In this document: piece after piece, positions 1 to 64,000 of the stretch | Layout of the letters: every line of letters begins with the position of its first letter | How positions within the stretch are numbered: the stretch's first letter is position 1 | Source of the DNA: Geothrix paludis | GTDB lineage: Bacteria > Acidobacteriota > Holophagae > Holophagales > Holophagaceae | Length of the DNA: 64,000 bases | Assembly: GCF_022808815.1 (NCBI RefSeq) | Contig: NZ_JAKZLC010000002.1 | Location: 124,001-188,000, forward strand | Direction: 5' to 3' | Position numbers and translations under genes: made by a program | The notes under the pieces: model-generated | What the model saw: only the letters and a program-made list of their open reading frames with translations | Told to the model about the DNA's origin: nothing | The model's database searches: none

Positions 1-363
1 CTCCGAAGCCTCGAGCTGCGCTTTGGAGAGCTGCTTGGCGCTGGCGACGCCGCCGGCGGCAATGGAATAGAGCAGCGGAATCAGCTGCCGCGGAAAGCGT
101 TCAGGCAGGAAAGGCAGCAAGGCCACCAGCGCCACGTTGAAGGCGATCCCGAGCCAGAGCGTCAGGCGTTGGCCCTGGGTGTCCTGCAGCGCCTTGAAGT
201 TCTGGTGGAGGGTGAACACCGCTGCGAACGGGCCCCCGAGGAAGGAGGCCAGACGCACCTGGAACGGGGTGTAGATCGGCTGCCGTTTTCCAGGGACAGC
301 TTCAACCCCGGGATCTGCGAGCAAGGCCTCTGGCGGGGCGTACGGATTTGACAGGTCATCCAT
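1..363 (-). CDS. Hypothetical membrane protein, C-terminus outside window
   Basis: Open reading frame from an ATG at 363 running leftward off the window edge (121 codons seen). It begins MDDLSNPYAPPEALL, a Pro-rich cytoplasmic-looking start, followed by hydrophobic stretches at about residues 36-50 and 70-98 that look like membrane segments separated by polar links. I do not recognise the family. It follows the minus-strand cassette-like genes at 417-2895 in the same orientation with only a 53-bp gap, so it may belong to the same acquired block. GC is lower than in the core genes further right. The reading frame is clear; function unknown. Confidence 0.6.
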   Translation of the reverse strand, partial: MDDLSNPYAPPEALLADPGVEAVPGKRQPIYTPFQVRLASFLGGPFAAVFTLHQNFKALQDTQGQRLTLWLGIAFNVALVALLPFLPERFPRQLIPLLYSIAAGGVASAKQLSKAQLEASE

Positions 364-409
364 GGAAGATCCTTTGTGGGCGCGGTGCAATTCGAGTGGA
401 TGGTCAGGC
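364..409 (-). other. Possible truncated attC remnant
   Basis: On the minus strand this gap between two genes starts with GCCTGAC (409-403), the same degenerate left box seen in the attC-like sites further right. No matching right box is found before the start codon at 363. It could be the remains of a recombination site or chance. Confidence 0.25.
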
Positions 410-416
410 CTGTGTG

Positions 417-1277
417 CTAAGGCTTGAAGCTGACTTCATAGATCCGCCAACTGCCTGCAAATAGAGCAAAGACGATCTCATTAAGAACAGCGCTCTTCGG
501 GAATTTGATGACATGGAAGACACCGCTCTCGGAGAGCCTGATCTGGGGGTCTTCCTGGGCGTCTTTTCTTGACAGTGCCTCATTGAGACCCAGCGGGCCA
601 TAGATGGCCTCCTTGATCTTGGGGTTGGAGCGAATTTCATTTTCGGAGGGGCCATTATAAGAAATAATGTTGTCGCCCCTATAAAATTCGAAATCTGGCG
701 TAAGCATGGCTTCCAGAGCCGCCGGATCCTGCTTTGCCATGATCTTCTTCAAGCCTTCAGCGGTGGGTAGAGGCGGAACCTCATTCGAGAAGCCATCGAA
801 TCCCAGAATTCTGATGCTGACAACCAAGCCATCATGATTGAGCTCTAAGCTGTAATTTCGATCGGCGTAGTCGAGGCGCGTGTATTCGGTGCCGTCATCC
901 ATGTACTTCGATTTCGATCTGGGTGGCCCGAGCGACTTGAACACCTCGCTTTCGGTCGAGCCGAGCGTGAGACCGGCGAGGCCTCCGTCCCCCGGCGTTG
1001 GCTTCCCGAAGAGTTGGATCGCGGTGATGCGATCCTTCTGGGGCGCCGCGAACTCGAAAATCAGCAGGTGATCGTGTTTTTCGGAGGTCCAGAAGGCCTT
1101 GATCAGCCAGCCATCCGAGGTGGTCCGCTCCTCATAGGGTTTCCCGAGGGTGGCTTCGACCACCCTGGCAATCTGGCCCAACTGGAATCCGCCTAGCTTT
1201 AATTGACTCGGCAATCCCTGGCAAATACCAAACGTGGAGGCGCAGGCCAACAGGATTCGGAGGGGCTGTTTGAGCAT
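417..1277 (-). CDS. Hypothetical secreted protein
   Basis: 286 aa from an ATG at 1277, preceded by AGGA. The first ~22 residues (MLKQPLRILLACASTFGICQ) are a signal peptide, so the product is probably periplasmic or secreted. The rest is soluble, mixed alpha/beta, with no motif I recognise. A middle part (about residues 95-160) with Asp/Tyr-rich strands and a C-terminal part (about 165-286) may be two domains, the latter perhaps like small SnoaL/NTF2-type folds, but this is only an impression. The start codon lies 17 bp after the right box of an attC-like site (1295-1301), the usual arrangement for an integron cassette gene. Function not assigned. Confidence 0.7.
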   Translation of the reverse strand: MLKQPLRILLACASTFGICQGLPSQLKLGGFQLGQIARVVEATLGKPYEERTTSDGWLIKAFWTSEKHDHLLIFEFAAPQKDRITAIQLFGKPTPGDGGLAGLTLGSTESEVFKSLGPPRSKSKYMDDGTEYTRLDYADRNYSLELNHDGLVVSIRILGFDGFSNEVPPLPTAEGLKKIMAKQDPAALEAMLTPDFEFYRGDNIISYNGPSENEIRSNPKIKEAIYGPLGLNEALSRKDAQEDPQIRLSESGVFHVIKFPKSAVLNEIVFALFAGSWRIYEVSFKP

Positions 1278-1294
1278 GTTCCTATCTCAAGATG

Positions 1295-1418
1295 GCCTGA
1301 CGAAAGAAAGAATCGGCCCCGTCTGAGCCGAGGCTAGGAACGGAGACGAGGGAACGGAAGGTTGAGAGAGGGCGGAAGGCAATGCAGGCGGGGTCCGAGT
1401 TGGGCGAGAGGGTCAGAC
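1295..1418 (-). other. Degenerate attC (integron cassette recombination site)
   Basis: On the minus strand the segment starts with GTCTGAC (1418-1412) and ends with GTCAGGC (1301-1295), one change each from the attC consensus boxes RYYYAAC and GTTRRRY. It is exactly 124 bp, the same length as the clearer attC at 1983-2106. It shares blocks with that site, including GACCCCGCCTGCATT and CTTCCG. Placed directly downstream of the thioredoxin gene and 17 bp before the next gene. Confidence 0.6.
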
Positions 1419-1427
1419 CGATGAATG

Positions 1428-1955
1428 CTATGGCTTTTCTTTTAGAATTTGATTGAGTTCGTAAACAATCAATCCCTCGCCATAGCCAGACCACCTCGTT
1501 GCAAGCTTGCCTGTGCGATCAATGATCAAGGTTGTGGGGTAGGAATTGATATCTCCGCCGAGATTGGTGCCGATACCATTTTTGCCGATCTGTGGCCGGT
1601 AGTAGGTGAACCCAGGAAGGGCGCTCTTATTCTTGTTCAGGAACTGAACAACACCTTGAGGCCAGTATTGATCATCGAGGTTGCAAGGAATGACGACAAG
1701 GTCCCCTTTTCCAGCGCCTTGCTTTTGAAGAGCATGGATCTCAGGGAGTGAGCGCCTGCAGGGACCACACCATACAGTCCAGAAATCTACGATGACAATT
1801 TTTCCTTTGAAGTCTTCGATTAAGCATTTCTTCCCATTCTGATCAACAAATCCAAGTTTGCTCAGGTCAATGCGTTTCTCGAATGGGAAATGCTCTGTAT
1901 CACCGGCCATGGCGGTCGACAGACAAAGGGCGATTGCAAGCAGGGCTCGGACCAT
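1428..1955 (-). CDS. TlpA/ResA-type thioredoxin-fold thiol-disulfide oxidoreductase
   Basis: 175 aa. A signal peptide (about residues 1-18) is followed by a thioredoxin fold of the TlpA/ResA/AhpC-TSA group. Visible are the KGKIVIVDFWTVWCGPC stretch with catalytic WCGPC at about 62-66, and a cis-Pro region near YPTTLIIDRTGK (about 140-150). Such proteins reduce or exchange disulfides in periplasmic or cytochrome-maturation clients. I prefer the ATG at 1955 because GGAG sits 6 bases upstream; an ATG at 1967 is also in frame but lacks a ribosome site. It lies between two 124-bp attC-like sites, so it looks like an integron cassette gene, and its GC is lower than core genes. Fold confidence is high; client unknown. 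Confidence 0.85.
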   Translation of the reverse strand: MVRALLAIALCLSTAMAGDTEHFPFEKRIDLSKLGFVDQNGKKCLIEDFKGKIVIVDFWTVWCGPCRRSLPEIHALQKQGAGKGDLVVIPCNLDDQYWPQGVVQFLNKNKSALPGFTYYRPQIGKNGIGTNLGGDINSYPTTLIIDRTGKLATRWSGYGEGLIVYELNQILKEKP

Positions 1956-1982
1956 ACGCAACTCCATGAAGGTTTGTGGGAG

Positions 1983-2106
1983 GCCTAACGAATGAAGCTA
2001 AGCGGTCACGCCTGCACCGAGGCACTGAGCGGAGCCGGGATAGCGAAATGATGAGAGAGAGCGGAAGGTAATGCAGGCGGGGTCAGACTTGAGCGGAGGG
2101 TTAGGC
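1983..2106 (-). other. attC integron recombination site
   Basis: Minus-strand reading starts with GCCTAAC (2106-2100) and ends with GTTAGGC (1989-1983), perfect complements matching the attC R'' and R' boxes. Inside the boxes, CGCTCAAG near the left and CTTAGCTTCATTC near the right resemble the L'' and L' boxes of classical 59-base elements. Length is 124 bp. It sits 3 bp after the stop of the DUF5677 gene and 28 bp before the next gene. Confidence 0.8.
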
Positions 2107-2109
2107 AAT

Positions 2110-2895
2110 CTATGACGGAAATCCTTGTAACTGGTCAATAGTTTCTTGAACAAATTTGGGTTCATCAACTCCGAAAATCACAGCTGTGGCCAACACAGCT
2201 TTCAGCAAACAATCAGCGAGGGTGGTGAGGTGGGCATCAAACATTTCAAGGTCGGGCTCGTTCTTGATCTCCTTGATCGAGACTTTTTCGGGATCCATTT
2301 CCAGTGCTTCCTCTAATGATCTGGGGGAGGCGTGGAGTGTAATGCTCATGAATGAATAGAGCGTGTCGTAATAGTCCTGAAGTCCTGCTTTTTGGGCGCA
2401 TTCGTAAGCGCTAACAGACACTATCTTTTCGGTGAGTATGTGTTGTTTGATACTGTCGGCGAGATTCTTTAATTCCTGAAGGTCATCCCTATCGTTGTTT
2501 CTCTCCTTGTATCTGATGATTTTATTGATTCCCTTCAATCGTTCATGTTCCTCTGAAAGTACAAATATGTTTACAAAATTTAATTCCTTTGAGATCGCGA
2601 TAAGGGGAAAAAGTGGTTCGAGTATGCATCGAATCAACATTTGAATTTGGTGCTTCATCCCCTTTTGGGAGAGTAGCAGTGCTCCTTGGTATGTTGTAAG
2701 AACCCTAGAAAATAATATTGAACAAATGATTTCAGACGGGTGCTCATTATGAATAGCAAGTGAATATTGAAATGCCTGTGCCCGCTTATTTAATTCCATA
2801 CAAATCGAGATCAATTCACCGTGTTTTACATTCACTACATCAGTGAAGAATGAGAATTCATCGGCCAGAAAACCTTGTTCTCCAAAGGTAGTCAT
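2110..2895 (-). CDS. DUF5677-like hypothetical protein, low GC cassette gene
   Basis: 261 aa from an ATG at 2895 with GGAG 5-6 bases upstream. The protein is soluble and mostly alpha-helical, with an internal stretch (about residues 60-95, RVLTTYQGALLLSQKG then helices rich in Leu/Ile) that resembles the DUF5677 family seen in many accessory regions. The biochemical role of that family is not established as far as I know. The gene is strikingly AT-rich compared with everything from 3134 onward, which points to horizontal acquisition. It begins 15 bp after a perfect GTTAGGC box (2917-2911) and ends 3 bp before an attC, so it is a textbook cassette layout. Confidence 0.75.
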   Translation of the reverse strand: MTTFGEQGFLADEFSFFTDVVNVKHGELISICMELNKRAQAFQYSLAIHNEHPSEIICSILFSRVLTTYQGALLLSQKGMKHQIQMLIRCILEPLFPLIAISKELNFVNIFVLSEEHERLKGINKIIRYKERNNDRDDLQELKNLADSIKQHILTEKIVSVSAYECAQKAGLQDYYDTLYSFMSITLHASPRSLEEALEMDPEKVSIKEIKNEPDLEMFDAHLTTLADCLLKAVLATAVIFGVDEPKFVQETIDQLQGFPS

Positions 2896-2910
2896 TATGT
2901 CTCCAAGATT

Positions 2911-3023
2911 GCCTAACCTTGAATTAGACGATCAAACCCATCACAGGGTCCGTCGTCTGGCGTGAATGAAGGAACGATACCGACATTGTAGATCACGGGG
3001 TCCTTTCCCCGCCGAACGGTGGC
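2911..3023 (-). other. Partial or degenerate attC/attI upstream of the first cassette
   Basis: The downstream end on the minus strand is a perfect GTTAGGC (2917-2911), preceded by GTCTAATTCAAG, very like the right half of a known attC. A GACCCCG block and TTCATTC also match the site at 1983-2106. The left box is not clear: GCCACC (3023-3018) or GTTCAAC (3039-3033) are the options, so the left boundary is approximate. It may instead be an attI site. Confidence 0.5.
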
Positions 3024-3133
3024 AAAACCGGGGTTGAACGGGGATACCCCGCCCTCCCACCCAGAATGGAGTGGGAAGCATGGATCAACGGAGTGGTGTC
3101 CCCGCGGCCCTCAGACTCTCCCGGTCATGGCCC

Positions 3134-4267
3134 TCAGGCCTGGAGCTTCCCCAGCAGGTCCTCGGCCACGCGCCCTGCGGCGCCGGGCTGGCCCAGGTGG
3201 CCGCGCACCTCGCCCAGGTCTGCGCGGATGCGGCGGGCGGTGTCGGGGTCCAGCAGGCGCGTCAGCTCCAGGCCCAGCCGCCCGGGGTTCACCTCGCCCT
3301 GGAGCAGCTCGGGGGCCACTTCGCGGCGGGCCACGACGTTGGCGAGGCCGAAGTGGGGGACCTTCACGACGCGCTTGGCCATCTCGTAGGTGAGGGCGTT
3401 CAGCTTGTAGACGATGGCGAAGGGGGTTCCCAGCAGGGCCGTCTCCAGGGTGGCGGTGCCGGAGGCCACCAGGGCCGCGTCCGCGTGGGCGCGGGCGGCG
3501 TAGGGGCGGTCCTGCACCAGCGTCACGGGCGCGTCTCCCAGGTGGGCGCGCACGAAGGCGGACTCCAGCGTGGGGGCCACGGGCAGCACCCACTGGACCT
3601 CGGACTGGGCCGTGCGCCAGCGCCGGGCCAGCTCCGCCATGGGCGGCAGCAGGCGCTCGATCTCCCCCTTGCGGCTGCCGGGCAGCAGGGCCACCAGGGG
3701 CCGTGCGGGGTCGAGGCCGGTCTCCGCGAAGAAAGCGGCGCGGTCGCACTCGGGCTTCACCACCTCCACCAGGGGGTGGCCCACGAAGCGGGCGTCCACG
3801 GGGTAGCCGCGGAACAGCTCGGGTTCGAAGTCGAAGAGGCAGTAGAGCGTGTTCAGCACCGTGCCCAGCTCGGGGATGCGCCCCTTCTTCCAGGCCCACA
3901 CCTGGGGGCACACGTACTGGTGCAGGGTCACGGCGGGCAGCTGCTTCCGCAGGGCCTTGGCCAGCCGCAAGTTGAAGCCCGGGTAGTCGATGAGCAGGGC
4001 TCCGGCGACCTGCTCCTCCGCCGCGGTGGCCAGGATGGCCTTGAAGAGCCGATTCAGGCGCGGAAGGTGCTTGATGACCTCCACGAAGCCCACGACAGCG
4101 AGATCCTTCACGTCCGCCAGCTTGCGGTCCAGGAAGGGGCTCATGCGCGGGCCGCCGACACCCACGAGGCGCAGGTCAGGCCGGCGGGTCTTCAGCTCGC
4201 GCAGCAGCTCGGCGCCATGGAGGTCGCCAGAGTCCTCGCCCGCGATGACCAGCAGGGTCTTCGTCAT
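3134..4267 (-). CDS. lpxB: Lipid-A-disaccharide synthase
   Basis: 377 aa, the usual LpxB length (about 380). It condenses UDP-2,3-diacylglucosamine with lipid X to form the disaccharide of lipid A at the inner membrane, so the cell has an LPS-type outer membrane. Family marks include the N-terminal MTKTLLVIAGEDSGDLHGA (GE-SGD-H-A motif), LIDYPGFNLRLAK, CPQVWAWKKGR (about 117-127), VGHPL and LLPGSRKGEI in the middle, and VASGTATLE near residue 280. The ATG at 4267 gives the expected GEDSGD start; the longer open frame above it belongs to another gene. It overlaps the upstream gene by 4 bp (ATGA), so both are probably translated together. Confidence 0.95.
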   Translation of the reverse strand: MTKTLLVIAGEDSGDLHGAELLRELKTRRPDLRLVGVGGPRMSPFLDRKLADVKDLAVVGFVEVIKHLPRLNRLFKAILATAAEEQVAGALLIDYPGFNLRLAKALRKQLPAVTLHQYVCPQVWAWKKGRIPELGTVLNTLYCLFDFEPELFRGYPVDARFVGHPLVEVVKPECDRAAFFAETGLDPARPLVALLPGSRKGEIERLLPPMAELARRWRTAQSEVQWVLPVAPTLESAFVRAHLGDAPVTLVQDRPYAARAHADAALVASGTATLETALLGTPFAIVYKLNALTYEMAKRVVKVPHFGLANVVARREVAPELLQGEVNPGRLGLELTRLLDPDTARRIRADLGEVRGHLGQPGAAGRVAEDLLGKLQA

Positions 4268-4950
4268 GAACGGTTCCCCGTGGGACCCCAGTGCCGCCCG
4301 AAGGCGAAGCCCTCCGGCGGCTCGGCGGCGCGATCCAGGCCCGGGGGCAGGATCTCCTCGGGGAAGATCACCTCCGGATGGGCGGCCGCCAGCGCGGCGG
4401 CCTGCGCATGGAAGGTGGCGGGATCCTCCGCGGGCAGGGCCATGTCCCAGCGGTAGCCCAGCTTCTGGAGCGGGCGCAGGTCCGAGGCCGGCCCGCAGAC
4501 GCCGCACCAGAGGCGGTCCGCCAGACGCTCCGCGTCCAGGGTGCCCGGGTGCCAGCAGAAGCCCACGGCGTCGGCCTTGGCCTGGGTCAGTAGGTCCAGC
4601 ACGGCGCCCTCGGCCCCGCCCTCGATGCTCAGGGCGATCTTCGCGCCGCGGCCGCTGGCGGCCTCCAGCAGGGTCTCCAGGTGGCCCAGCAGGCGGAAGC
4701 CCGCCTCGCGGGTCTGCGGACGGACGACGGGCAGGATGAGGAAATCCGGGCCGAGCGAGGCGTGGAGGACCGCGAGCCCATCTTCCACGGGCGACTGGCT
4801 GGACAGGTGGACGGCGTGGATGGCCAAGCCTCGGCGCGCAAGGGTGGACCAGTCGGGATGCAGGCCGCCCTCCCACCGCAGGGTCAGGGGCGCCAGGGGG
4901 ACCCAGGGACCGGGATCAACATGGGAAGGGATCTGGGGCACGAACCGCAT
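4264..4950 (-). CDS. Hypothetical protein upstream of lpxB
   Basis: About 228 aa from the ATG at 4950; in-frame starts at 4968, 4989 (ATG) and 4995 (GTG) cannot be excluded, since none has a strong ribosome site except AGGG ahead of 4989. Alternating beta strands and helices (AIHAVHLSSQSP, FLILPVVRPQTREAG, KIALSIEGGAEGAVLDLL, AVGFCWHPGTLD) suggest a TIM-barrel of the sugar-phosphate isomerase-like type, but no catalytic set stands out. It overlaps lpxB by 4 bp and faces the DUF2203 gene head to head. Possibly a partner of lipid A or envelope sugar metabolism by context only. Confidence 0.6.
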   Translation of the reverse strand: MRFVPQIPSHVDPGPWVPLAPLTLRWEGGLHPDWSTLARRGLAIHAVHLSSQSPVEDGLAVLHASLGPDFLILPVVRPQTREAGFRLLGHLETLLEAASGRGAKIALSIEGGAEGAVLDLLTQAKADAVGFCWHPGTLDAERLADRLWCGVCGPASDLRPLQKLGYRWDMALPAEDPATFHAQAAALAAAHPEVIFPEEILPPGLDRAAEPPEGFAFGRHWGPTGNRS

Positions 4951-4978
4951 CGGCTTATCATGGAGCATCGGAGGTGCC

Positions 4979-5341
4979 ATGGGCCGCATTTTCACCCTGG
5001 ACGAAGCGCGGGCCCTGATGCCGCAAGTGAAGGCATTGACGGAACCTGTTTACACACTGGCCGCCAGCCTCGCCGAGGAGCTCACCCAGGCGGAGGAGGC
5101 CCGGGACGGGCGCCGGGTGGAGGAACTGCGCGAGCGCCTGCAGGTGCTGGTCAAGTCCTGGCAGCAGAGCATGCAGGACCTGGAAGCCGACGTGAAGGGC
5201 CTGTGGCTGGTGGATTTCGACGCCGGCGACGGCTACTGGTGCTGGGCCTACCCCGAGGAGGCCCTCGACCACTGGCACAGCTACGAAGGCGGCTTCCGCT
5301 CCCGCGTGCCCGCCGACCAGCGGCCCGGCGTGCGGGCCTGA
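4979..5341 (+). CDS. DUF2203 family protein
   Basis: 120 aa, starting MGRIFTLDEARALMPQVKAL with GGAGG 4 bases upstream of the ATG. The FTLDEARALMP opening, a long central helix pair with Glu/Arg repeats (about 25-75) and a C-terminal KGLWLVDFDAGDGYWCW followed by EEALDHWHSYEGGF are the pattern of the DUF2203 family, a small helical protein of unknown role found in many bacteria. It starts head to head with the gene upstream of lpxB and is followed after 4 bp by the alkyltransferase-like gene, so the two are probably cotranscribed. Confidence 0.8.
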   Translation: MGRIFTLDEARALMPQVKALTEPVYTLAASLAEELTQAEEARDGRRVEELRERLQVLVKSWQQSMQDLEADVKGLWLVDFDAGDGYWCWAYPEEALDHWHSYEGGFRSRVPADQRPGVRA

Positions 5342-5345
5342 GCGC

Positions 5346-5708
5346 ATGCCCAGACCCAGGCCCACGAAGCGCATCGAACCCGACGCGCCGCCCGGGGACT
5401 TCCGCGCGGCCGTCCTGGCGATCGTGGCGCGCATTCCCAAGGGTCGCCTCGCCTCGTACGGCCAGGTGGCCCTGCTGGCGGGCTTCCCCCAGCGGCCCCG
5501 CCAGGTGGGCATGGTGCTCTCGGGCCTGCCGGAGGGCACGGACCTGCCCTGGCACCGCGTGGTGAACACCCGGGGCTATGTGCCCAGCCGGGGCCGCTGG
5601 TGGGGCGCCATGGAGCAGATCGGCCGCCTGCGGGACGAGGGCATCGAGGTGGACGACCAGGGGAACCTGGACCTGGAGGCCCACCGGTGGCGGCCCCGGG
5701 GCCGGTGA
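5346..5708 (+). CDS. Alkyltransferase-like (ATL) DNA-binding protein
   Basis: 120 aa with the fold of the C-terminal DNA-binding domain of O6-alkylguanine-DNA alkyltransferase: FRAAVLAIVARIPKGRLASYGQVA (helix-turn-helix lead), RPRQVGMVLSGLP (Arg finger region) and LPWHRVVNTRG. In true transferases the active site reads PCHRV; here residue 69 is Trp (PWHRV), the defining change of ATL proteins. From known ATLs, the product should bind O6-alkylguanine without repairing it and flag the lesion for nucleotide excision repair. Start ATG 5346 is 4 bp after the DUF2203 stop. No lone alkyltransferase is seen in the window. Confidence 0.9.
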   Translation: MPRPRPTKRIEPDAPPGDFRAAVLAIVARIPKGRLASYGQVALLAGFPQRPRQVGMVLSGLPEGTDLPWHRVVNTRGYVPSRGRWWGAMEQIGRLRDEGIEVDDQGNLDLEAHRWRPRGR

Positions 5709-5739
5709 CCATCAGGTACACTGGAGGACGGAGGGCTCC

Positions 5740-5975
5740 ATGAAGGTGCGCGTGTCGGTGCAGTTGAAGCCGGGGATCCTGGATCCCCAGGGCAAGGCGG
5801 TGGAACAGGGACTGCACGGCTTCGCCTTCGAGGTGGAGCATGTCCGCATCGGCCGGCTCATCGAGATGGACATCCCGGGCACCGACCCCGCCGAGGTGAA
5901 GGCCAAGGCCCAGGCCATGTGCGACAAGCTGCTGGTCAATCCCGTGATGGAGAAGGCCTCCATCGAGGTGTTGTG

Positions 5976-5976
<1 letters not shown>
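5740..5976 (+). CDS. purS: Phosphoribosylformylglycinamidine synthase subunit PurS
   Basis: 78 aa, the normal PurS length. Typical features are MKVRVSVQLKPGILDPQGKAV at the start and a following G-F-EV-HVRIGRLIEMDI strand, with NPVMEKASIEVL at the end. PurS is the small bridging subunit of the three-part FGAR amidotransferase, which makes FGAM from FGAR, glutamine and ATP in step four of purine synthesis. It overlaps purQ by one base (TGATG), so translation is coupled; the large subunit purL lies 5.5 kb away on the other strand. Confidence 0.93.
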
Positions 5977-6674
<698 letters not shown>

Positions 6675-6739
6675 ATCGGACCTGAATCCGGCCGGGACGG
6701 GCCTTTGCCGGCACCGTGGAAAAAAAACAGCCTTGGCTT

Positions 6740-6752
6740 GTGAAATTTTCAC
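6740..6752. promoter_or_regulatory. Perfect 13-bp palindrome upstream of the AraC-type gene
   Basis: GTGAAATTTTCAC is a perfect inverted repeat (6+1+6) in the AT-rich stretch between purQ and the regulator at 6822. It could be an operator for that regulator or part of its promoter; there is no direct evidence. Confidence 0.35.
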
Positions 6753-6821
6753 GCGTGCCGAAAAGTTTTCCTGTCATCCTTCCGGAAGGCCCCGATGGGC
6801 ACCTCTGTTTATTCCTGAGCC

Positions 6822-7679
6822 ATGAGCGTACCTGAAGCCAAGAACCTCCAAACCTACACCAGCGGGCCTCTCCGCCTGGCCGTCCTCAAGCGCGACCCCG
6901 TGCCCGCGAAACTGCTGCCCGCGCGGGACGCGTGGACGCTGCTCCAGCCCACGCATGCGGTGCGCGTCTGCACCAGCGAGGACCGCGAGGAGGGCGTCAT
7001 CCGCTCCGGCGACCTGGCCCTGCTGCTGCCGGGCTTCGGCCACACCCTGAAGCGCCACCACGCGAACGCGCCCTTCGGCTTCACGGCGTTGTTCATGGAG
7101 GGGCCCTTCCCCGAGCCGCTGCTGTCGTCGCTCCAGAACCCGCCCCGCAAGTGGCAGGAATCGAGCTTCGCGGTGCTCCGCAGCCTCAGCCTCAAGCAGC
7201 TGTTCAGCATCTTCTCCCAGGAGCTGTCCAACCCTGACGGCGTTCAGCTGATGACGCGCGAGCTCTTCCTCATCCTGCTGGGCGCGGAGCTGTCCCGCCT
7301 CACGGAGAAGGAGGACCGGGGCCGCTTCCCCTACCGCCTGAACCGCTCCACCCTGCAGCTGGTGCTGGACCATATGGAAGTCCACATCGGCTCCAAGAAC
7401 AGCGTGCCCGAGCTGGCCACCATGGCGCGCTGCACGCCGGACCACTTCATCCGCCTCTTCCGCGAAGCCACCAGCACCACGCCCCACCAGTACCTCATCG
7501 AGCGCCGCCTCCAGCGGGCCGTGACGCTGCTGGCCAACGGCGAGCGCCCCAGCGACGTGGCGAAGATCCTGGGCTTCTACGACGCCAGTGCCTTCACCCG
7601 CGCCTTCAAGCGCCGCTTCGGCGTCCCCCCCAGCGAGTACGCGCAGGAAGCCTACGAGCGGCAGTTCCCCAAGAAATAA
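6822..7679 (+). CDS. AraC-family transcriptional regulator
   Basis: 285 aa. The N-terminal ~150 residues look like a cupin-type sensing domain (GDLALLLPGFGHTL near 65-78). The C-terminal ~100 residues are the two helix-turn-helix units of AraC/XylS: ELATMARCTPDHFIRLFREATSTTP, then PHQYLIERRLQRAVTLL, and SDVAKILGFYDASAFTRAFKRRFGVPPSEYA. The second HTH is the conserved signature. The start ATG at 6822 follows a poor ribosome site, but the protein is the right length. A palindrome at 6740-6752 may be its operator. Effector and targets are unknown. Confidence 0.9.
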   Translation: MSVPEAKNLQTYTSGPLRLAVLKRDPVPAKLLPARDAWTLLQPTHAVRVCTSEDREEGVIRSGDLALLLPGFGHTLKRHHANAPFGFTALFMEGPFPEPLLSSLQNPPRKWQESSFAVLRSLSLKQLFSIFSQELSNPDGVQLMTRELFLILLGAELSRLTEKEDRGRFPYRLNRSTLQLVLDHMEVHIGSKNSVPELATMARCTPDHFIRLFREATSTTPHQYLIERRLQRAVTLLANGERPSDVAKILGFYDASAFTRAFKRRFGVPPSEYAQEAYERQFPKK

Positions 7680-7696
7680 GGGCGAAGCCCCTCCAA

Positions 7697-7724
7697 AGAA
7701 AAGGGCGCCGGATGGCGCCCTTTT
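7697..7724. terminator. Bidirectional Rho-independent terminator
   Basis: GGGCGCC (7703-7709) pairs with GGCGCCC (7714-7720) around GGAT, with A-rich DNA on the left and TTTT on the right. It lies between the AraC gene and the convergent gene at 7743-8099, so it can end both transcripts. Confidence 0.85.
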
Positions 7725-7742
7725 CTTTGCTTGGACAAAACC

Positions 7743-8099
7743 CTACTTGGCGACCTTTTCAGTCACCGCCTTGGCCTTGTCGGCACCCTTGGTGGTGCCC
7801 TTCTTCGACTTGGCCTTGGCCTTGGTGGTGCCCGTCTTGGCGGCACCTTCGCCCTTGGCGGTGGCGGCCTTCACGTGCTCGCCCGCCACCGGGACCGCTC
7901 CGGCCTTGGCGTCCGCCTTGGCCTTGCCGGCCTCGGCCTTCTGGTCGGCCTTGGCCTTGGCCTGGTCGGCCTTCTCATCGCCCTTGGCTTTCGCCTTGTC
8001 CACGGTGGCGTCCGCAGCGCCCTTCAGATCAGCCTTGCTGGGAACCTGGGCTGCCAGGGCCAGTGATGCGCCCAGGATCAATGGCATGACCAACTTCAT
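7743..8099 (-). CDS. Secreted Ala/Lys-rich low-complexity protein
   Basis: 118 aa. A signal peptide (MKLVMPLILGASLALAAQ) is followed by about 95 residues made almost only of Ala, Lys, Gly, Asp and Thr with AKAKAD-type repeats. There is no recognisable domain. Charge pattern and composition recall histone H1-like or LEA-like proteins, yet the export signal says periplasm. Two neighbours (8151-8636 and 10921-11433) have the same design, so this may be an in-genome family of envelope polymer or nucleic-acid/anion-binding proteins; that is inference. Confidence 0.7.
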   Translation of the reverse strand: MKLVMPLILGASLALAAQVPSKADLKGAADATVDKAKAKGDEKADQAKAKADQKAEAGKAKADAKAGAVPVAGEHVKAATAKGEGAAKTGTTKAKAKSKKGTTKGADKAKAVTEKVAK

Positions 8100-8117
8100 C
8101 GGAACCTCCCGAAAGTC

Positions 8118-8148
8118 TGAGGACTGAACACTGAAGACTGAGGACTGT
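8118..8148. repeat. 7-bp tandem repeat (CTGARGA)n
   Basis: Four and a half units of 7 bp, CTGAGGA CTGAACA CTGAAGA CTGAGGA CTG, sit between two Ala/Lys-rich protein genes. The heptad period also appears, with a different sequence, at 41291-41375. Confidence 0.7.
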
Positions 8149-8150
8149 TC

Positions 8151-8636
8151 TTACGGCTTGCACACCTTGCAGGCCTTGTAGCCGGCCTTGTCGGCCTCGG
8201 CGGCGGAGGCGAAGGAGACCTTGTTCGCCTCCTTCATCTTTCCGGCCAGCTTGCAGTCGGCGCGGTGGTAGATCTTGGAGTCCTTGTTGGCCACGATGGC
8301 CGTGGAGACCGCGGCGGCCTTGGGGGCGGTGGACTTGGCGGCAGCAGCGGCCGCAGCGGCGGGGGCCGGCTTGGGCGCCGGGGCGGCGGCAGGGGCCGGA
8401 GCGGGCTTGGCCGCGGCGGCGGCAGCAGGAGCAGGCGCGGGCTTCGCAGCGGCGGCCTTGGCCTCGGCCTCCTTCTTCTTCTCATCCGCCTTCTTGGCCT
8501 TCTCTTCGGCCTTCTTGGCCTTCTTCTCGGCCTTCTTCTCGGCGGCGGTCTTGGGCTCGGCGGGCTTGGGCTGGGGGGCCTGGGCGGCGACCATCACGGA
8601 GGCGGCCAGCAGGAGAGCGAACAGGGTGCGGTTCAT
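8151..8636 (-). CDS. Secreted Ala/Lys/Pro-rich protein with C-terminal Ada-like Cys motif
   Basis: 161 aa from the ATG at 8636. Signal peptide residues 1-19 (MNRTLFALLLAASVMVAAQ), then a long charged tract (AEKKAEKKAKK, about 28-58), an Ala/Pro tract (about 60-118), and a compact end (about 119-161) of the form KIYHRADCKLAGKM ... GYKACKVCKP. That end has the H-x3-C plus C-x2-C spacing of the metal-binding domain of Ada-like proteins, used elsewhere as a secreted zinc-binding module. The middle is probably a flexible spacer. Likely role: periplasmic zinc-binding module on a long tether; function not known. Confidence 0.75.
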   Translation of the reverse strand: MNRTLFALLLAASVMVAAQAPQPKPAEPKTAAEKKAEKKAKKAEEKAKKADEKKKEAEAKAAAAKPAPAPAAAAAAKPAPAPAAAPAPKPAPAAAAAAAAKSTAPKAAAVSTAIVANKDSKIYHRADCKLAGKMKEANKVSFASAAEADKAGYKACKVCKP

Positions 8637-8686
8637 GAAGTCTCCTTGGAAGGGTGGGAAAGCGTGATCCCCCGAAGTCCCGGTTG

Positions 8687-10297
8687 TCAACGGAGAACCC
8701 GGGCGGAGGCGGCGAAGCGAGGCGGCCGGCGGGCCCTGGAGGCCTGCTCATAGGCGTAGGCCAGCTTCAGCAGGGTGCCCTCCTGCCAGGGCGCGCCCAC
8801 GAAGGACAGGCCCAGGGGCAGACCCGCGGCGAACCCGGCGGGCACGGTGATGTGCGGGCAGCCCGCCACGGCAGCGGGGCTGGAGAAGCTGAAGCCCGAG
8901 CTGTCGCCATTGAGGTGGTCGATGAGCCAGGTGGGGCCGCCCGTGGGCGCCACCAGGGCCTGCACCGCGTGCTTCTCCAGCAGGCCCAGGATGTCCTTCC
9001 GGGCCTGGGCGCAGGTCTCGAGGGCCTTCCGGTAGGCGGGATCCGTCAGTGGCCCCTTGGCCTGGGCCTGCAGGACGATCTCCTGGCCGAAGAAGGGCAT
9101 CTCCCGCGCCTTCTCGCGCTCGTCGAAGGCCATGAGCCCCGCCAGATCCTTCACGGCGCCGCCACGGCCCGCCAGGTAGGCGTTGAGGCCCGCCTTGAAC
9201 TCGTAGAGCAGCACCTCGAACTCGGCGTCATCGTAGGCGGCTGTCTTCAACTCCACGTCCACGAGCACGGCCCCACGGGCCTTGAGCAGGTCCAGGGCGG
9301 GCTGGATGACGGCGTCCACGTGGGCATGCACGCCCAGGAAGTTCTTCGCCACCGCGAGCCGGGCCCCTTGGAGGCCCTCGGCGGCGAGGAACTGGGTGTA
9401 GTCCTTCTCCCGGCGGGCGGCGGGATCGCCGGTGGCGGCATCCTTCGGATCGGCGCCCACCAGCGCGTTCAGCAGGAGCGCCGCGTCCCGCACCGTCCGC
9501 GCCATGGGCCCCGCCGTGTCCTGGGTGCTGGAGATGGGGATGATGCCGCTGCGGCTCACCAGGCCCACCGTGGGCTTCACGCCCACCAGCCCATTGGCGT
9601 TGGAGGGGCTCACGATGGAGCCGTCCGTCTCGGTGCCCACGGCCACGGCGCAGAGACTGGCGGCGGCGGCGACCCCGGAGCCCGAGCTGGAGCCGCTGGG
9701 GCTGCGGTCCAGGGCATAGGGGTTCCGAGTCTGCCCGCCCCGACCGCTCCAGCCGCTGCTGCTGCGGGTGGAGCGGAAGTTGGCCCACTCGCTGAGATTG
9801 GTCTTGCCGAGGATCACCGCGCCCGCGTCTCGCAGCCGCTTCGCCACGAAGGCGTCCTCCTTCGGGGCCGGCGCGTCCGCCAAGGCCAGCGAGCCCGCCG
9901 TGGTCTTCATGCGGTCCGCGGTGTCGATGTTGTCCTTGATGAGCACGGGGATGCCGTGGAGGGGCCCGCGCAGGTTCCCCGCCTTCCGCTCGGCATCCAG
10001 CGCCTTGGCGATGGCCAGGGCGTCGGGGTTCAGCTCGATGACCGCGTTCAGCTTCGGGCCCGCCTGGTCCAGGGCCCGGATGCGCGCCTGGTAGCGCCTC
10101 ACCAATTCCACCGACGTCCAGCGCCCGTCCGCCATGCCCGCCTGGAGGGCATCCACCGTGGCCTCCTCCAGCACCAAGCCCTTGCGGGCCGGACCCACTT
10201 TCAGGTCACCGCCCACCAGCGCGGCCGCGCCCGTGGCCAGGCCGGCCCCCAGGAAGGCACGGCGATCGAGGGACAGGGAATCAGCTCGGTGCGGCAT
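8687..10297 (-). CDS. Amidase signature family enzyme, Tat-exported
   Basis: 536 aa. A twin-arginine-type signal, LDRRAFLGAGLATGAAALVG, sits at the N-terminus, so the enzyme folds before export. The amidase signature is complete: Lys121 in IPVLIKDNID, the Gly/Ser loop SGSSSGSG (about 201-208) with the cis-Ser, and the nucleophile Ser227 in GTETDGSIVSPS. Such enzymes cleave amide bonds in substrates from peptides to fatty amides. The ATG at 10297 gives the RR signal directly. Similar exported amidases include peptide amidases, but the substrate cannot be read here. It shows ordinary codon use for the region. Confidence 0.9.
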   Translation of the reverse strand: MPHRADSLSLDRRAFLGAGLATGAAALVGGDLKVGPARKGLVLEEATVDALQAGMADGRWTSVELVRRYQARIRALDQAGPKLNAVIELNPDALAIAKALDAERKAGNLRGPLHGIPVLIKDNIDTADRMKTTAGSLALADAPAPKEDAFVAKRLRDAGAVILGKTNLSEWANFRSTRSSSGWSGRGGQTRNPYALDRSPSGSSSGSGVAAAASLCAVAVGTETDGSIVSPSNANGLVGVKPTVGLVSRSGIIPISSTQDTAGPMARTVRDAALLLNALVGADPKDAATGDPAARREKDYTQFLAAEGLQGARLAVAKNFLGVHAHVDAVIQPALDLLKARGAVLVDVELKTAAYDDAEFEVLLYEFKAGLNAYLAGRGGAVKDLAGLMAFDEREKAREMPFFGQEIVLQAQAKGPLTDPAYRKALETCAQARKDILGLLEKHAVQALVAPTGGPTWLIDHLNGDSSGFSFSSPAAVAGCPHITVPAGFAAGLPLGLSFVGAPWQEGTLLKLAYAYEQASRARRPPRFAASARVLR

Positions 10298-10423
10298 GGG
10301 CTTCCTCGGAGTGGGTGTCAGTGGATCATATCCTCCCGCGGCCGGCCGGTCCGCCACGAGCGTTGACCGGTCCCGGCCGCCATGACAGGCCGGACGGCCC
10401 CATCCTAGCCCCGGGAGGCTTCC

Positions 10424-10618
10424 ATGGCCGCGTTCCTGCTCTGGCTCATCCTGCTAGTGGTCTGCTGGCCCCTGGCGCTCTTGGCGCTGATCCTCTACCC
10501 GCTGGTCTGGCTGCTGCTCCTGCCCTTCCGGCTCCTGGGCTTCGCCGTGGAGGGCGTGTTCGGGCTCATCAAGGGCCTGTTCCTGCTGCCGGCCCGGATC
10601 CTGGGCGGCCGCTTCTAG
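10424..10618 (+). CDS. Small hydrophobic membrane protein
   Basis: 64 aa, start ATG 10424 after AGG-rich DNA. The sequence is almost entirely hydrophobic: one membrane segment at about 4-26, a second at about 28-42 with WLLLLPF, then an amphipathic tail ending LPARILGGRF. No homologue comes to mind. It is a plausible small inner-membrane protein because of the clean hydrophobic pattern in frame and codon use like its neighbours. It lies alone between the amidase and another tiny gene. Confidence 0.55.
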   Translation: MAAFLLWLILLVVCWPLALLALILYPLVWLLLLPFRLLGFAVEGVFGLIKGLFLLPARILGGRF

Positions 10619-10706
10619 GGCCAGGGCTGGCGTAAAGGCCGCCGGGAGTGGATATTGGGCCACGAACGCGGCCCACCGGGACGCGGCCAAGCCAGCGGGA
10701 GGGACC

Positions 10707-10895
10707 ATGGAACTCTACCTGGACGCCAAGGAAACCGAGCTCCTCATGCGGATGCTGGACCACAGCCTCGACGAGATCCGGCGGGAGATCCACCACACGG
10801 ACCACGCCGCCTTCAAGGCGAACCTCAAGGCCGATCAGGAGCTGATGCAGAAGATCGCGGCCAAGCTCAAGGCTCCGGCCGCCATGGGGATCTGA
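10707..10895 (+). CDS. Small helical protein of unknown function
   Basis: 62 aa, start ATG 10707 with GGGAGGG upstream (10696-10703). MELYLDAKETELLMRMLDHSLDEI gives an amphipathic helix, followed by HHTD and a second Lys-rich helix. This is like small helical-hairpin proteins seen near transport or stress genes, but I do not recognise the family. The strong ribosome site supports translation. Confidence 0.6.
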   Translation: MELYLDAKETELLMRMLDHSLDEIRREIHHTDHAAFKANLKADQELMQKIAAKLKAPAAMGI

Positions 10896-10920
10896 GTCAA
10901 GACAGGGGCCCGAGGGGCCC

Positions 10921-11433
10921 CTACTTGGGTACCGTTTCCGGCTCGGGCTTGGGCGCGGGCTCTGACTTGGGAGTTGGCTTGGGCGCCACGTCGGCCTTGG
11001 TCGCCGGCGCCTCCTCGGGCTTGGCCGCCGGCGCGGCAGGCTTGGCGGATTTGCTAGGCTTCGCCTTGGCCCCCTTGAGGTTGGCCACGCGCTGCTGGGC
11101 CTCGCGGGCCTTCACGCGCGCCTCGCTGGCCTTTTCGGAGGCGGCCTTGGCCTCGGCCTCCGCGGCCTTGGCCCGGGCCTCGGAAGCCCGGATCTGAAGG
11201 TCCGCCGCGCGGGTCTCCGCGTCCTTGGCCTTGGCCGCGGCCGTCTTGGCCTGCGTCTCCGCCTTGGCCGCGCTGGCCTTCAGGCGCTCGGCGGAGGCCT
11301 TGGCCCGCTTGGCTTCCGTTTCCAGGCGGGTGGCTTCGATCCCGGCCGCGGAGGGTTTGGCCTTCGCGACCTTCTGCGGGGTGCCGGCCGCGAGGAGCGT
11401 GGAGGCCAGAAACAGGAGGATGGACAGACGCAT
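10921..11433 (-). CDS. Secreted Ala/Lys-rich coiled-coil protein
   Basis: 170 aa from ATG 11433. Signal peptide MRLSILLFLASTLLAAG, then a heptad-like tract with Ala, Lys and Glu (about 25-120, e.g. AKRAKASAERLKASAAKAE) that should form a long coiled coil, and a Pro/Lys-rich tail (about 120-170, KPEPETVPK at the end). Third of three secreted proteins of this style in the region. Probably periplasmic; role unknown. Convergent with the tiny gene at 10707-10895. Confidence 0.65.
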   Translation of the reverse strand: MRLSILLFLASTLLAAGTPQKVAKAKPSAAGIEATRLETEAKRAKASAERLKASAAKAETQAKTAAAKAKDAETRAADLQIRASEARAKAAEAEAKAASEKASEARVKAREAQQRVANLKGAKAKPSKSAKPAAPAAKPEEAPATKADVAPKPTPKSEPAPKPEPETVPK

Positions 11434-11480
11434 GGGGCCCCCAGGGAATGTCCCAGGGTTCCCGGGGGTGGCGCTCCCTG

Positions 11481-13793
<2,313 letters not shown>

Positions 13794-13933
13794 GGAGGCT
13801 CCGGAAGCCTTTGATTCTAGCGGTTCCGGACCTGCTGGACGAGGCTTGACATCCGCCCGCCCCCCTTCGGCGGAATGTCCGCTTCCCTCCAGAATCCCTT
13901 TCCGTACACTGGAAAGTCACGCCACCGGAGCCC

Positions 13934-15589
13934 ATGACCCCGCCTCGCACCCTGCTCGCCTACAGCGCCCCCCGCAGCGGCTTCGGGGACGAGTGGATGA
14001 CCTTCCTGCCCATCGGCTTGGGCTACCTCCAGGCCATGCTCAAGTCCCGGGACCTGCCCTGCCGCGTGGCGAACCTGAGCGGCAAGGGGCGCAAGGAGAT
14101 CCTCGAGTACCTGCGGGCCCAGAACCCGGCGGTGGTGGGCGTCTCCATGTTCACCTTCAACCGGAAGCGCTCCTACGAGCTGCTGACCTGGGCCCGGGAG
14201 GCCTGCCGGGACGCCATCCTCCTGGCGGGCGGGCCGCACCCCACGCACCTGGCCGACGAGGTCTTCGAGGACTGCCCGGCCCTGGACGCCATCGTGCAGG
14301 GCGAGGGCGAGGCCGTGCTGCTGGGCATCGCCGAGCGCCTGAAGACCGCCTCCGGCTCGGACCTCTGGAAGCGCACGCCGGGCCTCATCCTTCGCGAGGG
14401 TCGCACCCTGCCCCAGCCGCCCCTGGAGGACCTGGACGCCATCGGCATCCCCGCCGAGCACCTGGAGGCGGACTTCCTGAACGACGTGGGCCAGCTGGCC
14501 TACCTCAGCACCAGCCGCGGCTGCCCGGCCACCTGCAATTTCTGCAACACGCCGGAGTTCTGGGGCACCTCCATCCGCTTCCGCAGCGCGCCATCGGTGC
14601 TGCGGGAGATGCGGCTGCTGCGCGAGAAGCACGGCCTCACCTACTTCAGCTTCCGGGACGACACCTTCACCGCCAACCGCGACCGCGTGCTGACCCTGAT
14701 GAAGGGCATCCAGGAGAGTGGCCTGTACCCCCTGTGGAACTGCCAGAGCCGCGTGAACCTGGTGGATGAGGACCGTCTGGTGGCCATGAAGCGGGCCGGC
14801 TGCGAGTTCATGCAGTTCGGCGTGGAGCACGGCAGCGAGCGCGTGCTGCAGCTGCTGGACAAGGGCACCAACCTTCGCCACGCCCGCCGCGCCCTGGGCC
14901 TGGTGCGCAAGGTGGGCATGAACCTGGGCATCTACCTCATCACCGGCATCCCCGGCGAGACCTGGGCGGATGTGGAGGAGACCGCCGCCTTCATCCGCGA
15001 CACGCGGCCCCAGGACTGCCAGATCAGCCCCTTGGCGCTGTATCCGGGCACCCGCATGTTCGATCGGTACCGCGCCGAGGGCCGCATCCGCAAGGACTTC
15101 TACCGCGCCAGCGGCGACGCCGAGATCTTCGCCCGGGTGGACGGCCATACGGAGAAGGCCCTGCGGCACATCGACCATGTCGCCCAGCAGGCCCGGGCGA
15201 AGTCGCGATTCAGCCCCGCCGAGTTCGCCGAGCAGAAGGCCTGGCTGGGCTTCTGCGCCGTCACCAACCTGCTCTGCGGCGAGGCCGCCGAGGAGGAGGG
15301 CCGGTTCACCGAGGCCGAGGCGGAGTACGCGGAGATCATCGCGAAGGAGCCTGCCAATCCCTGGGGCTTCATGAAGCGGGCCCTGCTGCGGGAGAAGCTG
15401 GGGCGGCTCGACAAGGCCCGCGCGGATCTCGCCGAAGTGCTGGCCCTGGCCCCCGGCAACCCCGAGGCCACCGAGCTGGCGGCCCTCTGGGGCCTGAACC
15501 GGCACAAGACGCGGGCGAAAAAGCCCGCCCACGGACCCACGGCCGAGATGAAGGGCGCGGAGGCCTACCTCAGCCGGCCGAGGATGTAG
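13934..15589 (+). CDS. B12-binding-type radical SAM protein with TPR-like C-terminus
   Basis: 551 aa. Residues about 1-150 look like the cobalamin-binding fold of the B12-dependent radical SAM group (LPIGLGYLQAMLKS, VVGVSMFTFNRK, ILLAGGPHPTHL). The radical SAM core follows, with cluster ligands Cys197, Cys201 and Cys204 in GCPATCNFC, then FGVEHGSERVL and LITGIPGETWADVEET. A C-terminal part from about 430 has a helix-turn-helix repeat pattern (AEAEYAEIIAKEPANPWGF, LDKARADLAEVLAL) typical of TPR. Substrate is unknown; related enzymes methylate or rearrange unactivated carbons. Its end overlaps the convergent pnuC by 20 bp. Confidence 0.9.
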   Translation: MTPPRTLLAYSAPRSGFGDEWMTFLPIGLGYLQAMLKSRDLPCRVANLSGKGRKEILEYLRAQNPAVVGVSMFTFNRKRSYELLTWAREACRDAILLAGGPHPTHLADEVFEDCPALDAIVQGEGEAVLLGIAERLKTASGSDLWKRTPGLILREGRTLPQPPLEDLDAIGIPAEHLEADFLNDVGQLAYLSTSRGCPATCNFCNTPEFWGTSIRFRSAPSVLREMRLLREKHGLTYFSFRDDTFTANRDRVLTLMKGIQESGLYPLWNCQSRVNLVDEDRLVAMKRAGCEFMQFGVEHGSERVLQLLDKGTNLRHARRALGLVRKVGMNLGIYLITGIPGETWADVEETAAFIRDTRPQDCQISPLALYPGTRMFDRYRAEGRIRKDFYRASGDAEIFARVDGHTEKALRHIDHVAQQARAKSRFSPAEFAEQKAWLGFCAVTNLLCGEAAEEEGRFTEAEAEYAEIIAKEPANPWGFMKRALLREKLGRLDKARADLAEVLALAPGNPEATELAALWGLNRHKTRAKKPAHGPTAEMKGAEAYLSRPRM

Positions 15590-16178
15590 CCTCCACCGGC
15601 TGCCCCGGCACCGCGATCCCCGCCCGGAGCGCGCGCCGCCAGGCCACCCAGCCGAGGACGCAGAGCACCTGGTAGACCAGGTAGAGCCCGCTGGTGACGT
15701 AGAGCCCCTTGTAGATCAGCAGGCCCACGGAGAGGCAGTTGGCCGCGATCCAGACCAGCCAATTCTCGAGCCACTTGCGGGTCATCATGAACTGGGCCGC
15801 GAGGCTGAGGGCCGTGATGAGGGAATCCAGCACGGGCACCGTGCTGTTGGTGAAGTGGCGCAGCAGCCAGGCCAGCACGGCGGTGGTGGCGGCCACCGCC
15901 AGGGCCAGGCTGATCGCCGCCGGCAGCCGGATGCGGCTCACGGTGAGCGCCCCGTGGTCCCGCCCCCCGTGCAGCCAGCTCCACCAACCGTAGATCGAGA
16001 TGGCGACGTAGAAGGCCTGGAGCCCGACATCCGCGTAGAGGCCCGCACGGTAGAACAGCGCGATGAACACCAGGTTGTTGGCGATGCCGATGGGCCAGTT
16101 CCAGATGTTCTCCCGCACCAGCAGCGCCACGCAGGCCGCGCCCGTCAGGAACCCGAAGACCTCCATCCCGCTTGGCAT
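15570..16178 (-). CDS. pnuC: Nicotinamide riboside/mononucleoside transporter PnuC
   Basis: 202 aa integral membrane protein with seven hydrophobic segments, the length and layout of PnuC. Signature features are NWPIGIANNLVFIALFYRAGLYADVGLQ (substrate face), YGWWSW and the C-terminal ENWLVWIAANCLSV..LIYKGLY. PnuC carries nicotinamide riboside inward for NAD synthesis. It starts one base inside the stop of the upstream membrane protein (TGATG), so it is cotranslated with it and likely with pyrF. Its 3' end overlaps the radical SAM gene by 20 bp on the opposite strand. Confidence 0.92.
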   Translation of the reverse strand: MPSGMEVFGFLTGAACVALLVRENIWNWPIGIANNLVFIALFYRAGLYADVGLQAFYVAISIYGWWSWLHGGRDHGALTVSRIRLPAAISLALAVAATTAVLAWLLRHFTNSTVPVLDSLITALSLAAQFMMTRKWLENWLVWIAANCLSVGLLIYKGLYVTSGLYLVYQVLCVLGWVAWRRALRAGIAVPGQPVEATSSAG

Positions 16179-16720
16179 CAGTCCTCGTGCTTCAGGTTCG
16201 GGCTGCGCTCCAGGATGGTCATCACCAGCCGCTCGAGCTGGTCCACCATGAGGAAGCGCAGGGTCGGATCGTCGGGACCGGTGTGGCCCGGCTCGCCACC
16301 GCCCTTCACGACGAAGAAAGGGCCGGAGCGGTCGAGGCGGGTGATGCGCTTCCAGAGCAGGCGGCCCGCCCCCAGCTTCCGGGCCAGGGGGGCCGGCAAG
16401 GCGTTGTGCTCCACGGCGAGGCCCAGCTCATCCACCAGCACCTGGGAACCCTCCACCAGGAGCAGACCCAGGAGGGTGGCCAGGAGCAGGGCGCCGCCCG
16501 CCACCACCGCACCGACGGCCGCCACCAGGGCCACCCAGAAGGACCACGTGGGCTCGCCCGCGGCCTCCGCCACCTTCATGGAGGCGCGGAGCACGGGGAG
16601 GCGCTCGAAGATCTGGGCCAGGGCGCGCACGCCCACCAGCCAGGAGCCCGCGAACAACAACACGGCCATGGCCCGCTGGGCGAAGGAGGGCCTGTAAACG
16701 AGGGGCGAGCCGACACTCAT
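16178..16720 (-). CDS. Hypothetical membrane protein between pyrF and pnuC
   Basis: 180 aa from ATG 16720, which overlaps the pyrF stop by one base. Two strong membrane segments, about 16-33 and 62-90 (FWVALVAAVGAVVAGGALLLATLLGLLLVEG in the second, hydrophobic throughout), with a soluble C-terminal half rich in Leu and Arg that reads FFVVKGGGEPGH and RFLMVDQLERLVMTILER. Unknown family. Position in the pyrF-pnuC operon suggests no clear function. The open frame continues upstream through other genes, but the coupled ATG is the sensible start. Confidence 0.65.
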   Translation of the reverse strand: MSVGSPLVYRPSFAQRAMAVLLFAGSWLVGVRALAQIFERLPVLRASMKVAEAAGEPTWSFWVALVAAVGAVVAGGALLLATLLGLLLVEGSQVLVDELGLAVEHNALPAPLARKLGAGRLLWKRITRLDRSGPFFVVKGGGEPGHTGPDDPTLRFLMVDQLERLVMTILERSPNLKHED

Positions 16721-17475
16721 CAGGCTTCCATCTCCGCCACGATGGCTTCCGCCGCCGCAGCGGGATCCGCGGCGTGGGTGATGGGCCGCCCCACCACCAG
16801 CCAGGTGGAGCCTTGTTTCAGGGCTTGGGCCGGGGTCATCACGCGGGCCTGGTCCTGGGTGGCGGCGCCGGCGGGACGGATGCCCGGCGTGAGGCGGTGG
16901 AAAGCTTCGCCACAGGCCTCGCGGATGCTGGCGGCCTCCCAGGCTGAGCACACCACGCCGTCGCAACCGGCGCGGTGGGCCAGCTTCGCATAGGCCAGCG
17001 CCAGGTCTTCGGGCCGCCCCGCGTGGCCCAGGGCCGCCAGGGCTTCCCGGTCCAGGCTCGTGAGCACGGTGACCGCCAGCAGCTCCGTCCGGCCACCCGC
17101 GGCGCGGTGGGCGCGCACGGCCTCCACCGCCGCTTCCAGCATGGCGGGGCCCCCCTGGGCGTGGACATTCACCAGCCGCGGATCCAACTTCAGGACGGCC
17201 TCCAGGGCCCGGCGCACGGTGGTGGGGATGTCGTGGAGCTTGAGATCCAGGAAGACCGGCACCTGCTTCTGGAGCTCCCGGACGAAGGCGGGCCCCTCGG
17301 CGCAGAACAGCTCCAACCCCACCTTCAGCATGCCCACGCGGCCCGCCAGCCGCTCCGCCATGGCCAGGGCCTCCCCGGCCGTGGGCAGGTCCAGGGCCAC
17401 CACGAGGCGATCCCGGGGCGTGAGAGGTGAGGGGGCTGAGTTCAAGGAGGACTCCCGTATGATGCGGAGGATCAT
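16720..17475 (-). CDS. pyrF: Orotidine 5'-phosphate decarboxylase
   Basis: 251 aa from the ATG at 17475; ATG 17502 is also in frame, and a TTG at 17445 preceded by GGGAG would begin nearer the usual start. The decarboxylase signature LDLKLHDIPTTVRRA (Asp-Lys-Asp catalytic set) is intact, as are the opening RLVVALDLPTAGEALAMAERL and the phosphate loop region VVGRPITHAADPAAAAEAI near the end. It makes UMP, the last step of pyrimidine synthesis. It leads a three-gene operon with the membrane protein and pnuC. The gene at 17496 diverges from it with the start regions nearly touching, so the promoters overlap. Confidence 0.92.
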   Translation of the reverse strand: MILRIIRESSLNSAPSPLTPRDRLVVALDLPTAGEALAMAERLAGRVGMLKVGLELFCAEGPAFVRELQKQVPVFLDLKLHDIPTTVRRALEAVLKLDPRLVNVHAQGGPAMLEAAVEAVRAHRAAGGRTELLAVTVLTSLDREALAALGHAGRPEDLALAYAKLAHRAGCDGVVCSAWEAASIREACGEAFHRLTPGIRPAGAATQDQARVMTPAQALKQGSTWLVVGRPITHAADPAAAAEAIVAEMEA

Positions 17476-17495
17476 TCTGCCACCAAGGGGACCCC

Positions 17496-18455
17496 GTGCC
17501 ACTGACCACCCCGCCGCCCACGCCTCCCGCCGAGGTCCGTCCCGCGCCGCCCACGCCCGCCCAGCTGCAGGACCAGGCGCTGGACGCCTACGACTGGGGC
17601 CGCCCCCTGCCTGCGGCTCCCCGGGGCCCCGGGGCCGCCGCCTACCGGTGGCTCCAGGCCGCGGCCACCTTCGACCCGCTGGCGGCGCCGCCTGCCGACC
17701 CCTTCCCGCCCGGAGCCGCCCGCCGGGAGGCGGAGGCCCTGAGGACCCTGATGCACGCGCCCCAGGCCCGGCTGGCCAAGGACCTGACCGCCCTGCCCCT
17801 CCGCCAGGCGGGCACGGCCCTGGCCCTGTGGCGGTGGGGCAAGACCCAGGTCCGCGAAGGCCGGTTCACGCCGGCGATCCGGCAGGCCTGGGAGGATCGC
17901 CTGCTGGCGAAGGGGCCCGCCCTCACCCGGGGTTACGCCCTGCGTCATGCCCTGTGCTGGGCCCTGGCGGACCAGGACGAGGCCCGGTTCGCCGCGATCA
18001 AGGCCCGGGCCGATGAGTCCGCCGAACCCATCCTTTCCCCGTTCCAGCGGCTGTTCGGCCTGCTGGGCGGGCCTTCCCCGCTCCTGCGCCTGTGGACCCT
18101 GCCCGGCCAGGAGTACCAGGACCTGCGGCTGGACCAGCTGGGTGCCCGCCGCATCTGGATCTACCCGGCTGGAGAAGGCGCTTGGCCAGAGCTGCCCGCG
18201 GATGTGGCCTGGATCATCCCCAGTTTGGAGGCGGGCATGGACGAGCGCAGCGCGAGCATCCCCGAGGGGCTGGCGGCCGAGGCCAGGGCCCTGTCCGCGC
18301 GGCTCCAGGCCGCGGGACGGACCGCGCGCTACGTCCCCAGCCGAGCGGCCTTCGAGGTTCTGGGCCTGGCCTGGTTCCCCATCCTCATCGACCTGGACGC
18401 ACAGGGGAACATCCAGAGGGTCCGCATGGGGGACGCGGCACCACGGAATCCCTAG
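17496..18455 (+). CDS. Hypothetical protein, Pro/Ala-rich N-terminus
   Basis: 319 aa from a GTG at 17496 with AAGGGG 5 bases upstream. The first 30 residues are Pro-rich ([19 protein letters not shown]), then a mainly helical middle (ALDAYDWGRPLP, QARLAKDLTALPLRQAGTALALWRWG) and a C-terminal domain with PSRAAFEVLGLAWFPILIDLD and Arg/Ala-rich helices. There is no signal peptide or membrane segment and no motif I can name. It diverges from pyrF and converges with the peptidase gene (17-bp gap). It reads as a cytoplasmic protein of unknown role. Confidence 0.6.
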   Translation: MPLTTPPPTPPAEVRPAPPTPAQLQDQALDAYDWGRPLPAAPRGPGAAAYRWLQAAATFDPLAAPPADPFPPGAARREAEALRTLMHAPQARLAKDLTALPLRQAGTALALWRWGKTQVREGRFTPAIRQAWEDRLLAKGPALTRGYALRHALCWALADQDEARFAAIKARADESAEPILSPFQRLFGLLGGPSPLLRLWTLPGQEYQDLRLDQLGARRIWIYPAGEGAWPELPADVAWIIPSLEAGMDERSASIPEGLAAEARALSARLQAAGRTARYVPSRAAFEVLGLAWFPILIDLDAQGNIQRVRMGDAAPRNP

Positions 18456-18472
18456 GCTGGCTGGCGGAAGCC

Positions 18473-20419
18473 CTAGCCGATCCCGCAGCCCTGCAGCCAC
18501 CCCGCCACGGCGCCCCAGACCATCTGCGACCAGTAGTAGAAGCCGCGCTTGATCGGCTTCGGCGTGTAGCTGGCGTGGAGCCGGTCCCTGAGCATGGGGT
18601 AGTTGCCGTCGGGATCCAGCACGGCGGCGGCCACGGGCGAATCGAACTCGTAGGTGATCCAGCGGTCCTGGCCGTCCCACACGAGCCGCTGCTCCTCGCG
18701 GTTCTCCAGGCGCACCCAGAGGGTGATCGGCACCTTCAGCCCGCCCTTCCGCTCGAGGGTGATGGAGCCCACCCGGCCAGGGGCCGCCGGCTGCGGCGCC
18801 GCGAAGACCGGCGCCTTGTCCGAGAACAGCCAGCCGCCCTGGGTGACCTCGCGGCTCTTCACGCAGCGGATGGCGTAGTCGAGCACCTCCGTGCCTTCCA
18901 CGAAGTCCCGCCAGAAGGCCGAGAGATCGCGGCCGGACACGCGCTCCGCGATCCGCATGAAGTCGTGCCGGGTGGGATGGTGGAAGGCCATCTCCTGGGC
19001 GTAGGCCCGCATCACCTGCTCCATCACGGGCCGGCCCAGCATGGCCTCCAGTTGGTCCAACACCAGGGTGGGCTTGCCGTAGGCCGTCACAAAGTAGCTG
19101 CGGAGGTTGATCGTCTTGAAGCCGGCCCGCGTGAGGGGATCGGCGGACGGCAGGGACCAGTACCCCGACCACTCGACGAACTCCGTGGGGATCTGGAACC
19201 TGCGTCCGCTCAGCAGGCTGTGGTAGCTGCGTTCCATGGCCTTGCGGGTAAACCAGCTCGTGAAGCCTTCGTCCAGCCAGGGTTCCTCGAACTCGTTGCT
19301 GGCGAGCATGCCGTAGAAGTACTGGTGCCCGTACTCATGGACGGACACCACCTCGGGCACGAACCGCTGCTGGATGGGATCGAACGGCAGGGAGCCGGCG
19401 GTGATGAGGGTCGGATATTCCATGCCATCGGCACCCGAGGCGTCCTTCGGCGTGTCGATCACCGTCAGCGTGGGGTACGGGTACTTGAAGAACCACTCCT
19501 CGCTCCAGCGGAGGGCGTTCTCCACCGCCCGGCGCTGCCGCTGGAAATTCCCCCGGTTGCGATCCGCGGCGTAGTAGAACACCTGCACGCCGCGATACTC
19601 GAACATGGCCGGGTTCCGCCAGCTCTCCCGGGGCATCACCGCCCAGGCGAAGTCGTGGACATCCTCCGCGTGCAGGCGCCAGATCACGTTCAGGGGCCGC
19701 TTGGGATCCAGCTCGATCTCCGTCACGAAGTTCGTCTGGGTCCCCGTGTGGGCGAGGCCCAGCGCATTCGGCAGGGACAGGGACACGTCGTAGACGCCGA
19801 AATCCGCGAAGAACTCGGTGTTCGCGTGGTAGGCGTGGCAGTTCCACCGATCGCCCTGGTAGACGCCCACCTTGGGAAACCACTGGCCCGACATGAGGAA
19901 GTCCTCCGACCACCCGCTGCGCGCGAAGACCCTGGGGTAGCGGTTCTCCCAGGCGATCTCCACCTGGATGGTCTCCCCGGGCGCGACGGCCCGCGGCAGC
20001 TTCAGCCAATGGACAGTCTCGTCCTCGCCCGCGTGGCCGGGGAGGTCGCGACCCTCCATCCGGGCGCTGATGAGGCGGCAGTAACCCCAGGACGACGGCT
20101 CCGCGGGCCGATCCTGGTGGTCCATGCGCAGGCGCCCGCCGCTCTCCTGCACGAAGAGGCTCTGGGGCCCCTTGAAGGCGTTGAGGTACAGGTGCAGCGG
20201 CAGTTCCTGCGTGGGCGCCGTGCCCGTATTCCGCCACGACAGCGTCTCCGTCGCCTCCAGCGTCTTGTGCTCGAAGTCCAGCACCGCGTCGATCCGGTAG
20301 TTGGCGATCCGCGGCGACTTCGGCTTGTCGAACCACTTCTCCGGCGTCCACGTGCGCGGCGCTGCACCCAGCCCCATGGCCGCGAACAGCACCAGCGCAG
20401 CCAGCATGCGGCGTCCCAT
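18473..20419 (-). CDS. M1-family (aminopeptidase N-like) zinc metallopeptidase, secreted
   Basis: 648 aa from ATG 20419 with GGAGG 5 bases before it. Signal peptide RRMLAALVLFAAMGLGAA, then the beta-rich N-terminal domain of M1 enzymes. Catalytic site: HEYGHQ at 361-366 gives the HExxH zinc motif (His361, Glu362, His365), and Glu384 in WLDEGF, 19 residues after His365, is the third ligand. The region GADGMEYPTLI (about 325-335) occupies the place of the GAMEN-type substrate loop. Length is shorter than E. coli PepN (~870), in keeping with bacterial M1 relatives that stop after the thermolysin-like domain. Probably an extracytoplasmic peptidase. Confidence 0.9.
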   Translation of the reverse strand: MGRRMLAALVLFAAMGLGAAPRTWTPEKWFDKPKSPRIANYRIDAVLDFEHKTLEATETLSWRNTGTAPTQELPLHLYLNAFKGPQSLFVQESGGRLRMDHQDRPAEPSSWGYCRLISARMEGRDLPGHAGEDETVHWLKLPRAVAPGETIQVEIAWENRYPRVFARSGWSEDFLMSGQWFPKVGVYQGDRWNCHAYHANTEFFADFGVYDVSLSLPNALGLAHTGTQTNFVTEIELDPKRPLNVIWRLHAEDVHDFAWAVMPRESWRNPAMFEYRGVQVFYYAADRNRGNFQRQRRAVENALRWSEEWFFKYPYPTLTVIDTPKDASGADGMEYPTLITAGSLPFDPIQQRFVPEVVSVHEYGHQYFYGMLASNEFEEPWLDEGFTSWFTRKAMERSYHSLLSGRRFQIPTEFVEWSGYWSLPSADPLTRAGFKTINLRSYFVTAYGKPTLVLDQLEAMLGRPVMEQVMRAYAQEMAFHHPTRHDFMRIAERVSGRDLSAFWRDFVEGTEVLDYAIRCVKSREVTQGGWLFSDKAPVFAAPQPAAPGRVGSITLERKGGLKVPITLWVRLENREEQRLVWDGQDRWITYEFDSPVAAAVLDPDGNYPMLRDRLHASYTPKPIKRGFYYWSQMVWGAVAGWLQGCGIG

Positions 20420-20511
20420 CGGATCCTCCAGAGCGTCCGTCGAGTCTACCAACTCCCGTCCACCATGCCTCCTTGCCACGCCCGGGATCCCTGCTACACT
20501 TGATTTCCTAC

Positions 20512-20588
<77 letters not shown>

Positions 20589-20600
20589 ATCGAACGATGG

Positions 20601-20623
20601 CCGGAGCCGAGTGCTCCGGTTTT
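20601..20623 (+). terminator. Rho-independent terminator after tRNA-fMet
   Basis: CCGGAGC (20601-20607) and GCTCCGG (20613-20619) form a stem with a 5-base loop, followed by TTTT. It is 12 bp after the tRNA CCA end. Confidence 0.85.
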
Positions 20624-20747
20624 CGCGTACGCCCAGAGCAGACGGGTAGGATTTGGACCTGCGAGTGGCAGCCGCCCGATGAGCGCCCCGCGAAGACAGC
20701 CTGGGAGGCTGTCGCAGCGGAGACAGGCGCGAATCGTCGGCGGCAAC

Positions 20748-20773
20748 GGTTCAAATCCTGCCCCCGCTACCAA
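20748..20773 (+). repeat. Displaced 26-bp copy of the tRNA-fMet 3' end (att-like)
   Basis: The 26 bases are identical to 20564-20589, covering the T loop, 3' acceptor strand and CCA, 184 bp downstream of the original. They do not belong to a second tRNA, since the 5' half is missing. This is the usual mark left by integrases that target tRNA 3' ends. Confidence 0.8.
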
Positions 20774-20802
20774 CCAAGAACGCCGCTGCCATTGAACAAC
20801 AT

Positions 20803-21114
20803 TTGTTTTTTAACCGCATGACCGCAAGGCCCCAGGCGCGGCGATACTCTGGGGATATTCTAGGAAACTCAAATCAGACATTTCTGGTGATGATCATAAG
20901 AACGGCTGGATTCAACCCCTTCGGTATCCAGTTTCACGGCCCCGCCATTGATCCCAGGTTCAAGAGCCGCCGAGCCGAGATATGGGTGCAGATGGCTGAA
21001 TGGGTCACGCGTGGCGATGCGCTGCCCAAACTGCCCGAGTTGGTGGGCGATGTTTGGCGGGAACCGCAAAACCAGTCGAAAGTCCGATCCCCGCTCGCCC
21101 CTGGCAGGAACTGA
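20803..21114 (+). pseudogene. Fragment of a phage large terminase
   Basis: The open frame (103 aa if translated) contains a stretch at about residues 42-87: FGIQFHGPAIDPRF, then KSRRAEIWVQMAEWV and ALPKLPELVGDV. This block resembles the C-terminal part of large terminase subunits, where a DPRF-x-NKRAEMW-type helix and ALP-x-x-PEL follow. The gene is far too short for a terminase (normally 400-600 aa) and lacks the ATPase part, so it is a remnant. Lying just after a displaced tRNA 3' end, it suggests a decayed prophage at this locus. Similarity is by eye only. Confidence 0.55.
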
Positions 21115-21204
21115 AGCCGGGAACCAACGGGGATCGGGTATTCAGGAAGGCGTCAATCCTGTGTCGGCCCCGGAGCAAGTGCGCCGGGGCCGGAGGGGTA
21201 AGCA

Positions 21205-24200
21205 TCAAGGCAGGGGCAGGACCACGCGGAAGCCTGAGTATTCATTGGCGGGAGTGGGAACCGGATTGATGGGATAGGCCCCACGCCGCTTGGACTGGCC
21301 ATCGCTCGCGCTGCCGGCCCAGGACCCGCCCTTGTAGGAGTGCTGGATGTTCGGCGTGGCATCCAGCCAGGCACTGCCATCAACCGGGAGCGGGGGGATG
21401 CCCGGTCCAGTGACGGAATAATCGGCATGCCAATCATCCCGGCAGAGCTCCCACACGTTGCCGGTCATGTCGTACAGGCCCCAGGCGTTGGGGAGTTTCT
21501 TGGCCACCGGCTGAGTGGTCAGGTTGCTGTTGTCGGTATACCACATGTACTGCTGGATGAGCTGGATGACGGCCGGGTCTCCGCCACCCGGATCATAGGA
21601 GCCGAAATAGTAATTGTTGTTCAAGGGATCCGGGACGTTCAGCACGGTGGATTCACTCCCGGCCCGGCAGACGTATTCGTACTCGGCTTCCGTGGGCAGA
21701 CGGAAGGAACTGCCCGCTAGCGGGCCCGTCAGAACCGACGCCGCGGCCGAGTTCAACATGTCCAGGAAGCCCGTACTGGGGGTGGTGATGGCATTGAAGT
21801 CCACCGTTTCCACAGGCCGAGCCAGCTCCTCCGGATCCGGGAATCCATTGCCCGTCGTGAAATGCGCGGGGTTGTTGTTCATGATGGCCACCCACTGGGC
21901 CTGGGTGCAGGGCACCTTCGCGATGTAGAACGCCTTGCCCAAGGTCACGCCATGTGAAGGCTGTGTCGAGGGATCTGACCCGACAACAGACTCCGTTTCG
22001 CCCATGGTGAAGGTTCCCGCCGGGACCAGGACTAAGTCGATCGAGGTGCTGACGATAGGCACCATCGGGTCCGCAGGCACCGTGACGGTCAGGTACGGGG
22101 CGGGATAATCCACGGCCACGGTGGCTGTATTGGTGCCAGCGAAGGCGAGGGTCTGGGTCAGCGAAAGCACGGCGGGGTAGCGCTGCAGGTTGACGGGCCC
22201 CAAGGTACCAGGCGTGCCGGTACCATCCGCGCCTCGCCCCTGGCCAGGTTGGCTCGGGTCCGTGACAGTCGCGGGGGTGATGGTATAGACGCCGTCCGCC
22301 AGGCCCGAGAGCGTTTGCGTGGCAGCGGTAAGCACCGCGCTGGTGTAGCCGCTGGGTCCAGTGACAACCACGTTGCCTGGCAGGTTGCCCAGACCCGTGA
22401 TGTTCACGGTGAGGGTGTTGCCCACGATCACGGTGGCTGTGGCTGTGGCTGTGGCGGGAGTGGTCGCCGTGTTGGTCACGGTCAAGGTGAAGGTGGTCGT
22501 GGTTGTCAGATTGCCCGTGGTCTCGGCAACGGCGGTCGTCACGGCACCGACGCCATGGTCAACGGAGCCTGTTCCGCCGGTGAATGCCCCGGTCAGGGTC
22601 GTGCTGGTGCCCGCGGCGATGAGCGAGTCCGCGGCCGTGAAGCTGGTTATCACGGGCGGGTCCACCACATTCACAGTCACCTGCGCGGTTGCGGGGGTAC
22701 CTGCGCCGTTGGTCACAGTCAGGGTATAGGTCGTGGTGACTGTCGGGCTCACATTTTTTGTTCCGGGGCTTGTGACGGAGCCCACGCCCTGATCGATGGA
22801 ACCCGTGTCTCCACTGAAGGTGAACGACAGGGTGGTGCTAAAGCCATTGGTGATGGTGATGGTGCTGAGGCCGCCACTTGCGGTGAAGTTGGTGATGGCA
22901 GGAGCGGCCACGATGGTGCAGGTGGCTGTTCCCGCACTGGAGGCCGTGCCGGCGGCATTGGTGACGATGCAGGACAGGATGGTGCTGCCTGATGCTCCCG
23001 CTGTGAACGTGATGCTGGTCGAGGTGGCACCAGCCGTGATGCTTCCATTCGTGATGGTCCAGGCATAGGTACTACCCGCCGCCTGAGCCGGGACCGACGC
23101 GGTGTAACCCGCCTGGCTGGCGGTCACACTGGCCGGGGCCGTGACTACCGGAGTCGTCGGCGGGGCCACGATGGCGCACGTGGCTGTTCCGGCACTGGAG
23201 GCCGTGCCGGCGGCATTGGTGACGATGCAGGACGGGATGGTGTTGCCTGAGGCTCCCGCCGTGAACGTGATGCTGGTCGTGGTGGCACCGGCCGTGATGC
23301 TGCCATTCGTGATGGTCCAGGCATAGGTGCTGCCCGCCGCCTGAGCCGGAACCGACGCGGTGTAACCAGCCTTGTTGGCGGTCACACTGGCCGGGGCCGT
23401 GACTACCGGAGTCGTCGGCGCGGCCACGATGGCGCACGTGGCTGTTCCGGCAGTGGAGGCCGTGCCGGCGGCATTGGTGACGATGCAGGACGGGATGGTG
23501 CTGCCTGATGCTCCCGCTGTGAACGTGATGCTGGTCGAGGTGGCACCAGCCGTGATGCTTCCATTCGTGATGGTCCAGGCATAGGTACTACCCGCCTGGG
23601 CCGGGACCGACGCGGTGTAACCCGCCTGGCTGGCGGTCACACTGGCCGGGGCCGTGACCACCGGAGTCGTCGGCGGGGCCACGATGGCGCAGGTGGCTGT
23701 TCCGGCAGTGGAGGCCGTGCCGGCGGCATTGGTGACGATGCAGGACGGGATGGTGTTGCCGGATGTTCCCGCTGTGAACGTGATGCTGGTCGAGGTGGCA
23801 CCAGCCGTGATGCTTCCGTTCGTGATGGTCCAGGCATAGGTGCTACCCGCCTGAGCGGGGACCGACGCGGTGTAACCCGCCTGGCTGGCGGTCACACTGG
23901 CCGGGGCCGTGACCACCGGAGTCGTCGGCGGGGCCACGATGGTGCAGGTGGCTGTTCCGGCAGTGGAGGCCGTGCCAGCGGCATTGGTGACGATGCAGGA
24001 CGGGATGGTGTTGCCGGATGTTCCCGCCGTGAACGTGATGCTGGTCGTGGTGGCACCGGCCGTGATGCTGCCATTCGTGAGGGTCCAGGCATAGGTGCTA
24101 CCGGCCGCCTGAGCCGGAACCGACGCGGTGTAACCAGCCTTGTTGGCAGTGATACTGGCCGGGGCCGTGACCACCGGAGTCGTGGGCGCGGCCACGATGG

Positions 24201-25902
24201 CGCACGTGGCTGTTCCGGCGGTGGAGGCCGTGCCGGCGGCATTGGTGACGATGCAGGACGGCGTGGCGTTCCCTGAGGCTCCCGCCGTGAACGTGATGCT
24301 GGTCGTGGTTGCACCGGCCGTGATGCTTCCATTCGTGATGGTCCAGGCATAGGTGCTACCCGCCTGGGCCGGGACCGACGCGGTGTAACCCGCCTGGCTG
24401 GCGGTCACACTGGCCGGAGCCGTGACCACCGGAGTCGTGGGCGCGGCCACGATGGCGCACGTGGCTGTTCCGGCAGTGGAGGCCGTGCCGGCGGCATTGG
24501 TGACGATGCAGGACGGCGTGGCGTTCCCTGAGGCTCCCGCCGTGAACGTGATGCTGGTCGTGGTTGCACCGGCCGTGATGCTTCCATTCGTGATGGTCCA
24601 GGCATAGGTGCTACCCGCCTGGGCCGGGACCGACGCGGTGTAACCCGCCTGGCTGGCGGTCACACTGGCCGGAGCCGTGACCACCGGAGTCGTGGGCGCG
24701 GCCACGATGGCGCACGTGGCTGTCCCGGCGGTGGAAGCCGTGCCGGCGGCATTGGTGACGATGCAGGACGGGATGGTGTTGCCTGAGGCTCCCGCCGTGA
24801 ACGTGATGCTGGTCGTGGTGGCACCGGCCGTGATGCTGCCATTCGTGAGGGTCCAGGCATAGGTGCTACCGGCCGCCTGAGCCGGAACCGACGCGGTGTA
24901 ACCAGCCTTGTTGGCGGTCACACTGGCCGGGGCCGTGACCACCGGAGTCGTCGGCGCGGCCACCACGGTCGCGGTCACTGGCAGGGTGACGGCGGTGCCC
25001 GTTGCATTGGCCACGGTCAGGGTGAAAATCGTTGTGGTCGCCAAATTGCCCGTGGGCACGGCAACACCGCTGGTCACGGCACCGATGCCGTGGTCCACTG
25101 TGCCCGTTCCGCCCGTGAACACTGCCGTCAATGTCGTTCCGGTTCCGGAGGTCACGGGACTCTTGGCCGCGACGAAGCTGGTGATGACAGGAGCCGCGAT
25201 CACCGTGAGCGTGGCCCCACTGCTGTTGAGCGTTCCAACAGCGTTGGTCAAGGCGCAACGATACTGGGTACCGGTGTCGCTCAAGGAGGTGGCGGCTGTG
25301 GTGTAGCTGGCGCTCGTGGCGCCCGTGCCGCTGGACACGTTCGCCCAGGTGGTTCCGTTCGTGCTGGATTGCCATTGATAGGTGGCGACCGGGCTGGCAT
25401 CCGGCACCACAGTGAAGGTGGCCGTGGCACCGACCGTCACACTCGCGTTGGCGGGTTGGGTGGTGATGGCAAGCCACCGTACGGTCAGTGTGGCCGCGGT
25501 GCTGGTGGCATCCGGGCTAACCGTGTTGGTGGCCACGGCGCGAAATTGGGCGGCATCGTCCGCCTTGACAGTGGCGGCGGTGGTATAGGTCGCGCTGGTG
25601 GCACCGGGGATCGCTGTCCAGGTGGTGCCACCGTCGTTGCTGCGCTGCCAGGTGAAGGTGGGCGCAGGCGTGCCGCTGGCCGCGGCCGTGAAGGTGGCTG
25701 TGCTACCCGCGTTCACGATCTGGCTCGCTGGCTGGGTGGTGATCAGGGGAGCCGTATTTGGGGGGGTGGTTCCGCCACCGCCTCCGCAGGCCATGGTCAG
25801 GATGAGTGCCGCCTGGGCCAGAAACAGCCCTGCGGAACGCCAGGTGAAGGGCGATGACCCACTCTTGGTGGATAGTGGTGGCCTCTGCGCTGCCATGCAC
25901 AT
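21205..25902 (-). CDS. Giant lipoprotein: Ig-like repeats plus C-terminal FGE/SUMF1 domain
   Basis: 1565 aa from ATG 25902 with AGGAG 6-7 bases before it. A basic N-terminus, a hydrophobic segment (about 22-39) and LTMAC|GGGGG form a lipobox, so the protein is lipid-anchored. Next come two Ig-like domains (about 50-235), a linker domain, then eight nearly identical ~85-residue Ig/PKD-like repeats (DNA 22901-24951), each with a Cys pair near SCIVTN and ATCAIV. Two further Ig-like units follow. The last ~260 residues are an FGE/SUMF1 domain: LVLVPAGTFTMGET, FRLPTEAEYEYVCRAG, GLYDMTGNVWELCRDDW, YKGGSW, and a closing YSGFRVVLP. This domain also occurs outside sulfatase activation in surface proteins. 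Likely outer-surface adhesin or receptor; ligand unknown. Confidence 0.85.
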   Translation of the reverse strand: MCMAAQRPPLSTKSGSSPFTWRSAGLFLAQAALILTMACGGGGGTTPPNTAPLITTQPASQIVNAGSTATFTAAASGTPAPTFTWQRSNDGGTTWTAIPGATSATYTTAATVKADDAAQFRAVATNTVSPDATSTAATLTVRWLAITTQPANASVTVGATATFTVVPDASPVATYQWQSSTNGTTWANVSSGTGATSASYTTAATSLSDTGTQYRCALTNAVGTLNSSGATLTVIAAPVITSFVAAKSPVTSGTGTTLTAVFTGGTGTVDHGIGAVTSGVAVPTGNLATTTIFTLTVANATGTAVTLPVTATVVAAPTTPVVTAPASVTANKAGYTASVPAQAAGSTYAWTLTNGSITAGATTTSITFTAGASGNTIPSCIVTNAAGTASTAGTATCAIVAAPTTPVVTAPASVTASQAGYTASVPAQAGSTYAWTITNGSITAGATTTSITFTAGASGNATPSCIVTNAAGTASTAGTATCAIVAAPTTPVVTAPASVTASQAGYTASVPAQAGSTYAWTITNGSITAGATTTSITFTAGASGNATPSCIVTNAAGTASTAGTATCAIVAAPTTPVVTAPASITANKAGYTASVPAQAAGSTYAWTLTNGSITAGATTTSITFTAGTSGNTIPSCIVTNAAGTASTAGTATCTIVAPPTTPVVTAPASVTASQAGYTASVPAQAGSTYAWTITNGSITAGATSTSITFTAGTSGNTIPSCIVTNAAGTASTAGTATCAIVAPPTTPVVTAPASVTASQAGYTASVPAQAGSTYAWTITNGSITAGATSTSITFTAGASGSTIPSCIVTNAAGTASTAGTATCAIVAAPTTPVVTAPASVTANKAGYTASVPAQAAGSTYAWTITNGSITAGATTTSITFTAGASGNTIPSCIVTNAAGTASSAGTATCAIVAPPTTPVVTAPASVTASQAGYTASVPAQAAGSTYAWTITNGSITAGATSTSITFTAGASGSTILSCIVTNAAGTASSAGTATCTIVAAPAITNFTASGGLSTITITNGFSTTLSFTFSGDTGSIDQGVGSVTSPGTKNVSPTVTTTYTLTVTNGAGTPATAQVTVNVVDPPVITSFTAADSLIAAGTSTTLTGAFTGGTGSVDHGVGAVTTAVAETTGNLTTTTTFTLTVTNTATTPATATATATVIVGNTLTVNITGLGNLPGNVVVTGPSGYTSAVLTAATQTLSGLADGVYTITPATVTDPSQPGQGRGADGTGTPGTLGPVNLQRYPAVLSLTQTLAFAGTNTATVAVDYPAPYLTVTVPADPMVPIVSTSIDLVLVPAGTFTMGETESVVGSDPSTQPSHGVTLGKAFYIAKVPCTQAQWVAIMNNNPAHFTTGNGFPDPEELARPVETVDFNAITTPSTGFLDMLNSAAASVLTGPLAGSSFRLPTEAEYEYVCRAGSESTVLNVPDPLNNNYYFGSYDPGGGDPAVIQLIQQYMWYTDNSNLTTQPVAKKLPNAWGLYDMTGNVWELCRDDWHADYSVTGPGIPPLPVDGSAWLDATPNIQHSYKGGSWAGSASDGQSKRRGAYPINPVPTPANEYSGFRVVLPLP
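22901..24951 (-). repeat. Eight tandem 255-258-bp coding repeats
   Basis: Inside the lipoprotein gene, eight units of 255 or 258 bp repeat with few differences. Each begins with the codons for TPVVTAPAS and ends at GTATCAIVAxPT. Length alternates because one Ala codon is present or absent (AQAAGS versus AQAGS), and units alternate between TANKAG and TASQAG types. Such high identity points to recent duplication or gene conversion. Confidence 0.9.
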
Positions 25903-26483
25903 AACCGGCTCCTGGTTTGTTGAATACAGTGAATTCCGGATGGGTCCTCGTCAAGGAATGTTAAGAAAATTAATGAGTTACCGACTATGTAACAATTTTG
26001 CCCCATGTAGGTTTTTTCATGTGGCTGTACCCAAAATCATCTCAAATTAATAATTGAGCCATAGCCGTAGGACCTGAATGGACAACCACTGAGGTTGATA
26101 TTCAGGATCCTGAATGGCTGTACCGGAGAAGTTCGTGGGTCTTTGCAAGGCTTCCTGACTGGTTCCTCTGGTTTCGTGACCCGCCCGAATCGGATGCCTT
26201 GACTGGTGGATTGAGGCTGGCTCCACCGATGGTGGCCGCTTGAGCCACGCGGCAGGTCTCCTCCTGATCGGCGCGCGGTCCTGGAAGCGGGCGTATGAGC
26301 CATTTTCGAGCTGCAGGCGACTTCGCTCATTTCTCTCGCCCAGGCTTCGACACGCGGGTTCCATGCGGACAATCAGCGCTTCGAAATGGTCTAGCAGCTA
26401 TTTCAAAAGTGGAACTTTTTCCTAGACCAAACAACTGGAGACATTGGGAGGTGACCTGGTGGTCCACCTTCTCAAGGATCTTC
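25903..26483. other. Gene-free stretch, AT-rich next to the lipoprotein gene
   Basis: 580 bp with no gene I can defend. The right edge of the lipoprotein gene (25920-26080) is unusually AT-rich (AAGAAAATTAATGAG and TGTAACAATTTTG are seen) and should hold its promoter on the minus strand. The part at 26080-26480 is GC-intermediate. Short open frames on both strands there lack a ribosome site. Confidence 0.5.
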
Positions 26484-26939
26484 ATGCGCAACTTTCCGCC
26501 CACCACTTTTGTAGACACCACCCAGATCGGTTGGATCCCACTCTCCGAGGGGTTGTCCTTCAAACCCATCTATATTTTCCCAGACCTCAGTGGTTGGCAG
26601 CTCCTGCTCCGGCTGGAACCTGGAACGGTGATCTCTCGCCACCGCCACACTGGAGAGGTCCACGCCTTCAACCTTTCTGGCACAAGGCGGCTGGATACCG
26701 GCGAGATCGTAGGCCCCGGCATGTACGTTCACGAACCTGCGGGGAATGAGGACAGTTGGGAGGCCATCGGCGATGAGCCCTGCATTGTCCACATCGAAGT
26801 GAACGGCCGGAATGAATACCGGGATGCAGCGGGGAATCTGATCCGCGTCGCGGATGCTCTCGGCGCTCGCCAGGACTATCTGGATTGGTGCCACACCGAG
26901 GGCGTGGAGCCGCTCCCAGCCCTCGCGGAGAAAGCGTGA
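26484..26939 (+). CDS. Cupin-domain protein (ChrR/acetophenone-dioxygenase-like)
   Basis: 151 aa, start ATG 26484 with AAGGA about 7 bases upstream; upstream in-frame codons lack a site. Single cupin barrel: GWQLLLRLEPGTVISRHRHTGEVHAFNLSG holds the first metal-binding cupin motif (HRH and E), and GPGMYVHEPAGNEDSWE holds the second (H). This arrangement resembles ChrR-type and 2,4'-dihydroxyacetophenone dioxygenase-like cupins, so iron or zinc binding is expected. It ends overlapping the next gene by 3 bases (GTGA), implying coupled expression with the membrane protein. Substrate not known. Confidence 0.8.
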   Translation: MRNFPPTTFVDTTQIGWIPLSEGLSFKPIYIFPDLSGWQLLLRLEPGTVISRHRHTGEVHAFNLSGTRRLDTGEIVGPGMYVHEPAGNEDSWEAIGDEPCIVHIEVNGRNEYRDAAGNLIRVADALGARQDYLDWCHTEGVEPLPALAEKA

Positions 26940-27991
26940 GCCAGGACAACCAAACAAGAGCATCAGGCTGGGTCTTATCGGAGGCATTGAACCGGTCCAT
27001 TGGGTTCATCCCTCCCATTGGGGCGCTCGTTTATCCATACGTGCTCGTGGGATTCCACACTTCCCTGGACCACAGAGGGGGTAGGTTCGGCCTGGTCCCA
27101 GCCGCCTTGCTACTGCTGGCCTTCCTCATGCCTGTCGCAGCTCTGCTCGCCGCCATGCACCTCGGGGGAATCCAGGCGCCCAATTCGGCTGAACTGAGGG
27201 CCCGCAGGGTGGCCCTGCTTGCAGTCGCCTCGCCCGCCATTTTCACCCTGGCCAGTGTCGCCCTCTACATGGTCGGCTACCCTCAAACCTGCACTTGGTT
27301 ATTGAGCCTCATGTGGGCCGGCTTCGCTGTCCTGATCGCCTTGAGTGACCGGACGCACCCCGTGACCGTGCTCCCTGCGCGCCCGCGCATCAAGCTGCGA
27401 AAGTTCCATGGATATACAGCCCTTGGAATCCTCCTGGTCTTTCTGGGAGGTCATCTGGCCAATCACCTCCTCGGTCTTATCGGACCAGAGGCCCATGCCG
27501 CGATGATGCGGTCCCTGCGCCAGGTTTACCGATCACCGGTGGTAGAACCGCTCCTCATGATTGGTTTCTTCGCCCAGATTGCCACGGGGGTCTTTCTCGG
27601 ATGGCAGTACACGAAATGTGCCACCGGCCGATTCCGGACATTCCAGCTCGCATCAGGAATCTATCTCAGCTTCTTCATCATCAGCCACAGCAATGCTGTC
27701 TTCATCCTGGCCCGCAGAATCCTCAACATCGACTCCGACTGGGGGTTCGCCACCGGGGCCCCCACGGGACTGATTCATGATGCGTGGAACATCCGTCTGG
27801 TCCCTCTTTATTGGCTGGCAGTATTCTTCGTCCTTTCTCATGTGGGCAGCGGCCTGCGGGCCATCATGCTGGCGCATGGAGCACGGCGGGAATTGGCGGA
27901 TGGCGTGGTGGTCTGGGGCGCCGTAGCCTCAGCCCTTATCGCCACCGCCATTCTGCTTGGCATGTGCGGCCTGCGACTCCAGTTCCTTTAA
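26936..27991 (+). CDS. Multi-spanning membrane protein with cytochrome b-like histidines
   Basis: 351 aa starting at a GTG (26936) that overlaps the stop of the cupin gene; GGAG sits 5 bases upstream. About eight to ten hydrophobic segments: two in the first 140 residues, then a second half of about five. Conserved-looking His residues occur inside helices: KFHGYTALGILLVFLGGHLANH, SFFIISHSN and FFVLSHVGSG. The order LRQVYRSPVVEPLLMIGFFAQI resembles the SdhC type of cytochrome b subunit. Heme binding is therefore a guess, not shown. Operon with the cupin suggests a small membrane redox or sensing pair. Confidence 0.6.
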   Translation: MSQDNQTRASGWVLSEALNRSIGFIPPIGALVYPYVLVGFHTSLDHRGGRFGLVPAALLLLAFLMPVAALLAAMHLGGIQAPNSAELRARRVALLAVASPAIFTLASVALYMVGYPQTCTWLLSLMWAGFAVLIALSDRTHPVTVLPARPRIKLRKFHGYTALGILLVFLGGHLANHLLGLIGPEAHAAMMRSLRQVYRSPVVEPLLMIGFFAQIATGVFLGWQYTKCATGRFRTFQLASGIYLSFFIISHSNAVFILARRILNIDSDWGFATGAPTGLIHDAWNIRLVPLYWLAVFFVLSHVGSGLRAIMLAHGARRELADGVVVWGAVASALIATAILLGMCGLRLQFL

Positions 27992-28082
27992 GGCGCGCGG
28001 TAAGCGGAGCAACGCGGAAGCCAGCAGAGATGCCACTCACCCGCGGGCGGAAGGACATCTCAGCGCCTCAGCGGTCTGGCCG

Positions 28083-28436
28083 TCAGGCATCTCCCGGGAT
28101 CCCTTCGCTTTCGGCGAGGAGGGCCGCCCACTCGGCTTTCTTGGCTTTCAGCGTTTCCTTGAGGACCAGAGGGCTCATCTCTTCTTCGATAACCTCGAGG
28201 ATGACGTACTCGAAGGCTGCCTCGCCGTGCTGGTTCCAGGCCGCCTGCAGCCCGCGATCCAGGTGGCGTCCCTCGTTCAGCTGATGCCAGAGGCCGTTCC
28301 GGGTGGTGTCGAGGTTCGGGTTCGCGCCGGCCCACGCGCGACCCGACGCCCGGTGGCGCACCGCATAGATGCCGGGCCGTGGCTTCCGCTCCTTGTAGGC
28401 CCGAAGCGCCGCTTTCCGATCGAAGGATCCGTCCAT
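28083..28436 (-). CDS. GIY-YIG nuclease family protein
   Basis: 117 aa. The GIY-YIG core is seen as PGIYAVRHRASGRAWAGANPNLD, a loose version with GIY and an AGA in place of YIG, followed by a helix WHQLNEGRHLDRGLQAAW with an Arg/Gly run and a later EYVILEVIEEE strand. Proteins of this type usually have around 100 residues, as here. The divergent second motif leaves nuclease activity open. Start ATG 28436. It is followed on its 5' side by DUF2239 in the same orientation, 32 bp apart. Confidence 0.75.
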   Translation of the reverse strand: MDGSFDRKAALRAYKERKPRPGIYAVRHRASGRAWAGANPNLDTTRNGLWHQLNEGRHLDRGLQAAWNQHGEAAFEYVILEVIEEEMSPLVLKETLKAKKAEWAALLAESEGIPGDA

Positions 28437-28468
28437 GCCCTTTCCTCCCGTCTCCCAGGTCCGCGCCG

Positions 28469-29065
28469 TCAGAGCCCGGACTCGAATGCCGCCTGCGCCA
28501 GCTTCCGCGCATGCTCCCGGACGTCCACCGGCCAGGGCTGGATGTGCGTCTCGAAGGCCGCCGCGTTCCCCGCGTAGAGCGCCCGCAGGGCCTCCTCGTA
28601 CCCGGGGGCGTCACCGGCCAGGGCCGCCATGAAGCGGTAGGCGCGCTCCTGGGCCAGGCGCCTGCGCTCGCTGGCCGTCCCCGCCCGGCGGGCCTCTTCC
28701 ACGAGCTTGCGCAGGGTCACCGAGGCTCCGCCAGGCTGGGCGCTGAGCCACTCCCAGTGCCTCGGGAGGAGGGTGACCTCCCTTGGCACGACGCCGAGCC
28801 TGGGCCTGCCCCTTCCCCGCGGCTTCTCCGGCTGCTCCTGCGGACCGCCGAGGCGGGCGACCACATCCTCGGGCGTCCCCCGCAGGTCGAGGTCGATGAC
28901 GCGGCCCGTTTCATCGTCGAGCACCAGCACACTGGGCGCCACATCCTCCGCTTGGCCGCCATCCACGCGGGCCTTCACGGCCTCGGCCACCTGCCTCAGC
29001 GGACCGGAGGCGAGACGGCGCGGACCGTCGAAGGCGGTGCAAAACGTCAGCGTACGATCGGGCAT
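28469..29065 (-). CDS. DUF2239 family protein
   Basis: 198 aa from ATG 29065, which has GGA in front. Recognisable pieces: VARLGGPQEQPEKPRGRGRPRLGVVPREVTLLPRHWEWLSAQPGGASVTLRKLVEEARR (split here by a central linker), then YRFMAALAGDAPGYEEALRALYAGN. The PRGRGRPRLG-VVxREVTLLPRHWxWL pattern is that of DUF2239, a family of unknown activity probably DNA- or RNA-associated, as its RPRLG tail is an AT-hook-like motif. It diverges from the FHA-PP2C gene across an AT-rich gap. Confidence 0.85.
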   Translation of the reverse strand: MPDRTLTFCTAFDGPRRLASGPLRQVAEAVKARVDGGQAEDVAPSVLVLDDETGRVIDLDLRGTPEDVVARLGGPQEQPEKPRGRGRPRLGVVPREVTLLPRHWEWLSAQPGGASVTLRKLVEEARRAGTASERRRLAQERAYRFMAALAGDAPGYEEALRALYAGNAAAFETHIQPWPVDVREHARKLAQAAFESGL

Positions 29066-29249
29066 GGAGGTATCCTTTCCTCTTCGCCTATTATTACCCG
29101 TATTAAAATCGCCCCGCAATAACATCCGTATAAAATTGATCTCACCGATTTTTTGCCAGATCATTCCGAGGGTGGCCGCAAAAAAAGATAGCTCTTCTGG
29201 AAACTCACCATGGCGCACGCCGGCTGACTCGGACACAATCCTTGCCGCC
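29066..29249. promoter_or_regulatory. AT-rich divergent promoter region
   Basis: 184 bp between two divergent genes with far lower GC than its surroundings. Two similar pieces, CCGTATTAAAATC (29098-29110) and CCGTATAAAATTG (29128-29140), form an imperfect direct repeat. An AAAAAAGATAG run follows near 29180. No exact -35/-10 pair can be fixed by eye. Confidence 0.45.
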
Positions 29250-30887
29250 ATGGCCGCCATGACCTTGCATGTTCCGGGACTCGACCCGCTCCTGCTGGAG
29301 GGAGAGGACGGCCAGGCCTGGCATTTCGGCCGCTCCCACCAGAACGACGTGGTGATCGCCGATGGGGCCCTGAGCCGGCGCCACGCCCGGATCGTGATGC
29401 ACCGGGGCATCCCCTTCCTCGAGGACCTGGACAGCCGCAACGGCACCTTCATCAATGGCGAGCGGGTCCATGCCCCCCGCCCCCTGCGCGGCGGGGACGA
29501 GGTGCACCTCGGGTCCGTCCACATCCGGGTGACCGGCGGAACCCTCGGTCCCGAAGTCCGGTTCCGCGACGAGAGCGGATCCTCGCCCCAGTCGAGCGTG
29601 GTCCTTCCCATCGACGAGGCCTGGCGGACCTGGCTGCCCTCGGGCGCGTCGGACCGCATGGGGGCGGTGATCCGGGACTTCCAGGACCTCAGCCTGGAGC
29701 TCATCAAGGACGTGCCGCCCGGAACGCTGCTCGACCATGTGCTGGACCACCTCTGGAACCAGCTCCATCCCTGGCGGGCGGCGATCCTCCTCTCGGGCCC
29801 CGGCGGGAGCCTGAAGCCCGTGGCCTCCCGCGCCAGCGAAGGACACGCCCCCATCAGCCTCTCCACGCATCTGGTGGAATCCGCCCTGGCGCGGCGGCAG
29901 GCCGTGCTCTTCCGTGATGTCGAGGCGGGCACCGCGAGCCCTTCCCTGCTCCTCAGCGGCATCTCCACGGCCATCGTGGCGCCCCTGGAATTCGAAGGCG
30001 CCATCCTCGGCCTGCTCTACCTGGACGCCAAGGCGCCGCGCGCCCCCTTCACCGAGCAGGACCTGGGCCTCGCCAGCACCTTCGCCCACCTGGCCTCGGC
30101 GAAGCTGGAACAGGTCCGCATGCAGGAAGAGGCCCAGAGGCGGCGCTCCCTGGATCAGGAGCTGGACCTGGCCAGGCACATCCAGCAGGGCCTCCTTCCG
30201 GGCCTGCCCCCGGAGATCCCGGGCTACGAGCTCCATGGCAACAACCTCCCCAGCCGGCAGGTGAGCGGCGACCTCTTCGGATGGTGGCTTCGGGAAGATG
30301 GCCGCTGGCTCCTCGCTTTGGCCGACGTCAGCGGGAAGGGCCTGGGGCCGGGGCTCCTCATGGCGAGCCTCTCCGCCTTCCTGGAAGCCTTCGGCGAGCG
30401 GGACTTCGCGCCGGATGATCTCGCCTTCCACCTCTCCCGATCCCTGGCCCGGCACACGGACGGGAAGCGGTTCGTGACGGCCTTCCTGCTCCTCTTCGAG
30501 CCCGCCACCGGCGAGGTGACCTACACGAACGCGGGCCACAACCCAGGCTACCTGGTGAGCGCCGACGGGACCTTCATGGCGCTGGAATCCCAGGGGCTGC
30601 CCCTGGCCATGCTGCCGGGGCAGCCGTACGGCTCCGGCTCCTTCCGCCTGGAACCCGGCGACCTCCTGGCGCTCTACACCGACGGCATCACGGAAGCCGC
30701 GGCTCCGGACGGCGAGGAGTACGGCGAGGATCGCCTCCAGGCCTTCCTGCGGGCGAGCCTGACCCTCGGGCTCGATGCCATCGACGCCGGCCTCATGGCC
30801 GATCTGGAAGCCCACGCGAAGGGCGCCCCCTTCACGGACGACCGCACCATCCTCCTGCTGCGGCGGACCGCTAGCTCTTCTGGATGA
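29250..30887 (+). CDS. FHA-GAF-PP2C (SpoIIE-type) serine phosphatase
   Basis: 545 aa. Residues about 5-100 are an FHA domain: WHFGRSHQNDVVIADGALSRRHARIV, RNGTFINGERV. About 125-300 form a GAF-like sensory domain (PWRAAILLSG, FEGAILGLLYLDAKAPRAPFTEQDL). Then a short helical link LDLARHIQQGLLPGLPP (the region often preceding this phosphatase) and a PP2C/SpoIIE domain with SGDLFGWW, LLALADVSGKGLGPGLLMASL, YTNAGHNPGY and LALYTDGITEA, the Asp residues that bind two metals. Such proteins dephosphorylate anti-sigma-antagonist or similar partners. Start ATG 29250 is the best choice; 29259 is also in frame. Ends in a 17-bp overlap with the SPFH gene. Confidence 0.9.
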   Translation: MAAMTLHVPGLDPLLLEGEDGQAWHFGRSHQNDVVIADGALSRRHARIVMHRGIPFLEDLDSRNGTFINGERVHAPRPLRGGDEVHLGSVHIRVTGGTLGPEVRFRDESGSSPQSSVVLPIDEAWRTWLPSGASDRMGAVIRDFQDLSLELIKDVPPGTLLDHVLDHLWNQLHPWRAAILLSGPGGSLKPVASRASEGHAPISLSTHLVESALARRQAVLFRDVEAGTASPSLLLSGISTAIVAPLEFEGAILGLLYLDAKAPRAPFTEQDLGLASTFAHLASAKLEQVRMQEEAQRRRSLDQELDLARHIQQGLLPGLPPEIPGYELHGNNLPSRQVSGDLFGWWLREDGRWLLALADVSGKGLGPGLLMASLSAFLEAFGERDFAPDDLAFHLSRSLARHTDGKRFVTAFLLLFEPATGEVTYTNAGHNPGYLVSADGTFMALESQGLPLAMLPGQPYGSGSFRLEPGDLLALYTDGITEAAAPDGEEYGEDRLQAFLRASLTLGLDAIDAGLMADLEAHAKGAPFTDDRTILLLRRTASSSG

Positions 30888-31635
30888 AGGGCCGGAACAG
30901 CTCGCTGGGCAGGGGGATGAAGCTCGTGGTGTTGTGCTCGCTGGAGATCTCCACCATGGTCTGGAGGAAGCGCAGCTGGAGCGAGATGGGCTGCTCCGCC
31001 ATCATGGCGGCGGCCTGCACCATCTTCTCCGCGGCCTGGAACTCGCCCTCGGCGTTGACCACCTTGGCGCGCCGCTCCCGCTCGGCTTCGGCCTGCTTGG
31101 CCATGGCGCGCTTCATGCCGTCGGGCAGCACCACGTCGCGCACCTCCACGGTGCTCACCTTCACGCCCCAGGGCTCGGTCTGGCGGTCGATGATCTCCTG
31201 GAGCTTGAGGTTGATCATCTCCCGGTGCGACAGCAGCTCGTCCAGCTCCGACTGGCCCAGCACGCTGCGCAGCGTGGTCTGGGCGATCAGAGAGGACGCC
31301 TTGAGGAAGTTCTCCACCTTGACCACGGCCGCCTGCGGGTCCACCACGCGGAAGTAGACCACGGCGTCGACCGTCGCTGGGACGTTGTCGCGGGTCATCA
31401 CCTCCTGCTTGGGCACGTCGATGGTCACCACGCGCAGGTCCATGCGTACCATGCGGTCGATGAAGGGGATGAGGAAGATCAGGCCCGGCCCCTTGGCGCC
31501 CCGGAGCTTGCCCCAGCGGAAGATCACGCCCCGCTCGTACTCGCGCAGGATGCGGGCCGCCTGGGGCAGGACGATCAGTCCCAGCGCCACCAGCACGACG
31601 ATCCAGGGTCCCAGGTACATCACGTAGGCGTTCAT
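30871..31635 (-). CDS. SPFH/Band 7 (stomatin-like) membrane protein
   Basis: 254 aa, single N-terminal anchor (about residues 8-25), then the Band-7 fold: REYERGVIFRWGKL, FIPFIDRMVRMDLRV, VPKQEVMTRDNVPATVDAVVYFRV, TTLRSVLGQSELDELLSHRE and a long Glu/Lys/Arg-rich helix (about 180-200) that drives oligomer formation, ending PLPSELFRPF. Matches the slipin/stomatin branch. Its start overlaps the NfeD stop by 4 bp, the usual stomatin-NfeD operon, in which NfeD-type proteases act on stomatin. Convergent 17-bp overlap with the phosphatase gene. Confidence 0.93.
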   Translation of the reverse strand: MNAYVMYLGPWIVVLVALGLIVLPQAARILREYERGVIFRWGKLRGAKGPGLIFLIPFIDRMVRMDLRVVTIDVPKQEVMTRDNVPATVDAVVYFRVVDPQAAVVKVENFLKASSLIAQTTLRSVLGQSELDELLSHREMINLKLQEIIDRQTEPWGVKVSTVEVRDVVLPDGMKRAMAKQAEAERERRAKVVNAEGEFQAAEKMVQAAAMMAEQPISLQLRFLQTMVEISSEHNTTSFIPLPSELFRPFIQKS

Positions 31636-33014
31636 GGCCGCTCCTCCTCGGAAGTCCCCACGGGTTTCACCGTCAGGGTCAGGCCGTTCAGCGCCACGAT
31701 CTCCACGACCTGCCCCGCCGCGATGGGCACGGCGCTGACGGCGTCCCAGTATTCGCCTTCGAGGAACACCTTCCCCCGGGAGGCGTCGATCGGTTCCACG
31801 GCCGCGACGGTCCGACCCAGCATCGTCTGGGCGCCGGCCCTGGCCGGGAGGCGCTGGGCGCGGATGCCCGCGCCGGCCACGAAGATGAAGAACAGGGCCG
31901 TCACGACGGTGGCCGGCACCAGCCACATCAGCGAAAGCCGCAGGAAGGGCTCGCTCCGGTCGAACAGCATGAACAGCCCGAGGAAGAACGCGATCACCCC
32001 GCCCCCCGTGAGCACGCCGTGGGTCGGTGCGAAGGCGTCGATGGTGAACAGCACGAGGGCCACGGCGATCAGCGCCAGCCCCGTGATGTTCATCGGCAGA
32101 ACGGAGGCCAGATACAGCAGGAGGAGGAGCGCGATCACGCCCGCCACGCCTGGCAGGATGGCCCCGGGGCTGGTCAGCTCCCCGATGATCCCGTACACCA
32201 CGACCAGCATCAGGATCAGCATCACCTGCGGATGCGCGATGGTCTGGAACGCCTGCTCCCGCATCGACAGGGGGATCTCGACGACGGTCGCCCCGGCCGT
32301 CTCCAGCCGCCAGGCCCCGACCTGCCGACCATCCAGCCGCCGCAGCAGATCGGGCATGTCGTCCGCGAGGAGATCCACCACATTCAGCTCGAGGGCCTTG
32401 TCCGCTGGGATGGCTGCGCTCTCGCGCACCGAGGCCCGGGCCCATTCCATGTTGCGGTGCCGCTTGCCGGCGATGGCCTCCAGGTAGCTGGCGGCGAAGT
32501 TCTCCAGCTTCTGCTTCATCACCTCGTCCTGCTTCTCGCCCCCGCCGATCCCCACGGGATGCGCGGCCCCGATGCTGGTGGACGGGGCCATGGCCGCCAC
32601 GTCGGCCGCCATGGTGATGAAGCAGCCCGCGCTGCCGGCCCAGGCGCCCTGGGGGGAGACGTAGACGACGGTGGGCACGGGAGAGCGCAGGAAGCTCTGG
32701 ATGATCTCCTTCGTGGAGTCCAGGAGCCCGCCCGGCGTGTCGAGCTGGATGACCAGGCATTGGGCCTTCTGGCCCGCGGCCTCCCCGATGGCCCGCGCCA
32801 CGTAGGTCGCCGTGGCCGGGCCGATGGTGCCCTGGATCCGGGCCACGCAGACCCGCCGGTCCGGCGTCCCGGGAGCCCACAGCAGCGGCGCGGCCAGGAT
32901 GGCGAGCGCCAAGGCGGCCACCCGGCGGAACCAAGCCGCCGGGTACTCCGGGGATTTCACCCTTCCGCGACCAGTTCGCACAGCGACCTCGCGGGAACCG
33001 ATCCAGTTTATCAA
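31632..33014 (-). CDS. NfeD-family membrane serine protease (ClpP-class)
   Basis: 460 aa. A hydrophobic segment near 32-48 leads into a ClpP-type serine protease domain: VARIQGTIGPATATYVARAI, LVIQLDTPGGLLDSTKEI, PQGAWAGSAGCFITMAAD (nucleophile Ser in GAWAGS near 128), IGAAHPVG. A candidate catalytic Lys lies in the helix at EVMKQKLEN. Then four to six membrane helices (about 270-395) and the NfeD OB-fold at the end with GTVAAVEPIDASRGKVFLEGEYWDA-type strands. Length and order match the long NfeD group. It sits just ahead of the stomatin gene. Start ATG 33014 is the most upstream; a GTG at 32960 is possible. Confidence 0.88.
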   Translation of the reverse strand: MINWIGSREVAVRTGRGRVKSPEYPAAWFRRVAALALAILAAPLLWAPGTPDRRVCVARIQGTIGPATATYVARAIGEAAGQKAQCLVIQLDTPGGLLDSTKEIIQSFLRSPVPTVVYVSPQGAWAGSAGCFITMAADVAAMAPSTSIGAAHPVGIGGGEKQDEVMKQKLENFAASYLEAIAGKRHRNMEWARASVRESAAIPADKALELNVVDLLADDMPDLLRRLDGRQVGAWRLETAGATVVEIPLSMREQAFQTIAHPQVMLILMLVVVYGIIGELTSPGAILPGVAGVIALLLLLYLASVLPMNITGLALIAVALVLFTIDAFAPTHGVLTGGGVIAFFLGLFMLFDRSEPFLRLSLMWLVPATVVTALFFIFVAGAGIRAQRLPARAGAQTMLGRTVAAVEPIDASRGKVFLEGEYWDAVSAVPIAAGQVVEIVALNGLTLTVKPVGTSEEERP

Positions 33015-33043
33015 CCTCGTCCAGCCGGCCTCATACTCGTCCC

Positions 33044-33790
33044 ATGTTCGTGGCGGTGGGTCGGATTCCTGGAACTCCCGAGGCCGTGGCCCGAGCCGCG
33101 CGGCTGGCGGGCCTCGCCCTGCCGGACGCGGCGCGGATGTTGGCGGGCACCCTGCCTCGGATCCTCGTCAGGGCTACGCCGGACGGCGAGAGCCTGGTGG
33201 CGGCCCTGACGGCGGAGGGATTCCTCGCCTGGGCGGCCGAACCCTCCGCCGTTCCCTCGGACGGAGCCCGCGTGGTGGTGCGAAGCCTGGACTGGGTGCC
33301 GGGAGGCTTCCAGGCCGTGGACGCGAAGGGCCAGACCCACCCGTGCCCCCTGGACGCGGTCCGTCTCCTGCAGCGGGGAGCCCGGACCCAGAGCACCACG
33401 GAGATCCTCAAGACCAAGGAGACGCGCTTCGACCTGGGCAAGGCCGTCCTCAGCGGAGGGCTCCTGCTGACCAAGAAGGTGGAGAAGGTGGAGGAGCGCA
33501 CCACCCACGCCAAGGAGCCCTTCCTCCTGGTCCAGCGCGGGGATGGCCACCCGGACCTGATGGTCTATGAACACGCCATGGACTACCGCTGCCTCGGCGC
33601 GGACATGCGCCCCGCGACCCTGGCCAACCTCGCCCTGCTCACCACGCGGTTCCAGACCCTCTGCCCGCAGGCTCCCCTCGATGACCGCGTGGGCCGCCCG
33701 GGCTTCGTGGCCGGCCTGCCCCACCTCCCCGTGGACCCCGTGGACCTGGCCCTGGACCTGGTGTCCGAGGCCCGGCGGAGGGGCTGCTGA
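33044..33790 (+). CDS. Hypothetical protein, upstream partner of a radical SAM enzyme
   Basis: 248 aa from ATG 33044. The protein is soluble with an N-terminal half (about 1-95) and a second half rich in KTKETRFDLGKAVLSGGLLLTKKVEK (about 115-150). No motif I recognise. It ends directly before the radical SAM gene, whose GTG follows the stop codon with no gap, so the two are surely cotranslated. That link suggests a substrate or helper role, but nothing in the sequence confirms it. Confidence 0.7.
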   Translation: MFVAVGRIPGTPEAVARAARLAGLALPDAARMLAGTLPRILVRATPDGESLVAALTAEGFLAWAAEPSAVPSDGARVVVRSLDWVPGGFQAVDAKGQTHPCPLDAVRLLQRGARTQSTTEILKTKETRFDLGKAVLSGGLLLTKKVEKVEERTTHAKEPFLLVQRGDGHPDLMVYEHAMDYRCLGADMRPATLANLALLTTRFQTLCPQAPLDDRVGRPGFVAGLPHLPVDPVDLALDLVSEARRRGC

Positions 33791-34663
33791 GTGCGCTACG
33801 ACGAGCCCCTCTTCCGCCCGCCCAGTGAGGCCGACTCGTTCATTCTCCAGGCGACCCTGGGGTGCTCATGGAACGCCTGCACCTACTGCGCCATGTACCA
33901 GGGGAAGCGGTACCGGGAGCGGCCCCTGGAGGACGTGCTGGCCGACATCGCCGAGGCCGGGACCCGCTTTGCGGAGGACGTGCGGCACGTCTTCGTGGCC
34001 GACGGCGATCCCCTGGGCATGGCCGTGGACCGATGGGAGCCCATCCTCCGGGCCCTGGCCGATTCTTTTCCGCGGCTGCGGCGGGTCAGCACCTACGCCA
34101 CCGCGCGCAACCTCCTGGGGAAGACGCCCGGGGGACTGAAGCGGCTCCGGGAGCTGGGCCTGTCCCTCCTCTACCTCGGCCCGGAATCGGGCGATGACGA
34201 GACCCTCCACCGAATCGCCAAGGGAGCCACGGCGGAGGAGCACGTCGAGGCCGCTCACCGGGCCCGGGAGGCGGGCATGGACCAGTCCCTCATCTTCCTC
34301 CTGGGCGCCGGGGGCCGCGAACGCAGCGAGGCGCACGCCCGCGCCTCGGGCCGGCTGGCCACGGCCATGGATCCCCGCTTCCTCTCCACGCTGACCCTGA
34401 CCGTGGTCCCCCACACGCCCCTCGCCGCGTTGGAGGACCAGGGACGCTTCGAGCTTCCGGACCAGCGGGGGCTCCTGATGGAACTGCGCTGGTTCCTGGA
34501 GGAGGCCCGTCCCGGCAACGCCATCTTCCGGTCCAACCATGCCTCGAACTACCTTCCCATCGGCGGCCGCCTGCCGCGGGACCGGGAGGCCATGCTGGCC
34601 GCAATCGACGCCGCGCTCGAAGGCAAGGTGCCCCTGCGGCCCGAGTGGGCGCGGGGGCTCTGA
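33791..34663 (+). CDS. Radical SAM protein with CX4CX2C cluster motif
   Basis: 290 aa, GTG start immediately after the previous stop. Cluster ligands are Cys25, Cys30 and Cys33 in GCSWNACTYC, a CX4CX2C spacing, not the usual CX3CX2C; this variant is known in a subset of HemN/oxygen-independent-type proteins. Other marks: VFVADGDPLGM, LSLLYLGPESGDDETLHRIAKGAT, and LIFLLGAGGRERS. Ends LPIGGRLPRDREAMLAAID. Substrate not known. The frame and strong family pattern make the call firm; function open. Confidence 0.88.
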   Translation: MRYDEPLFRPPSEADSFILQATLGCSWNACTYCAMYQGKRYRERPLEDVLADIAEAGTRFAEDVRHVFVADGDPLGMAVDRWEPILRALADSFPRLRRVSTYATARNLLGKTPGGLKRLRELGLSLLYLGPESGDDETLHRIAKGATAEEHVEAAHRAREAGMDQSLIFLLGAGGRERSEAHARASGRLATAMDPRFLSTLTLTVVPHTPLAALEDQGRFELPDQRGLLMELRWFLEEARPGNAIFRSNHASNYLPIGGRLPRDREAMLAAIDAALEGKVPLRPEWARGL

Positions 34664-34669
34664 GGCCCC

Positions 34670-34813
34670 TCAGCGCCGTCGGGCGGCGGGACAGCCGCCG
34701 GAGCTGCAGTGGGAGCAAGCGTTCCCCGCCTTCAGGTCCTGATAGGCGCCCCGCAGGAAGTAGAAGGCCGACCAGCTGACGGCAGACGCGACGAGGACGA
34801 GCTGGAGGTTCAT
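34670..34813 (-). CDS. FeoB-associated Cys-rich membrane protein
   Basis: 47 aa, start ATG 34813, stop 34670-34672, 7 bp after the feoB stop. MNLQLVLVASAVSWSAFYFL gives one membrane segment, followed by a short basic link and a Cys-rich tail, NACSHCSSGGCPAARRR, with C-x2-C-x4-C. This is the layout of the small proteins found beside FeoB, where the Cys cluster may bind iron or mediate contact with the transporter. It is too short for usual gene lists but is clear on length, position and motif. Confidence 0.85.
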   Translation of the reverse strand: MNLQLVLVASAVSWSAFYFLRGAYQDLKAGNACSHCSSGGCPAARRR

Positions 34814-34820
34814 GGGCACC

Positions 34821-36992
34821 TCACGCGAAGCCGAGGGCGCGGCCGGCGGCCACGGTGATCCAGGCCAAGCCCCACCCCAGGACCAGGCCGTAGGCGATGG
34901 TGAAGCCCGCCCAGCCCCAGCTGCCCGCCTCGCGGCGGATCATGGCGACGGTGCCCAGGCAGGGCGTGTAGATGAGCGTGAACACCATGAAGGCCAGGGC
35001 CGTGAGGGGGCTCAGGCCAGAGTTGTCGCGGAGGGACACCTGGAGCGGGCTGAGGCGCTCGCCCGGCTTGGGCTCATCACTGGCCTGATGGATGACCGCC
35101 ATGGTGGAGACCACGATCTCCTTGGCGACGAAGCCGGCGGTGAGGGCGATGACATCCTTCCAGGCCTCGGCGCGCTTGTGGTCCGGATCGAGGATGGGCC
35201 GGAGGAGGGGGGAGGCCTTCTGGCCCAGCCGCGCGGCCAGGCTCGTGTTCACGATGCGGCTCTCGTGGGCCAGCTGGAGGGCCCTGAGGCGATCCTCCTC
35301 CTCGGCCCCGGGCAGCTTCAGGGCGGCCACGGCCTGCCGCTGCTCCTGGTACTGGGCCGTCCACTCCTGGTTGGCGATGCCGGGATAGCGCGAGAGGAAC
35401 CAGATCAGCGTGGCGCCCGCGAAGATGGTCGTGCCCGCGCGGGTGAGGAAGACCGAGCCCTTCTCCCACATGTGGATGAGCGTGGCCTTCAGGACCGGCA
35501 ACCGATAGGGCGGCAGCTCCATCACGAAGGGCGAGCTGGGGCCGGCGAAGAGCGCGCTGCGCAGGATGCGGCCCATGAGGACGGCGAGGCCCAGGCCCAG
35601 GAAGTGCATGGCGATGATGGCCAGGGCCGCCTTGAAGGGCGTGAAGAAAGTCCCGGCGATGACGATGTAGACCTGGAGGCGCGCGGAGCAGCTCACCAGT
35701 GGCGTGACGAGGATGGTGATGAGGCGGTCCTGCCGGCTCTCGATGGTGCGGGCGGCCTGGATGGCCGGCACATTGCAGCCGCTGCCCATGATGAGGGGGA
35801 TGAAGCTCTTCCCGTGGAGGCCCATGACGTGCATGAGCCGGTCCATGATGAAGGCCGCCCGGGCCATGTAGCCGGTGTCCTCCAGGAAGGCGATGCAGCC
35901 CATCAGGATCATGATCACGGGCACGAAGACGATCACCGCGCTCACGCCGGGGATCACGCCATCCACCAGCAGGCTGGTCAGCTCGCCGGCGGGCAGGTGG
36001 GCCCCGGCGAAGTCCGACAGCGCCTTGAATCCCTCGGCGATCCAGTCCTGGGGGATCTTCCCGAGGATGAAGGACACCGAGTAGACCAGGGCCAGGATGC
36101 CCACGAAGATGGGGATGCCCAGCCACCGGTGGGTGAGCACCGCATCGAGCCTGGCGGTGGGGGTCCTGCCCTCGTCCGGCGCCGTGGCCACCTCTTTCAC
36201 CAGGCCGTGGGCGAAGCCGTAGCGGCGCTCGGCGATCAGCGTCGCGCCATCGGCGCCCAGGTGGGGTTCCAGGAAGGCGAAGCTCTTCGTGAGCTGCTGG
36301 CTGATGGCTTCGCTGGCGTGGCTCTCCGCCACCCGCCGCTTGGCCTCGGCATTGTTCTCCAACAGCTGGAGGGCCAGCCAGCGGGGCGGCATGGCCGCCT
36401 CGAGCTTCTCGTCTCGGCAGATCTCCGTTTCGAGCTTGGCCAGCTCGCCCTCGATGTCGTGGCCATAGTCCACGGTGATGCGGCGGCAGCGGGTGGACTC
36501 CCCGCGTGCCAGAACCGCCAGGAGGGCCTTGAGCTCGGGAATACCCTGGGCCCGGTTGCCCACGGTGGGGATGACCGGGCCGCCCAGCAGGGTCTCCAGG
36601 GCCGCCACATCGATGTGGACGCCCCGGTTTTCGGCGTCATCCACCATGTTGAGGACGAAGGCCACAGGCTTGCCCAGCTCCAGCAGCTGGGTGCTGAGGT
36701 AGAGGTTGCGCTCCAGGTTCGAGGCGTCCAGCACGTTCAGGACCAGGTCCACCTCCGGGGAGGCCAGGAACTGGGCGGCGACTCGCTCATCCTCGCTGCG
36801 GGCGGCCAGGGAGTAGGTTCCGGGGAGGTCCACCACCTCCAGGGTCAGGCCATCCTGCTCGAAGGCACCACTGCGCCGTTCCACCGTGACGCCGGGCCAG
36901 TTGCCCACGTGGTGGCGGGCCCCGGTGAGGGCGTTGAACAGCGTCGTCTTCCCGCAGTTGGGATTACCCGCCAGGGCGATGGTGAGGGACAT
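34821..36992 (-). CDS. feoB: Ferrous iron transporter FeoB
   Basis: 723 aa. N-terminal G domain: GNPNCGKTTLFNALTG (P-loop, residues 9-24), NWPGVTVERR, DLPGTYSL (G3, near 55-62) and NMVD (G4, near 114-117). A helical GDI-like linker follows (about 160-270), then the Gate/core membrane domain of about eight helices with GCIAFLEDTGYMARAAFIMDR, IMGSGCNVPAIQAARTIESRQDRL and TPLVSCSARLQVYI. FeoB brings Fe(II) across the inner membrane. Start ATG 36992 overlaps the feoA stop by one base. Full length, no damage. Confidence 0.96.
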   Translation of the reverse strand: MSLTIALAGNPNCGKTTLFNALTGARHHVGNWPGVTVERRSGAFEQDGLTLEVVDLPGTYSLAARSEDERVAAQFLASPEVDLVLNVLDASNLERNLYLSTQLLELGKPVAFVLNMVDDAENRGVHIDVAALETLLGGPVIPTVGNRAQGIPELKALLAVLARGESTRCRRITVDYGHDIEGELAKLETEICRDEKLEAAMPPRWLALQLLENNAEAKRRVAESHASEAISQQLTKSFAFLEPHLGADGATLIAERRYGFAHGLVKEVATAPDEGRTPTARLDAVLTHRWLGIPIFVGILALVYSVSFILGKIPQDWIAEGFKALSDFAGAHLPAGELTSLLVDGVIPGVSAVIVFVPVIMILMGCIAFLEDTGYMARAAFIMDRLMHVMGLHGKSFIPLIMGSGCNVPAIQAARTIESRQDRLITILVTPLVSCSARLQVYIVIAGTFFTPFKAALAIIAMHFLGLGLAVLMGRILRSALFAGPSSPFVMELPPYRLPVLKATLIHMWEKGSVFLTRAGTTIFAGATLIWFLSRYPGIANQEWTAQYQEQRQAVAALKLPGAEEEDRLRALQLAHESRIVNTSLAARLGQKASPLLRPILDPDHKRAEAWKDVIALTAGFVAKEIVVSTMAVIHQASDEPKPGERLSPLQVSLRDNSGLSPLTALAFMVFTLIYTPCLGTVAMIRREAGSWGWAGFTIAYGLVLGWGLAWITVAAGRALGFA

Positions 36993-37237
36993 CAGGCCAC
37001 CCGGTGCACGAGGATGCAGGCGCTCTCGTCCCGTCGCAGCGACAGGTGGTAGCCCTTGATCACGAGTTCCATGGGGTCCCCCAGGGGGGCCAGCTTCTCC
37101 ACCCGCAGGCGCGCGCCCCGGATGAAGCCCATCTCCAGCAGGCGCTGGCGGATCTGACCCTGCGCCTGGACCTGGATCACCTCCCCCTGGTCCCCCGGTT
37201 GGAGGTCGCTCAGGGGAATTGATAGATTCTGAGTCAT
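36992..37237 (-). CDS. feoA: FeoA, regulator of FeoB
   Basis: 81 aa SH3-like protein. PLSDLQPGDQGEVIQVQAQGQIRQRLLEMGFIRGARLRVEK is the FeoA motif (LLEMGF-RG) and MELVIKGYHLSLRRDESACILV the closing strand. It is coupled to feoB by a TGATG overlap. A 17-bp near-palindrome (37225-37241) covers its start codon and could be an iron-responsive operator. The gene is divergent from a phospholipid synthase gene. Confidence 0.95.
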   Translation of the reverse strand: MTQNLSIPLSDLQPGDQGEVIQVQAQGQIRQRLLEMGFIRGARLRVEKLAPLGDPMELVIKGYHLSLRRDESACILVHRVA

Positions 37238-37241
37238 AATC
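37225..37241. promoter_or_regulatory. Near-palindrome across the feoA start
   Basis: GATTCTGAGTCATAATC is an inverted repeat with one mismatch (GATTcTGA / TCAtAATC). It is placed where a repressor such as a Fur or DtxR-type protein could block feoA. A Fur-family gene is at 44358. Site identity is inference. Confidence 0.35.
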
Positions 37242-37326
37242 TCAACTCCAAACCATAGTCTAACTCCCCATTAGGGTGCTACAAGGTCCAAGTCAAAGGA
37301 TGTGATCTCCGTCTAAACTGGATCCG

Positions 37327-37899
37327 ATGCCCACGACCAGCCCCCTGACCCTGCCCAACGCACTGACCCTGCTGCGGATCCTGGCCATCCCCTTTTTCGC
37401 CATCGCGGTCTGGTACGGACACCACTGGCACGCCTTCATCATCTTCGGGGCCGCGGGGCTCACAGACCTGCTGGATGGGCTCATCGCGCGGGTGTTCGAC
37501 CAGGGATCGGACTTGGGCGCCGTGCTGGATCCGGCCGCCGACAAGCTGCTCATGACCACGGCCTTCGTGCTCCTGGCCTGGCGCACCCAGGGCATGGCCG
37601 CTCCCATCCCCGTGTGGGTGGCGATGCTCGCCATCACACGGGATCTGGTGATCTCCTTCTACGCCTTCGCCTCCGTGGACCGTCTCAGCGACAGCAAGTT
37701 CCACCCCAGCCTCCTGGGCAAGGTGAGCACGGCGGCCCAACTCGTCGCCGTCTCCCTGGGCCTGCTATTCAATGCCCTGGGCTACCGGCGCTGGATGGAC
37801 CCCTTCCTGCCGGAGATGTACTGGGTGGTGGCGGCCCTGGTGCTGGCCTCGGGCATCCACTACTTCGTGCGAGCCACCCGGGCCCCGGCCGCGGGATGA
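37327..37899 (+). CDS. CDP-alcohol phosphatidyltransferase (PgsA-type)
   Basis: 190 aa membrane protein. Contains the family signature D-x2-DG-x2-AR-x8-G-x3-D-x3-D as TDLLDGLIARVFDQGSDLGAVLDPAADK (about 46-73). Multiple hydrophobic segments fit the six-helix fold. The LPNALTLLRILAIPFFAIAVW start is typical of PgsA-like proteins, which make phosphatidylglycerophosphate, though related members make other head groups. Start ATG 37327. Its stop overlaps the next start by 4 bp (ATGA). Confidence 0.85.
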   Translation: MPTTSPLTLPNALTLLRILAIPFFAIAVWYGHHWHAFIIFGAAGLTDLLDGLIARVFDQGSDLGAVLDPAADKLLMTTAFVLLAWRTQGMAAPIPVWVAMLAITRDLVISFYAFASVDRLSDSKFHPSLLGKVSTAAQLVAVSLGLLFNALGYRRWMDPFLPEMYWVVAALVLASGIHYFVRATRAPAAG

Positions 37900-38930
37900 C
37901 GGAGCGGGGCCGGATTCCCCTCCGCTTCGCCCTGGCCGCGGCGACTGCCCTGCTGGCCCTCTGGCTGCTGCGGCGGGCCCTGGCCCCCTTCTTCTTCGCC
38001 ATGGTCCTGGCCTACCTGCTGGGCCCCCTGGTGGACCGCCTGGCAGGACGCCTGGGCCGGCCCTGGAGCGTGGTGGCGGTGCTCAGCGGCTTTGTGGTCG
38101 CGGTCGCCGGCCTCCTGACGATCCTGGTGCCCTGGCTGGCAGACCAGGGCGAACGCCTCGCCGCTTCCCTGCCGGGCTGGAAACAGGCCCTCGAGGCGAG
38201 GCTGCTGCCCTGGTTCCAGGCCCACCCGGCCTGGCAGGCCCGGCTGGAGCGCGGCCTGGAGGGCCTGGATCCGGGGCTGCTGCTTCGCGGCCTCCGCGCC
38301 ACGGGCGGCGGCCTCCAGGGGTGCTTCCTCGATCTGCTGGCCCTCATCCTAGTGCCCCTGATCCTCTACTACCTGCTGCTGGAGGGCCCCCGGCTCGTGG
38401 CCAACCTCCGGAGCCTGGCACCCCCGCGGCACCGGGAGCGCATGGACCGCATGGCCGGAGCCATCCACCAGCGCCTGGGCGGCTATATCCGCGGCCAGGC
38501 CGCCGTGGCCGCCGCCATGGCCCTGCTCCAGGGGCTGGCCCTGGCGATCCTCGGCGTGCCTTACGCCTGGCTGCTGGGCCTGGTGGCCGGCGTGTCCAAC
38601 GTCGTGCCCTACTCCCCCTACCTGACCGCCCTGCCGCCGGCCCTGGTGCTGGCCTATCTGGACGGAGGGCGCACGGGACATCTCGTGACCCTCGCCCTCG
38701 TGTTCATCGCCGTGCAGAAGGCCGAGGCCTTCTACTTCACGCCCGTCTGGGTGGGGCGCGCCAGCCGCCTGCATCCCCTGGAGGTGCTGCTGGCCCTCAC
38801 GGCCTTCGGCTTCTGGTTCGGCGTGCTGGGGCTCATCTTCGCGGTGCCGCTGGCGGTGGTGCTGAAGGTGGCGGCCGAGGAGCTGCTGGCGGACTACCGG
38901 GCCCATCCCTGGTTCGGCGAGGAAGCCTGA
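37896..38930 (+). CDS. AI-2E family (PerM-like) transporter
   Basis: 344 aa from ATG 37896, overlapping the previous stop by 4 bp. About eight hydrophobic helices in two groups: early ones around residues 8-70, then a soluble-helical middle (LPGWKQALEARLLPWFQAH), and later ones with GGYIRGQAAVAAAMALLQGLALAILGVPYAWLLGLVAGVSNVVPY, the family hallmark. It ends with VPLAVVLKVAAEELL. The AI-2E group exports small molecules or acts in ion/antiporter roles; the substrate here is unknown. Coupling with the phosphatidyltransferase-like gene suggests an envelope role. Confidence 0.88.
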   Translation: MTERGRIPLRFALAAATALLALWLLRRALAPFFFAMVLAYLLGPLVDRLAGRLGRPWSVVAVLSGFVVAVAGLLTILVPWLADQGERLAASLPGWKQALEARLLPWFQAHPAWQARLERGLEGLDPGLLLRGLRATGGGLQGCFLDLLALILVPLILYYLLLEGPRLVANLRSLAPPRHRERMDRMAGAIHQRLGGYIRGQAAVAAAMALLQGLALAILGVPYAWLLGLVAGVSNVVPYSPYLTALPPALVLAYLDGGRTGHLVTLALVFIAVQKAEAFYFTPVWVGRASRLHPLEVLLALTAFGFWFGVLGLIFAVPLAVVLKVAAEELLADYRAHPWFGEEA

Positions 38931-38972
38931 TAGACTGGGCCTTCCGCGTCGGGAGACGCCGAAGGAGCCGCC

Positions 38973-39989
38973 ATGAGAAAGCCCGCCCCGAAGGGGCCCC
39001 GCACCGCGCCCGCCACCCGCAAGCCCGCCGCCGGCCGGCCGGCCGCAGGCCCGGCCCGGTCATCAGCGCCAGCCCGACCGGCCGCAGGTCCGGCCCGGTC
39101 ATCCTCGGCTTCCCGTCCGTCCTCGGCCTCCCGCCCCACCTCGGGCTCTGCCAGCCGCTCCGCGTCCGGCGCTCCCACGCGGAGGCCGGCCATCGACAAG
39201 ACCCGGCCCGCGGCCAAGCAGGCCCCGCGCAAGGCCGCGGCACCCCGCCCCGGCGGAGCCTCACCTCGCCCTCCGCAGGCCGGCCAGGAGCGCCTCCAGA
39301 AGATCCTCGCCGCCGCCGGCATAGACAGCCGCCGGGCCTGCGAGCAGATCATCCTCGACGGCCGCGTGCAGGTGAACGGGAAGACTGTGGCCGAGCTGGG
39401 CGCCCGCGCCGATCCGCGCCGGGACGAGATCACCGTGGACCTGATCCCCATCCACAAGGAGGCGCCGGTCTACATCCTCATGAACAAGCCCAAGGGCTAC
39501 GTCACCACCGTGAAGGACGACCAGGGCCGGCCCACGGTGATGGCCCTGCTCAAGGGCGTGCCGGGCCGCCTGTACCCGGTGGGCCGCCTCGACTTCAACT
39601 CCGAGGGCCTGCTGCTCATGACCAACGACGGCGCCCTGGCCCAGGTGCTCATGGGGCCCGAGCATGAGATCCCCAAGGTCTACCTGGTGAAGGTCCACCG
39701 CACGCCGAAGCCCGAGCTGCTGAAGGAGTTCGAGGCCGGTTTCCTGCTCAGCGGACGTCGACTGAAACCCTGCCACATCGAGATCGCCGAGAAGGGCGAC
39801 AACCCCTGGCTGAAGGTCACCCTCACAGAGGGCAAGAACCAGCAGATCCGCCGCATGTTCGCCGCCGTGGGTCATCCCGTGAGCAAGCTGCGCCGGGTGC
39901 AGTTCGGCCCCCTGGCGGACCCGCTTCTGAAGCCCGGCGCTTGGCGCTTCCTGCACCCCCAGGAAATCGCGGCGATCAAGAGCCTATAA
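38973..39989 (+). CDS. Pseudouridine synthase, RluB/RsuA family, with long N-terminal tail
   Basis: 338 aa. Residues 1-105 are low-complexity Pro/Ala/Ser/Arg (disordered, basic). Then an S4 RNA-binding domain (ERLQKILAAAGIDSRRACEQIILDGRVQVNGKTV) and the catalytic domain with YILMNKPKGYVTT, the GRLDFNSEGLLLMTNDG motif (catalytic Asp, GRLD), IPKVYLVKV and TEGKNQQIRRMFAAVGHPVSKLRR. It converts a uridine in 23S or 16S rRNA to pseudouridine, as RluB or RsuA. The long basic tail is an addition to the usual length of about 230-250 aa. Confidence 0.92.
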   Translation: MRKPAPKGPRTAPATRKPAAGRPAAGPARSSAPARPAAGPARSSSASRPSSASRPTSGSASRSASGAPTRRPAIDKTRPAAKQAPRKAAAPRPGGASPRPPQAGQERLQKILAAAGIDSRRACEQIILDGRVQVNGKTVAELGARADPRRDEITVDLIPIHKEAPVYILMNKPKGYVTTVKDDQGRPTVMALLKGVPGRLYPVGRLDFNSEGLLLMTNDGALAQVLMGPEHEIPKVYLVKVHRTPKPELLKEFEAGFLLSGRRLKPCHIEIAEKGDNPWLKVTLTEGKNQQIRRMFAAVGHPVSKLRRVQFGPLADPLLKPGAWRFLHPQEIAAIKSL

Positions 39990-40775
39990 AAGGGACGAGA
40001 TCGCCCCGCCGTCCACCGCCAGGGTGCTGCCGGTGATGTAGGAGGCTCCGGGGCCCGCAAGGAAGGCCACGGCCTCGCCGAATTCCCTCGGCTCGCCGTA
40101 GCGTCCCACCGGGATGCGGGCCCCCTGCTCCGTCCGGATATCCTCCATGGTCCGGCCGCTGGCCTTCGCGGCCTCGCCGTCCAGGAAGCGGACGCGGTCC
40201 GTGAAGATGCGCCCCGGGGCCACGCAGTTCACGGTGATGCCGTCCTTCGCCACCTGCCCGGCGAGGGTCTTGGCCATGGCCGTCACCGCGGCCCGCAGCG
40301 AGTTGGAGAGCACCAGCGCGGGAATGGGCTGCTTGACGGCGCTGGAGGTGATGAAGAGGATCCGGCCCCAGCTCCGTTCCTTCATGCCGGGCACAACCGC
40401 CCGCGCCAGGCGCACGGCGGGCATGAGGAGGCTGTCGAAGGCCCCCTGCCAGGCGGCGTCGTCGAAGGCCATGAAGGGCCCCGGCTGCGGTCCGCCCGTG
40501 TTGGAGACCAGCACGTCCACGTGGGTGTAGGCGGCCAGGGTGGCCTCCACCAGTCGCTGGACGTCCTCGGCACGGCCCAGGTCCGCCACCACCGGCAGGA
40601 CCGCGCGCCCCGTGGCCCGGCGGATCTCTTCCGCGGCCTTCTCCACGGCCGCCTGATCCCGGCCGCAGATGGCCAGATCGCAGCCGGCCCGCGCCAGAGC
40701 CTCGGCCGAGGCCCGGCCCAGGCCCTTGCTGGCCGCCGTCACGAGCGCCACCTTGCCTTCCAGTTCCTGCCCCAT
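39984..40775 (-). CDS. SDR-family oxidoreductase lacking the YxxxK catalytic pair
   Basis: 263 aa from ATG 40775 with AGGAGGG 6 bases upstream (40782-40788). Rossmann opening VALVTAASKGLGRASAEALARAG and strand LAICGRDQAAVEKA mark a classical short-chain dehydrogenase. The later part ITSSAVKQPIPALVLSNSLRAAVTAMAKTLAG has the Ser, but Leu-Val-Leu-Ser-Asn replaces the usual Tyr and Lys (Y-x3-K). The rest, VNCVAPGRIFTDR, is normal. Similar YxxxK-less members exist and may have a different role. It overlaps the pseudouridine synthase end by 6 bp. Confidence 0.85.
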   Translation of the reverse strand: MGQELEGKVALVTAASKGLGRASAEALARAGCDLAICGRDQAAVEKAAEEIRRATGRAVLPVVADLGRAEDVQRLVEATLAAYTHVDVLVSNTGGPQPGPFMAFDDAAWQGAFDSLLMPAVRLARAVVPGMKERSWGRILFITSSAVKQPIPALVLSNSLRAAVTAMAKTLAGQVAKDGITVNCVAPGRIFTDRVRFLDGEAAKASGRTMEDIRTEQGARIPVGRYGEPREFGEAVAFLAGPGASYITGSTLAVDGGAISSLL

Positions 40776-40829
40776 GGGTGCCCTCCTGCGGGGCATTGTG
40801 GCACCCGGAGGCAGGAAGAGGTCAGCGAA

Positions 40830-41282
40830 TCAGGCCAGGTGCAGGCTCCGCACCGCCAGCAGGATCTCCCGAAGGAAGAACACCAGGGCCGCCACGAAGG
40901 CCGCCATGGCCAGGATGAAGAGCAGGGCCACAGGCACGGCCACGCTGGCCTTCAGCACGGCCCCCAGGAACACGGTGGCGATGCTGACGCAGACCAGCAG
41001 CGCCGCGGTGGTGCCGGAGGTGATGGCTAGGTTGATGAACCGCCTGCGATGCGCCAGGGTGTGCATCTCGTCGTGGATGGCCGGGTGCCGGCGTTCCGGC
41101 GCCTGATCCAGAAGATCCTTCAGCGCCCGGGCCCGGTCCACGATGCGTGCCAGCCGGGTGGACAGCACGCCGAGGATCGTCCCGATGGACGTGAGCAGGA
41201 AGACCGGCGCCACCGACAGCTGGATGACGTGGGAGATGTCCGTGATGGTCTGGGCGGAAACGGGAGGCGCGGGGACGGGCAT
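40830..41282 (-). CDS. DUF2721 family membrane protein
   Basis: 150 aa. Three hydrophobic segments, about 20-40 (VIQLSVAPVFLLTSIGTILGVLSTRLARIVDRARAL leads in), 83-105 and 112-135. The first block followed by ARIVDRAR is the DUF2721 pattern. Function of the family is unknown; it is an inner-membrane protein. Start ATG 41282; a repeat block begins right upstream at 41291. Confidence 0.85.
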   Translation of the reverse strand: MPVPAPPVSAQTITDISHVIQLSVAPVFLLTSIGTILGVLSTRLARIVDRARALKDLLDQAPERRHPAIHDEMHTLAHRRRFINLAITSGTTAALLVCVSIATVFLGAVLKASVAVPVALLFILAMAAFVAALVFFLREILLAVRSLHLA

Positions 41283-41290
41283 GGCTTTAT

Positions 41291-41375
41291 AGCTATCAGC
41301 TCTCAGCTGTCAGCTGTCAGTAAAAAATGCCGCACCCCTCTTGAGCTGAAAGCTGAGAGCCGATAGCTGACAGCC
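41291..41375. repeat. 7-bp tandem repeat blocks in inverted orientation
   Basis: Left block: AGCTATC AGCTCTC AGCTGTC AGCTGTC AG (41291-41320). Right block, reverse strand: GGCTGTC AGCTATC GGCTCTC AGCTTTC AGCTC (41343-41375), so the two blocks are inverted relatives separated by 22 bp. The pair could form a long hairpin. Together with 8118-8148 this is a second locus of heptad-period repeats. Confidence 0.8.
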
Positions 41376-41376
41376 T

Positions 41377-42036
41377 CTACAGCGCCTCTTCCTCGAAATC
41401 CAGCATGTGACCGCTCTTGCGGGCCTTGGTCTTGAGGTAGCGCAGGTTGTGGGGGTTGGAGGCCAGCTGGTGGCGCTCCCGCTCGACCTCGATGCCGGCG
41501 GACTCCAGGGCCCCGATCTTCCGGGGGTTGTTGGTCAGCAGCTTGACCTTGGTGATGCCAAAGAAGTTGAGCATCTCCACGGCGCAGTCGTAGGTGCGCA
41601 GATCGTCCGGGAAGCCCAGGGAGTGGTTGGCCTCCACCGTGTCGAGCCCCTGCTCCTGGAGGGCATAGGCCTTGAGCTTGTTCAGGAGGCCGATGCCGCG
41701 GCCCTCCTGGCGGAGGTAGAGCACCATGCCGCCGTGCTCGGCCACGTGGCGGAGGCCCTCCTCCAGCTGCTGGCGGCAGTCGCACCGGAGGCTGCCCAGC
41801 ACGTCGCCCGTCCAGCACTCGGAGTGGATGCGCACGGGAATACGGCGCCGGGCGTCGATCTCGCCGGCCACGATGGCCAGGTGCTCCTTGCCCGTGGCGT
41901 GCTCCAGGAAGCCGTAGACCGTGAACTTGCCGAAGATGGACGGCACATTGGCCTTGGCGATGAAGGGAACCTTCTCCGCCTGGAGCTTGCAGAACAGTTC
42001 GAGTTTCGGGGCGCTGCTGGGATCTTTGGGCGACAT
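41377..42036 (-). CDS. ribA: GTP cyclohydrolase II
   Basis: 219 aa from ATG 42036 (an upstream ATG at 42144 would add a poor extension). The catalytic region HSECWTGDVLGSLRCDCRQQLEEGL holds the zinc Cys residues (C-x10-C-x-C, from about 79), followed by GGMVLYLRQEGRGIGLLNKLKAY and NNPRKIGALESAGIEV. The enzyme opens GTP to start riboflavin synthesis. It is the RibA-only form, not the fused RibBA. Neighbour genes are not riboflavin genes; next upstream on the same strand is the DHH gene. Confidence 0.93.
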   Translation of the reverse strand: MSPKDPSSAPKLELFCKLQAEKVPFIAKANVPSIFGKFTVYGFLEHATGKEHLAIVAGEIDARRRIPVRIHSECWTGDVLGSLRCDCRQQLEEGLRHVAEHGGMVLYLRQEGRGIGLLNKLKAYALQEQGLDTVEANHSLGFPDDLRTYDCAVEMLNFFGITKVKLLTNNPRKIGALESAGIEVERERHQLASNPHNLRYLKTKARKSGHMLDFEEEAL

Positions 42037-42143
42037 GGGGGTCCGGGAGAAAGTGCGGCTGATCCATTGGATGCCGCCCGGGAGGAAAATGAAGTCTGGG
42101 ACCTGGACCTTTTCGGGGCAACCGGTTCCCGGCCCGTCCTGCA

Positions 42144-43139
42144 CTAGACCATATCGCGTTCCATCTGGGCCAGCACGGCCGTCTCCACCTGGGCGATGAA
42201 GGTCTCCAGCGGCAGGGAGGCCTTGGCGCCGGAGGCCAGGCGGTGGCCCCCGCCCCCGAACTGGCGGCAGACAGCGTTCACATCCACCTTCTCGCGGGAC
42301 CGGAGGCTCACCTTGGCGCGGCCGTCCGAGGCCTCGGAGAACAGGGCGGCCACCTCGACGCCCTTCAACTTCCGGGGCTCCTCCACCAGCTCGTCCAGAT
42401 CCTCGTGGGTGGCGCCGCAGGCGGCCAGGTCCGCCTTGGTCACGGCCACATACGCGAAACGACCGCCGTCCCGCATCTGGAGCCCGCCCATGGCCCGGCC
42501 GAAAAGCTTGAGCTTGGCGGGCGTGGCGGTCTGGTAGAGGGCGTTGTAGGTGCGCGCCGGGTGGACCCCCTGGGCGATGAGGTCAGCCGCCGCTTGGTGG
42601 ATCTTGGGCGTGGTGTTGGAATGGCGGAAGTTGCCTGTGTCGCTCACCATGCCCGCATAGAGGGCCTGGGCCATCACCGGCGGCAGGTCGCCCCCGATGC
42701 GGGGCCGCACCAGGTCGTAGACCAGCTCCGTGCTGGCGCTGGCCGTGGGGTCCGTGAACTCGTCGTCGAAGCCGTGAGGCGCGTCCTTCAGGTGGTGGTC
42801 CAGGCAGGCCCGCTCGGCCTTCGTGCCCTCGAAGGCGGCGTAGAGCGCCCCCATGCGGTGGGGTTCCGAGGCGTCGATGAGCAGCCAGGCATCCGGCCAG
42901 GCGGCCAGGTCCGCGTGGGCGCCCGCGGGGTCGTAGGCCTCGATCCAGCCCTCAGGATCCAGAAACCGCAGGTTCTCCGGCAGGACCGGCGCCACCACGA
43001 TGCGGGCCTCCTTGCCTTCCTCCTTCAGGTGGGCTGCCAGCGCCACGGCCGCGCCCACGCCATCCCCGTCCGGGTTCTCGTGGGTGGTGAGAAGGACCTT
43101 GGCGTGGCCATCGAGAAAGTCGGCAAAGCGATCGAGCAT
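42144..43139 (-). CDS. DHH-family phosphoesterase (NrnA-like)
   Basis: 331 aa. DHH motifs: LLTTHENPDGDGVGAAVAL (Asp-x-Asp), LLIDASEPHRMG, CLDHHLKDAP (DHH), then DTGNFRHSNTTP, and the DHHA1 domain at the end with VCRQFGGGGHRLASGAKAS. Length and order fit NrnA, which degrades nanoRNA and removes phosphate from pAp. Start ATG 43139. Same strand as the adenosine deaminase gene 26 bp upstream. Confidence 0.92.
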   Translation of the reverse strand: MLDRFADFLDGHAKVLLTTHENPDGDGVGAAVALAAHLKEEGKEARIVVAPVLPENLRFLDPEGWIEAYDPAGAHADLAAWPDAWLLIDASEPHRMGALYAAFEGTKAERACLDHHLKDAPHGFDDEFTDPTASASTELVYDLVRPRIGGDLPPVMAQALYAGMVSDTGNFRHSNTTPKIHQAAADLIAQGVHPARTYNALYQTATPAKLKLFGRAMGGLQMRDGGRFAYVAVTKADLAACGATHEDLDELVEEPRKLKGVEVAALFSEASDGRAKVSLRSREKVDVNAVCRQFGGGGHRLASGAKASLPLETFIAQVETAVLAQMERDMV

Positions 43140-43165
43140 GAATCCTGACCTCGGTAGTCAGGATA

Positions 43166-44233
43166 TCAGAGGTGTTCCTTTTTACTCTCCAGGCTGCCCG
43201 GCTTGAAGGCCTTCAGCTCGTGGACGATCTCGGCCAGCAGGGCGCGTTTGAGGGCGTAGGGCAGGAAGGCGCTCTTGAAGCCCATGATGATGAGCTCCTT
43301 GATTTCTTCGAGGTTGAAGTTCAGCTCGTCGTGGATGACCTGGAACTCCCGGCTCACCGTGGTGTTCGTGACCATGCGGTTGTCGGTGTTCACGGTGACG
43401 CGCAGACCCAGGTCGTAGAACAGGCGGATGGGGTGGTCCGCCATCTTCTTCACGGCCTTGGTCTGCACGTTGCTCGAGGGGCAGCACTCCAGCGGGATGC
43501 GGTGGTCATTTACATAATTGAGCAGGTCGCCGTCCTCGATGAGCCGCACGCCATGGCCAATGCGGTGAGCACTGCAGAGATGGATGGCCTGGTGGATGCT
43601 CTCCGGGCCGTAGGCCTCGCCCGCATGCAGGGTGCAGTTGATGTTGTTCTGGAGCACGCGACCGAAGGCATCCTTGTGGCGCTTGGCGGGGAAGTTCTCC
43701 TCGGCGCCCGCCAGGTCGAAGCCCACCACACCCTTGTTCTTGAAGGCCACGGTGAGGTCCGCCAGGCGCAGCGAGATGTCGGGCGAGATGTGGCGAATGC
43801 CGCAAAGGATGACGCCGGTCTTGATGTTGTACTGGCGCTCCGCCTGGGCCAGGCCCTCCAGCACGGCCTGCACGATGGCGTGGAGCGTGAGGCCCTTCTG
43901 CTGGTGGAGGATCGGGCTGTAGCGCACCTCCATGTAGCGCACGTTCTCCTTCGCCGCGTCCTCCGCCAGCTCGAAGGCGGTGCGAACGAGGCTTTCGTAG
44001 GTTTGCATCACGGAGAGGGTGACGTCGAAGGCCTTGAGGTACTCCACCAGCGACTTGCAATCGTCGCCCACCTCCACGAAGGGCCGCAGGCCCTCAGGCG
44101 TGTCCGCAGGCAGCTTCACCTTCTGCTGTTCGGCGAGGTCGAGGATGGTGGCGATGCGGAGGCTGCCGTCCAGGTGGACGTGCAGATCCGTCTTGGGAAG
44201 GCGCTGGAGATCCTGGAGGCTGAGTTTCGGCAT
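43166..44233 (-). CDS. add: Adenosine deaminase
   Basis: 355 aa TIM-barrel deaminase. Zinc and catalytic residues: DLHVHLDGSLR (about 16-26), CTLHAGEAYGPESI (about 203-216, His and Glu), GHGVRL, CCPSSNVQT, and VTVNTDNRM (Asp). Converts adenosine to inosine in purine salvage. Length typical (~340-355). ATG 44233. Lies in a cluster with the DHH gene and GTP cyclohydrolase. Confidence 0.92.
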   Translation of the reverse strand: MPKLSLQDLQRLPKTDLHVHLDGSLRIATILDLAEQQKVKLPADTPEGLRPFVEVGDDCKSLVEYLKAFDVTLSVMQTYESLVRTAFELAEDAAKENVRYMEVRYSPILHQQKGLTLHAIVQAVLEGLAQAERQYNIKTGVILCGIRHISPDISLRLADLTVAFKNKGVVGFDLAGAEENFPAKRHKDAFGRVLQNNINCTLHAGEAYGPESIHQAIHLCSAHRIGHGVRLIEDGDLLNYVNDHRIPLECCPSSNVQTKAVKKMADHPIRLFYDLGLRVTVNTDNRMVTNTTVSREFQVIHDELNFNLEEIKELIIMGFKSAFLPYALKRALLAEIVHELKAFKPGSLESKKEHL

Positions 44234-44285
44234 GGCCTAGCCTAGCGCTTCGCGGGGCGGGCAGCTATCTGATGAAGGTTTGAGA

Positions 44286-44357
44286 ATAAGCAGAAGCCCG
44301 ACTTTGCCGGGCTTCTGCTTGGGGGTGCGGGGGTGTGCGCGCAGCGTGGGACCCCCG
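44286..44357 (-). terminator. Repeated 3' module with terminator hairpin, copy A
   Basis: On the minus strand it starts right after the Fur stop: CGGGGGTCCCACGCTGCGCG, CACACCCCCG, then a hairpin CAGAAGCCCG (44317-44308 in reverse) pairing with CGGGCTTCTG, loop GCAAAGT, ending CTTATTC. A near-identical module is at 45522-45594. Confidence 0.8.
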
Positions 44358-44858
44358 TCAAACGTTCAGCTGGCTCATCCGGTGCGCCAGCGTCGGCGCG
44401 TCCGTCTCGCGGCTCTGGCACTCCTTGCACAGGCCGAAGATCTGGTGGCTGTGGTGCATGGGCCGGAAGCCGTACTCGTGGCAGATGGCCTCCTGGAGGG
44501 CCTCCAGGTCGGGGCGGAAGAACTCGATGATGGCGTCGCAGTTCAGGCAGATCAGGTGGTCGTGGTGCTCGTTGCTGCGCACGGCCTCGTAGTGCGCGTG
44601 CTGGTCGCCGAAGCTGCTCTTCCGCACCAGGCCGCACTGCACCAGCAGATCCAGGGTGCGGTACACCGTGGCCCGGCTGATGGCCTTGCCCTTCTGCTTG
44701 AGCGCCATGTGCAGCTGGTCCGCGTCGAAGTGGTGGACCTGGCCGAAGACCTCCTCCACCAGCTCGAGGCGCTCGCCGGTCAGCTTGAGCTGCCGCGACC
44801 GCAGGAAGGTTTCAAAGCGCTGCTGTTCCTCGGGGCGTTCGATCTTGGGTTTGCGCAT
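44358..44858 (-). CDS. Fur-family metal-responsive regulator
   Basis: 166 aa. N-terminal winged helix (ERLELVEEVFGQVHHFDADQLHMALKQKGKAISRATVYRTLDLLVQCGLV) and a metal-binding part: HHDHLICLNCDAIIEFF (C-x2-C) and HSHQIFGLCKECQSRE (C-x2-C), which hold structural zinc. The His-rich HEYGFRPMHHSHQ sensor region is typical of Fur-type iron or peroxide sensing. Likely target: iron genes such as the feo operon 7 kb away, as inference. Divergent from the gene at 44963. Its 3' end carries a terminator module also found downstream of that neighbour. Confidence 0.9.
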   Translation of the reverse strand: MRKPKIERPEEQQRFETFLRSRQLKLTGERLELVEEVFGQVHHFDADQLHMALKQKGKAISRATVYRTLDLLVQCGLVRKSSFGDQHAHYEAVRSNEHHDHLICLNCDAIIEFFRPDLEALQEAICHEYGFRPMHHSHQIFGLCKECQSRETDAPTLAHRMSQLNV

Positions 44859-44962
44859 GGAATCCTCGGTGGCAAGTCTAACCGGTCCAGTCGACAGATC
44901 GTATTTTACAGATGAAACCCCAAAGCGTATTATGTATCAACCGTATGCATATTGGAGCGCCC

Positions 44963-45514
44963 ATGGCCATCGTTATTATACAATCCCCCAATCTGTCATC
45001 GGACCAGAAATCTCGCATCGGGGAGCGGGTCATCACGGCGCTCCAGCAGGAAGGCCTGCCGCCCGGCTCCGTGGTGGTGCTCTTCCGCCCCGAGCGCGGC
45101 GACATCTACCTTGATGGCCTGCTGGTGCAGGCCCAGGTGTCCGCGCCCGTCCAGGCCGCGGTTCCCCCCGCGCCCAAGCCCGCCGCCCCCGCGCCCGTGG
45201 CCACCCCACCGGCCTTCAAGACCAAGGCCCGCCGATCCAAGCCCGAGTTGGAAGACCTGAAGGGGGACCTGATGCGCGCCCTTCAAGATAAGGGATCCCT
45301 CAGCAGCTTCGAGGCCCAGGTGGCCCTGGACCTCAAGGATTGCGACTGGGCCCCGGCCACGCTTCGCCGCCTCTTCACCGAACTGGAGGAGGCCAAGCTG
45401 ATCACCAAGAGCGGCCAGAAGCGCGGCACCCGCTACGTCTGGAAGGGCATTGTCAACACGCCCCAGTCCACGCCCATCGTGAAGCTGGTGAAGGCGGACA
45501 CCGACGAAGCGTGA
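44963..45514 (+). CDS. Hypothetical protein with C-terminal winged-helix-like domain
   Basis: 183 aa from ATG 44963 with GGAG 5-6 bases upstream. About 1-55 is a small domain (MAIVIIQSPNLSSDQKSRIG...) with a VVVLFRPERGDIYLDG strand. A Pro/Ala linker (about 60-85) leads to a helical end (KSELEDLKGDLMRALQDKGSLSSFEAQV..., ATLRRLFTELEEAKLITKSGQKRGTRYVWKG) with the look of a winged helix that reads Leu/Lys-rich DNA-binding helices. The final strand GTRYVWKG resembles a wing. Divergent from the Fur gene. It may act in regulation; identity is unknown. Confidence 0.7.
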   Translation: MAIVIIQSPNLSSDQKSRIGERVITALQQEGLPPGSVVVLFRPERGDIYLDGLLVQAQVSAPVQAAVPPAPKPAAPAPVATPPAFKTKARRSKPELEDLKGDLMRALQDKGSLSSFEAQVALDLKDCDWAPATLRRLFTELEEAKLITKSGQKRGTRYVWKGIVNTPQSTPIVKLVKADTDEA

Positions 45515-45521
45515 TGCTCTC

Positions 45522-45594
45522 CGGGGGTTCCCCGCTGCGCGCACACCCCCGGACCCCCGGAGCAGAGGACCGGCAAAGCCGGCCCCCTGCTTTT
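45522..45594 (+). terminator. Repeated 3' module with terminator hairpin, copy B
   Basis: Eight bp after the stop of the winged-helix-like gene: CGGGGGTTCCCCGCTGCGCG, CACACCCCCGGACCCCC, then AGCAGAGGACCGGCAAAGCC, ending GGCCCCCTGCTTTT with TTTT. Aligns end to end with the module after the Fur gene, on the opposite strand. Confidence 0.8.
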
Positions 45595-45624
45595 CCCCCA
45601 GGGGAGCCTCGTCACACTCGGGCC

Positions 45625-46341
45625 ATGGAATGGTTCGCCTGGGACTTCGACCGCCCGGCCTACTTCCAGATCTACGCGGACAAGGACGCGGAGGCCGCCA
45701 CCGAAGGACCGGCGCTCGCGGCCTTGCTGGACCTGCCTTCGGGCAGCCGGATCCTGGACCTGCCTTGCGGCTGGGGCCGCCTCCAGCCCCACCTGGTGGC
45801 CCGGGGCTGGGAAACCGTGGGGGGCGACCTCAGCCGGATGAACCTGGATCGCCACAGGAAGGAACACCCCGCCGCCCTGACTCGCCTCGACCTCCGCACC
45901 CTGCCCTTCCGGGCGGGCTGCGCGGATGGCGTCTTCTGCGCCTACACCAGTTGGGGCTATTTCGCCACGGACGCGGAGAACCTCCGCCAGCTAGCCGAGT
46001 TCGCCCGCGTGCTCCGGCCCGGCGGCGCCCTGCTCCTGGACCTGGCCGGCCGCTCCTCCCTGCGGCGGGCCATCGCGGAAGTCGAAGGGCAGTGGCTGGA
46101 ATTCCCCGATGAAGGCTACGAGGAACGCGCCACCTGGAGCCCCGACGGCCGCCGCATCCGCACGGAGCGCCGCTGCCAGGGCGAGGCCTTCCGCCACGAC
46201 ATCTGGATTCCCGCGGACGCCGAAGTTCGGGCCAGCCTCGCGGCGGCGGGCTTCGGAGACGTGGCGGCCTACGGCGGCTTGGACGGCCGGCCCTGGTCGG
46301 AAGAGGCGGAACGCTGGATCTACCGGGGGATCAAGCGCTGA
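45625..46341 (+). CDS. Class I SAM-dependent methyltransferase
   Basis: 238 aa. Rossmann-like motif I ILDLPCGWGRLQPHLVARG, motif II-type VGGDLSRMNLDRHR, then LRTLPFRAGCADGVFCAYTSWGYFATD (motif with acidic end), and LLLDLAGRS. Pattern is of small SAM methyltransferases with unknown substrate. ATG 45625. It converges with the MFS gene and overlaps it by 11 bp. Confidence 0.85.
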   Translation: MEWFAWDFDRPAYFQIYADKDAEAATEGPALAALLDLPSGSRILDLPCGWGRLQPHLVARGWETVGGDLSRMNLDRHRKEHPAALTRLDLRTLPFRAGCADGVFCAYTSWGYFATDAENLRQLAEFARVLRPGGALLLDLAGRSSLRRAIAEVEGQWLEFPDEGYEERATWSPDGRRIRTERRCQGEAFRHDIWIPADAEVRASLAAAGFGDVAAYGGLDGRPWSEEAERWIYRGIKR

Positions 46342-47485
46342 GGCTCCGCGTGGCCAGCAGGTAGGTGCCGAAGCCGAGCCCCGAGAGCCCCATGGCCACC
46401 GGCAGGCCCAGACCCTGCACCAGGGCGCCGCCCACGAGAGGACCCACCATCAGGCCCACGGAGTACGCCAGGTTCAGGATGGAGAAGGCGGAAGCGAAGC
46501 TCTGGCTGCCCTGCCGCTCCACCTGGTCGGCCACCGCGGGACTGCAGGGACTCATGATGAAGCTGGCCGTGCTGCCCAGCCCCATCATGGCCAGCACCAC
46601 CATCCAGGACCGGGGCAACAGCACCGGCAGGGGGATGAAGACCACCGCCAGCACCAGCCCCATGCGGAGCACCCGCACCCGCCCGATGCGGTCCGAGAGG
46701 GCGCCCATCAATGGCGAGGTGAAGGTGTGAGCCAGGGCGGCCGCCGCGAAACAGAGACCGATCTGGGTCGGAGATTGGCCCAGGCGCCGGTCCAGGTGCA
46801 GCGGCAGAGTGGATTCCAGTAGGGCCCACAGGCAGGAGCCCAGGGCCATGGCGCCGGCGAAGACCCGGATGGTGGGATTGGACAGCAGCTGGCGGAAAGG
46901 CAGCTGCAGCCCCTGGCCGGATTCGGTCTCTGGCAGGAGGAAGGCACGACCCGCCGCATCCAGGGCCACCAGGACCGCCCCCAGCACAAATGGCGCGGTG
47001 GGGCCCGCGTGCTGATCGAGGAAGCCGGAGAGCGGGGGCCCGATCAGCACGCCGAGGTTCGCGGCGGCGAACGCTGTGCCCATGGCCTTGCCCCGCGATT
47101 CGCTGGGAAAGATGTCCGCCAGCAGCGCCATGCCCGGCAGCCAGGTGGCCGCCCCCGCCACGCCCTGGAGGAAGCGGGCCAGCACCAGCAGCCAGTACTG
47201 CTTCGACACGGCGAAGACCAGCGTGGTGACGCCCAGCCCCGCCAGGCCCCAGAGCATGGGCGCGCGGCGGCCGAAGCGGTCCGTGAGGAGGGCCACGGGG
47301 AAGGTGGCCGCCAGCAGGGCCACGGCGTAGCTGCCGAAGAGGATTCCCACCTCCATTTGGTTCAGGTGGAGGTCCCGCGCGTACCGGGGCAGCAGGGGCA
47401 CCAGCAGGTAGTAGAGGAGCATGTCCACGTGGAAGGCCAGGGCCGTCACGAGGAGCGCGGCGGTGGGGGGAGCGGGACGGCGCAT
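46331..47485 (-). CDS. MFS-family transporter
   Basis: 384 aa with twelve membrane helices. Family marks: GILFGSYAVALLAATFPVALLTDRFGRRAPML (G-x3-D-RxGR motif A), FLQGVAGAATWLPGMALLADIFPSESRGKAMG (motif C-like), and in the second half GALSDRIGRVRVLRMG. Probably a drug or metabolite efflux pump. Starts ATG 47485 and converges with the methyltransferase gene. Confidence 0.9.
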   Translation of the reverse strand: MRRPAPPTAALLVTALAFHVDMLLYYLLVPLLPRYARDLHLNQMEVGILFGSYAVALLAATFPVALLTDRFGRRAPMLWGLAGLGVTTLVFAVSKQYWLLVLARFLQGVAGAATWLPGMALLADIFPSESRGKAMGTAFAAANLGVLIGPPLSGFLDQHAGPTAPFVLGAVLVALDAAGRAFLLPETESGQGLQLPFRQLLSNPTIRVFAGAMALGSCLWALLESTLPLHLDRRLGQSPTQIGLCFAAAALAHTFTSPLMGALSDRIGRVRVLRMGLVLAVVFIPLPVLLPRSWMVVLAMMGLGSTASFIMSPCSPAVADQVERQGSQSFASAFSILNLAYSVGLMVGPLVGGALVQGLGLPVAMGLSGLGFGTYLLATRSLSA

Positions 47486-47509
47486 CCCCCCACTATCGCA
47501 TCGGCCCGC

Positions 47510-48268
47510 TCAGCCCCGTGCCATCTCCACCTTGGGGTAGGCGGCCCGGAAGCCACAGGCCTCGTAGGACCGCTGGCTGGCGGTGCCCGGGGCCGTGGAG
47601 GCGCAGGCGAGGTCACAGCCGCGGACCCGCGCGAAGGCCAGGCGCGCGGCGATGAGGGCCTTCTGCAAGCCGCGGGCCCGGAAGCGCGGCAGCACCGCAT
47701 CGCCCGAGAGCAGGGCCACGCCCTCCACGACGCCCAGCATGCCGCCTCCGGCCAGCTCTCCGTCCACGAAGGCCAGAAAGCCCCAGGCATCCGGCACCTC
47801 CAGGGACACCTCGAAAGGCGGCGTCAGGTCCTGCCAGTCATCGCGCTCGTGAAACCCTGCCGCGACCACGCGATTGAAGATCCCGGCCTCGTCGAGCCGG
47901 GCTTGTCGAACCAGGCCTTCCGAACCTGCCGCAGGTGGGTCCTCCAGGGATCGCACCCACAGCTGCTGGAAGGCGTGGAGGCGGTACCCCCGGCGCGCCA
48001 GCAGCGGCCACAGCGACGGATCGGCGCCGGGGCTGAGTTCCAGCACGGTGGGCACGCCGAGGAAGGCCTCGACGGCTTCCAGTTCGGGTTCGTTGATCGG
48101 CTCGGTCAACCCCAGCGCCTGATTGAGGGGGTGGGCCTCGCCGCGGTGGTGCGCGAAGCCCCCGCCCAACGGCAGGCTGCGACCCCCGGCAGCCTGGTTG
48201 AATCGTTCGTTCTGAAGGGCCTGGGCGCGCTCGAGACGGCGCGCTAGGCAGGTCAAGTCGTGGTGCAT
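47510..48268 (-). CDS. GNAT-family N-acetyltransferase, two-domain type
   Basis: 252 aa from ATG 48268 with GGAG 5-6 bases upstream. The second half (about 120-250) is a GNAT fold: FLAFVDGELAGGGMLGVVEGVALLSGDAVLPRFRARGLQKALIAARLAFARVRGCDLACASTAPGTASQRSYEACGFRAAY, where RARGLQKALI corresponds to the acetyl-CoA loop (R-x-x-G-x-G/A, with Leu in place of the second Gly). The first half (about 1-115) is an N-terminal extension that looks like a degenerate second GNAT unit. Substrate unknown. Confidence 0.85.
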   Translation of the reverse strand: MHHDLTCLARRLERAQALQNERFNQAAGGRSLPLGGGFAHHRGEAHPLNQALGLTEPINEPELEAVEAFLGVPTVLELSPGADPSLWPLLARRGYRLHAFQQLWVRSLEDPPAAGSEGLVRQARLDEAGIFNRVVAAGFHERDDWQDLTPPFEVSLEVPDAWGFLAFVDGELAGGGMLGVVEGVALLSGDAVLPRFRARGLQKALIAARLAFARVRGCDLACASTAPGTASQRSYEACGFRAAYPKVEMARG

Positions 48269-48472
48269 CGGAATCTCCGAAAAGGGGTGGTCCGCCCGCC
48301 CAGAGGCGCGGCGGCAGGCACAGGGTCGCGCCCTTGCGTCAGCCCAGGCGCGGGCTCCCGACACCAAGTCCAGGCGCGAAACCAACGGAATGACGGGAGC
48401 GGGTCAGAGGCCTATCCAGAGAAGCCACCAGCGTAGCCGAATTTTCGACGGACTCCCGGAGGACATGAACAC

Positions 48473-48572
48473 GGCCTCCTTTCGGAGGCCGCGGTGGATC
48501 GGTAAGCCGGGTTCTCCCGACCACCGGGTGATGGAGCACGCTCCGGTGGAGCGTGCGGAGTCGGGACCCGGC
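48473..48572 (-). ncRNA. Candidate small structured RNA ending in an rnpB-like 3' end
   Basis: On the minus strand the stems nest cleanly: GCCGGGT with ACCCGGC (7 bp), CCCGAC with GTCGGG (6 bp), GCACGCTCC with GGAGCGTGC (9 bp, loop ACC). After them comes AGAACCCGGCTTACCGATCC, identical with the 3' end of RNase P RNA, then a terminator-like hairpin GGCCTCC GAAA GGAGGCC. It starts about 30 bases past the end of rnpB itself. Not a known class; existence as an RNA is a guess. Confidence 0.4.
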
Positions 48573-48605
48573 GAGGAGGGAATCACGAGGGGAGGAGGAC
48601 GCGCG

Positions 48606-48623
48606 AAGCCCCCTTGCGGGGGC
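48606..48623 (-). terminator. rnpB terminator hairpin
   Basis: AGCCCCC and GGGGGCT around a GCAA loop, just past the RNase P RNA 3' end. The run after it is TCGCG rather than T-rich, so it is a hairpin of weak terminator quality. Confidence 0.55.
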
Positions 48624-48626
48624 TCC

Positions 48627-48980
48627 GGTGGATCGGTAAGCCGGGTTCTGTCGTGGGACGTCATTCCTCTGGGATGGATGTCGCCATCCAACTCAAGCGA
48701 CCTACCCGCCGGCTCGGTCGGGTCAACCCTCGCCGCTTGCGCGGTGCGCCGGCCTATTTGGTCTTGCTCCCTGGGGGGTTTACCGTGCCCGTCCTGTTGC
48801 CAGTCCGGCGGTGGGCTCTTACCCCACCGTTTCACCCTTGCCTGTGATCCGAAGATCCATCGGCGGTCTGCTCTCTGTTGCACTTTCCGTCGGGTCGCCC
48901 CGCCCTGGTGTTACCAGGCCCAGCACCCTGTGGAGCCCGGACTTTCCTCTGCCCTTGCGAGCAGCGACGCCCTGATCCAC
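48627..48980 (-). ncRNA. rnpB: RNase P RNA, bacterial class A
   Basis: About 354 nt on the minus strand. Conserved regions are seen in order: GAGGAAAGTCCGGGCTCCAC (CR-I), GCAACAGAGAGCAGACCGCC, GGTAAGAGCCCACCG (CR-II/III area), GGCAAACAGG-type region at ACTGGCAACAGGACGGG, CAAATAGGCCGGC, and at the 3' end AGAACCCGGCTTACCGATCC (CR-V). The ends pair as GTGGATC with GATCCAC (P1). It processes tRNA 5' ends. A detached copy of its last 24 bases lies at 48492-48515. Confidence 0.95.
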
Positions 48981-49000
48981 AAGGGTGAGGCTAGCACGAT

Positions 49001-49375
49001 CTAGGTGCCCTCCGGCGTGGCGATCAGGGCGGGCAATGCTTCCGGCCGGCCCGACTTGACTGCGTCCAGGACGCCCGTGGCCCGGTGGAGCGGCAGCGAA
49101 GGGTGGACCCGGAGCACCACTTTCCCGGTCGTCGCATGGATCCGCGCGGGCAGTTCAGCCAGCGTGATCTTCACACCATCCAGGTCGAGGGAACCGTCCG
49201 CCGCGAGGGTGAGGCGGAGGAGCGGTCCCGGGACCCCGGTCCCGGCGCCTCCGGAAAGGGAGGTGTCGAGGGCCCGGGGCAGGACCGGAACGAGGGAGAT
49301 GAAAACGATCAGGAGCACCAGGACGATGTCCACCAGGGGCGTGATGTTGATGTCGCTGCGGATCTTCGGGGTCAT
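49001..49375 (-). CDS. ExbD/TolR-type biopolymer transport protein
   Basis: 124 aa. MTPKIRSDINITPLVDIVLVLLIVFI gives the single membrane helix with the essential Asp16 of ExbD/TolR. The periplasmic part has the standard alpha/beta fold (SLDLDGVKITLAELPARI, VVLRVHPSLPLHRATGVLDAVK). ExbD uses proton flow together with ExbB to power TonB. No exbB lies beside it. It sits 7 bp after the TonB-like gene on the same strand. Confidence 0.9.
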   Translation of the reverse strand: MTPKIRSDINITPLVDIVLVLLIVFISLVPVLPRALDTSLSGGAGTGVPGPLLRLTLAADGSLDLDGVKITLAELPARIHATTGKVVLRVHPSLPLHRATGVLDAVKSGRPEALPALIATPEGT

Positions 49376-49382
49376 GGCGTCC

Positions 49383-50135
49383 TCACCTCAGCCGGAAGTT
49401 CAGGGTGAGCCGGAAGCTCGCCGCCGCCGGGCGGCCATCCATCAGGGCGGGTTCGAAGCGCCACTGGCGGGCGGCCTGCAGCGCGGCGTCCTGGAGGGCC
49501 GGGTGTCCGTCCAGGACACGCACCTGCATGGGTACGCCCCGTTCATCCACCACCATCATCAGCACCACCGTGCCCTGGACATGGGCCCGGCGCGCAAGAT
49601 CCGGATAGATGGGATCCACGCGATGGAGGATCGCCGGAGCGGTGGTGGTGAAGTCGTGGATCGCCGGGCCCGCCGCGGGACCTGCGGGGCCGGTGGCTGG
49701 GACCGTGAGGCCCGGAAGCGCGGGCCCTGCCCCGGGGACGTCCAGGTGGCGATCCAAGGTGGGGAGGCCCGCGGCGGGCTCCACCGGATCCGCCCGCGTG
49801 GGCGCGCCGGAGTTGACGACGGCCGTGCCGCCTCCTGTGCCCCCGGTGGTCGTGGGTGCCTGGCGTTCGATGGGACGCGGGCGCGGAGGCCCGTCGAGCT
49901 CTATCGGTCTCCAGGGAGGGGCAGGCGGAAGCGCCGGCGCCAGGACGGCCTTCGGCCCGAAGGACGCGATAGCCACGGCTCCGCCGGCGAGCAGGAGGTA
50001 GGTCAAGGCGGACAGCATGGCCGCGCGGAAGGTGTCCGAAGGCGGCGCCGAAGCGAGGATGGCGTGGGGTTGCAGGGTGGGCGGCAGGTCCGGGAAGGCA
50101 GGCCCCCGGCCGCGCCGGAGCGCGAGGATGGACAT
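49383..50135 (-). CDS. TonB-like energy transducer
   Basis: 250 aa from ATG 50135 with AGGAG 5 bases upstream. One membrane segment near 40-58 (LTYLLLAGGAVAIASF), a long Pro-rich periplasmic stretch (about 65-150), and the TonB C-terminal fold with RVDPIYPDLARRAHVQGTVVLMMVVDERGVPMQVRVLDGHPALQDAALQAARQWRFEPALMDGRP. Typical TonB length is ~240. TonB passes energy to outer-membrane receptors; an ExbD gene is adjacent, but no ExbB and no receptor gene is visible in this window. Confidence 0.9.
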   Translation of the reverse strand: MSILALRRGRGPAFPDLPPTLQPHAILASAPPSDTFRAAMLSALTYLLLAGGAVAIASFGPKAVLAPALPPAPPWRPIELDGPPRPRPIERQAPTTTGGTGGGTAVVNSGAPTRADPVEPAAGLPTLDRHLDVPGAGPALPGLTVPATGPAGPAAGPAIHDFTTTAPAILHRVDPIYPDLARRAHVQGTVVLMMVVDERGVPMQVRVLDGHPALQDAALQAARQWRFEPALMDGRPAAASFRLTLNFRLR

Positions 50136-50239
50136 GGGATCTCCTGTGGGTGGCGACTGTGGCCTTCCGCAGAACCCACGCCCACCGCAGGCGGCGGACA
50201 TCAGGTTGGTGGCAATCCCGGGCCCTGGATCACACACCG

Positions 50240-50334
50240 TCTGGAGGAGGTCCAAAGATCGCTTGAATCAGGTATCGGCGGCGAAGCACCGCTGTCAAGG
50301 CACCTACCTGGATTAGGTTCGGAGATCCTCCAGA
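50240..50334. other. Compact inverted-repeat structure of unknown type
   Basis: TCTGGAGGA (50240-50248) pairs with TCCTCCAGA (50326-50334) over 9 bp, AATCAGGTA with TACCTGGATT (one bulge), and CGGCGG with CCGCTG enclosing CGAAGCA. It sits between the stop of the signalling gene and the TonB gene. Could be an RNA element of the TonB transcript or a terminator. No known class fits. Confidence 0.4.
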
Positions 50335-52902
50335 TCACTCCGCGGCGGGCAGCGGCAGCACCCACCCCTTGCGCTGGAGATCCTCCAGCAGCTGCCAGGC
50401 GGCCCGGTACGGATCGGGGCTCTGCCCGCCGAGCACCTCCGATTGAAGGCGGGCGCGGAGCGGGGCCAGCTCGGGATGGGGCGCGCCCGCCATGCCCGTG
50501 CCGGCCTGGAAGAGCCGCAGGAGCAGAGCCTCCGGATGGGCATGGCCGATGGCGGCGGCGCAGAGGACCGCTTCCCCCTCTCCTTCCTCCGCCCCAGCCT
50601 GAAGCAGGCGGTTCAGCAGCGGACGGAGGCTCGCGGCGTCAGCCCCCAGACCCAGGCATCGGACCTTCGGCTGAGCCTCGAGGCGCTCGCCCGGGTCGCT
50701 CCCCGTGAGCCAGGGGCAGGGTGGCCGGCGCCCTTCGTAGGGCAGCCCGAGCAGGAAGTTCTCATGCTGCGGATCGTCCCGGACCCAGGCGTGGACCAGG
50801 CGCATGAGGCTGCTCCGCCGGGCGGGCGCCATGCCCGGCCCGCACCAGAAGAACCGCTGCACGGGGGCCACCCGCGGACCCGCCTCGCGGAGCGGGGCCC
50901 TCCAGGCCGCGGAATCCACGGTCATTTCGAGGCCGAGGCCCGCCAGGAATCGGGGGAATCCCGGGTAGGGGAAGGGCAGCCGGACCTCGACCCCCTCGGC
51001 GGAGACATGGACTTCGGTGCCCGGAAGGCAGGCTCGCAGGGGGCTCTCCCGGAGCACCTCCTGCAAGGCATGCCGATGGTCCTCCGCCCCGAGGCCTTCG
51101 GCGAGGAAGAGCCGCCACGCCTGGCCATCCTCGTCGCAGGACCAATCCGCCACGGCGGAGGGTTCCGGACGTCCGAGGGCATCCAGCCCCAGGACGAGCA
51201 TCCGGATCCCCCCGGCGTGGTCCGGATGGCCGAAGGGACGCGCGCGCCCCATGCATTCCAGCAGGCGCGGACGGCGCTGGGCCCTGGCCCAGGCCACCCG
51301 GTTCCACACGGGATCCGTCCGATCCTCTGGCCCCAGCAGGCTGGCCAGGTCGCCGTGGGCGATCTCGCGGTAGGCCTCGCTCTCGCGCAGGGTCTGATGG
51401 CCCTCGAGGATCTCCCAGATCTCCTCCATGTTCTTCTGGGCGATCCGGGAGAGGTCGCGGCCCGCTTCGGCCATGTGCCTGCCGGTTCTGACCAGCTGGT
51501 CCATCTCGGCCACCGCCTTGGCCTCCACGCCCCACTGGCGGCTCAGGGCCGATCGGATGGCCGCGGAGCACTCGCCGATTTGGAGGAGGGACTGTTCCGC
51601 GCGGTCCGAGGCCTCCCGCACCTGCCCCACCAGGGCCACCTGGGCCTCCAGGGTCCGTTCCAGGTCCTGCCCCTGCTGATCCAGATGACCCGCCGCATGG
51701 AGGAGCTCCTGGATGCCCGCGCCGAGACGTTGCGTCACCTCCTGGAGGTCCCACAGCCCCGCGCTCTCCCGCTCCATGCCCTGCTGGTGCTCGTCCAGGG
51801 CCCGCCCCAGGTCCGCCGCCCCCTGCGAAGTCTGGTCGGCCAGGCCGCGGAGGCGCCCGCCGATGGTCTGGAGGCGGGGCCCGCCGCCGCCCTGCTGGGC
51901 GAGGATCGCGGTGTTTACCGCCAGCAGGCCGGCCTGCTGGGCCGCCTGATCGATGACGTGGATGGCTCCCTGCGCGCCGCCGAAGGATTCGATCCGCCGT
52001 TGCGATTCGACCCTGAAGCCTTCGATGCGGCGGGCCAGGGCCTCCGCCTGGTCCCGCAGGTCATCCGCGGAGGTCCGGAACCGCCGGAGCTGCTCCGCCC
52101 GGGTCCGGGTCTCCTCCACGAGCCTCGGGGTGTGGGTCGCCAGGCCCTTGACCGCCAGGTCGAGACGCGCCCCCTGCCGCACGCCGGCGCCCGCCAGCCG
52201 CCCCAGGGACTCCTCGCCTTCCCGCAGGCGGGGGAAGGTCTCCTTCAGGTCGTCCATCAGCCCTTCGACTTTTTCGAGCCGCCCCTGGGCCTGTTCCATG
52301 GCTGCCCGGAACGCCTGCCCCTGGATGCGGTGCTGGTCCGCCCTGAGCCGCAGCTCCAGCTCGATCCGGTCGACCTTCACGGAGCGCTCCACCACGTCCC
52401 GGAGCTCGCGGCCGAAGGTCACCAGCCGTTTCCGGACCGCGGCCTGCGCCGCCCGGTCCTCGCCGGACCGCTGCTGGGCCTGCCCCAGCAGCCCATCCAG
52501 GTCCGTCCACTCCCGGAGGAGGGCCCGGTGGAGGGACTCCAGGCGCCCGCCCATCAGGCGGCCTTCCTCCAGGAGGAGGTTGAGCGCCCTCGTCACCTCG
52601 AGGTCTGCCGGCTCCATGCCCGCTGGAGGCGCGAGCGGCGCGCGGTCGCCCCGGAGGATGCGGCCGGCCCAGTCCGCCAGCAGGCTCTCCGGCGCCAGGC
52701 TCCGCTGCCAGGCCAGCCACCGGCGTCCCAGCAGCACCAGCCCCGCGGCCACCATCATCAGGACCGCGGCCTCCGCCGGCCGCAGCGACGCCGAGGCCGT
52801 GAAGAGAAGGTAGGCCGCTGCGCCCAGGAGGGGCAACGCCGCTAGATCCGCCAGCCAGGAGCGGATGCCGCCCAATCCCACGAACACGCTCCCCAGCCTC
52901 AT
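50335..52902 (-). CDS. MCP-like signalling protein with two membrane segments
   Basis: 855 aa from ATG 52902, GAGG 6 bases before. Two membrane segments at about 18-34 and 43-60; then a very long helical region (about 65-500) with heptad Leu/Glu/Arg pattern and the block QAGLLAVNTAILAQQGGGGPRLQTIGGRLRGLADQTSQGAADL (about 338-380), which resembles the signalling tip of methyl-accepting proteins (the E-x-A-L-L-A-VNAAIEAARAGE motif in altered form). The last ~300 residues form a different soluble domain with no match known to me (EDRTDPVWNRVAWARAQRR, GLGLEMTVDSAAW, WLTGSDPGERLEAQP). Input unknown. Confidence 0.75.
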   Translation of the reverse strand: MRLGSVFVGLGGIRSWLADLAALPLLGAAAYLLFTASASLRPAEAAVLMMVAAGLVLLGRRWLAWQRSLAPESLLADWAGRILRGDRAPLAPPAGMEPADLEVTRALNLLLEEGRLMGGRLESLHRALLREWTDLDGLLGQAQQRSGEDRAAQAAVRKRLVTFGRELRDVVERSVKVDRIELELRLRADQHRIQGQAFRAAMEQAQGRLEKVEGLMDDLKETFPRLREGEESLGRLAGAGVRQGARLDLAVKGLATHTPRLVEETRTRAEQLRRFRTSADDLRDQAEALARRIEGFRVESQRRIESFGGAQGAIHVIDQAAQQAGLLAVNTAILAQQGGGGPRLQTIGGRLRGLADQTSQGAADLGRALDEHQQGMERESAGLWDLQEVTQRLGAGIQELLHAAGHLDQQGQDLERTLEAQVALVGQVREASDRAEQSLLQIGECSAAIRSALSRQWGVEAKAVAEMDQLVRTGRHMAEAGRDLSRIAQKNMEEIWEILEGHQTLRESEAYREIAHGDLASLLGPEDRTDPVWNRVAWARAQRRPRLLECMGRARPFGHPDHAGGIRMLVLGLDALGRPEPSAVADWSCDEDGQAWRLFLAEGLGAEDHRHALQEVLRESPLRACLPGTEVHVSAEGVEVRLPFPYPGFPRFLAGLGLEMTVDSAAWRAPLREAGPRVAPVQRFFWCGPGMAPARRSSLMRLVHAWVRDDPQHENFLLGLPYEGRRPPCPWLTGSDPGERLEAQPKVRCLGLGADAASLRPLLNRLLQAGAEEGEGEAVLCAAAIGHAHPEALLLRLFQAGTGMAGAPHPELAPLRARLQSEVLGGQSPDPYRAAWQLLEDLQRKGWVLPLPAAE

Positions 52903-52978
52903 GCCCATCCTCAAGCCATGAGGTCCCATCGGCCGGTGGCCCCGCCAAGGCAAATTTGGGCCGATAGGAATCGCGGCC

Positions 52979-53716
52979 TTAAAGCGTCCGCCAGAGCACC
53001 TCATAGCTCCGGAGGCCGCCCCCCAGTTCCTGGATCAGCCGGGAGCGCAGCAGGGCGGTGACCGCCGCCTGGGCCTCGTTCGCGGGATCCAGGCGCGGGG
53101 CCGCGTCGGCGCCACCGGTGCGGAGGCGGCGCAGGTGCTCGCGCGTGCCGGGCGGCAGGGCCTCGACGGGATCCACCGGCGTGCACTCCGCACAGCACCA
53201 GCCGTGTTCGGGGCTCAGGAGGACCAGCGGCGCCACCTCGTTCCCGCAGCGTCCGCAGACCCGCGGGTGGGGCAGCAGGCCCAGGCAGTGCAACAGCCAG
53301 TGCTCGGCGTAGGCCAGGATGCCCAGGGCGTTGTCCGGATCGGCCTTGAGGGCCCGCCCGCAGGCGCTCAGCAACCGGTAGAGGCGGTCGTCCTCCACGC
53401 CCTCCTTGGCCACCCGGTCGAAGAGGTCCGCCAGGCAGGCCATGACGAGGCTGCACTCCAGGTGGCCGAGGGTCAGCGGGCTGAAGGCCAGCTCGCAGCG
53501 GGTGACCCGCTTCAGCTCGGTCTGTTCCTTGCCGAAGAAGCTCACCCGCACCATGCCCAGCGGCTCGAAGGCCGCCACCCACTTGGCCGTGGGCTTCTTC
53601 ACGCCCTTGGCCAGGCCCGACAGCCGCTCCCCGTGCTCGGACAGGAAGGACACCACGGCCCCGCCCTCGGCGAAGGGTACGGCCTTGAGGACGATGGCGG
53701 CGCAGGTCCGGATCAC
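52979..53716 (-). CDS. recO: DNA repair protein RecO
   Basis: 245 aa from a GTG at 53716. RecO shape: N-terminal OB-fold with AIVLKAVPFAEGGAVVSFLSEHGERLSGLAKGVKK, then a helical middle (LFDRVAKEGVEDDRLYRLLSACGRAL), and the zinc-binding C-terminal part with VCGRCGNEVAPL and CCAEC (C-x2-C ... C-x2-C). RecO loads RecA onto gapped DNA with RecR. Length is typical. The ribosome site is unclear, as AAGG directly precedes the GTG. Confidence 0.9.
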   Translation of the reverse strand: MIRTCAAIVLKAVPFAEGGAVVSFLSEHGERLSGLAKGVKKPTAKWVAAFEPLGMVRVSFFGKEQTELKRVTRCELAFSPLTLGHLECSLVMACLADLFDRVAKEGVEDDRLYRLLSACGRALKADPDNALGILAYAEHWLLHCLGLLPHPRVCGRCGNEVAPLVLLSPEHGWCCAECTPVDPVEALPPGTREHLRRLRTGGADAAPRLDPANEAQAAVTALLRSRLIQELGGGLRSYEVLWRTL

Positions 53717-53804
53717 CCTTCCAGTCTGCCCGGATTCAACCGCCGGCCCGGAGCCGTGTCTCATCTGGCGAGGCTCCTGAGCCTTCCCGCCGAAGGAGGT
53801 GGCC

Positions 53805-54242
53805 ATGACATCCCTGTTCCGGACTTTCGCGGTCCTCGCGCTCACCGTGCTCCCGGTCCTGGCCCAGCCCGCCCCCCGCCCCGGGGATGGCCGCATCGGC
53901 CGGGCCCTGGCCCTCACCGACGCCCAGAAGACCAGCATCCAGGCCATCCGCGAGAAGCACCGCCCGGACCTGGCGGCCCAGCGGAACGCGGCGCGCGAGG
54001 CCCAGGCCGCCTTCCGGGCCGCGCTCCGGGATCCCGCCACCCCCGAGGCCCAGCTGCGCCTCCTCCATGACAAGGCCGCCTCCGCCCGGTTCGGGATGCT
54101 GATGGCGGGCCGGGCCATGCGCCAGGACATCCAGGCCGTGCTCACGCCGGACCAGCGGGCCAAGGCCGCTCAGCTGCGCGAAGAGGCCCGGTTCCGCCGG
54201 CGGGAGCGCCTGCGCCACTTCCGCATGGCCATGGGCATGTGA
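53805..54242 (+). CDS. Spy/LTXXQ-type periplasmic protein
   Basis: 145 aa from ATG 53805 with AGGAGG 6 bases before. Signal peptide MTSLFRTFAVLALTVLPVLAQ, then an all-helical body: ALALTDAQKTSIQAIREKHRP carries the LT-D-Q pattern and VLTPDQRAKAAQLREEARFRR repeats it (LTxxQ motifs, about 37-41 and 107-111). Such proteins are small periplasmic chaperones or metal-stress proteins such as Spy and CpxP. Role inferred from family. The next gene begins 21 bp on. Confidence 0.85.
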   Translation: MTSLFRTFAVLALTVLPVLAQPAPRPGDGRIGRALALTDAQKTSIQAIREKHRPDLAAQRNAAREAQAAFRAALRDPATPEAQLRLLHDKAASARFGMLMAGRAMRQDIQAVLTPDQRAKAAQLREEARFRRRERLRHFRMAMGM

Positions 54243-54263
54243 GGCTGCCGATAGACTGGAGGG

Positions 54264-56024
54264 ATGCGCGCATCCCTCCTTCTCGCAGCCGCTCTCAGCG
54301 GGATCCTCCTCGCCCAGGACGCCCCGGTCCGGACCTACCGCCAATGGGTGGGCGGACAGGAAGTGGGCGGGGCCTCCCAGGAGACGAAGACCCGCAGTGG
54401 CGTCCGCGAGGTGCGGAACCGCGAGTGGATGTCCATTTCGCGCCTCGGCCAGGAGATCCGCCAGGAGGTGGACCAGACCGCCCGCCGCGCCGCCGACGGC
54501 GCCATGACCTTCACCTGGCGGCTCCAGCTCTCCAAGGAGCCCTTCGAAGGCCGGGCGGAGTGGTCGCCGTCTGATCCCCGCGCCTTGAACCTCCATCCCC
54601 TGAACGGGGCCGCCCTGCGCACCCAGGTGCCCGACGGCGCCCTGCTCTGGCCCGAGGATCTCGACGCGCGCCTCATGGAGGCCGCGCGGTTGCGCTGTCC
54701 CGTGAAGGCAGTCACCTACTCCTTCCCGGTCCAGCAGTGGAGCACCCTCAGCCTCGAACCGGCGGGGGCGGTGCCGCTTCCCGGCTTTCCCGACGCCGTG
54801 CGCTTCACCGGCCAGGAGACCCAGGGCGCGTCGTCGACGCCGGTGGAGGTCTGGATCTCGCCCACCGCGGGTGAGCTGCGCCAGAAAACCGACCTGGGCG
54901 GCCTCGCCATCCTGATGCAGCGCGCGGAGCTTCCCCCGCCCGAGGCCCGGGCCGGCGACGCGACGGGGTTCTTCGAGCGCACCCTCCAGACCCTGCCGCC
55001 CCATCCCTTCCAGCCCTGGCTGCAGAGCCTGACGCTGCGGGCCGAGGGATCTCCGCCCTCCCTGCCCGAGGACGCCCAGCAGACGCGGCTCCCCGAAGGC
55101 CGATGGCGCCTCTCCCAGGCGGCGTCGCCCAGCGCCGCGGAAGCGGCCCAGCTCCCCGTGACGGGCTTTCCGGCGGCGGAAGAGGCCCGCTACCTGGCCC
55201 CCAGCCCCCTGGTGCCCTTCCGGGATCCCGCCTTCGACGGCCTCCTCCGGCGCATGGCCCTGCCGCCGGGCCTGCCGCGCTGGGAGGTGGCGAAGCGCGT
55301 GACCTCCTTCGTCTTCGACTGGATCACCGACAAGGACTTCACCGTGGGCTTCGCCTCGGCCCTGGAGGTCTGCCGCAACCCGCGGGGCGACTGCACCGAG
55401 CATGGGGTGCTGGCCGTGGCCCTGCTTCGCCGCCTGGGCGTCCCCGCCCGCGGCGTCACCGGCTGGGTGGGCCTGGGCGAGACCCTCGGCCTGCACTTCT
55501 GGGTCGAGGTGAAGCTGAAGGACCGCTGGGTGCCCGTGGATCCCACCTTCGACCAGGCGCCGGCCTCGGCCCTGCGCATCAAGCTTGGCGACACGGATCT
55601 CTCCGACCTCGGCAGCGTGGGCTGGGAGGGCGCCGCCCAGGCCTTCTCAGGCGTCCGCTGGATCCCGGAACACGAAGGCTCGGCCCCCTGGGGCAAGGGC
55701 ACCCGCATCGAAGGCGATCAGGTGACGGCCTCCGACGGAAGCCGCCTCCGCCTGCCGGGTGGACGGTGGGACCTGCGGCAGGGCACCCTCACCTTGAACG
55801 GAAGCTGGAAGGTGGAAGCCGTCTCCCGCCCCGGACAGGCCCAGCTCAAGGGGAACCGGAGGCTGGCGGGCGCCCGCACCTTCCGCCAGGGCTGGTGGGA
55901 TCCGGCCTCGCGCCTGCTGTGGATGGACCTCGGACAGGGCCGCTGGCTGCGCCTGGACGGCGTGACCGAGACGGCCGCCTATCTCTTGCTGGATCAGTTG
56001 ATGGCGCCCACCAGGTCTTCCTGA
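54264..56024 (+). CDS. Transglutaminase-like domain protein, exported
   Basis: 586 aa from ATG 54264. Signal peptide (about 1-17). Long N-terminal beta-rich region, then a transglutaminase core: RWEVAKRVTSFVFDWITDKDFTVGFASALEVCRNPRGDCTEHGVLAVALLRRLGVPARGVTGW with catalytic Cys377 in GDCTEHG, His411 in LGLHFWVEV and an Asp in VPVDPTFDQ. In bacteria these are mainly proteases or cell-wall-linked enzymes. Tail of about 120 residues is beta-rich. Ends in a 31-bp overlap with a convergent MarR gene. Confidence 0.88.
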   Translation: MRASLLLAAALSGILLAQDAPVRTYRQWVGGQEVGGASQETKTRSGVREVRNREWMSISRLGQEIRQEVDQTARRAADGAMTFTWRLQLSKEPFEGRAEWSPSDPRALNLHPLNGAALRTQVPDGALLWPEDLDARLMEAARLRCPVKAVTYSFPVQQWSTLSLEPAGAVPLPGFPDAVRFTGQETQGASSTPVEVWISPTAGELRQKTDLGGLAILMQRAELPPPEARAGDATGFFERTLQTLPPHPFQPWLQSLTLRAEGSPPSLPEDAQQTRLPEGRWRLSQAASPSAAEAAQLPVTGFPAAEEARYLAPSPLVPFRDPAFDGLLRRMALPPGLPRWEVAKRVTSFVFDWITDKDFTVGFASALEVCRNPRGDCTEHGVLAVALLRRLGVPARGVTGWVGLGETLGLHFWVEVKLKDRWVPVDPTFDQAPASALRIKLGDTDLSDLGSVGWEGAAQAFSGVRWIPEHEGSAPWGKGTRIEGDQVTASDGSRLRLPGGRWDLRQGTLTLNGSWKVEAVSRPGQAQLKGNRRLAGARTFRQGWWDPASRLLWMDLGQGRWLRLDGVTETAAYLLLDQLMAPTRSS

Positions 56025-56500
56025 ACCGTCTCCTCCTGATGGAGGCAGTGCTCCCGCAGGCGCTCCAGCCAGACCGACATGTTCAGGCATTCCTGCTCGT
56101 CGCAGCAGCTGGTCATCTGGGCGGCCATGCTGCGCACGGGCTCGTCAAGGCGCTCCATGAGCCGCCGTCCCTTGGGCGTGATGACCACGCGGCTCACGCG
56201 CCGGTCCTTGGGATCCGCCACCCGCTTGAGCAGTCCCTGCGCCTCCAGGCGGTCCACCAGGCGCGTCACGTTCGCGAAGCGGTAGATCATGCGCCGCTCG
56301 ATCTCGTAGATGGGATGCCCCTTGGCCGGGCCGCCCCGGGCGATGCGCAGGACGTTGTACTGCTGGATGGTGAGGCCATGAGCCTCGAAGAGCCGTTCCT
56401 GCACCCGGACGACGGCCTCCCGCGTCAGCATCAGCTGCAGCACGAGCTGGACTCCCGGGGAGGGAAGCTTCGACATCTGGAGTTCTTCCTGAAGGGACAT
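55994..56500 (-). CDS. MarR-family transcriptional regulator
   Basis: 168 aa. Winged helix in the middle: LTIQQYNVLRIARGGPAKGHPIYEIERRMIYRFANVTRLVDRLEAQGLLKRVADPKDRRVSRVVITPKGRRLMERL (the DxRxxxVxxT wing is clear). Flanked by helices that form the dimer interface. C-terminal CCDEQECLN adds a Cys cluster that could sense redox or metal. Start ATG 56500. Divergent from an ABC-F gene; the target may include it. Confidence 0.9.
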   Translation of the reverse strand: MSLQEELQMSKLPSPGVQLVLQLMLTREAVVRVQERLFEAHGLTIQQYNVLRIARGGPAKGHPIYEIERRMIYRFANVTRLVDRLEAQGLLKRVADPKDRRVSRVVITPKGRRLMERLDEPVRSMAAQMTSCCDEQECLNMSVWLERLREHCLHQEETVQEDLVGAIN

Positions 56501-56573
56501 GACGACCTCACGGATTCTTTGCGGGCAAGGATCTCCCCATCCATGGGATTCTGGAAGGTCTTAGGAGCCCTTC

Positions 56574-58502
56574 TTGCCTTCTATCGCCCTGAGTTTGATC
56601 AATGTCACGAAACGCTATGGCGCGACAGCCATTCTGGACGGACTGAGCCTCGGTCTCTTCCAGGGTGAGAAAGTCGGTCTCATCGGTCGCAACGGCGCGG
56701 GGAAGAGCACGCTTTCCCGGTTGCTGACCGGAGACGAGACGCCCGATTCCGGCGACGTGGTGATCACCCAGGGCCTCCGCGTCGCGCGCCTGAGCCAGGA
56801 GCCTCATTTCGCCCCGGGCGCCAGCATCCGGCAGGCCCTGGAAGCCGCCCTGGCGGACCATGCGGCCCTGCTGGCCCGCCACCAGCGCATCCACGAGACG
56901 CTCCATGGCGCGACCGGCCCCGAGGAGGCCAGGCTGCTTGACGAACTGCAAAGCGTGGAGCATCAGATCGAGCACTGGGGCTGGGATCTCGAGCCGCGCC
57001 TCAAGGCGGCGGCCACCACCTGGGGCCTGGAGGATCTGGATGTCGAGGTGGAATCCCTCTCCGGCGGCTGGCGCAAGCGCGTGGCCCTGGCCCAGGCCTG
57101 GCTCAAGGAGCCGGACGTGCTGGTGCTGGACGAGCCCACCAACCACCTGGACCCGGACCAGGTGGAGAAGCTGGAAGCATGGCTCCAGGCCTTCGGGGGC
57201 GCCCTCCTCCTCATCACCCACGACCGCCACCTGCTGGATGCCGTTGTGTCGCGGATGCTGGAGCTGGAGGACGGCGGGCTCCGCAGCTACGAGGGCGGCT
57301 ACAGCGACTACCTGCTGGAGAAGTCGGACCGGGAGTTCCGCGAAGCGCGGCTCACGGAGCACATGCAGAACCGCCTGCGCCGCGAGATGGCCTGGCTGCG
57401 CCGCGGCGCGAAGGCCCGCACCCGCAAGTCCAAGCTGCGCATCCAGGAAGTGCTGGACCTCAAGGACAACGTGGAGGACCGCACGCGCCTGGAGGTGCGC
57501 CAGGGGCTCGCCTTCGCCGCCGGCGGCAACCGCAGCGACGCCCTGATCCGCGCCGAGGGCCTGCGCTTCGCCTATCCCGGCGGGCCCGAGCTGCTGGATG
57601 GCCTCGACCTGAGCCTCCAGCGCGGCATGCGCGTGGCCCTGCTGGGGCCCAACGGCTGCGGGAAATCCACCCTGCTGAAGGTGCTGCTGGGAGATCTGGA
57701 GCCGGTCGCGGGCGAGGTGGCCCGGCATCCGAAGCTGGCCACCACCACCATCTCCCAGGGACGCGGGGAACTCGACGGGACGCGCAGCATCCTCGACAAC
57801 CTGGCGGACCGCGCCGCGGTGGTGGACACCGGCAGCGGCACACTGCTGGCCCACGTCTACCTCACCCGCTTCGGCTTCCCGGTGGACCAGCAGAACCGGA
57901 GCGCAGCCACCCTCAGCGGCGGCGAGCGGAACCGCCTCCTGCTGGCCAAGGCCATGCTCAGTCCGGCCGACCTGCTGGTGCTGGACGAGCCCACCAATGA
58001 TCTGGACATCCCCACCCTCCAGAACCTGGAGGAGGCCCTGCTGGGCTTCCAGGGCACGCTGCTCCTGGTGAGCCACGACCGCTTCTTCCTGGATCAGGTG
58101 GCAACCCACACCCTGGCCTGGAACGGCGAAGGGACGCCCCGCTGGGAACTCTACGAAGGCGCGCCTTCCACCGTGCGCAGCCTGCGGGAGGCCCGGGCGG
58201 CCTCCCTGGAGGCGGCCCGGCCCGAGGCGATCCGCCCCGCGGCGAAAGCCGGGGCACCGCGGGCCCGCAAGCCGGGGCTCTCCCAGAAGGAGCTGCGGCG
58301 CCTCGCCGAGGTGGAGCAGGTGATGGACGCCCTCCATGCTCGCCTGTCCGGGCTGGATGCGGTCCTGGCCGACCCATCGGCCTTCCTGCGGGCCGACAGC
58401 CCGGGCCACCAGGCCCTCAAGGACCGGGATGCGGCACGCGCGGAGCTGGAGGAGCTCGAGATCGCCTGGCTGGAGCTGGAGGAAAAGCGGCAGGAAGGCT
58501 GA
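56574..58502 (+). CDS. ABC-F family ATPase (Uup/EttA-like)
   Basis: 642 aa from a TTG at 56574, with AGGAG 6 bases before. Two ABC domains: Walker A GRNGAGKST (about 39-47), signature LSGGWRKRVALAQA, Walker B VLVLDEPTNHLD; then the linker with the RMLRREMAWLRRGAKARTRKSKLR-like helices of the ABC-F P-site arm, second Walker A GPNGCGKST, LSGGERNRLLLAKA, LLVLDEPTNDLD. No membrane part. The C-terminal tail (about 545-642) is a coiled coil, as in Uup. Works on the ribosome or DNA. Divergent from marR. Confidence 0.93.
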   Translation: MPSIALSLINVTKRYGATAILDGLSLGLFQGEKVGLIGRNGAGKSTLSRLLTGDETPDSGDVVITQGLRVARLSQEPHFAPGASIRQALEAALADHAALLARHQRIHETLHGATGPEEARLLDELQSVEHQIEHWGWDLEPRLKAAATTWGLEDLDVEVESLSGGWRKRVALAQAWLKEPDVLVLDEPTNHLDPDQVEKLEAWLQAFGGALLLITHDRHLLDAVVSRMLELEDGGLRSYEGGYSDYLLEKSDREFREARLTEHMQNRLRREMAWLRRGAKARTRKSKLRIQEVLDLKDNVEDRTRLEVRQGLAFAAGGNRSDALIRAEGLRFAYPGGPELLDGLDLSLQRGMRVALLGPNGCGKSTLLKVLLGDLEPVAGEVARHPKLATTTISQGRGELDGTRSILDNLADRAAVVDTGSGTLLAHVYLTRFGFPVDQQNRSAATLSGGERNRLLLAKAMLSPADLLVLDEPTNDLDIPTLQNLEEALLGFQGTLLLVSHDRFFLDQVATHTLAWNGEGTPRWELYEGAPSTVRSLREARAASLEAARPEAIRPAAKAGAPRARKPGLSQKELRRLAEVEQVMDALHARLSGLDAVLADPSAFLRADSPGHQALKDRDAARAELEELEIAWLELEEKRQEG

Positions 58503-58582
58503 TCCCATCACAAGTTGCCCTTGGGGCGGGCAGGCCTTGGGCCTTTTCGCTACCCTGGAGCCTGGACTTTTACGGAGTGCCC

Positions 58583-59587
58583 ATGCGCCCGATGCCTCTC
58601 ATCCTCTTCCCCGCCGTGGCGCTGGTGGCCCAGGCCCCCGCCCCCGTCGACCTGACCCAGCGGTTCAATGCCGAGCTGCCCGGGATCAACCAGATGCTCA
58701 AGACCTTCCAGGCCCAGGAGGCCATGAAGAAGGTGGAGGGCCTGATCCCCGCCGAGCGCCCCGCGTTCAACGGCGCCAATCTCCAGACCATCGGCCAGAG
58801 CATGGACAATGCCCAGGGCCTCCTCTCTTTCTATCGCCTCTGGGCGAACGCCGCCTCCGAGGCCGGCCAGTGGGAGAAGGCCGTCGAGATCCAGGACAAG
58901 CGGTTCAGGACCGCCCAGGGGATCAAGGCGGACCTGGAGAAGGCCCAGGCCCCCATCGCCGCCCAGTGGGACAAGGCCGCCAAGGATTCCCAGGACTACA
59001 TCGCCAAGCACGCGGGCCGCCAGCAGGAGCTGCAGACGGGCCTGAAGGCCCTGCAGGACGAGATCGCGGCCGTGAACTCCAAGCAGACGAAGCTGGATGC
59101 CAAGGGCCTGGAAGACCTCAAGGCCCGGGCGGCGAAGGCCCCCGAGCAGCAGCAGGAGCTCGACCAGATCAACGCGGCCCTCCCGGTCCACAAGCAGAAC
59201 ATCGCCAACGCCCCCAAGGTGATCAAGGTGCTCGCCGATAACCGCAAGGAAGCCGAGGGCATGGTGAAGGCCGCGGAGACCTCCCTGGCCAAGGCCAAGG
59301 AAGTCCTGGCCAGCCAGAACGACGAGATCACCAAGTTCAACACCGAGCAGGTGGTGAAGAAGGTCAAGGTCGTCGGCAAGAAGAACTGGGTGGACGCAGT
59401 GCTCCGCAACCACGAGAACGTCACCAAGCTGAACGGCACGCAGACCCAGGCCGCCTTCCTCAACCGCCTGCTGGTGCTGGATCCCGGCAACGCCACGGCC
59501 ACGAAGGCCCTGGACAACCTGAAGCAGGGCAAGGAAGCCTTCGCCAAGGAAGCCAAGCCCGCCAAGAAGGCCGGCAAGAAGAAGTGA
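58583..59587 (+). CDS. Secreted coiled-coil protein, copy 1 of a pair
   Basis: 334 aa from ATG 58583 with GGAG 5 bases before it. Signal peptide to about 17. The body is nearly all helix with Lys/Glu/Gln/Ala heptads (e.g. AKDSQDYIAKHAGRQQELQTG), and the tail has FLNRLLVLDPGNATATKALDNLKQGKEAFAKEA then a KPAKKAGKKK end. A domain of this type with an LDP-N turn recalls a TPR-like motif. Its tail matches the next gene's, so they are paralogues. Periplasmic, function unknown. Confidence 0.7.
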   Translation: MRPMPLILFPAVALVAQAPAPVDLTQRFNAELPGINQMLKTFQAQEAMKKVEGLIPAERPAFNGANLQTIGQSMDNAQGLLSFYRLWANAASEAGQWEKAVEIQDKRFRTAQGIKADLEKAQAPIAAQWDKAAKDSQDYIAKHAGRQQELQTGLKALQDEIAAVNSKQTKLDAKGLEDLKARAAKAPEQQQELDQINAALPVHKQNIANAPKVIKVLADNRKEAEGMVKAAETSLAKAKEVLASQNDEITKFNTEQVVKKVKVVGKKNWVDAVLRNHENVTKLNGTQTQAAFLNRLLVLDPGNATATKALDNLKQGKEAFAKEAKPAKKAGKKK

Positions 59588-59618
59588 GCACGCCGCGAAC
59601 GACCTGGAGGGAGCGACC

Positions 59619-60476
59619 ATGAGCCGCCTCGGAATCCTGTTTGCCTGCGCCCTGGCCGCCAGCCTGGGCGCCCAGAGCCTCACGGATCGGTTCAAGGAGG
59701 TCCGGGGCCCCTGGGAGCTCCAGCTGGAGCGGGGTGACGCCTCGACCGTCCGCCGCGGGGTGGAGGCCCTTCTCGGCCGGGAAGGCCTCACGGTCAATCC
59801 CTCCGACTACAACGACATGCACGCCCTCGCCGCCCTCCGCAGCCTGGCCGCCCGGGCCTGCGTGGCCGAAGGCAGCTGGGAGGAGGCGGTCCTTCATCTG
59901 CAGAAGGCCCAGGCCGCCGCCGAAGAGAACCTGGCCACCGCGGAGCCCCTGCTGGCCAAGACCCGCGCCGAGCACGAGACCAAGCTCCAGGAATTCCGGA
60001 ACGCCATGGACAAGCAGGCCCCGCGGCTCAAGGAGCTGGACGAGGCACCCGGCCTGACCCAGGAGCAGATGAAGCTCCGTCAACAGCTCCGGATCTTCAT
60101 GGACGAGCAGAAGGCCGCCATCGCCCATAGCGAGCGCGCCCTGAAGGACATCGACGGCATCCTCGAGCGGCTGCGCCAGACCAAGGCGAACACCACCAAG
60201 GCCGCCGCGGACTGGAAGGCCTTCCTGGACCGCGAAAAAGCGGAGATCGCCGAGGCCGGGGGCACCGCCCGCTTCGTGGCCGGGAAGGTGGAGCAGGTGA
60301 AGGCCGACGATGCCCGGCCCCAGCAGGAGCGCCTGGCCTACGCCCGCCGCCTTCAGAAGCTCGATCCCGCCAACAAGGATGTCACCCGCCTCGTGAACAC
60401 CCTCCTTGGCAAGGACGAGCCGGCTGAGCCCGCCAAGCCCAAGGCCCGGAAGAAGAAGGCCGCTCCCAAGAAATGA
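59619..60476 (+). CDS. Secreted coiled-coil protein, copy 2 of a pair
   Basis: 285 aa from ATG 59619. Signal peptide to about 18. Helical body with heptads (SWEEAVLHLQKAQAAAEENLATAE), then YARRLQKLDPANKDVTRLVNTLLGKD and an AKPKARKKKAAPKK end. The LDP-N block followed by a Lys/Ala-rich tail repeats that of the gene before it. Together they look like a duplicated pair in one operon. Ends before a strong terminator. Function unknown. Confidence 0.7.
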   Translation: MSRLGILFACALAASLGAQSLTDRFKEVRGPWELQLERGDASTVRRGVEALLGREGLTVNPSDYNDMHALAALRSLAARACVAEGSWEEAVLHLQKAQAAAEENLATAEPLLAKTRAEHETKLQEFRNAMDKQAPRLKELDEAPGLTQEQMKLRQQLRIFMDEQKAAIAHSERALKDIDGILERLRQTKANTTKAAADWKAFLDREKAEIAEAGGTARFVAGKVEQVKADDARPQQERLAYARRLQKLDPANKDVTRLVNTLLGKDEPAEPAKPKARKKKAAPKK

Positions 60477-60492
60477 GCCGTTCCAATCTATG

Positions 60493-60520
60493 AAAAAGCG
60501 GCCCGCGAGGGCCGCTTTTT
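60493..60520. terminator. Bidirectional terminator
   Basis: A perfect 12-bp stem, AAAAAGCGGCCC and GGGCCGCTTTTT, with loop GCGA. It has A-run and T-run ends, so it works for the coiled-coil genes on the plus strand and the barrel gene on the minus strand. Confidence 0.92.
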
Positions 60521-60536
60521 CGTCCGTGGGGAAAAG

Positions 60537-61187
60537 CTAGAACACGAACCCGAACCCCACCTTCACGAAGTCGGTGGCGGGGGGATCGCCGGCATCCACG
60601 TCGTGGGAGGTGAGGGTCTTGTGGTAGGTGGCCTCCAGCGTGAACCGCAGCCCCGCGTCATAGCCAAAGCTGTGGCCGAAGCCGAGGGAGCCGCCCATGC
60701 GGCTCTTGCGGGTGGTGTCGGTGTAGTCGTAGAGCGGATCGCCGAAGCTGCGGTCGAACTGCTCGAAGTCCGCCGAGAGCCCCGCCACGAAATAGAAGCC
60801 GCGGTGCCGGTAGGCGGTCCCCTCGGGGAAGATCTGCAGGTCCCCGCCCAGGTTGAACATGGAGTGGCGCAGGTTGATGGTGGTCTCGCCGGGGGCGCGG
60901 TTGGTCCCGTTCTCGGCGGATCCGCTGAAGTTCAGGCGGATGGCCAGGCTGCGGTCGACGGGGAAGCTGACCGTGAAGCTCCCGCCGAGACCCACGTCGT
61001 AGGTCTCCTTCTGCGGGGGGATCACGTAGCCCGCGGAGGGGCTGTAGTAGGCGGGATAGGTCTTGCTGGCGAACTCACCGGTGGGGATGGTGAGGTTCAG
61101 GCTGAAGCCCATGTGCGGGGACTGGGCGTGCAGCGCGGCGCCCGAAGCGAGGAGCATGGGCAGCAGGAGCATCGAGATTCGGCGCAT
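60537..61187 (-). CDS. Outer-membrane beta-barrel protein (OmpW/OmpA-like)
   Basis: 216 aa from ATG 61187 with GGAGG 5 bases upstream. Signal peptide MRRISMLLLPMLLASGAALHAQ (cleavage near 22). Alternating hydrophobic strands (e.g. LAIRLNFSGSAEN, YFVAGLSADFEQF, AGLRFTLEATYHK) end with VGFGFVF, a terminal Phe, the outer-membrane insertion signal read by BamA. About eight strands are expected. Precise substrate is not known. Confidence 0.88.
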   Translation of the reverse strand: MRRISMLLLPMLLASGAALHAQSPHMGFSLNLTIPTGEFASKTYPAYYSPSAGYVIPPQKETYDVGLGGSFTVSFPVDRSLAIRLNFSGSAENGTNRAPGETTINLRHSMFNLGGDLQIFPEGTAYRHRGFYFVAGLSADFEQFDRSFGDPLYDYTDTTRKSRMGGSLGFGHSFGYDAGLRFTLEATYHKTLTSHDVDAGDPPATDFVKVGFGFVF

Positions 61188-61397
61188 AGGGCCTCCAATG
61201 GATGGTGCTGGAAAACTACGGAGCGAACGGCGTGCCAGCTTAGGGCAAGCCCCGTCAATCCTTGGATCCAGCGCAGCATACTCCGGTTGAGGCCCCGGCG
61301 CGATCGCGGCGTTTTGCCTCGGCCGCGTGCCGGATTGCAACAGCAGGCTTTGGGCCGGGACCGCGATGGCCTACTCTGGACAGGACGAGGATGGTTC

Positions 61398-62168
61398 ATG
61401 GCGTGGAAGCAGGATCTGGCGAAGTTGAAGCAGCAGCTGGGAGCGGAAGGCGTCCCCGCCCCGGCGCCGAAACCCCCACCCAAACCTGCTCCGAAGCCAT
61501 TGACCCCCACCAGCCTGGATGACGAGGACGAGGTCTTCCTGTCGGCCATGGGGCTGAAAGCCAAGGCCCCCCGCCCGGCCAAGGCCGCTCCCGAACCCCA
61601 GGCCGCGCCCTCCGCGGCACCCGCCGCCCCGCCTCCGCCCCCCCCCGAGACCTTTGAAGAAGCCCTCAAGGATCTGAAAGGCCTGAAGCCGATTCCGCGG
61701 GGGCCCATGGCCCAGGCTTCCCCAGCCTCCATCCCGGCGATCAAGCCGGCTCAGGTTCCGCCACCTCCTCCAGCGGAGAAGGCGCCCCAGGCGCTTATCC
61801 CGGAGGCCCCCAAAGCAGTCGAAGCGGCCACGCCCGCCGGCATGCCGGAGGTTCCCCCGCCCTCCCCGATCCGGTTCCAGCTGGCGGCGGGGATGGCCAT
61901 CGACGTGGACGGCGTGCTGGACCTCCGTGGCCACACGCTCCAGGACGCCATGGACCGCCTGAAGGACCGTCTGGAGGATGGCCTCGTGCTGGGCTGGCGG
62001 AGCCTCCAGGTCATCCTGGGCCCGGAGCCGGCACTCCATGAGGGGCTGCTGGCCCTGCTGGCCTCCGGCAAGACGCCCATGGTGGCGCGGTTCGCCCAGG
62101 CGCCGGTACCCATGGGCGGCAGCCAGGCCTGGCTGCTCTATTTCGCCCCATCCCAGCCCCAGTCCTGA
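61398..62168 (+). CDS. Smr-like domain protein with degenerate catalytic motif
   Basis: 256 aa from ATG 61398 with GAGG 7 bases before. N-terminal helix and DDEDEVFLSAM block (about 40-52) like the lead of Smr proteins (DE-x-F-x-x-AM), then a Pro/Ala linker (to about 160), then an Smr-like fold: VDGVLDLRGHTLQDAMDRLKDRLEDGLVLGWRSLQVILG. In active Smr domains the block is LDLHG and IHGKG; here His is Arg (LDLRG) and the second becomes ILGPEP, so nuclease action is probably lost. RNA or DNA binding may remain. Confidence 0.75.
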   Translation: MAWKQDLAKLKQQLGAEGVPAPAPKPPPKPAPKPLTPTSLDDEDEVFLSAMGLKAKAPRPAKAAPEPQAAPSAAPAAPPPPPPETFEEALKDLKGLKPIPRGPMAQASPASIPAIKPAQVPPPPPAEKAPQALIPEAPKAVEAATPAGMPEVPPPSPIRFQLAAGMAIDVDGVLDLRGHTLQDAMDRLKDRLEDGLVLGWRSLQVILGPEPALHEGLLALLASGKTPMVARFAQAPVPMGGSQAWLLYFAPSQPQS

Positions 62169-62206
62169 TCCGGTTGCCTGGTTCGAATCACTATGGAGTT
62201 CCCCCG

Positions 62207-63118
62207 ATGAGTCTGTTGGTGGTTGGCAGTGTGGCCTTTGATGACCTGGAAACGCCCTTCGGCAGCCGCGAGCGCGCCCTGGGCGGCTCCGCGACCTACT
62301 TCTCCCTGAGCGCCAGCCGCTTCCATCCCGTCCGCATCGTCGCCGTGGTGGGGGAGGACTTCGGTCCGGACCAGATGCGCGTCTTCGAAGGGCGCCCCAT
62401 CGACCTGGCGGGCCTGTCGAAGGTCAAGGGCCTGAGCTTCCACTGGAAGGGGGCCTACGGCTACGACCTGAACGAGGCCCAGACCCTGGCCACGGACCTC
62501 AACGTCTTCGCCGACTTCAAGCCGGTCCTGCCCGCGGGCTACAGGGAGTGCGAGTACCTCTTCCTCGGGAACATTGACCCTGTCCTGCAGTTGGACGTGG
62601 TGCGCCAGATGGCGAAGCGGCCCAAATGGATCGCGCTGGACACCATGAACTACTGGATCCGGGGCGCCCGTCCGGCCCTGGACGCCGTCCTGAAGGAAGT
62701 CGACATCCTCCTGGTGAACGATGCCGAGGTGCGGGAGCTCACCCAGGAATACAGCCTCATCAAGGCCTACAAGAAGGTCCGGGCCCTTGGCCCCAGCACC
62801 CTGGTGGTCAAGCGCGGGGAATACGGCGTGGCCCTCTTCACGCCCGAGGGGATCTTCGCCGCCCCGGCCTACCCTCTCGAGAACGTGTTCGACCCCACCG
62901 GGGCCGGTGACACCTTCGCCGGCGGCTTCCTGGGCTATCTGGCCTGGATCGAGCGGGCAGATGTGACCGCCCTGAAGCACGCCACCCTGGTGGGTTCGGT
63001 CATGGCCAGTTTCACGGTGGAGCAGTTCTCTACGGAACGCCTCGAGCAGATATCCCAGGATGAAGTTCGCAACCGCTTGGCATTATTTTCAGATATGATC
63101 CGCGTCGAAGACCTATAA
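62207..63118 (+). CDS. PfkB-family carbohydrate/nucleoside kinase
   Basis: 303 aa from ATG 62207. Ribokinase fold: MSLLVVGSVAFDDLETPFG and ALGGSATYFSLSASRF at the start, RIVAVVGEDFGPD, then the signature at the end FDPTGAGDTFAGGFLGYLA (anion hole and catalytic Asp in GAGD). Conserved Asn-Asp NDAEV precedes. Adenosine kinase-type length. Substrate cannot be read; sugar or nucleoside. Overlaps nothing. Confidence 0.9.
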   Translation: MSLLVVGSVAFDDLETPFGSRERALGGSATYFSLSASRFHPVRIVAVVGEDFGPDQMRVFEGRPIDLAGLSKVKGLSFHWKGAYGYDLNEAQTLATDLNVFADFKPVLPAGYRECEYLFLGNIDPVLQLDVVRQMAKRPKWIALDTMNYWIRGARPALDAVLKEVDILLVNDAEVRELTQEYSLIKAYKKVRALGPSTLVVKRGEYGVALFTPEGIFAAPAYPLENVFDPTGAGDTFAGGFLGYLAWIERADVTALKHATLVGSVMASFTVEQFSTERLEQISQDEVRNRLALFSDMIRVEDL

Positions 63119-63149
63119 TCAGCACCACCTAATCCCCTGGGGGTCCCTG

Positions 63150-64000
63150 ATGCACCAGCCCAATCGTCTGCCTGTCGGTCGGCGGCGCGCCCTCGCGATG
63201 GCGCCCGGTCTCCTCGTGGCCCTGACCTTCGCGGTTCCGGCCCTTGTGGCCCAGGAGCCCGCTGGCACGATCAAGGTCGAGACCCACAGCTCGAAATGGG
63301 ATTATCCCAAGGAAATCCAGGTACCAGAAGGTTCCCGCACCCACATCGTGGAGAAGGGAGACACCCTCTGGGATCTGGCCGGGAAGTACCTGGGCAATCC
63401 TTACGCATGGCCCCAGATCTGGGAGCTGAACCAGTGGATCAAGGATCCGCACTGGATCTACCCTGGCGATCCCCTGATCATCGACCTGACGCGCGCCGTG
63501 GCGACCGCCGGCTCCGTCCCCGAATCCGTCTCCGGCCTCCAGCCTGACCGGCGGGGCGCCTACACGGCCGCCAGGCGGCCCGAGCTGGGCTTCGCCTTCC
63601 AGGACTTCATCCAGCTGCCCTTCTTCGCCCCCGACGGCGCCGAGGCCCACTACAAGAGCCAGGGCGCCTTCACCCTGACCGGGAACCGCCGGGATGACCG
63701 CCAGCACCTCGCCGAAGGCGAGACCGTCTACATGAACGGCGGCAGCGAGCAGGGCGTGAAGGTCGGCGACCGCTTCCTCATCCTCAAGACCGTGGCCCGC
63801 AAGGTCAAGCACCCCGCCACCAAGCACAAGATGGGCGACGTGGTGCAGCAGGTGGGCGTGCTCCGGGTGGTGACGCCCCAGCCCAAGGGATCCGTCGCCA
63901 TCATCGAGCGCTGCCTCGACGGCGTCGAGGTCGGCGATCATCTGGTGCGCTTCACCGAGCCGGCGAACCTGCCCCTCCAGCTCCGGACGGACACCACCGA
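63150..64000 (+). CDS. LysM-domain protein, C-terminus beyond window
   Basis: At least 283 aa from ATG 63150. Signal peptide (ALAMAPGLLVALTFAVPALVAQ region, about 14-35), then a LysM motif at about 65-112: HIVEKGDTLWDLAGKYLGNPYAWPQIWELNQWIKDPHWIYPGDPLII, which binds peptidoglycan. The following ~170 residues are beta-rich with GETVYMNGGSEQGVKVGDRFLIL and VAIIERCLDGVEVGDHLV, an unnamed fold. Cell-wall associated. The stop lies off the window. Confidence 0.88.
   Translation, partial: MHQPNRLPVGRRRALAMAPGLLVALTFAVPALVAQEPAGTIKVETHSSKWDYPKEIQVPEGSRTHIVEKGDTLWDLAGKYLGNPYAWPQIWELNQWIKDPHWIYPGDPLIIDLTRAVATAGSVPESVSGLQPDRRGAYTAARRPELGFAFQDFIQLPFFAPDGAEAHYKSQGAFTLTGNRRDDRQHLAEGETVYMNGGSEQGVKVGDRFLILKTVARKVKHPATKHKMGDVVQQVGVLRVVTPQPKGSVAIIERCLDGVEVGDHLVRFTEPANLPLQLRTDTT

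Follow-up and report, generated by a model that had tools for sequence, protein, structure and literature searches.

In the window, the whole 64,000-nucleotide stretch analysed here from the genome (G000) of the soil bacterium Geothrix paludis (Holophagaceae, Acidobacteriota), the DNA following lpxB carries a two-cassette satellite array, in which a DUF5677 gene and a thioredoxin/redoxin-like gene are each closed by an attC site (Table 1). The array is headed by an attI-like core with L and R boxes and a G^TTRRRY cut, which would fall at G^TT between 2917 and 2916; the first attC follows 826 bp downstream of the core. The core differs from that of the intI-linked attI by one change, next to the cut, and the next-best match within the 64-kb window has six mismatches. 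An accessory direct repeat, CCAGACGAC, stands in fixed register at -44, in agreement with the intI-linked attI and 15 other orphan sites, and is a weaker match than the repeat at other sites. The earlier note had pointed to a third right box, GTTAGGC at 2917-2911, 15 bp before ORF 2895-2110. This is a real junction, and the lone box is, as its sequence is read here, the end of the putative attI-like site, invisible without tools.

At the other end of the array, the R'' box of attC2, GTCAGGC, forms the right-flank junction, where homology to the flanks of genomes G006 and G018 restarts. Three genes had been proposed as cassettes, of which two stand; the gene at 417-1277 is rejected as a cassette because no attC follows it, and it is a fixed flank with 92-95% protein identity in two sister species. 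With two attC and the nearest intI 452 kb off, the array has the composition of a CALIN (at least two attC, no intI nearby). No intI adjoins the attI-like site in the flanks examined, and the locus is not a complete integron. PADLOC gives no match for the two cassette genes that would point to a defence role, and the DUF5677 cassette gene is found in 0 of 99 relatives. No copies of the window's cassettes occur in the other arrays retrieved from the same genome; the nearest thing elsewhere in it is a 27%-identical thioredoxin-like protein at about C2:123.2-123.7 kb. The window also contains an ordinary class A RNase P RNA (48621-48983, minus strand) and an ordinary tRNA (20512-20585, plus strand).

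Table 1. Features of the array at lpxB, in window coordinates; bit scores for attC come from an HMM built in this analysis.
Feature	Position	Strand	Remarks
Right-flank gene, fixed, non-cassette	417..1277	-	orthologues in G006 and G018 (95% and 92% identity), directly behind the last attC
attC2, last attC of the array, decayed	1295..1418	-	78 bits against the genome's attC model
Cassette 2: thioredoxin/redoxin-like gene (1967-1428) and attC2	1301..1988	-	Pfam Redoxin, 8.7e-11
attC1, intact	1983..2106	-	111 bits against the genome's attC model
Cassette 1: DUF5677 gene (2895-2110) and attC1	1989..2916	-	Pfam PF18928, 1.9e-21
Anchor downstream of lpxB	2911..3060	-	conserved in G006, G018, G007, G015 and G008; decayed in G025
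attI-like core TCGTCTAATTCAAGGTTAGG, L box and R box	2912..2931	-	1 mismatch to the attI core beside intI
Direct-repeat-like motif CCAGACGAC	2952..2960	-	starts 44 bp before the cut; 2 mismatches to YTAGRCGAA
lpxB, left flank	3134..4273	-	conserved in the genus

attC sites of the array

The segments 1983-2106 and 1295-1418 are attC sites of one family, for which recombination by IntI is predicted. The first, a 124-bp site with GCCTAAC/GTTAGGC ends as previously described, is the sole perfect R'/R'' pair spaced 80-140 bp in the 64-kb window; the second, noted before as a 124-bp relative with boxes GTCTGAC/GTCAGGC, is confirmed as a member of the same family. BLAST of attC1 against its own genome returns 40 scored matches at 85-100% identity, and attC1 is 94% identical to the attC at C2:581059 and C6:774. 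The spacer signature of the 124-bp site has 69 matches against 0 for a reversed-pattern control, which excludes chance, and the HMM and spacer pattern together raise the related attC in the genome to more than 60.

Over 56 attC of this genome, a 27-pair structure comprising the R stem, the L stem with extrahelical bases and a central GCCTGCA/TGCAGGC stem has 93.5% of its cells paired, compared with only 25-49% in slid controls. Compensatory change is seen in 9 pairs (shuffles 2.1, with 0 of 500 as high), and none of the 500 shuffles equals the structure on any of five measures. The family thus shows the R'/R'' and L'/L'' hairpin with extrahelical bases, with attC2 in decay, and such decay of the distal attC is also seen in other arrays. 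Folding of single sites, which had been proposed as a check, is less convincing: in the MFE fold of attC1 the R and central stems form, yet z = -0.4, and the hairpin is absent from that of attC2. MFE folding was accordingly set aside as proof of attC identity, being no better than shuffles and uninformative, and covariation counts were used instead. Some other dispersed inverted repeat would agree with these single-site folds and with the Rfam scan of the window, which gives no attC at gathering threshold. This reading is already contradicted and keeps practically no probability, since the R/L architecture carries compensatory changes and the ORF arrays run in one orientation with IntI and attI at their head.

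Integrase and further arrays of the genome

The array had been suggested to be a cluster of attC sites lacking an integrase. None is indeed in its neighbourhood, but the idea that the genome has none is rejected: the search elsewhere for intI finds a full-length match at C2:579331-580275 (TIGR02249, 462 bits, cut-off 265). It is the sole IntI above cut-off in the genome and lies about 452 kb from the window's array on the same contig; two thirds of it are matched to the solved IntI 2A3V (E 1e-59). Upstream of intI, an attI and at least ten attC run as far as the end of the contig. Contigs C4, C6 and C7 also carry array pieces at their ends, and small satellite arrays are present on C1, C3 and in the window. 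The genome therefore holds an IntI, an attI and a long array of near-identical attC. Integron integrases are common in Geothrix and Holophagaceae; intI is present in 61 of the 150 relatives searched across the phylum, some of which have two copies.

Beside intI of G000 lie two tandem attI (C2:580556-580790; L013:556-790). The first unit opens like a known cassette (CGCCCAACCAGCGGAGTACGCTC) and closes with an attI copy (C2:580571-580780) rather than an attC, and its second half is 81-84% identical to the orphan attI of G002 and G032. The arrays of G006 and G015 open with the same attI-ended first unit. In G020, attC-like matches beside intI are spaced exactly 472 bp (C1:716000-726000, L159, 458-1979), which suggests tandem copies of one cassette.

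Recurrence of attI-like sites across Geothrix

Homology downstream of lpxB spans the anchor of about 150 bp and halts at the lone right box in G006, G018, G007, G015 and G008, and different attC-bearing cassettes follow in all five. An attC also follows a more divergent anchor in G009, and the site in G025 retains a decayed core and a 40-nt attC remnant. No attC is present at the site in twelve other, mostly more distant, relatives, and a clean empty site was not found among the relatives examined. The right flank common to G000, G006 and G018, which contains the gene at 417-1277, starts at the R'' box of the last attC, and the three genomes have 0 cassette genes in common between the shared flanks. 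The lpxB gene is 94-96% identical in close sisters whose cassettes at the same anchor wholly differ. The same anchor and flanks with unlike cassettes show that the place is fixed while the cassettes turn over. Fixation of the same genes in relatives, which the earlier note had named as evidence against mobility, is confined to the flanks. Turnover at lpxB is seen between species, not strains, and current activity is therefore unproven.

The lpxB anchor ends TCGTCTAATTCAAGG^TTAGG, compared with TCGTCCAATTCAAAG^TTAGG for the attI beside intI. As is established for integron recombination, it is the target rather than the cassette that supplies the bases left of the cut; the attI likeness was therefore not brought by ordinary cassettes. 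Most intI-linked attI have a CTAGRCGAA repeat starting 44-45 bp before the cut, and the lpxB anchor has core and repeat in common with the attI beside intI, whereas the sequence separating and surrounding these motifs is not shared. Conservation over 30 orphan sites extends from -15 to +6; the full 15-bp left half is present, and almost nothing is shared outside the contact motifs. Some large-array orphan sites are exceptions, sharing longer attI sequence with one another and with the intI-linked region. Save for these, the poorly conserved DNA that separates and surrounds the contact motifs suggests that sites may have been selected through recognition rather than by copying.

Across 28 Geothrix genomes, the attI core (at most 3 mismatches) has 49 matches, intI-linked ones included, against 2 for the reversed pattern. 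An attC in the same orientation follows within about 0.2-1.1 kb in 27 of the 28 testable matches, that is, intI-less matches with enough downstream sequence; the sole exception is G025 C1:194761. Because this count started from the core, a reverse test was run starting from attC alone. Of 21 testable satellite arrays found in this way, 14 are preceded by a core with at most 5 mismatches, located no more than 1.5 kb ahead of the first attC, and in two others the core has a one-base indel, whereas the best core in the control spans, 1.5 kb after the last attC, has 7-10 mismatches. About five of the 21 have no recognisable core upstream.

The repeat YTAGRCGAA (at most 2 mismatches) stands at -45 or -44 in 16 of 25 orphan sites (12 and 4, respectively), and all other registers together account for three strays; in shuffles the mean is 0.25 sites and the maximum 4. 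Some orphan sites are orthologous and such counts therefore overstate independence, and the repeat is present at several unrelated flanks. The arrays or attC without a recognisable upstream core are G000 C1:124787-124909 (L215), G006 C3:68 kb, G015 C1:1268 kb, G025 C1:454 kb and G032 2005 kb. They are possibly true attG insertions or decayed heads, and those of G006, G015 and G025 look like one locus because the right flank GCATCCCTGAAACGAT is common to them.

Two further fixed sites are observed. At C1:1186k, G000, G001 and G011 have the same anchor with different DNA after the cut, and in G015 and G013 the same gene is followed by a core-like site. A dispersed repeat of about 50 nt (CCACCGATGAACACAGATGAACACCGATAAA), with dozens of copies per Geothrix genome, lies beside this site (L319-L334). 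The third site, on C6, follows a peptidase-like gene in G000, G006, G018 and G015, and in G032 by the same gene end. In G032, whose 3.27 Mb are assembled as one contig, the intI array occupies 557-581 kb, an attI-like site heads another large array at 1528-1547 kb, and satellites are placed around 2005, 2640, 3180 and 3245 kb; the recurrence of the layout in a single contig argues against an assembly artefact. The anatomy, the one full-length IntI of G000, the fixed site, the differing cassettes of sister species and the recurrence in the genus are all read directly from the genomes.

Candidate mechanism and alternatives

An integron is usually imagined as a single integrase with a single attI and a single array, and cassettes that stray elsewhere are taken for accidents or relics. 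In G. paludis, one IntI probably serves several dispersed, conserved orphan attI platforms in trans. The lpxB segment would be a small cassette array on an orphan attI (direct repeat, L box, R box) with no integrase of its own, and the chromosome's single IntI, encoded 452 kb away, would act on it in trans. Recombination by IntI at G^TT would take place between a folded attC bottom strand and the double-stranded attI-like site; new cassettes would thereby enter beside lpxB, and the enzyme could also excise them again. Several such sites would be fixed at set chromosomal places, each heading an array of one to dozens of cassettes. From anatomy and comparison we infer the action in trans, the continuing activity of the orphan sites and their origin. 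Extended to the whole genus, a distributed integron, with one integrase and several fixed, non-identical attI docking sites that persist without adjacent intI and each carry a changing array, is slightly favoured.

The orphan sites might instead be what is left of complete integrons whose intI disappeared long ago, with no exchange now. Decay of attC2 and several satellite attC, the two intI copies of some relatives and the longer attI sequence common to some large-array orphan sites and the intI-linked region all fit such relics. The explanation is nevertheless unlikely: attC1 is intact, the sites examined show no remnant of intI, and the wholly different cassettes at the same anchor in close sisters require exchange after their split. 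Also rather unlikely is that the lpxB array records one attG accident, in which IntI inserts at a secondary site needing little beyond GTT. Integron integrases are reported to insert cassettes in this way (Loot et al. 2024, as cited in PMC12444791 and PMC12901181), and both the near absence of shared sequence outside the contact motifs and the few arrays lacking a core agree with it; however, in E. coli the attG insertions have been described as spread broadly (PMC12444791), whereas here the same loci recur across species, with the full 15-bp left half and the repeat in fixed register. Seeding by a cassette ending in attI rather than attC, which would have carried attI sequence to a new place, appears improbable. 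The attI-ended first unit beside the G000 intI is of this kind, and the formation and mobility of delta-attI cassettes are known from class 1 and class 2 integrons (PMC12901181), but the lpxB anchor, unlike a copy, shares only core and repeat and not the DNA between or around.

The favoured arrangement, a trans-acting IntI at orphan platforms, resembles a sedentary chromosomal integron in its IntI, attI and long array of alike attC, and differs in that an array stands on an attI-like site of its own, 452 kb away from intI, as one of several such platforms. CALIN loci at conserved positions are known in Xanthomonas (PMC12444791) and likewise have two attC and no adjacent intI; the Geothrix array is attI-headed, its cassettes vary by species and intI is elsewhere in the genome. 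The nearest case found is a Shewanella prophage with two attI-headed arrays, in which, likewise, an intI-less array stands behind an attI in an IntI-bearing genome; it concerns one prophage with apparently the same attI sequence, whereas the Geothrix sites are genus-wide, several per chromosome and unlike in their flanks. As portrayed in the papers citing Loot et al. (2024), attG insertions are also chromosomal cassettes away from attI, presumably inserted by IntI, but dispersed, whereas the Geothrix sites combine attI core and repeat and recur at the same loci, as at lpxB with its L box and repeat. A search of openly licensed papers found no account of several dispersed, non-identical, conserved attI-like platforms per genome in a genus, and nothing relevant on Geothrix or Holophaga integrons.

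If this reading is true, integrase-less arrays would have to be interpreted differently in view of a genus whose attI-type sites are multiplied and fixed at a distance from intI, and cassettes could occupy several expression contexts simultaneously. The naturally occurring set of non-identical attI sites would also reveal the bases that the integrase needs, and the boundary between attI and attG would become testable.

Follow-up and report, generated by a model that had tools for sequence, protein, structure and literature searches.

A Geothrix lipoprotein with eight PKD-like repeats and an FGE-fold head, best read as a Periscope-like stalked protein

What kind of protein places eight nearly identical Ig-like repeats between a lipoprotein signal and a domain of the formylglycine-generating enzyme (FGE) family, and does the length of its repeat array still change? 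The question is raised by a gene at 21205-25902 in a 64-kb stretch of Geothrix paludis DNA, referred to below as the window. The gene is a single ORF of 1565 aa on the minus strand, as are all of its features described here. Its closest matches are in Geothrix genomes, with orthologues in Geothrix sp. SG200, G. fuzhouensis SG12 and G. terrae SG184. The protein starts with a putative signal peptide (25786-25902), in which a lipobox-like LTMAC motif with C39 stands directly after a hydrophobic stretch and is followed by a run of Gly, as read from the sequence rather than from a signal predictor. Two N-terminal Ig-like domains (25195-25746, residues about 53-236; two stretches each of Pfam Ig_3 and I-set, with the second boundary set by eye) precede a further beta-type segment (24952-25194, residues 237-317), which was delimited by eye from the translation, has no Pfam match and is similar to the segments after the array. 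The array itself covers 22900-24951 (residues 318-1001) and is followed by two more beta-type segments (22405-22899, residues 1002-1166, by eye from the translation), a linker whose limits were also set by eye, and an FGE-sulfatase-family (SUMF1-like) domain (21220-22038, residues 1289-1561).

Tandem Repeats Finder returned a 255-base unit in 8.0 copies (22904-24963, 93% matches) and Pfam returned eight stretches of PKD_6 (PF19408, PKD-like) as well as PF03781 at the C-terminus, in agreement with a preliminary description of the locus as eight Ig-like repeats in a lipoprotein with a C-terminal FGE-family domain. The repeats are 86, 85, 85, 86, 85, 85, 86 and 86 aa long in order, the difference being a single Ala, as had also been reported. 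The two flavours do not alternate as claimed, however. Flavour A (NKAG..AAG) was found in repeats 1 (24694-24951), 4 (23926-24183) and 7 (23158-23415), and flavour B (SQAG) in repeats 2 (24439-24693), 3 (24184-24438), 5 (23671-23925), 6 (23416-23670) and 8 (22900-23157), the last of which is flavour B with the extra Ala. This order, A B B A B B A B, would fit the duplication of a block of three repeats better than alternation. Two Cys residues are present in all eight repeats (PSC/LSC and ATC), the second of which is replaced by Ser in some repeats of G. terrae and SG12; a disulphide between the two is possible.

That the repeats differ by only a few residues was borne out at the protein level, where neighbouring repeats of the window array are 0.89-1.00 identical (mean 0.94), but not in the DNA, where 44 of 258 columns are variable and 27 of the 28 repeat pairs are 9-26 nt apart, the exception being copies 2 and 3, which differ by 1 nt. 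Pairwise comparison of the repeats gave a mean dN of 0.033 against a mean dS of 0.173, which says that purifying selection explains part of the protein likeness, and single pairs reach a dS of 0.26. Because these values are comparable to the dS of the flanks of the lipoprotein gene between species (0.14-0.26), most copies date from about the time at which the species diverged. On synonymous divergence, a point raised in the preliminary description, most copies are therefore not fresh, at a mean dS of about 0.17, the level of sister species; only copies 2 and 3 are recent.

The same differences bear on the possibility that assembly created the array or its copy number as an artefact. An exact repeat of 248 nt lies inside the window array, and the G. 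terrae SG184 assembly is broken within its own array, so that one scaffold has about 2.2 copies and a second has 1.7; both observations would fit such an artefact. However, at least seven copies are distinct, since 9 nt or more separate every pair but copies 2 and 3, and arrays are present in the orthologues too. We therefore regard an artefact as highly improbable.

The assembled copy number is 8 in the window, 4 in Geothrix sp. SG200 and 4 in G. fuzhouensis SG12, as counted in draft or unknown-type assemblies with one genome per species, and the flanks of these three orthologues have a protein identity of 0.90-0.95. The nucleotide distance of the repeats is 0.065 within an array versus 0.093 between species, a difference that none of 10000 label shuffles reached; 19 of the 20 repeats were used here and in the site-order tests, an incomplete G. 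terrae repeat (58 aa) being left out. The repeats of G. terrae have a mean distance of only 0.021 from each other. Repeats are thus nearer to those of their own array than to sister-species ones, supporting concerted evolution. In a PHI-like site-order test on the window array, local incompatibility was below that of permuted orders (2/2000 and 0/2000 permutations); taken over all 19 repeats together, the test was not significant (187/2000 and 422/2000). Recombination in the array is thus supported on an evolutionary scale, between species, and to this extent the preliminary claim of ongoing recombination holds, by concerted evolution, by the 8/4/4 copy numbers and by the site-order test, but the word "ongoing" rests on one near-identical pair.

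Could the stalk nevertheless be fixed in length, with its likeness due to purifying selection and to concerted evolution that proceeds slowly, on the time scale of species, and with no meaningful variation within populations? The low dN relative to dS, together with single pairs as diverged as the flanks are between species, would be consistent with such a protein. The single nucleotide between copies 2 and 3, the change from 8 to 4 copies across species and the closeness of the G. terrae repeats argue against it, and a fixed stalk is, in our judgement, rather unlikely while deserving serious consideration. Further afield, G028 and G020 form a more distantly related pair with FGE heads; their arrays have 7 and 3 copies, and flank identity is only 0.63-0.81. 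In two species with a propeller head (G002 and G032), both arrays have 9 copies, the repeats being 0.63-0.66 alike and the flanks 0.95-0.97 identical. These copy-number contrasts come from few cases and from assemblies of unequal quality.

A structure model of a repeat pair is all-beta, with a mean pLDDT of 97.6 and a pTM of 0.84, and the repeats are predicted with high confidence to fold as individual domains. The best structural matches of the model are stalk fragments of GhpA, the grappling hook protein of Aureispira (Foldseek E 4.6e-8; Z 11.2, rmsd 5.2, 156 aligned), with many Ig-type proteins ranking after it. The likeness is that of a common Ig-type fold only, which says nothing on function, and the hook function belongs to GhpA.

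The C-terminal domain matches PF03781 at 114.2 bits (E 1.1e-32), well over the cut-off of 23.3. Among solved chains in the PDB, the nearest by profile were PvdO (1.3e-33), TvpA (7e-33), true FGEs (from 5.7e-25) and PorK (2.2e-19). In a profile alignment to Streptomyces FGE (6muj/2q17), both Cys of the motif GGSYLCHDSYC, which we take to be the copper-site pair, correspond to Gly1530 and Gly1535 (21298-21315), and a column table of homologues showed that none of the ten aligned FGE-family domains keeps both Cys (one further sequence, L031, was left out for one stop codon). Retention of the copper-site Cys, a point raised in the preliminary description, was therefore not found, and an active FGE was rejected for this domain. 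By its alignment, the head is not an FGE, and we read it as a repurposed FGE/C-type-lectin fold. Since AlphaFold, run on 10 sequences, gave a poor model of the domain (pLDDT 45.8), which was left out of the fold searches, this assignment rests on sequence homology.

An enzyme of a different sort was also weighed, in which the head would be a PvdO-like oxidoreductase lacking the FGE Cys, held on a spacer at the surface or in the periplasm. PvdO is both the closest solved relative in sequence and, through NF051459, the best NCBIfam match of the head, but its score of 81.8 bits is far under the cut-off of 500; we hold such an enzyme to be improbable. The Geothrix domain also differs from PvdO in being fused to a lipoprotein stalk. 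The PorK/GldK family TIGR03525 gave 55.5 bits on the head, below its cut-off of 350.

TvpA, the second-best PDB match, offers another reading, namely that the gene is the target of a diversity-generating retroelement (DGR). TvpA and Mtd are DGR variable proteins with the FGE-type C-type-lectin fold that the head shares, a fold which the relevant part of PMC5006420 presents as a general ligand-binding motif. However, no reverse transcriptase (PF00078, E <= 0.001) was found in the genome of the window, which is 96.65% complete, compared with 3 positives among 14 control genomes, and the last 300 nt of the lipoprotein gene match only themselves genome-wide, leaving no template repeat. As neither element was found, the gene is no DGR target, and this candidate was rejected as almost certainly wrong.

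A role in binding or docking fits the head better. PorK has an FGE fold but lacks the two Cys; part of PMC12421860 characterises it as probably no enzyme for this reason, and as a docking hub. A search of 47 Geothrix genomes gave FGE-family matches in 17, with E below 1e-120 for 8 of these. Because the fold is known as a binding or docking module and recurs in these genomes, its fusion to a surface protein is not especially odd; the preliminary description was right that the fusion exists, less so in calling it unusual for an adhesin, a label that is itself inferred.

Taken together, we think it probable that the protein is a surface lipoprotein of variable length and acts in the manner of Periscope proteins, with a variable stalk and a binding head. 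The lipid-modified N-terminal Cys would anchor it in the outer membrane, and the eight Ig/PKD-like repeats, predicted to be beta-sandwiches, would form a stalk, presumably rod-shaped, with the other beta-type segments. The C-terminal FGE-fold domain without copper Cys may then serve as the ligand-binding or docking head. High DNA identity between repeats would allow unequal crossing-over and gene conversion to add, remove and homogenise copies, and each change of copy number may alter the distance of the head from the cell, the copy difference itself having been seen between species in draft assemblies. The analysis shows the architecture itself, the missing copper Cys, concerted evolution and a copy number that differs between assemblies, whereas exposure at the surface, ligand binding, a rod-like shape and control through length are what we infer.

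The Periscope proteins SasG, Rib, Sgo_0707 and CdrA, as introduced in parts of PMC8201768 and PMC9704523, have tandem, highly identical, individually folding and mostly Ig-like domains, a copy number that varies among relatives, a terminal functional domain and homologous recombination as the proposed cause of copy-number change. The Geothrix lipoprotein resembles them in its highly identical tandem repeats, in their predicted individual folding, in a copy number that differs between the assemblies of related species, in a putative functional domain at one end and in recombination as the probable cause. The Geothrix protein differs in its N-terminal lipoprotein anchor and C-terminal head, in its host, a soil bacterium of the Acidobacteriota, and in that its variation is seen only between species. 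PorK/GldK, lipoproteins of the type IX secretion system, have an FGE-like fold without both active-site Cys, as the Geothrix head does, but are ring components, and no repeat stalk features in their description in the corresponding part of PMC12421860. A literature search found no paper combining FGE-sulfatase, PKD domain and lipoprotein, and FGE-sulfatase and C-type lectin each occur zero times in the main text, as available, of a fibrillar-adhesin survey (PMC9210967). No published description of the Geothrix lipoprotein was found in the literature searched, and one may still exist. The protein looks like one more example of a length-variable bacterial surface protein of an already known sort, and is best read as a stalked lipoprotein akin to Periscope proteins, its head being a repurposed FGE fold.

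Other Geothrix genomes hint at a wider set. In one (G033), a protein with a comparable leader and an FGE head lacks the PKD array and has a stalk of other Ig-like domains, and related repeat stalks elsewhere end in a different head: a lactonase-type propeller (L037, L043), Kelch (L039) or RCC1 (L041). We tentatively propose, as a possibility less likely than not to hold in full, that Geothrix has a modular set of stalked lipoproteins that share one PKD/Ig-like repeat stalk and differ in their interchangeable heads (FGE fold, lactonase-type propeller, Kelch and RCC1), that recombination resets the length of near-identical arrays fast enough for variation within populations, and that the gene may also move from one tRNA-linked integration site to another. 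If so, a soil lineage would have length-variable display for which host immunity is no explanation. If stalk length does vary in Geothrix populations, Periscope-type variation would extend to soil bacteria that live free of any host immune system, and adhesion or contact distance, more than escape from immunity, would be its likelier driver. Arrays with near-identical repeats and changing copy number, set against those with diverged repeats and constant copy number, would provide a small natural test of this idea.

Upstream of the gene, a block at 26219-28043 (ORFs 26295-26939 and 26885-27991) is present in G. terrae and unmatched in SG200. On the other side of the gene, a tRNA-Met (20512-20588) lies 617 nt from the end of the lipoprotein gene, and the last 25 nt of this tRNA plus one base (20564-20589) recur as an exact 26-nt direct repeat at 20748-20773, which looks like an attachment-site duplication; DNA likeness to G. 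terrae ends inside this repeat. Geothrix sp. SG200 has two full copies of the tRNA-Met and two further repeats of its 3' end. The full copies bracket about 8 kb (L051, 14531-22696) that include a phage-type integrase gene (PF00589, 14910-15977) and adjoin the orthologous lipoprotein gene. In G. fuzhouensis SG12 (L052), the gene lies in a different chromosomal region, next to a tRNA-Arg; the window's genome carries other genes at this place, and DNA likeness to the window within the SG12 stretch compared is limited to the gene unit (window positions 21048-26159). This arrangement suggests that the region may be mobile in a tRNA-linked manner.
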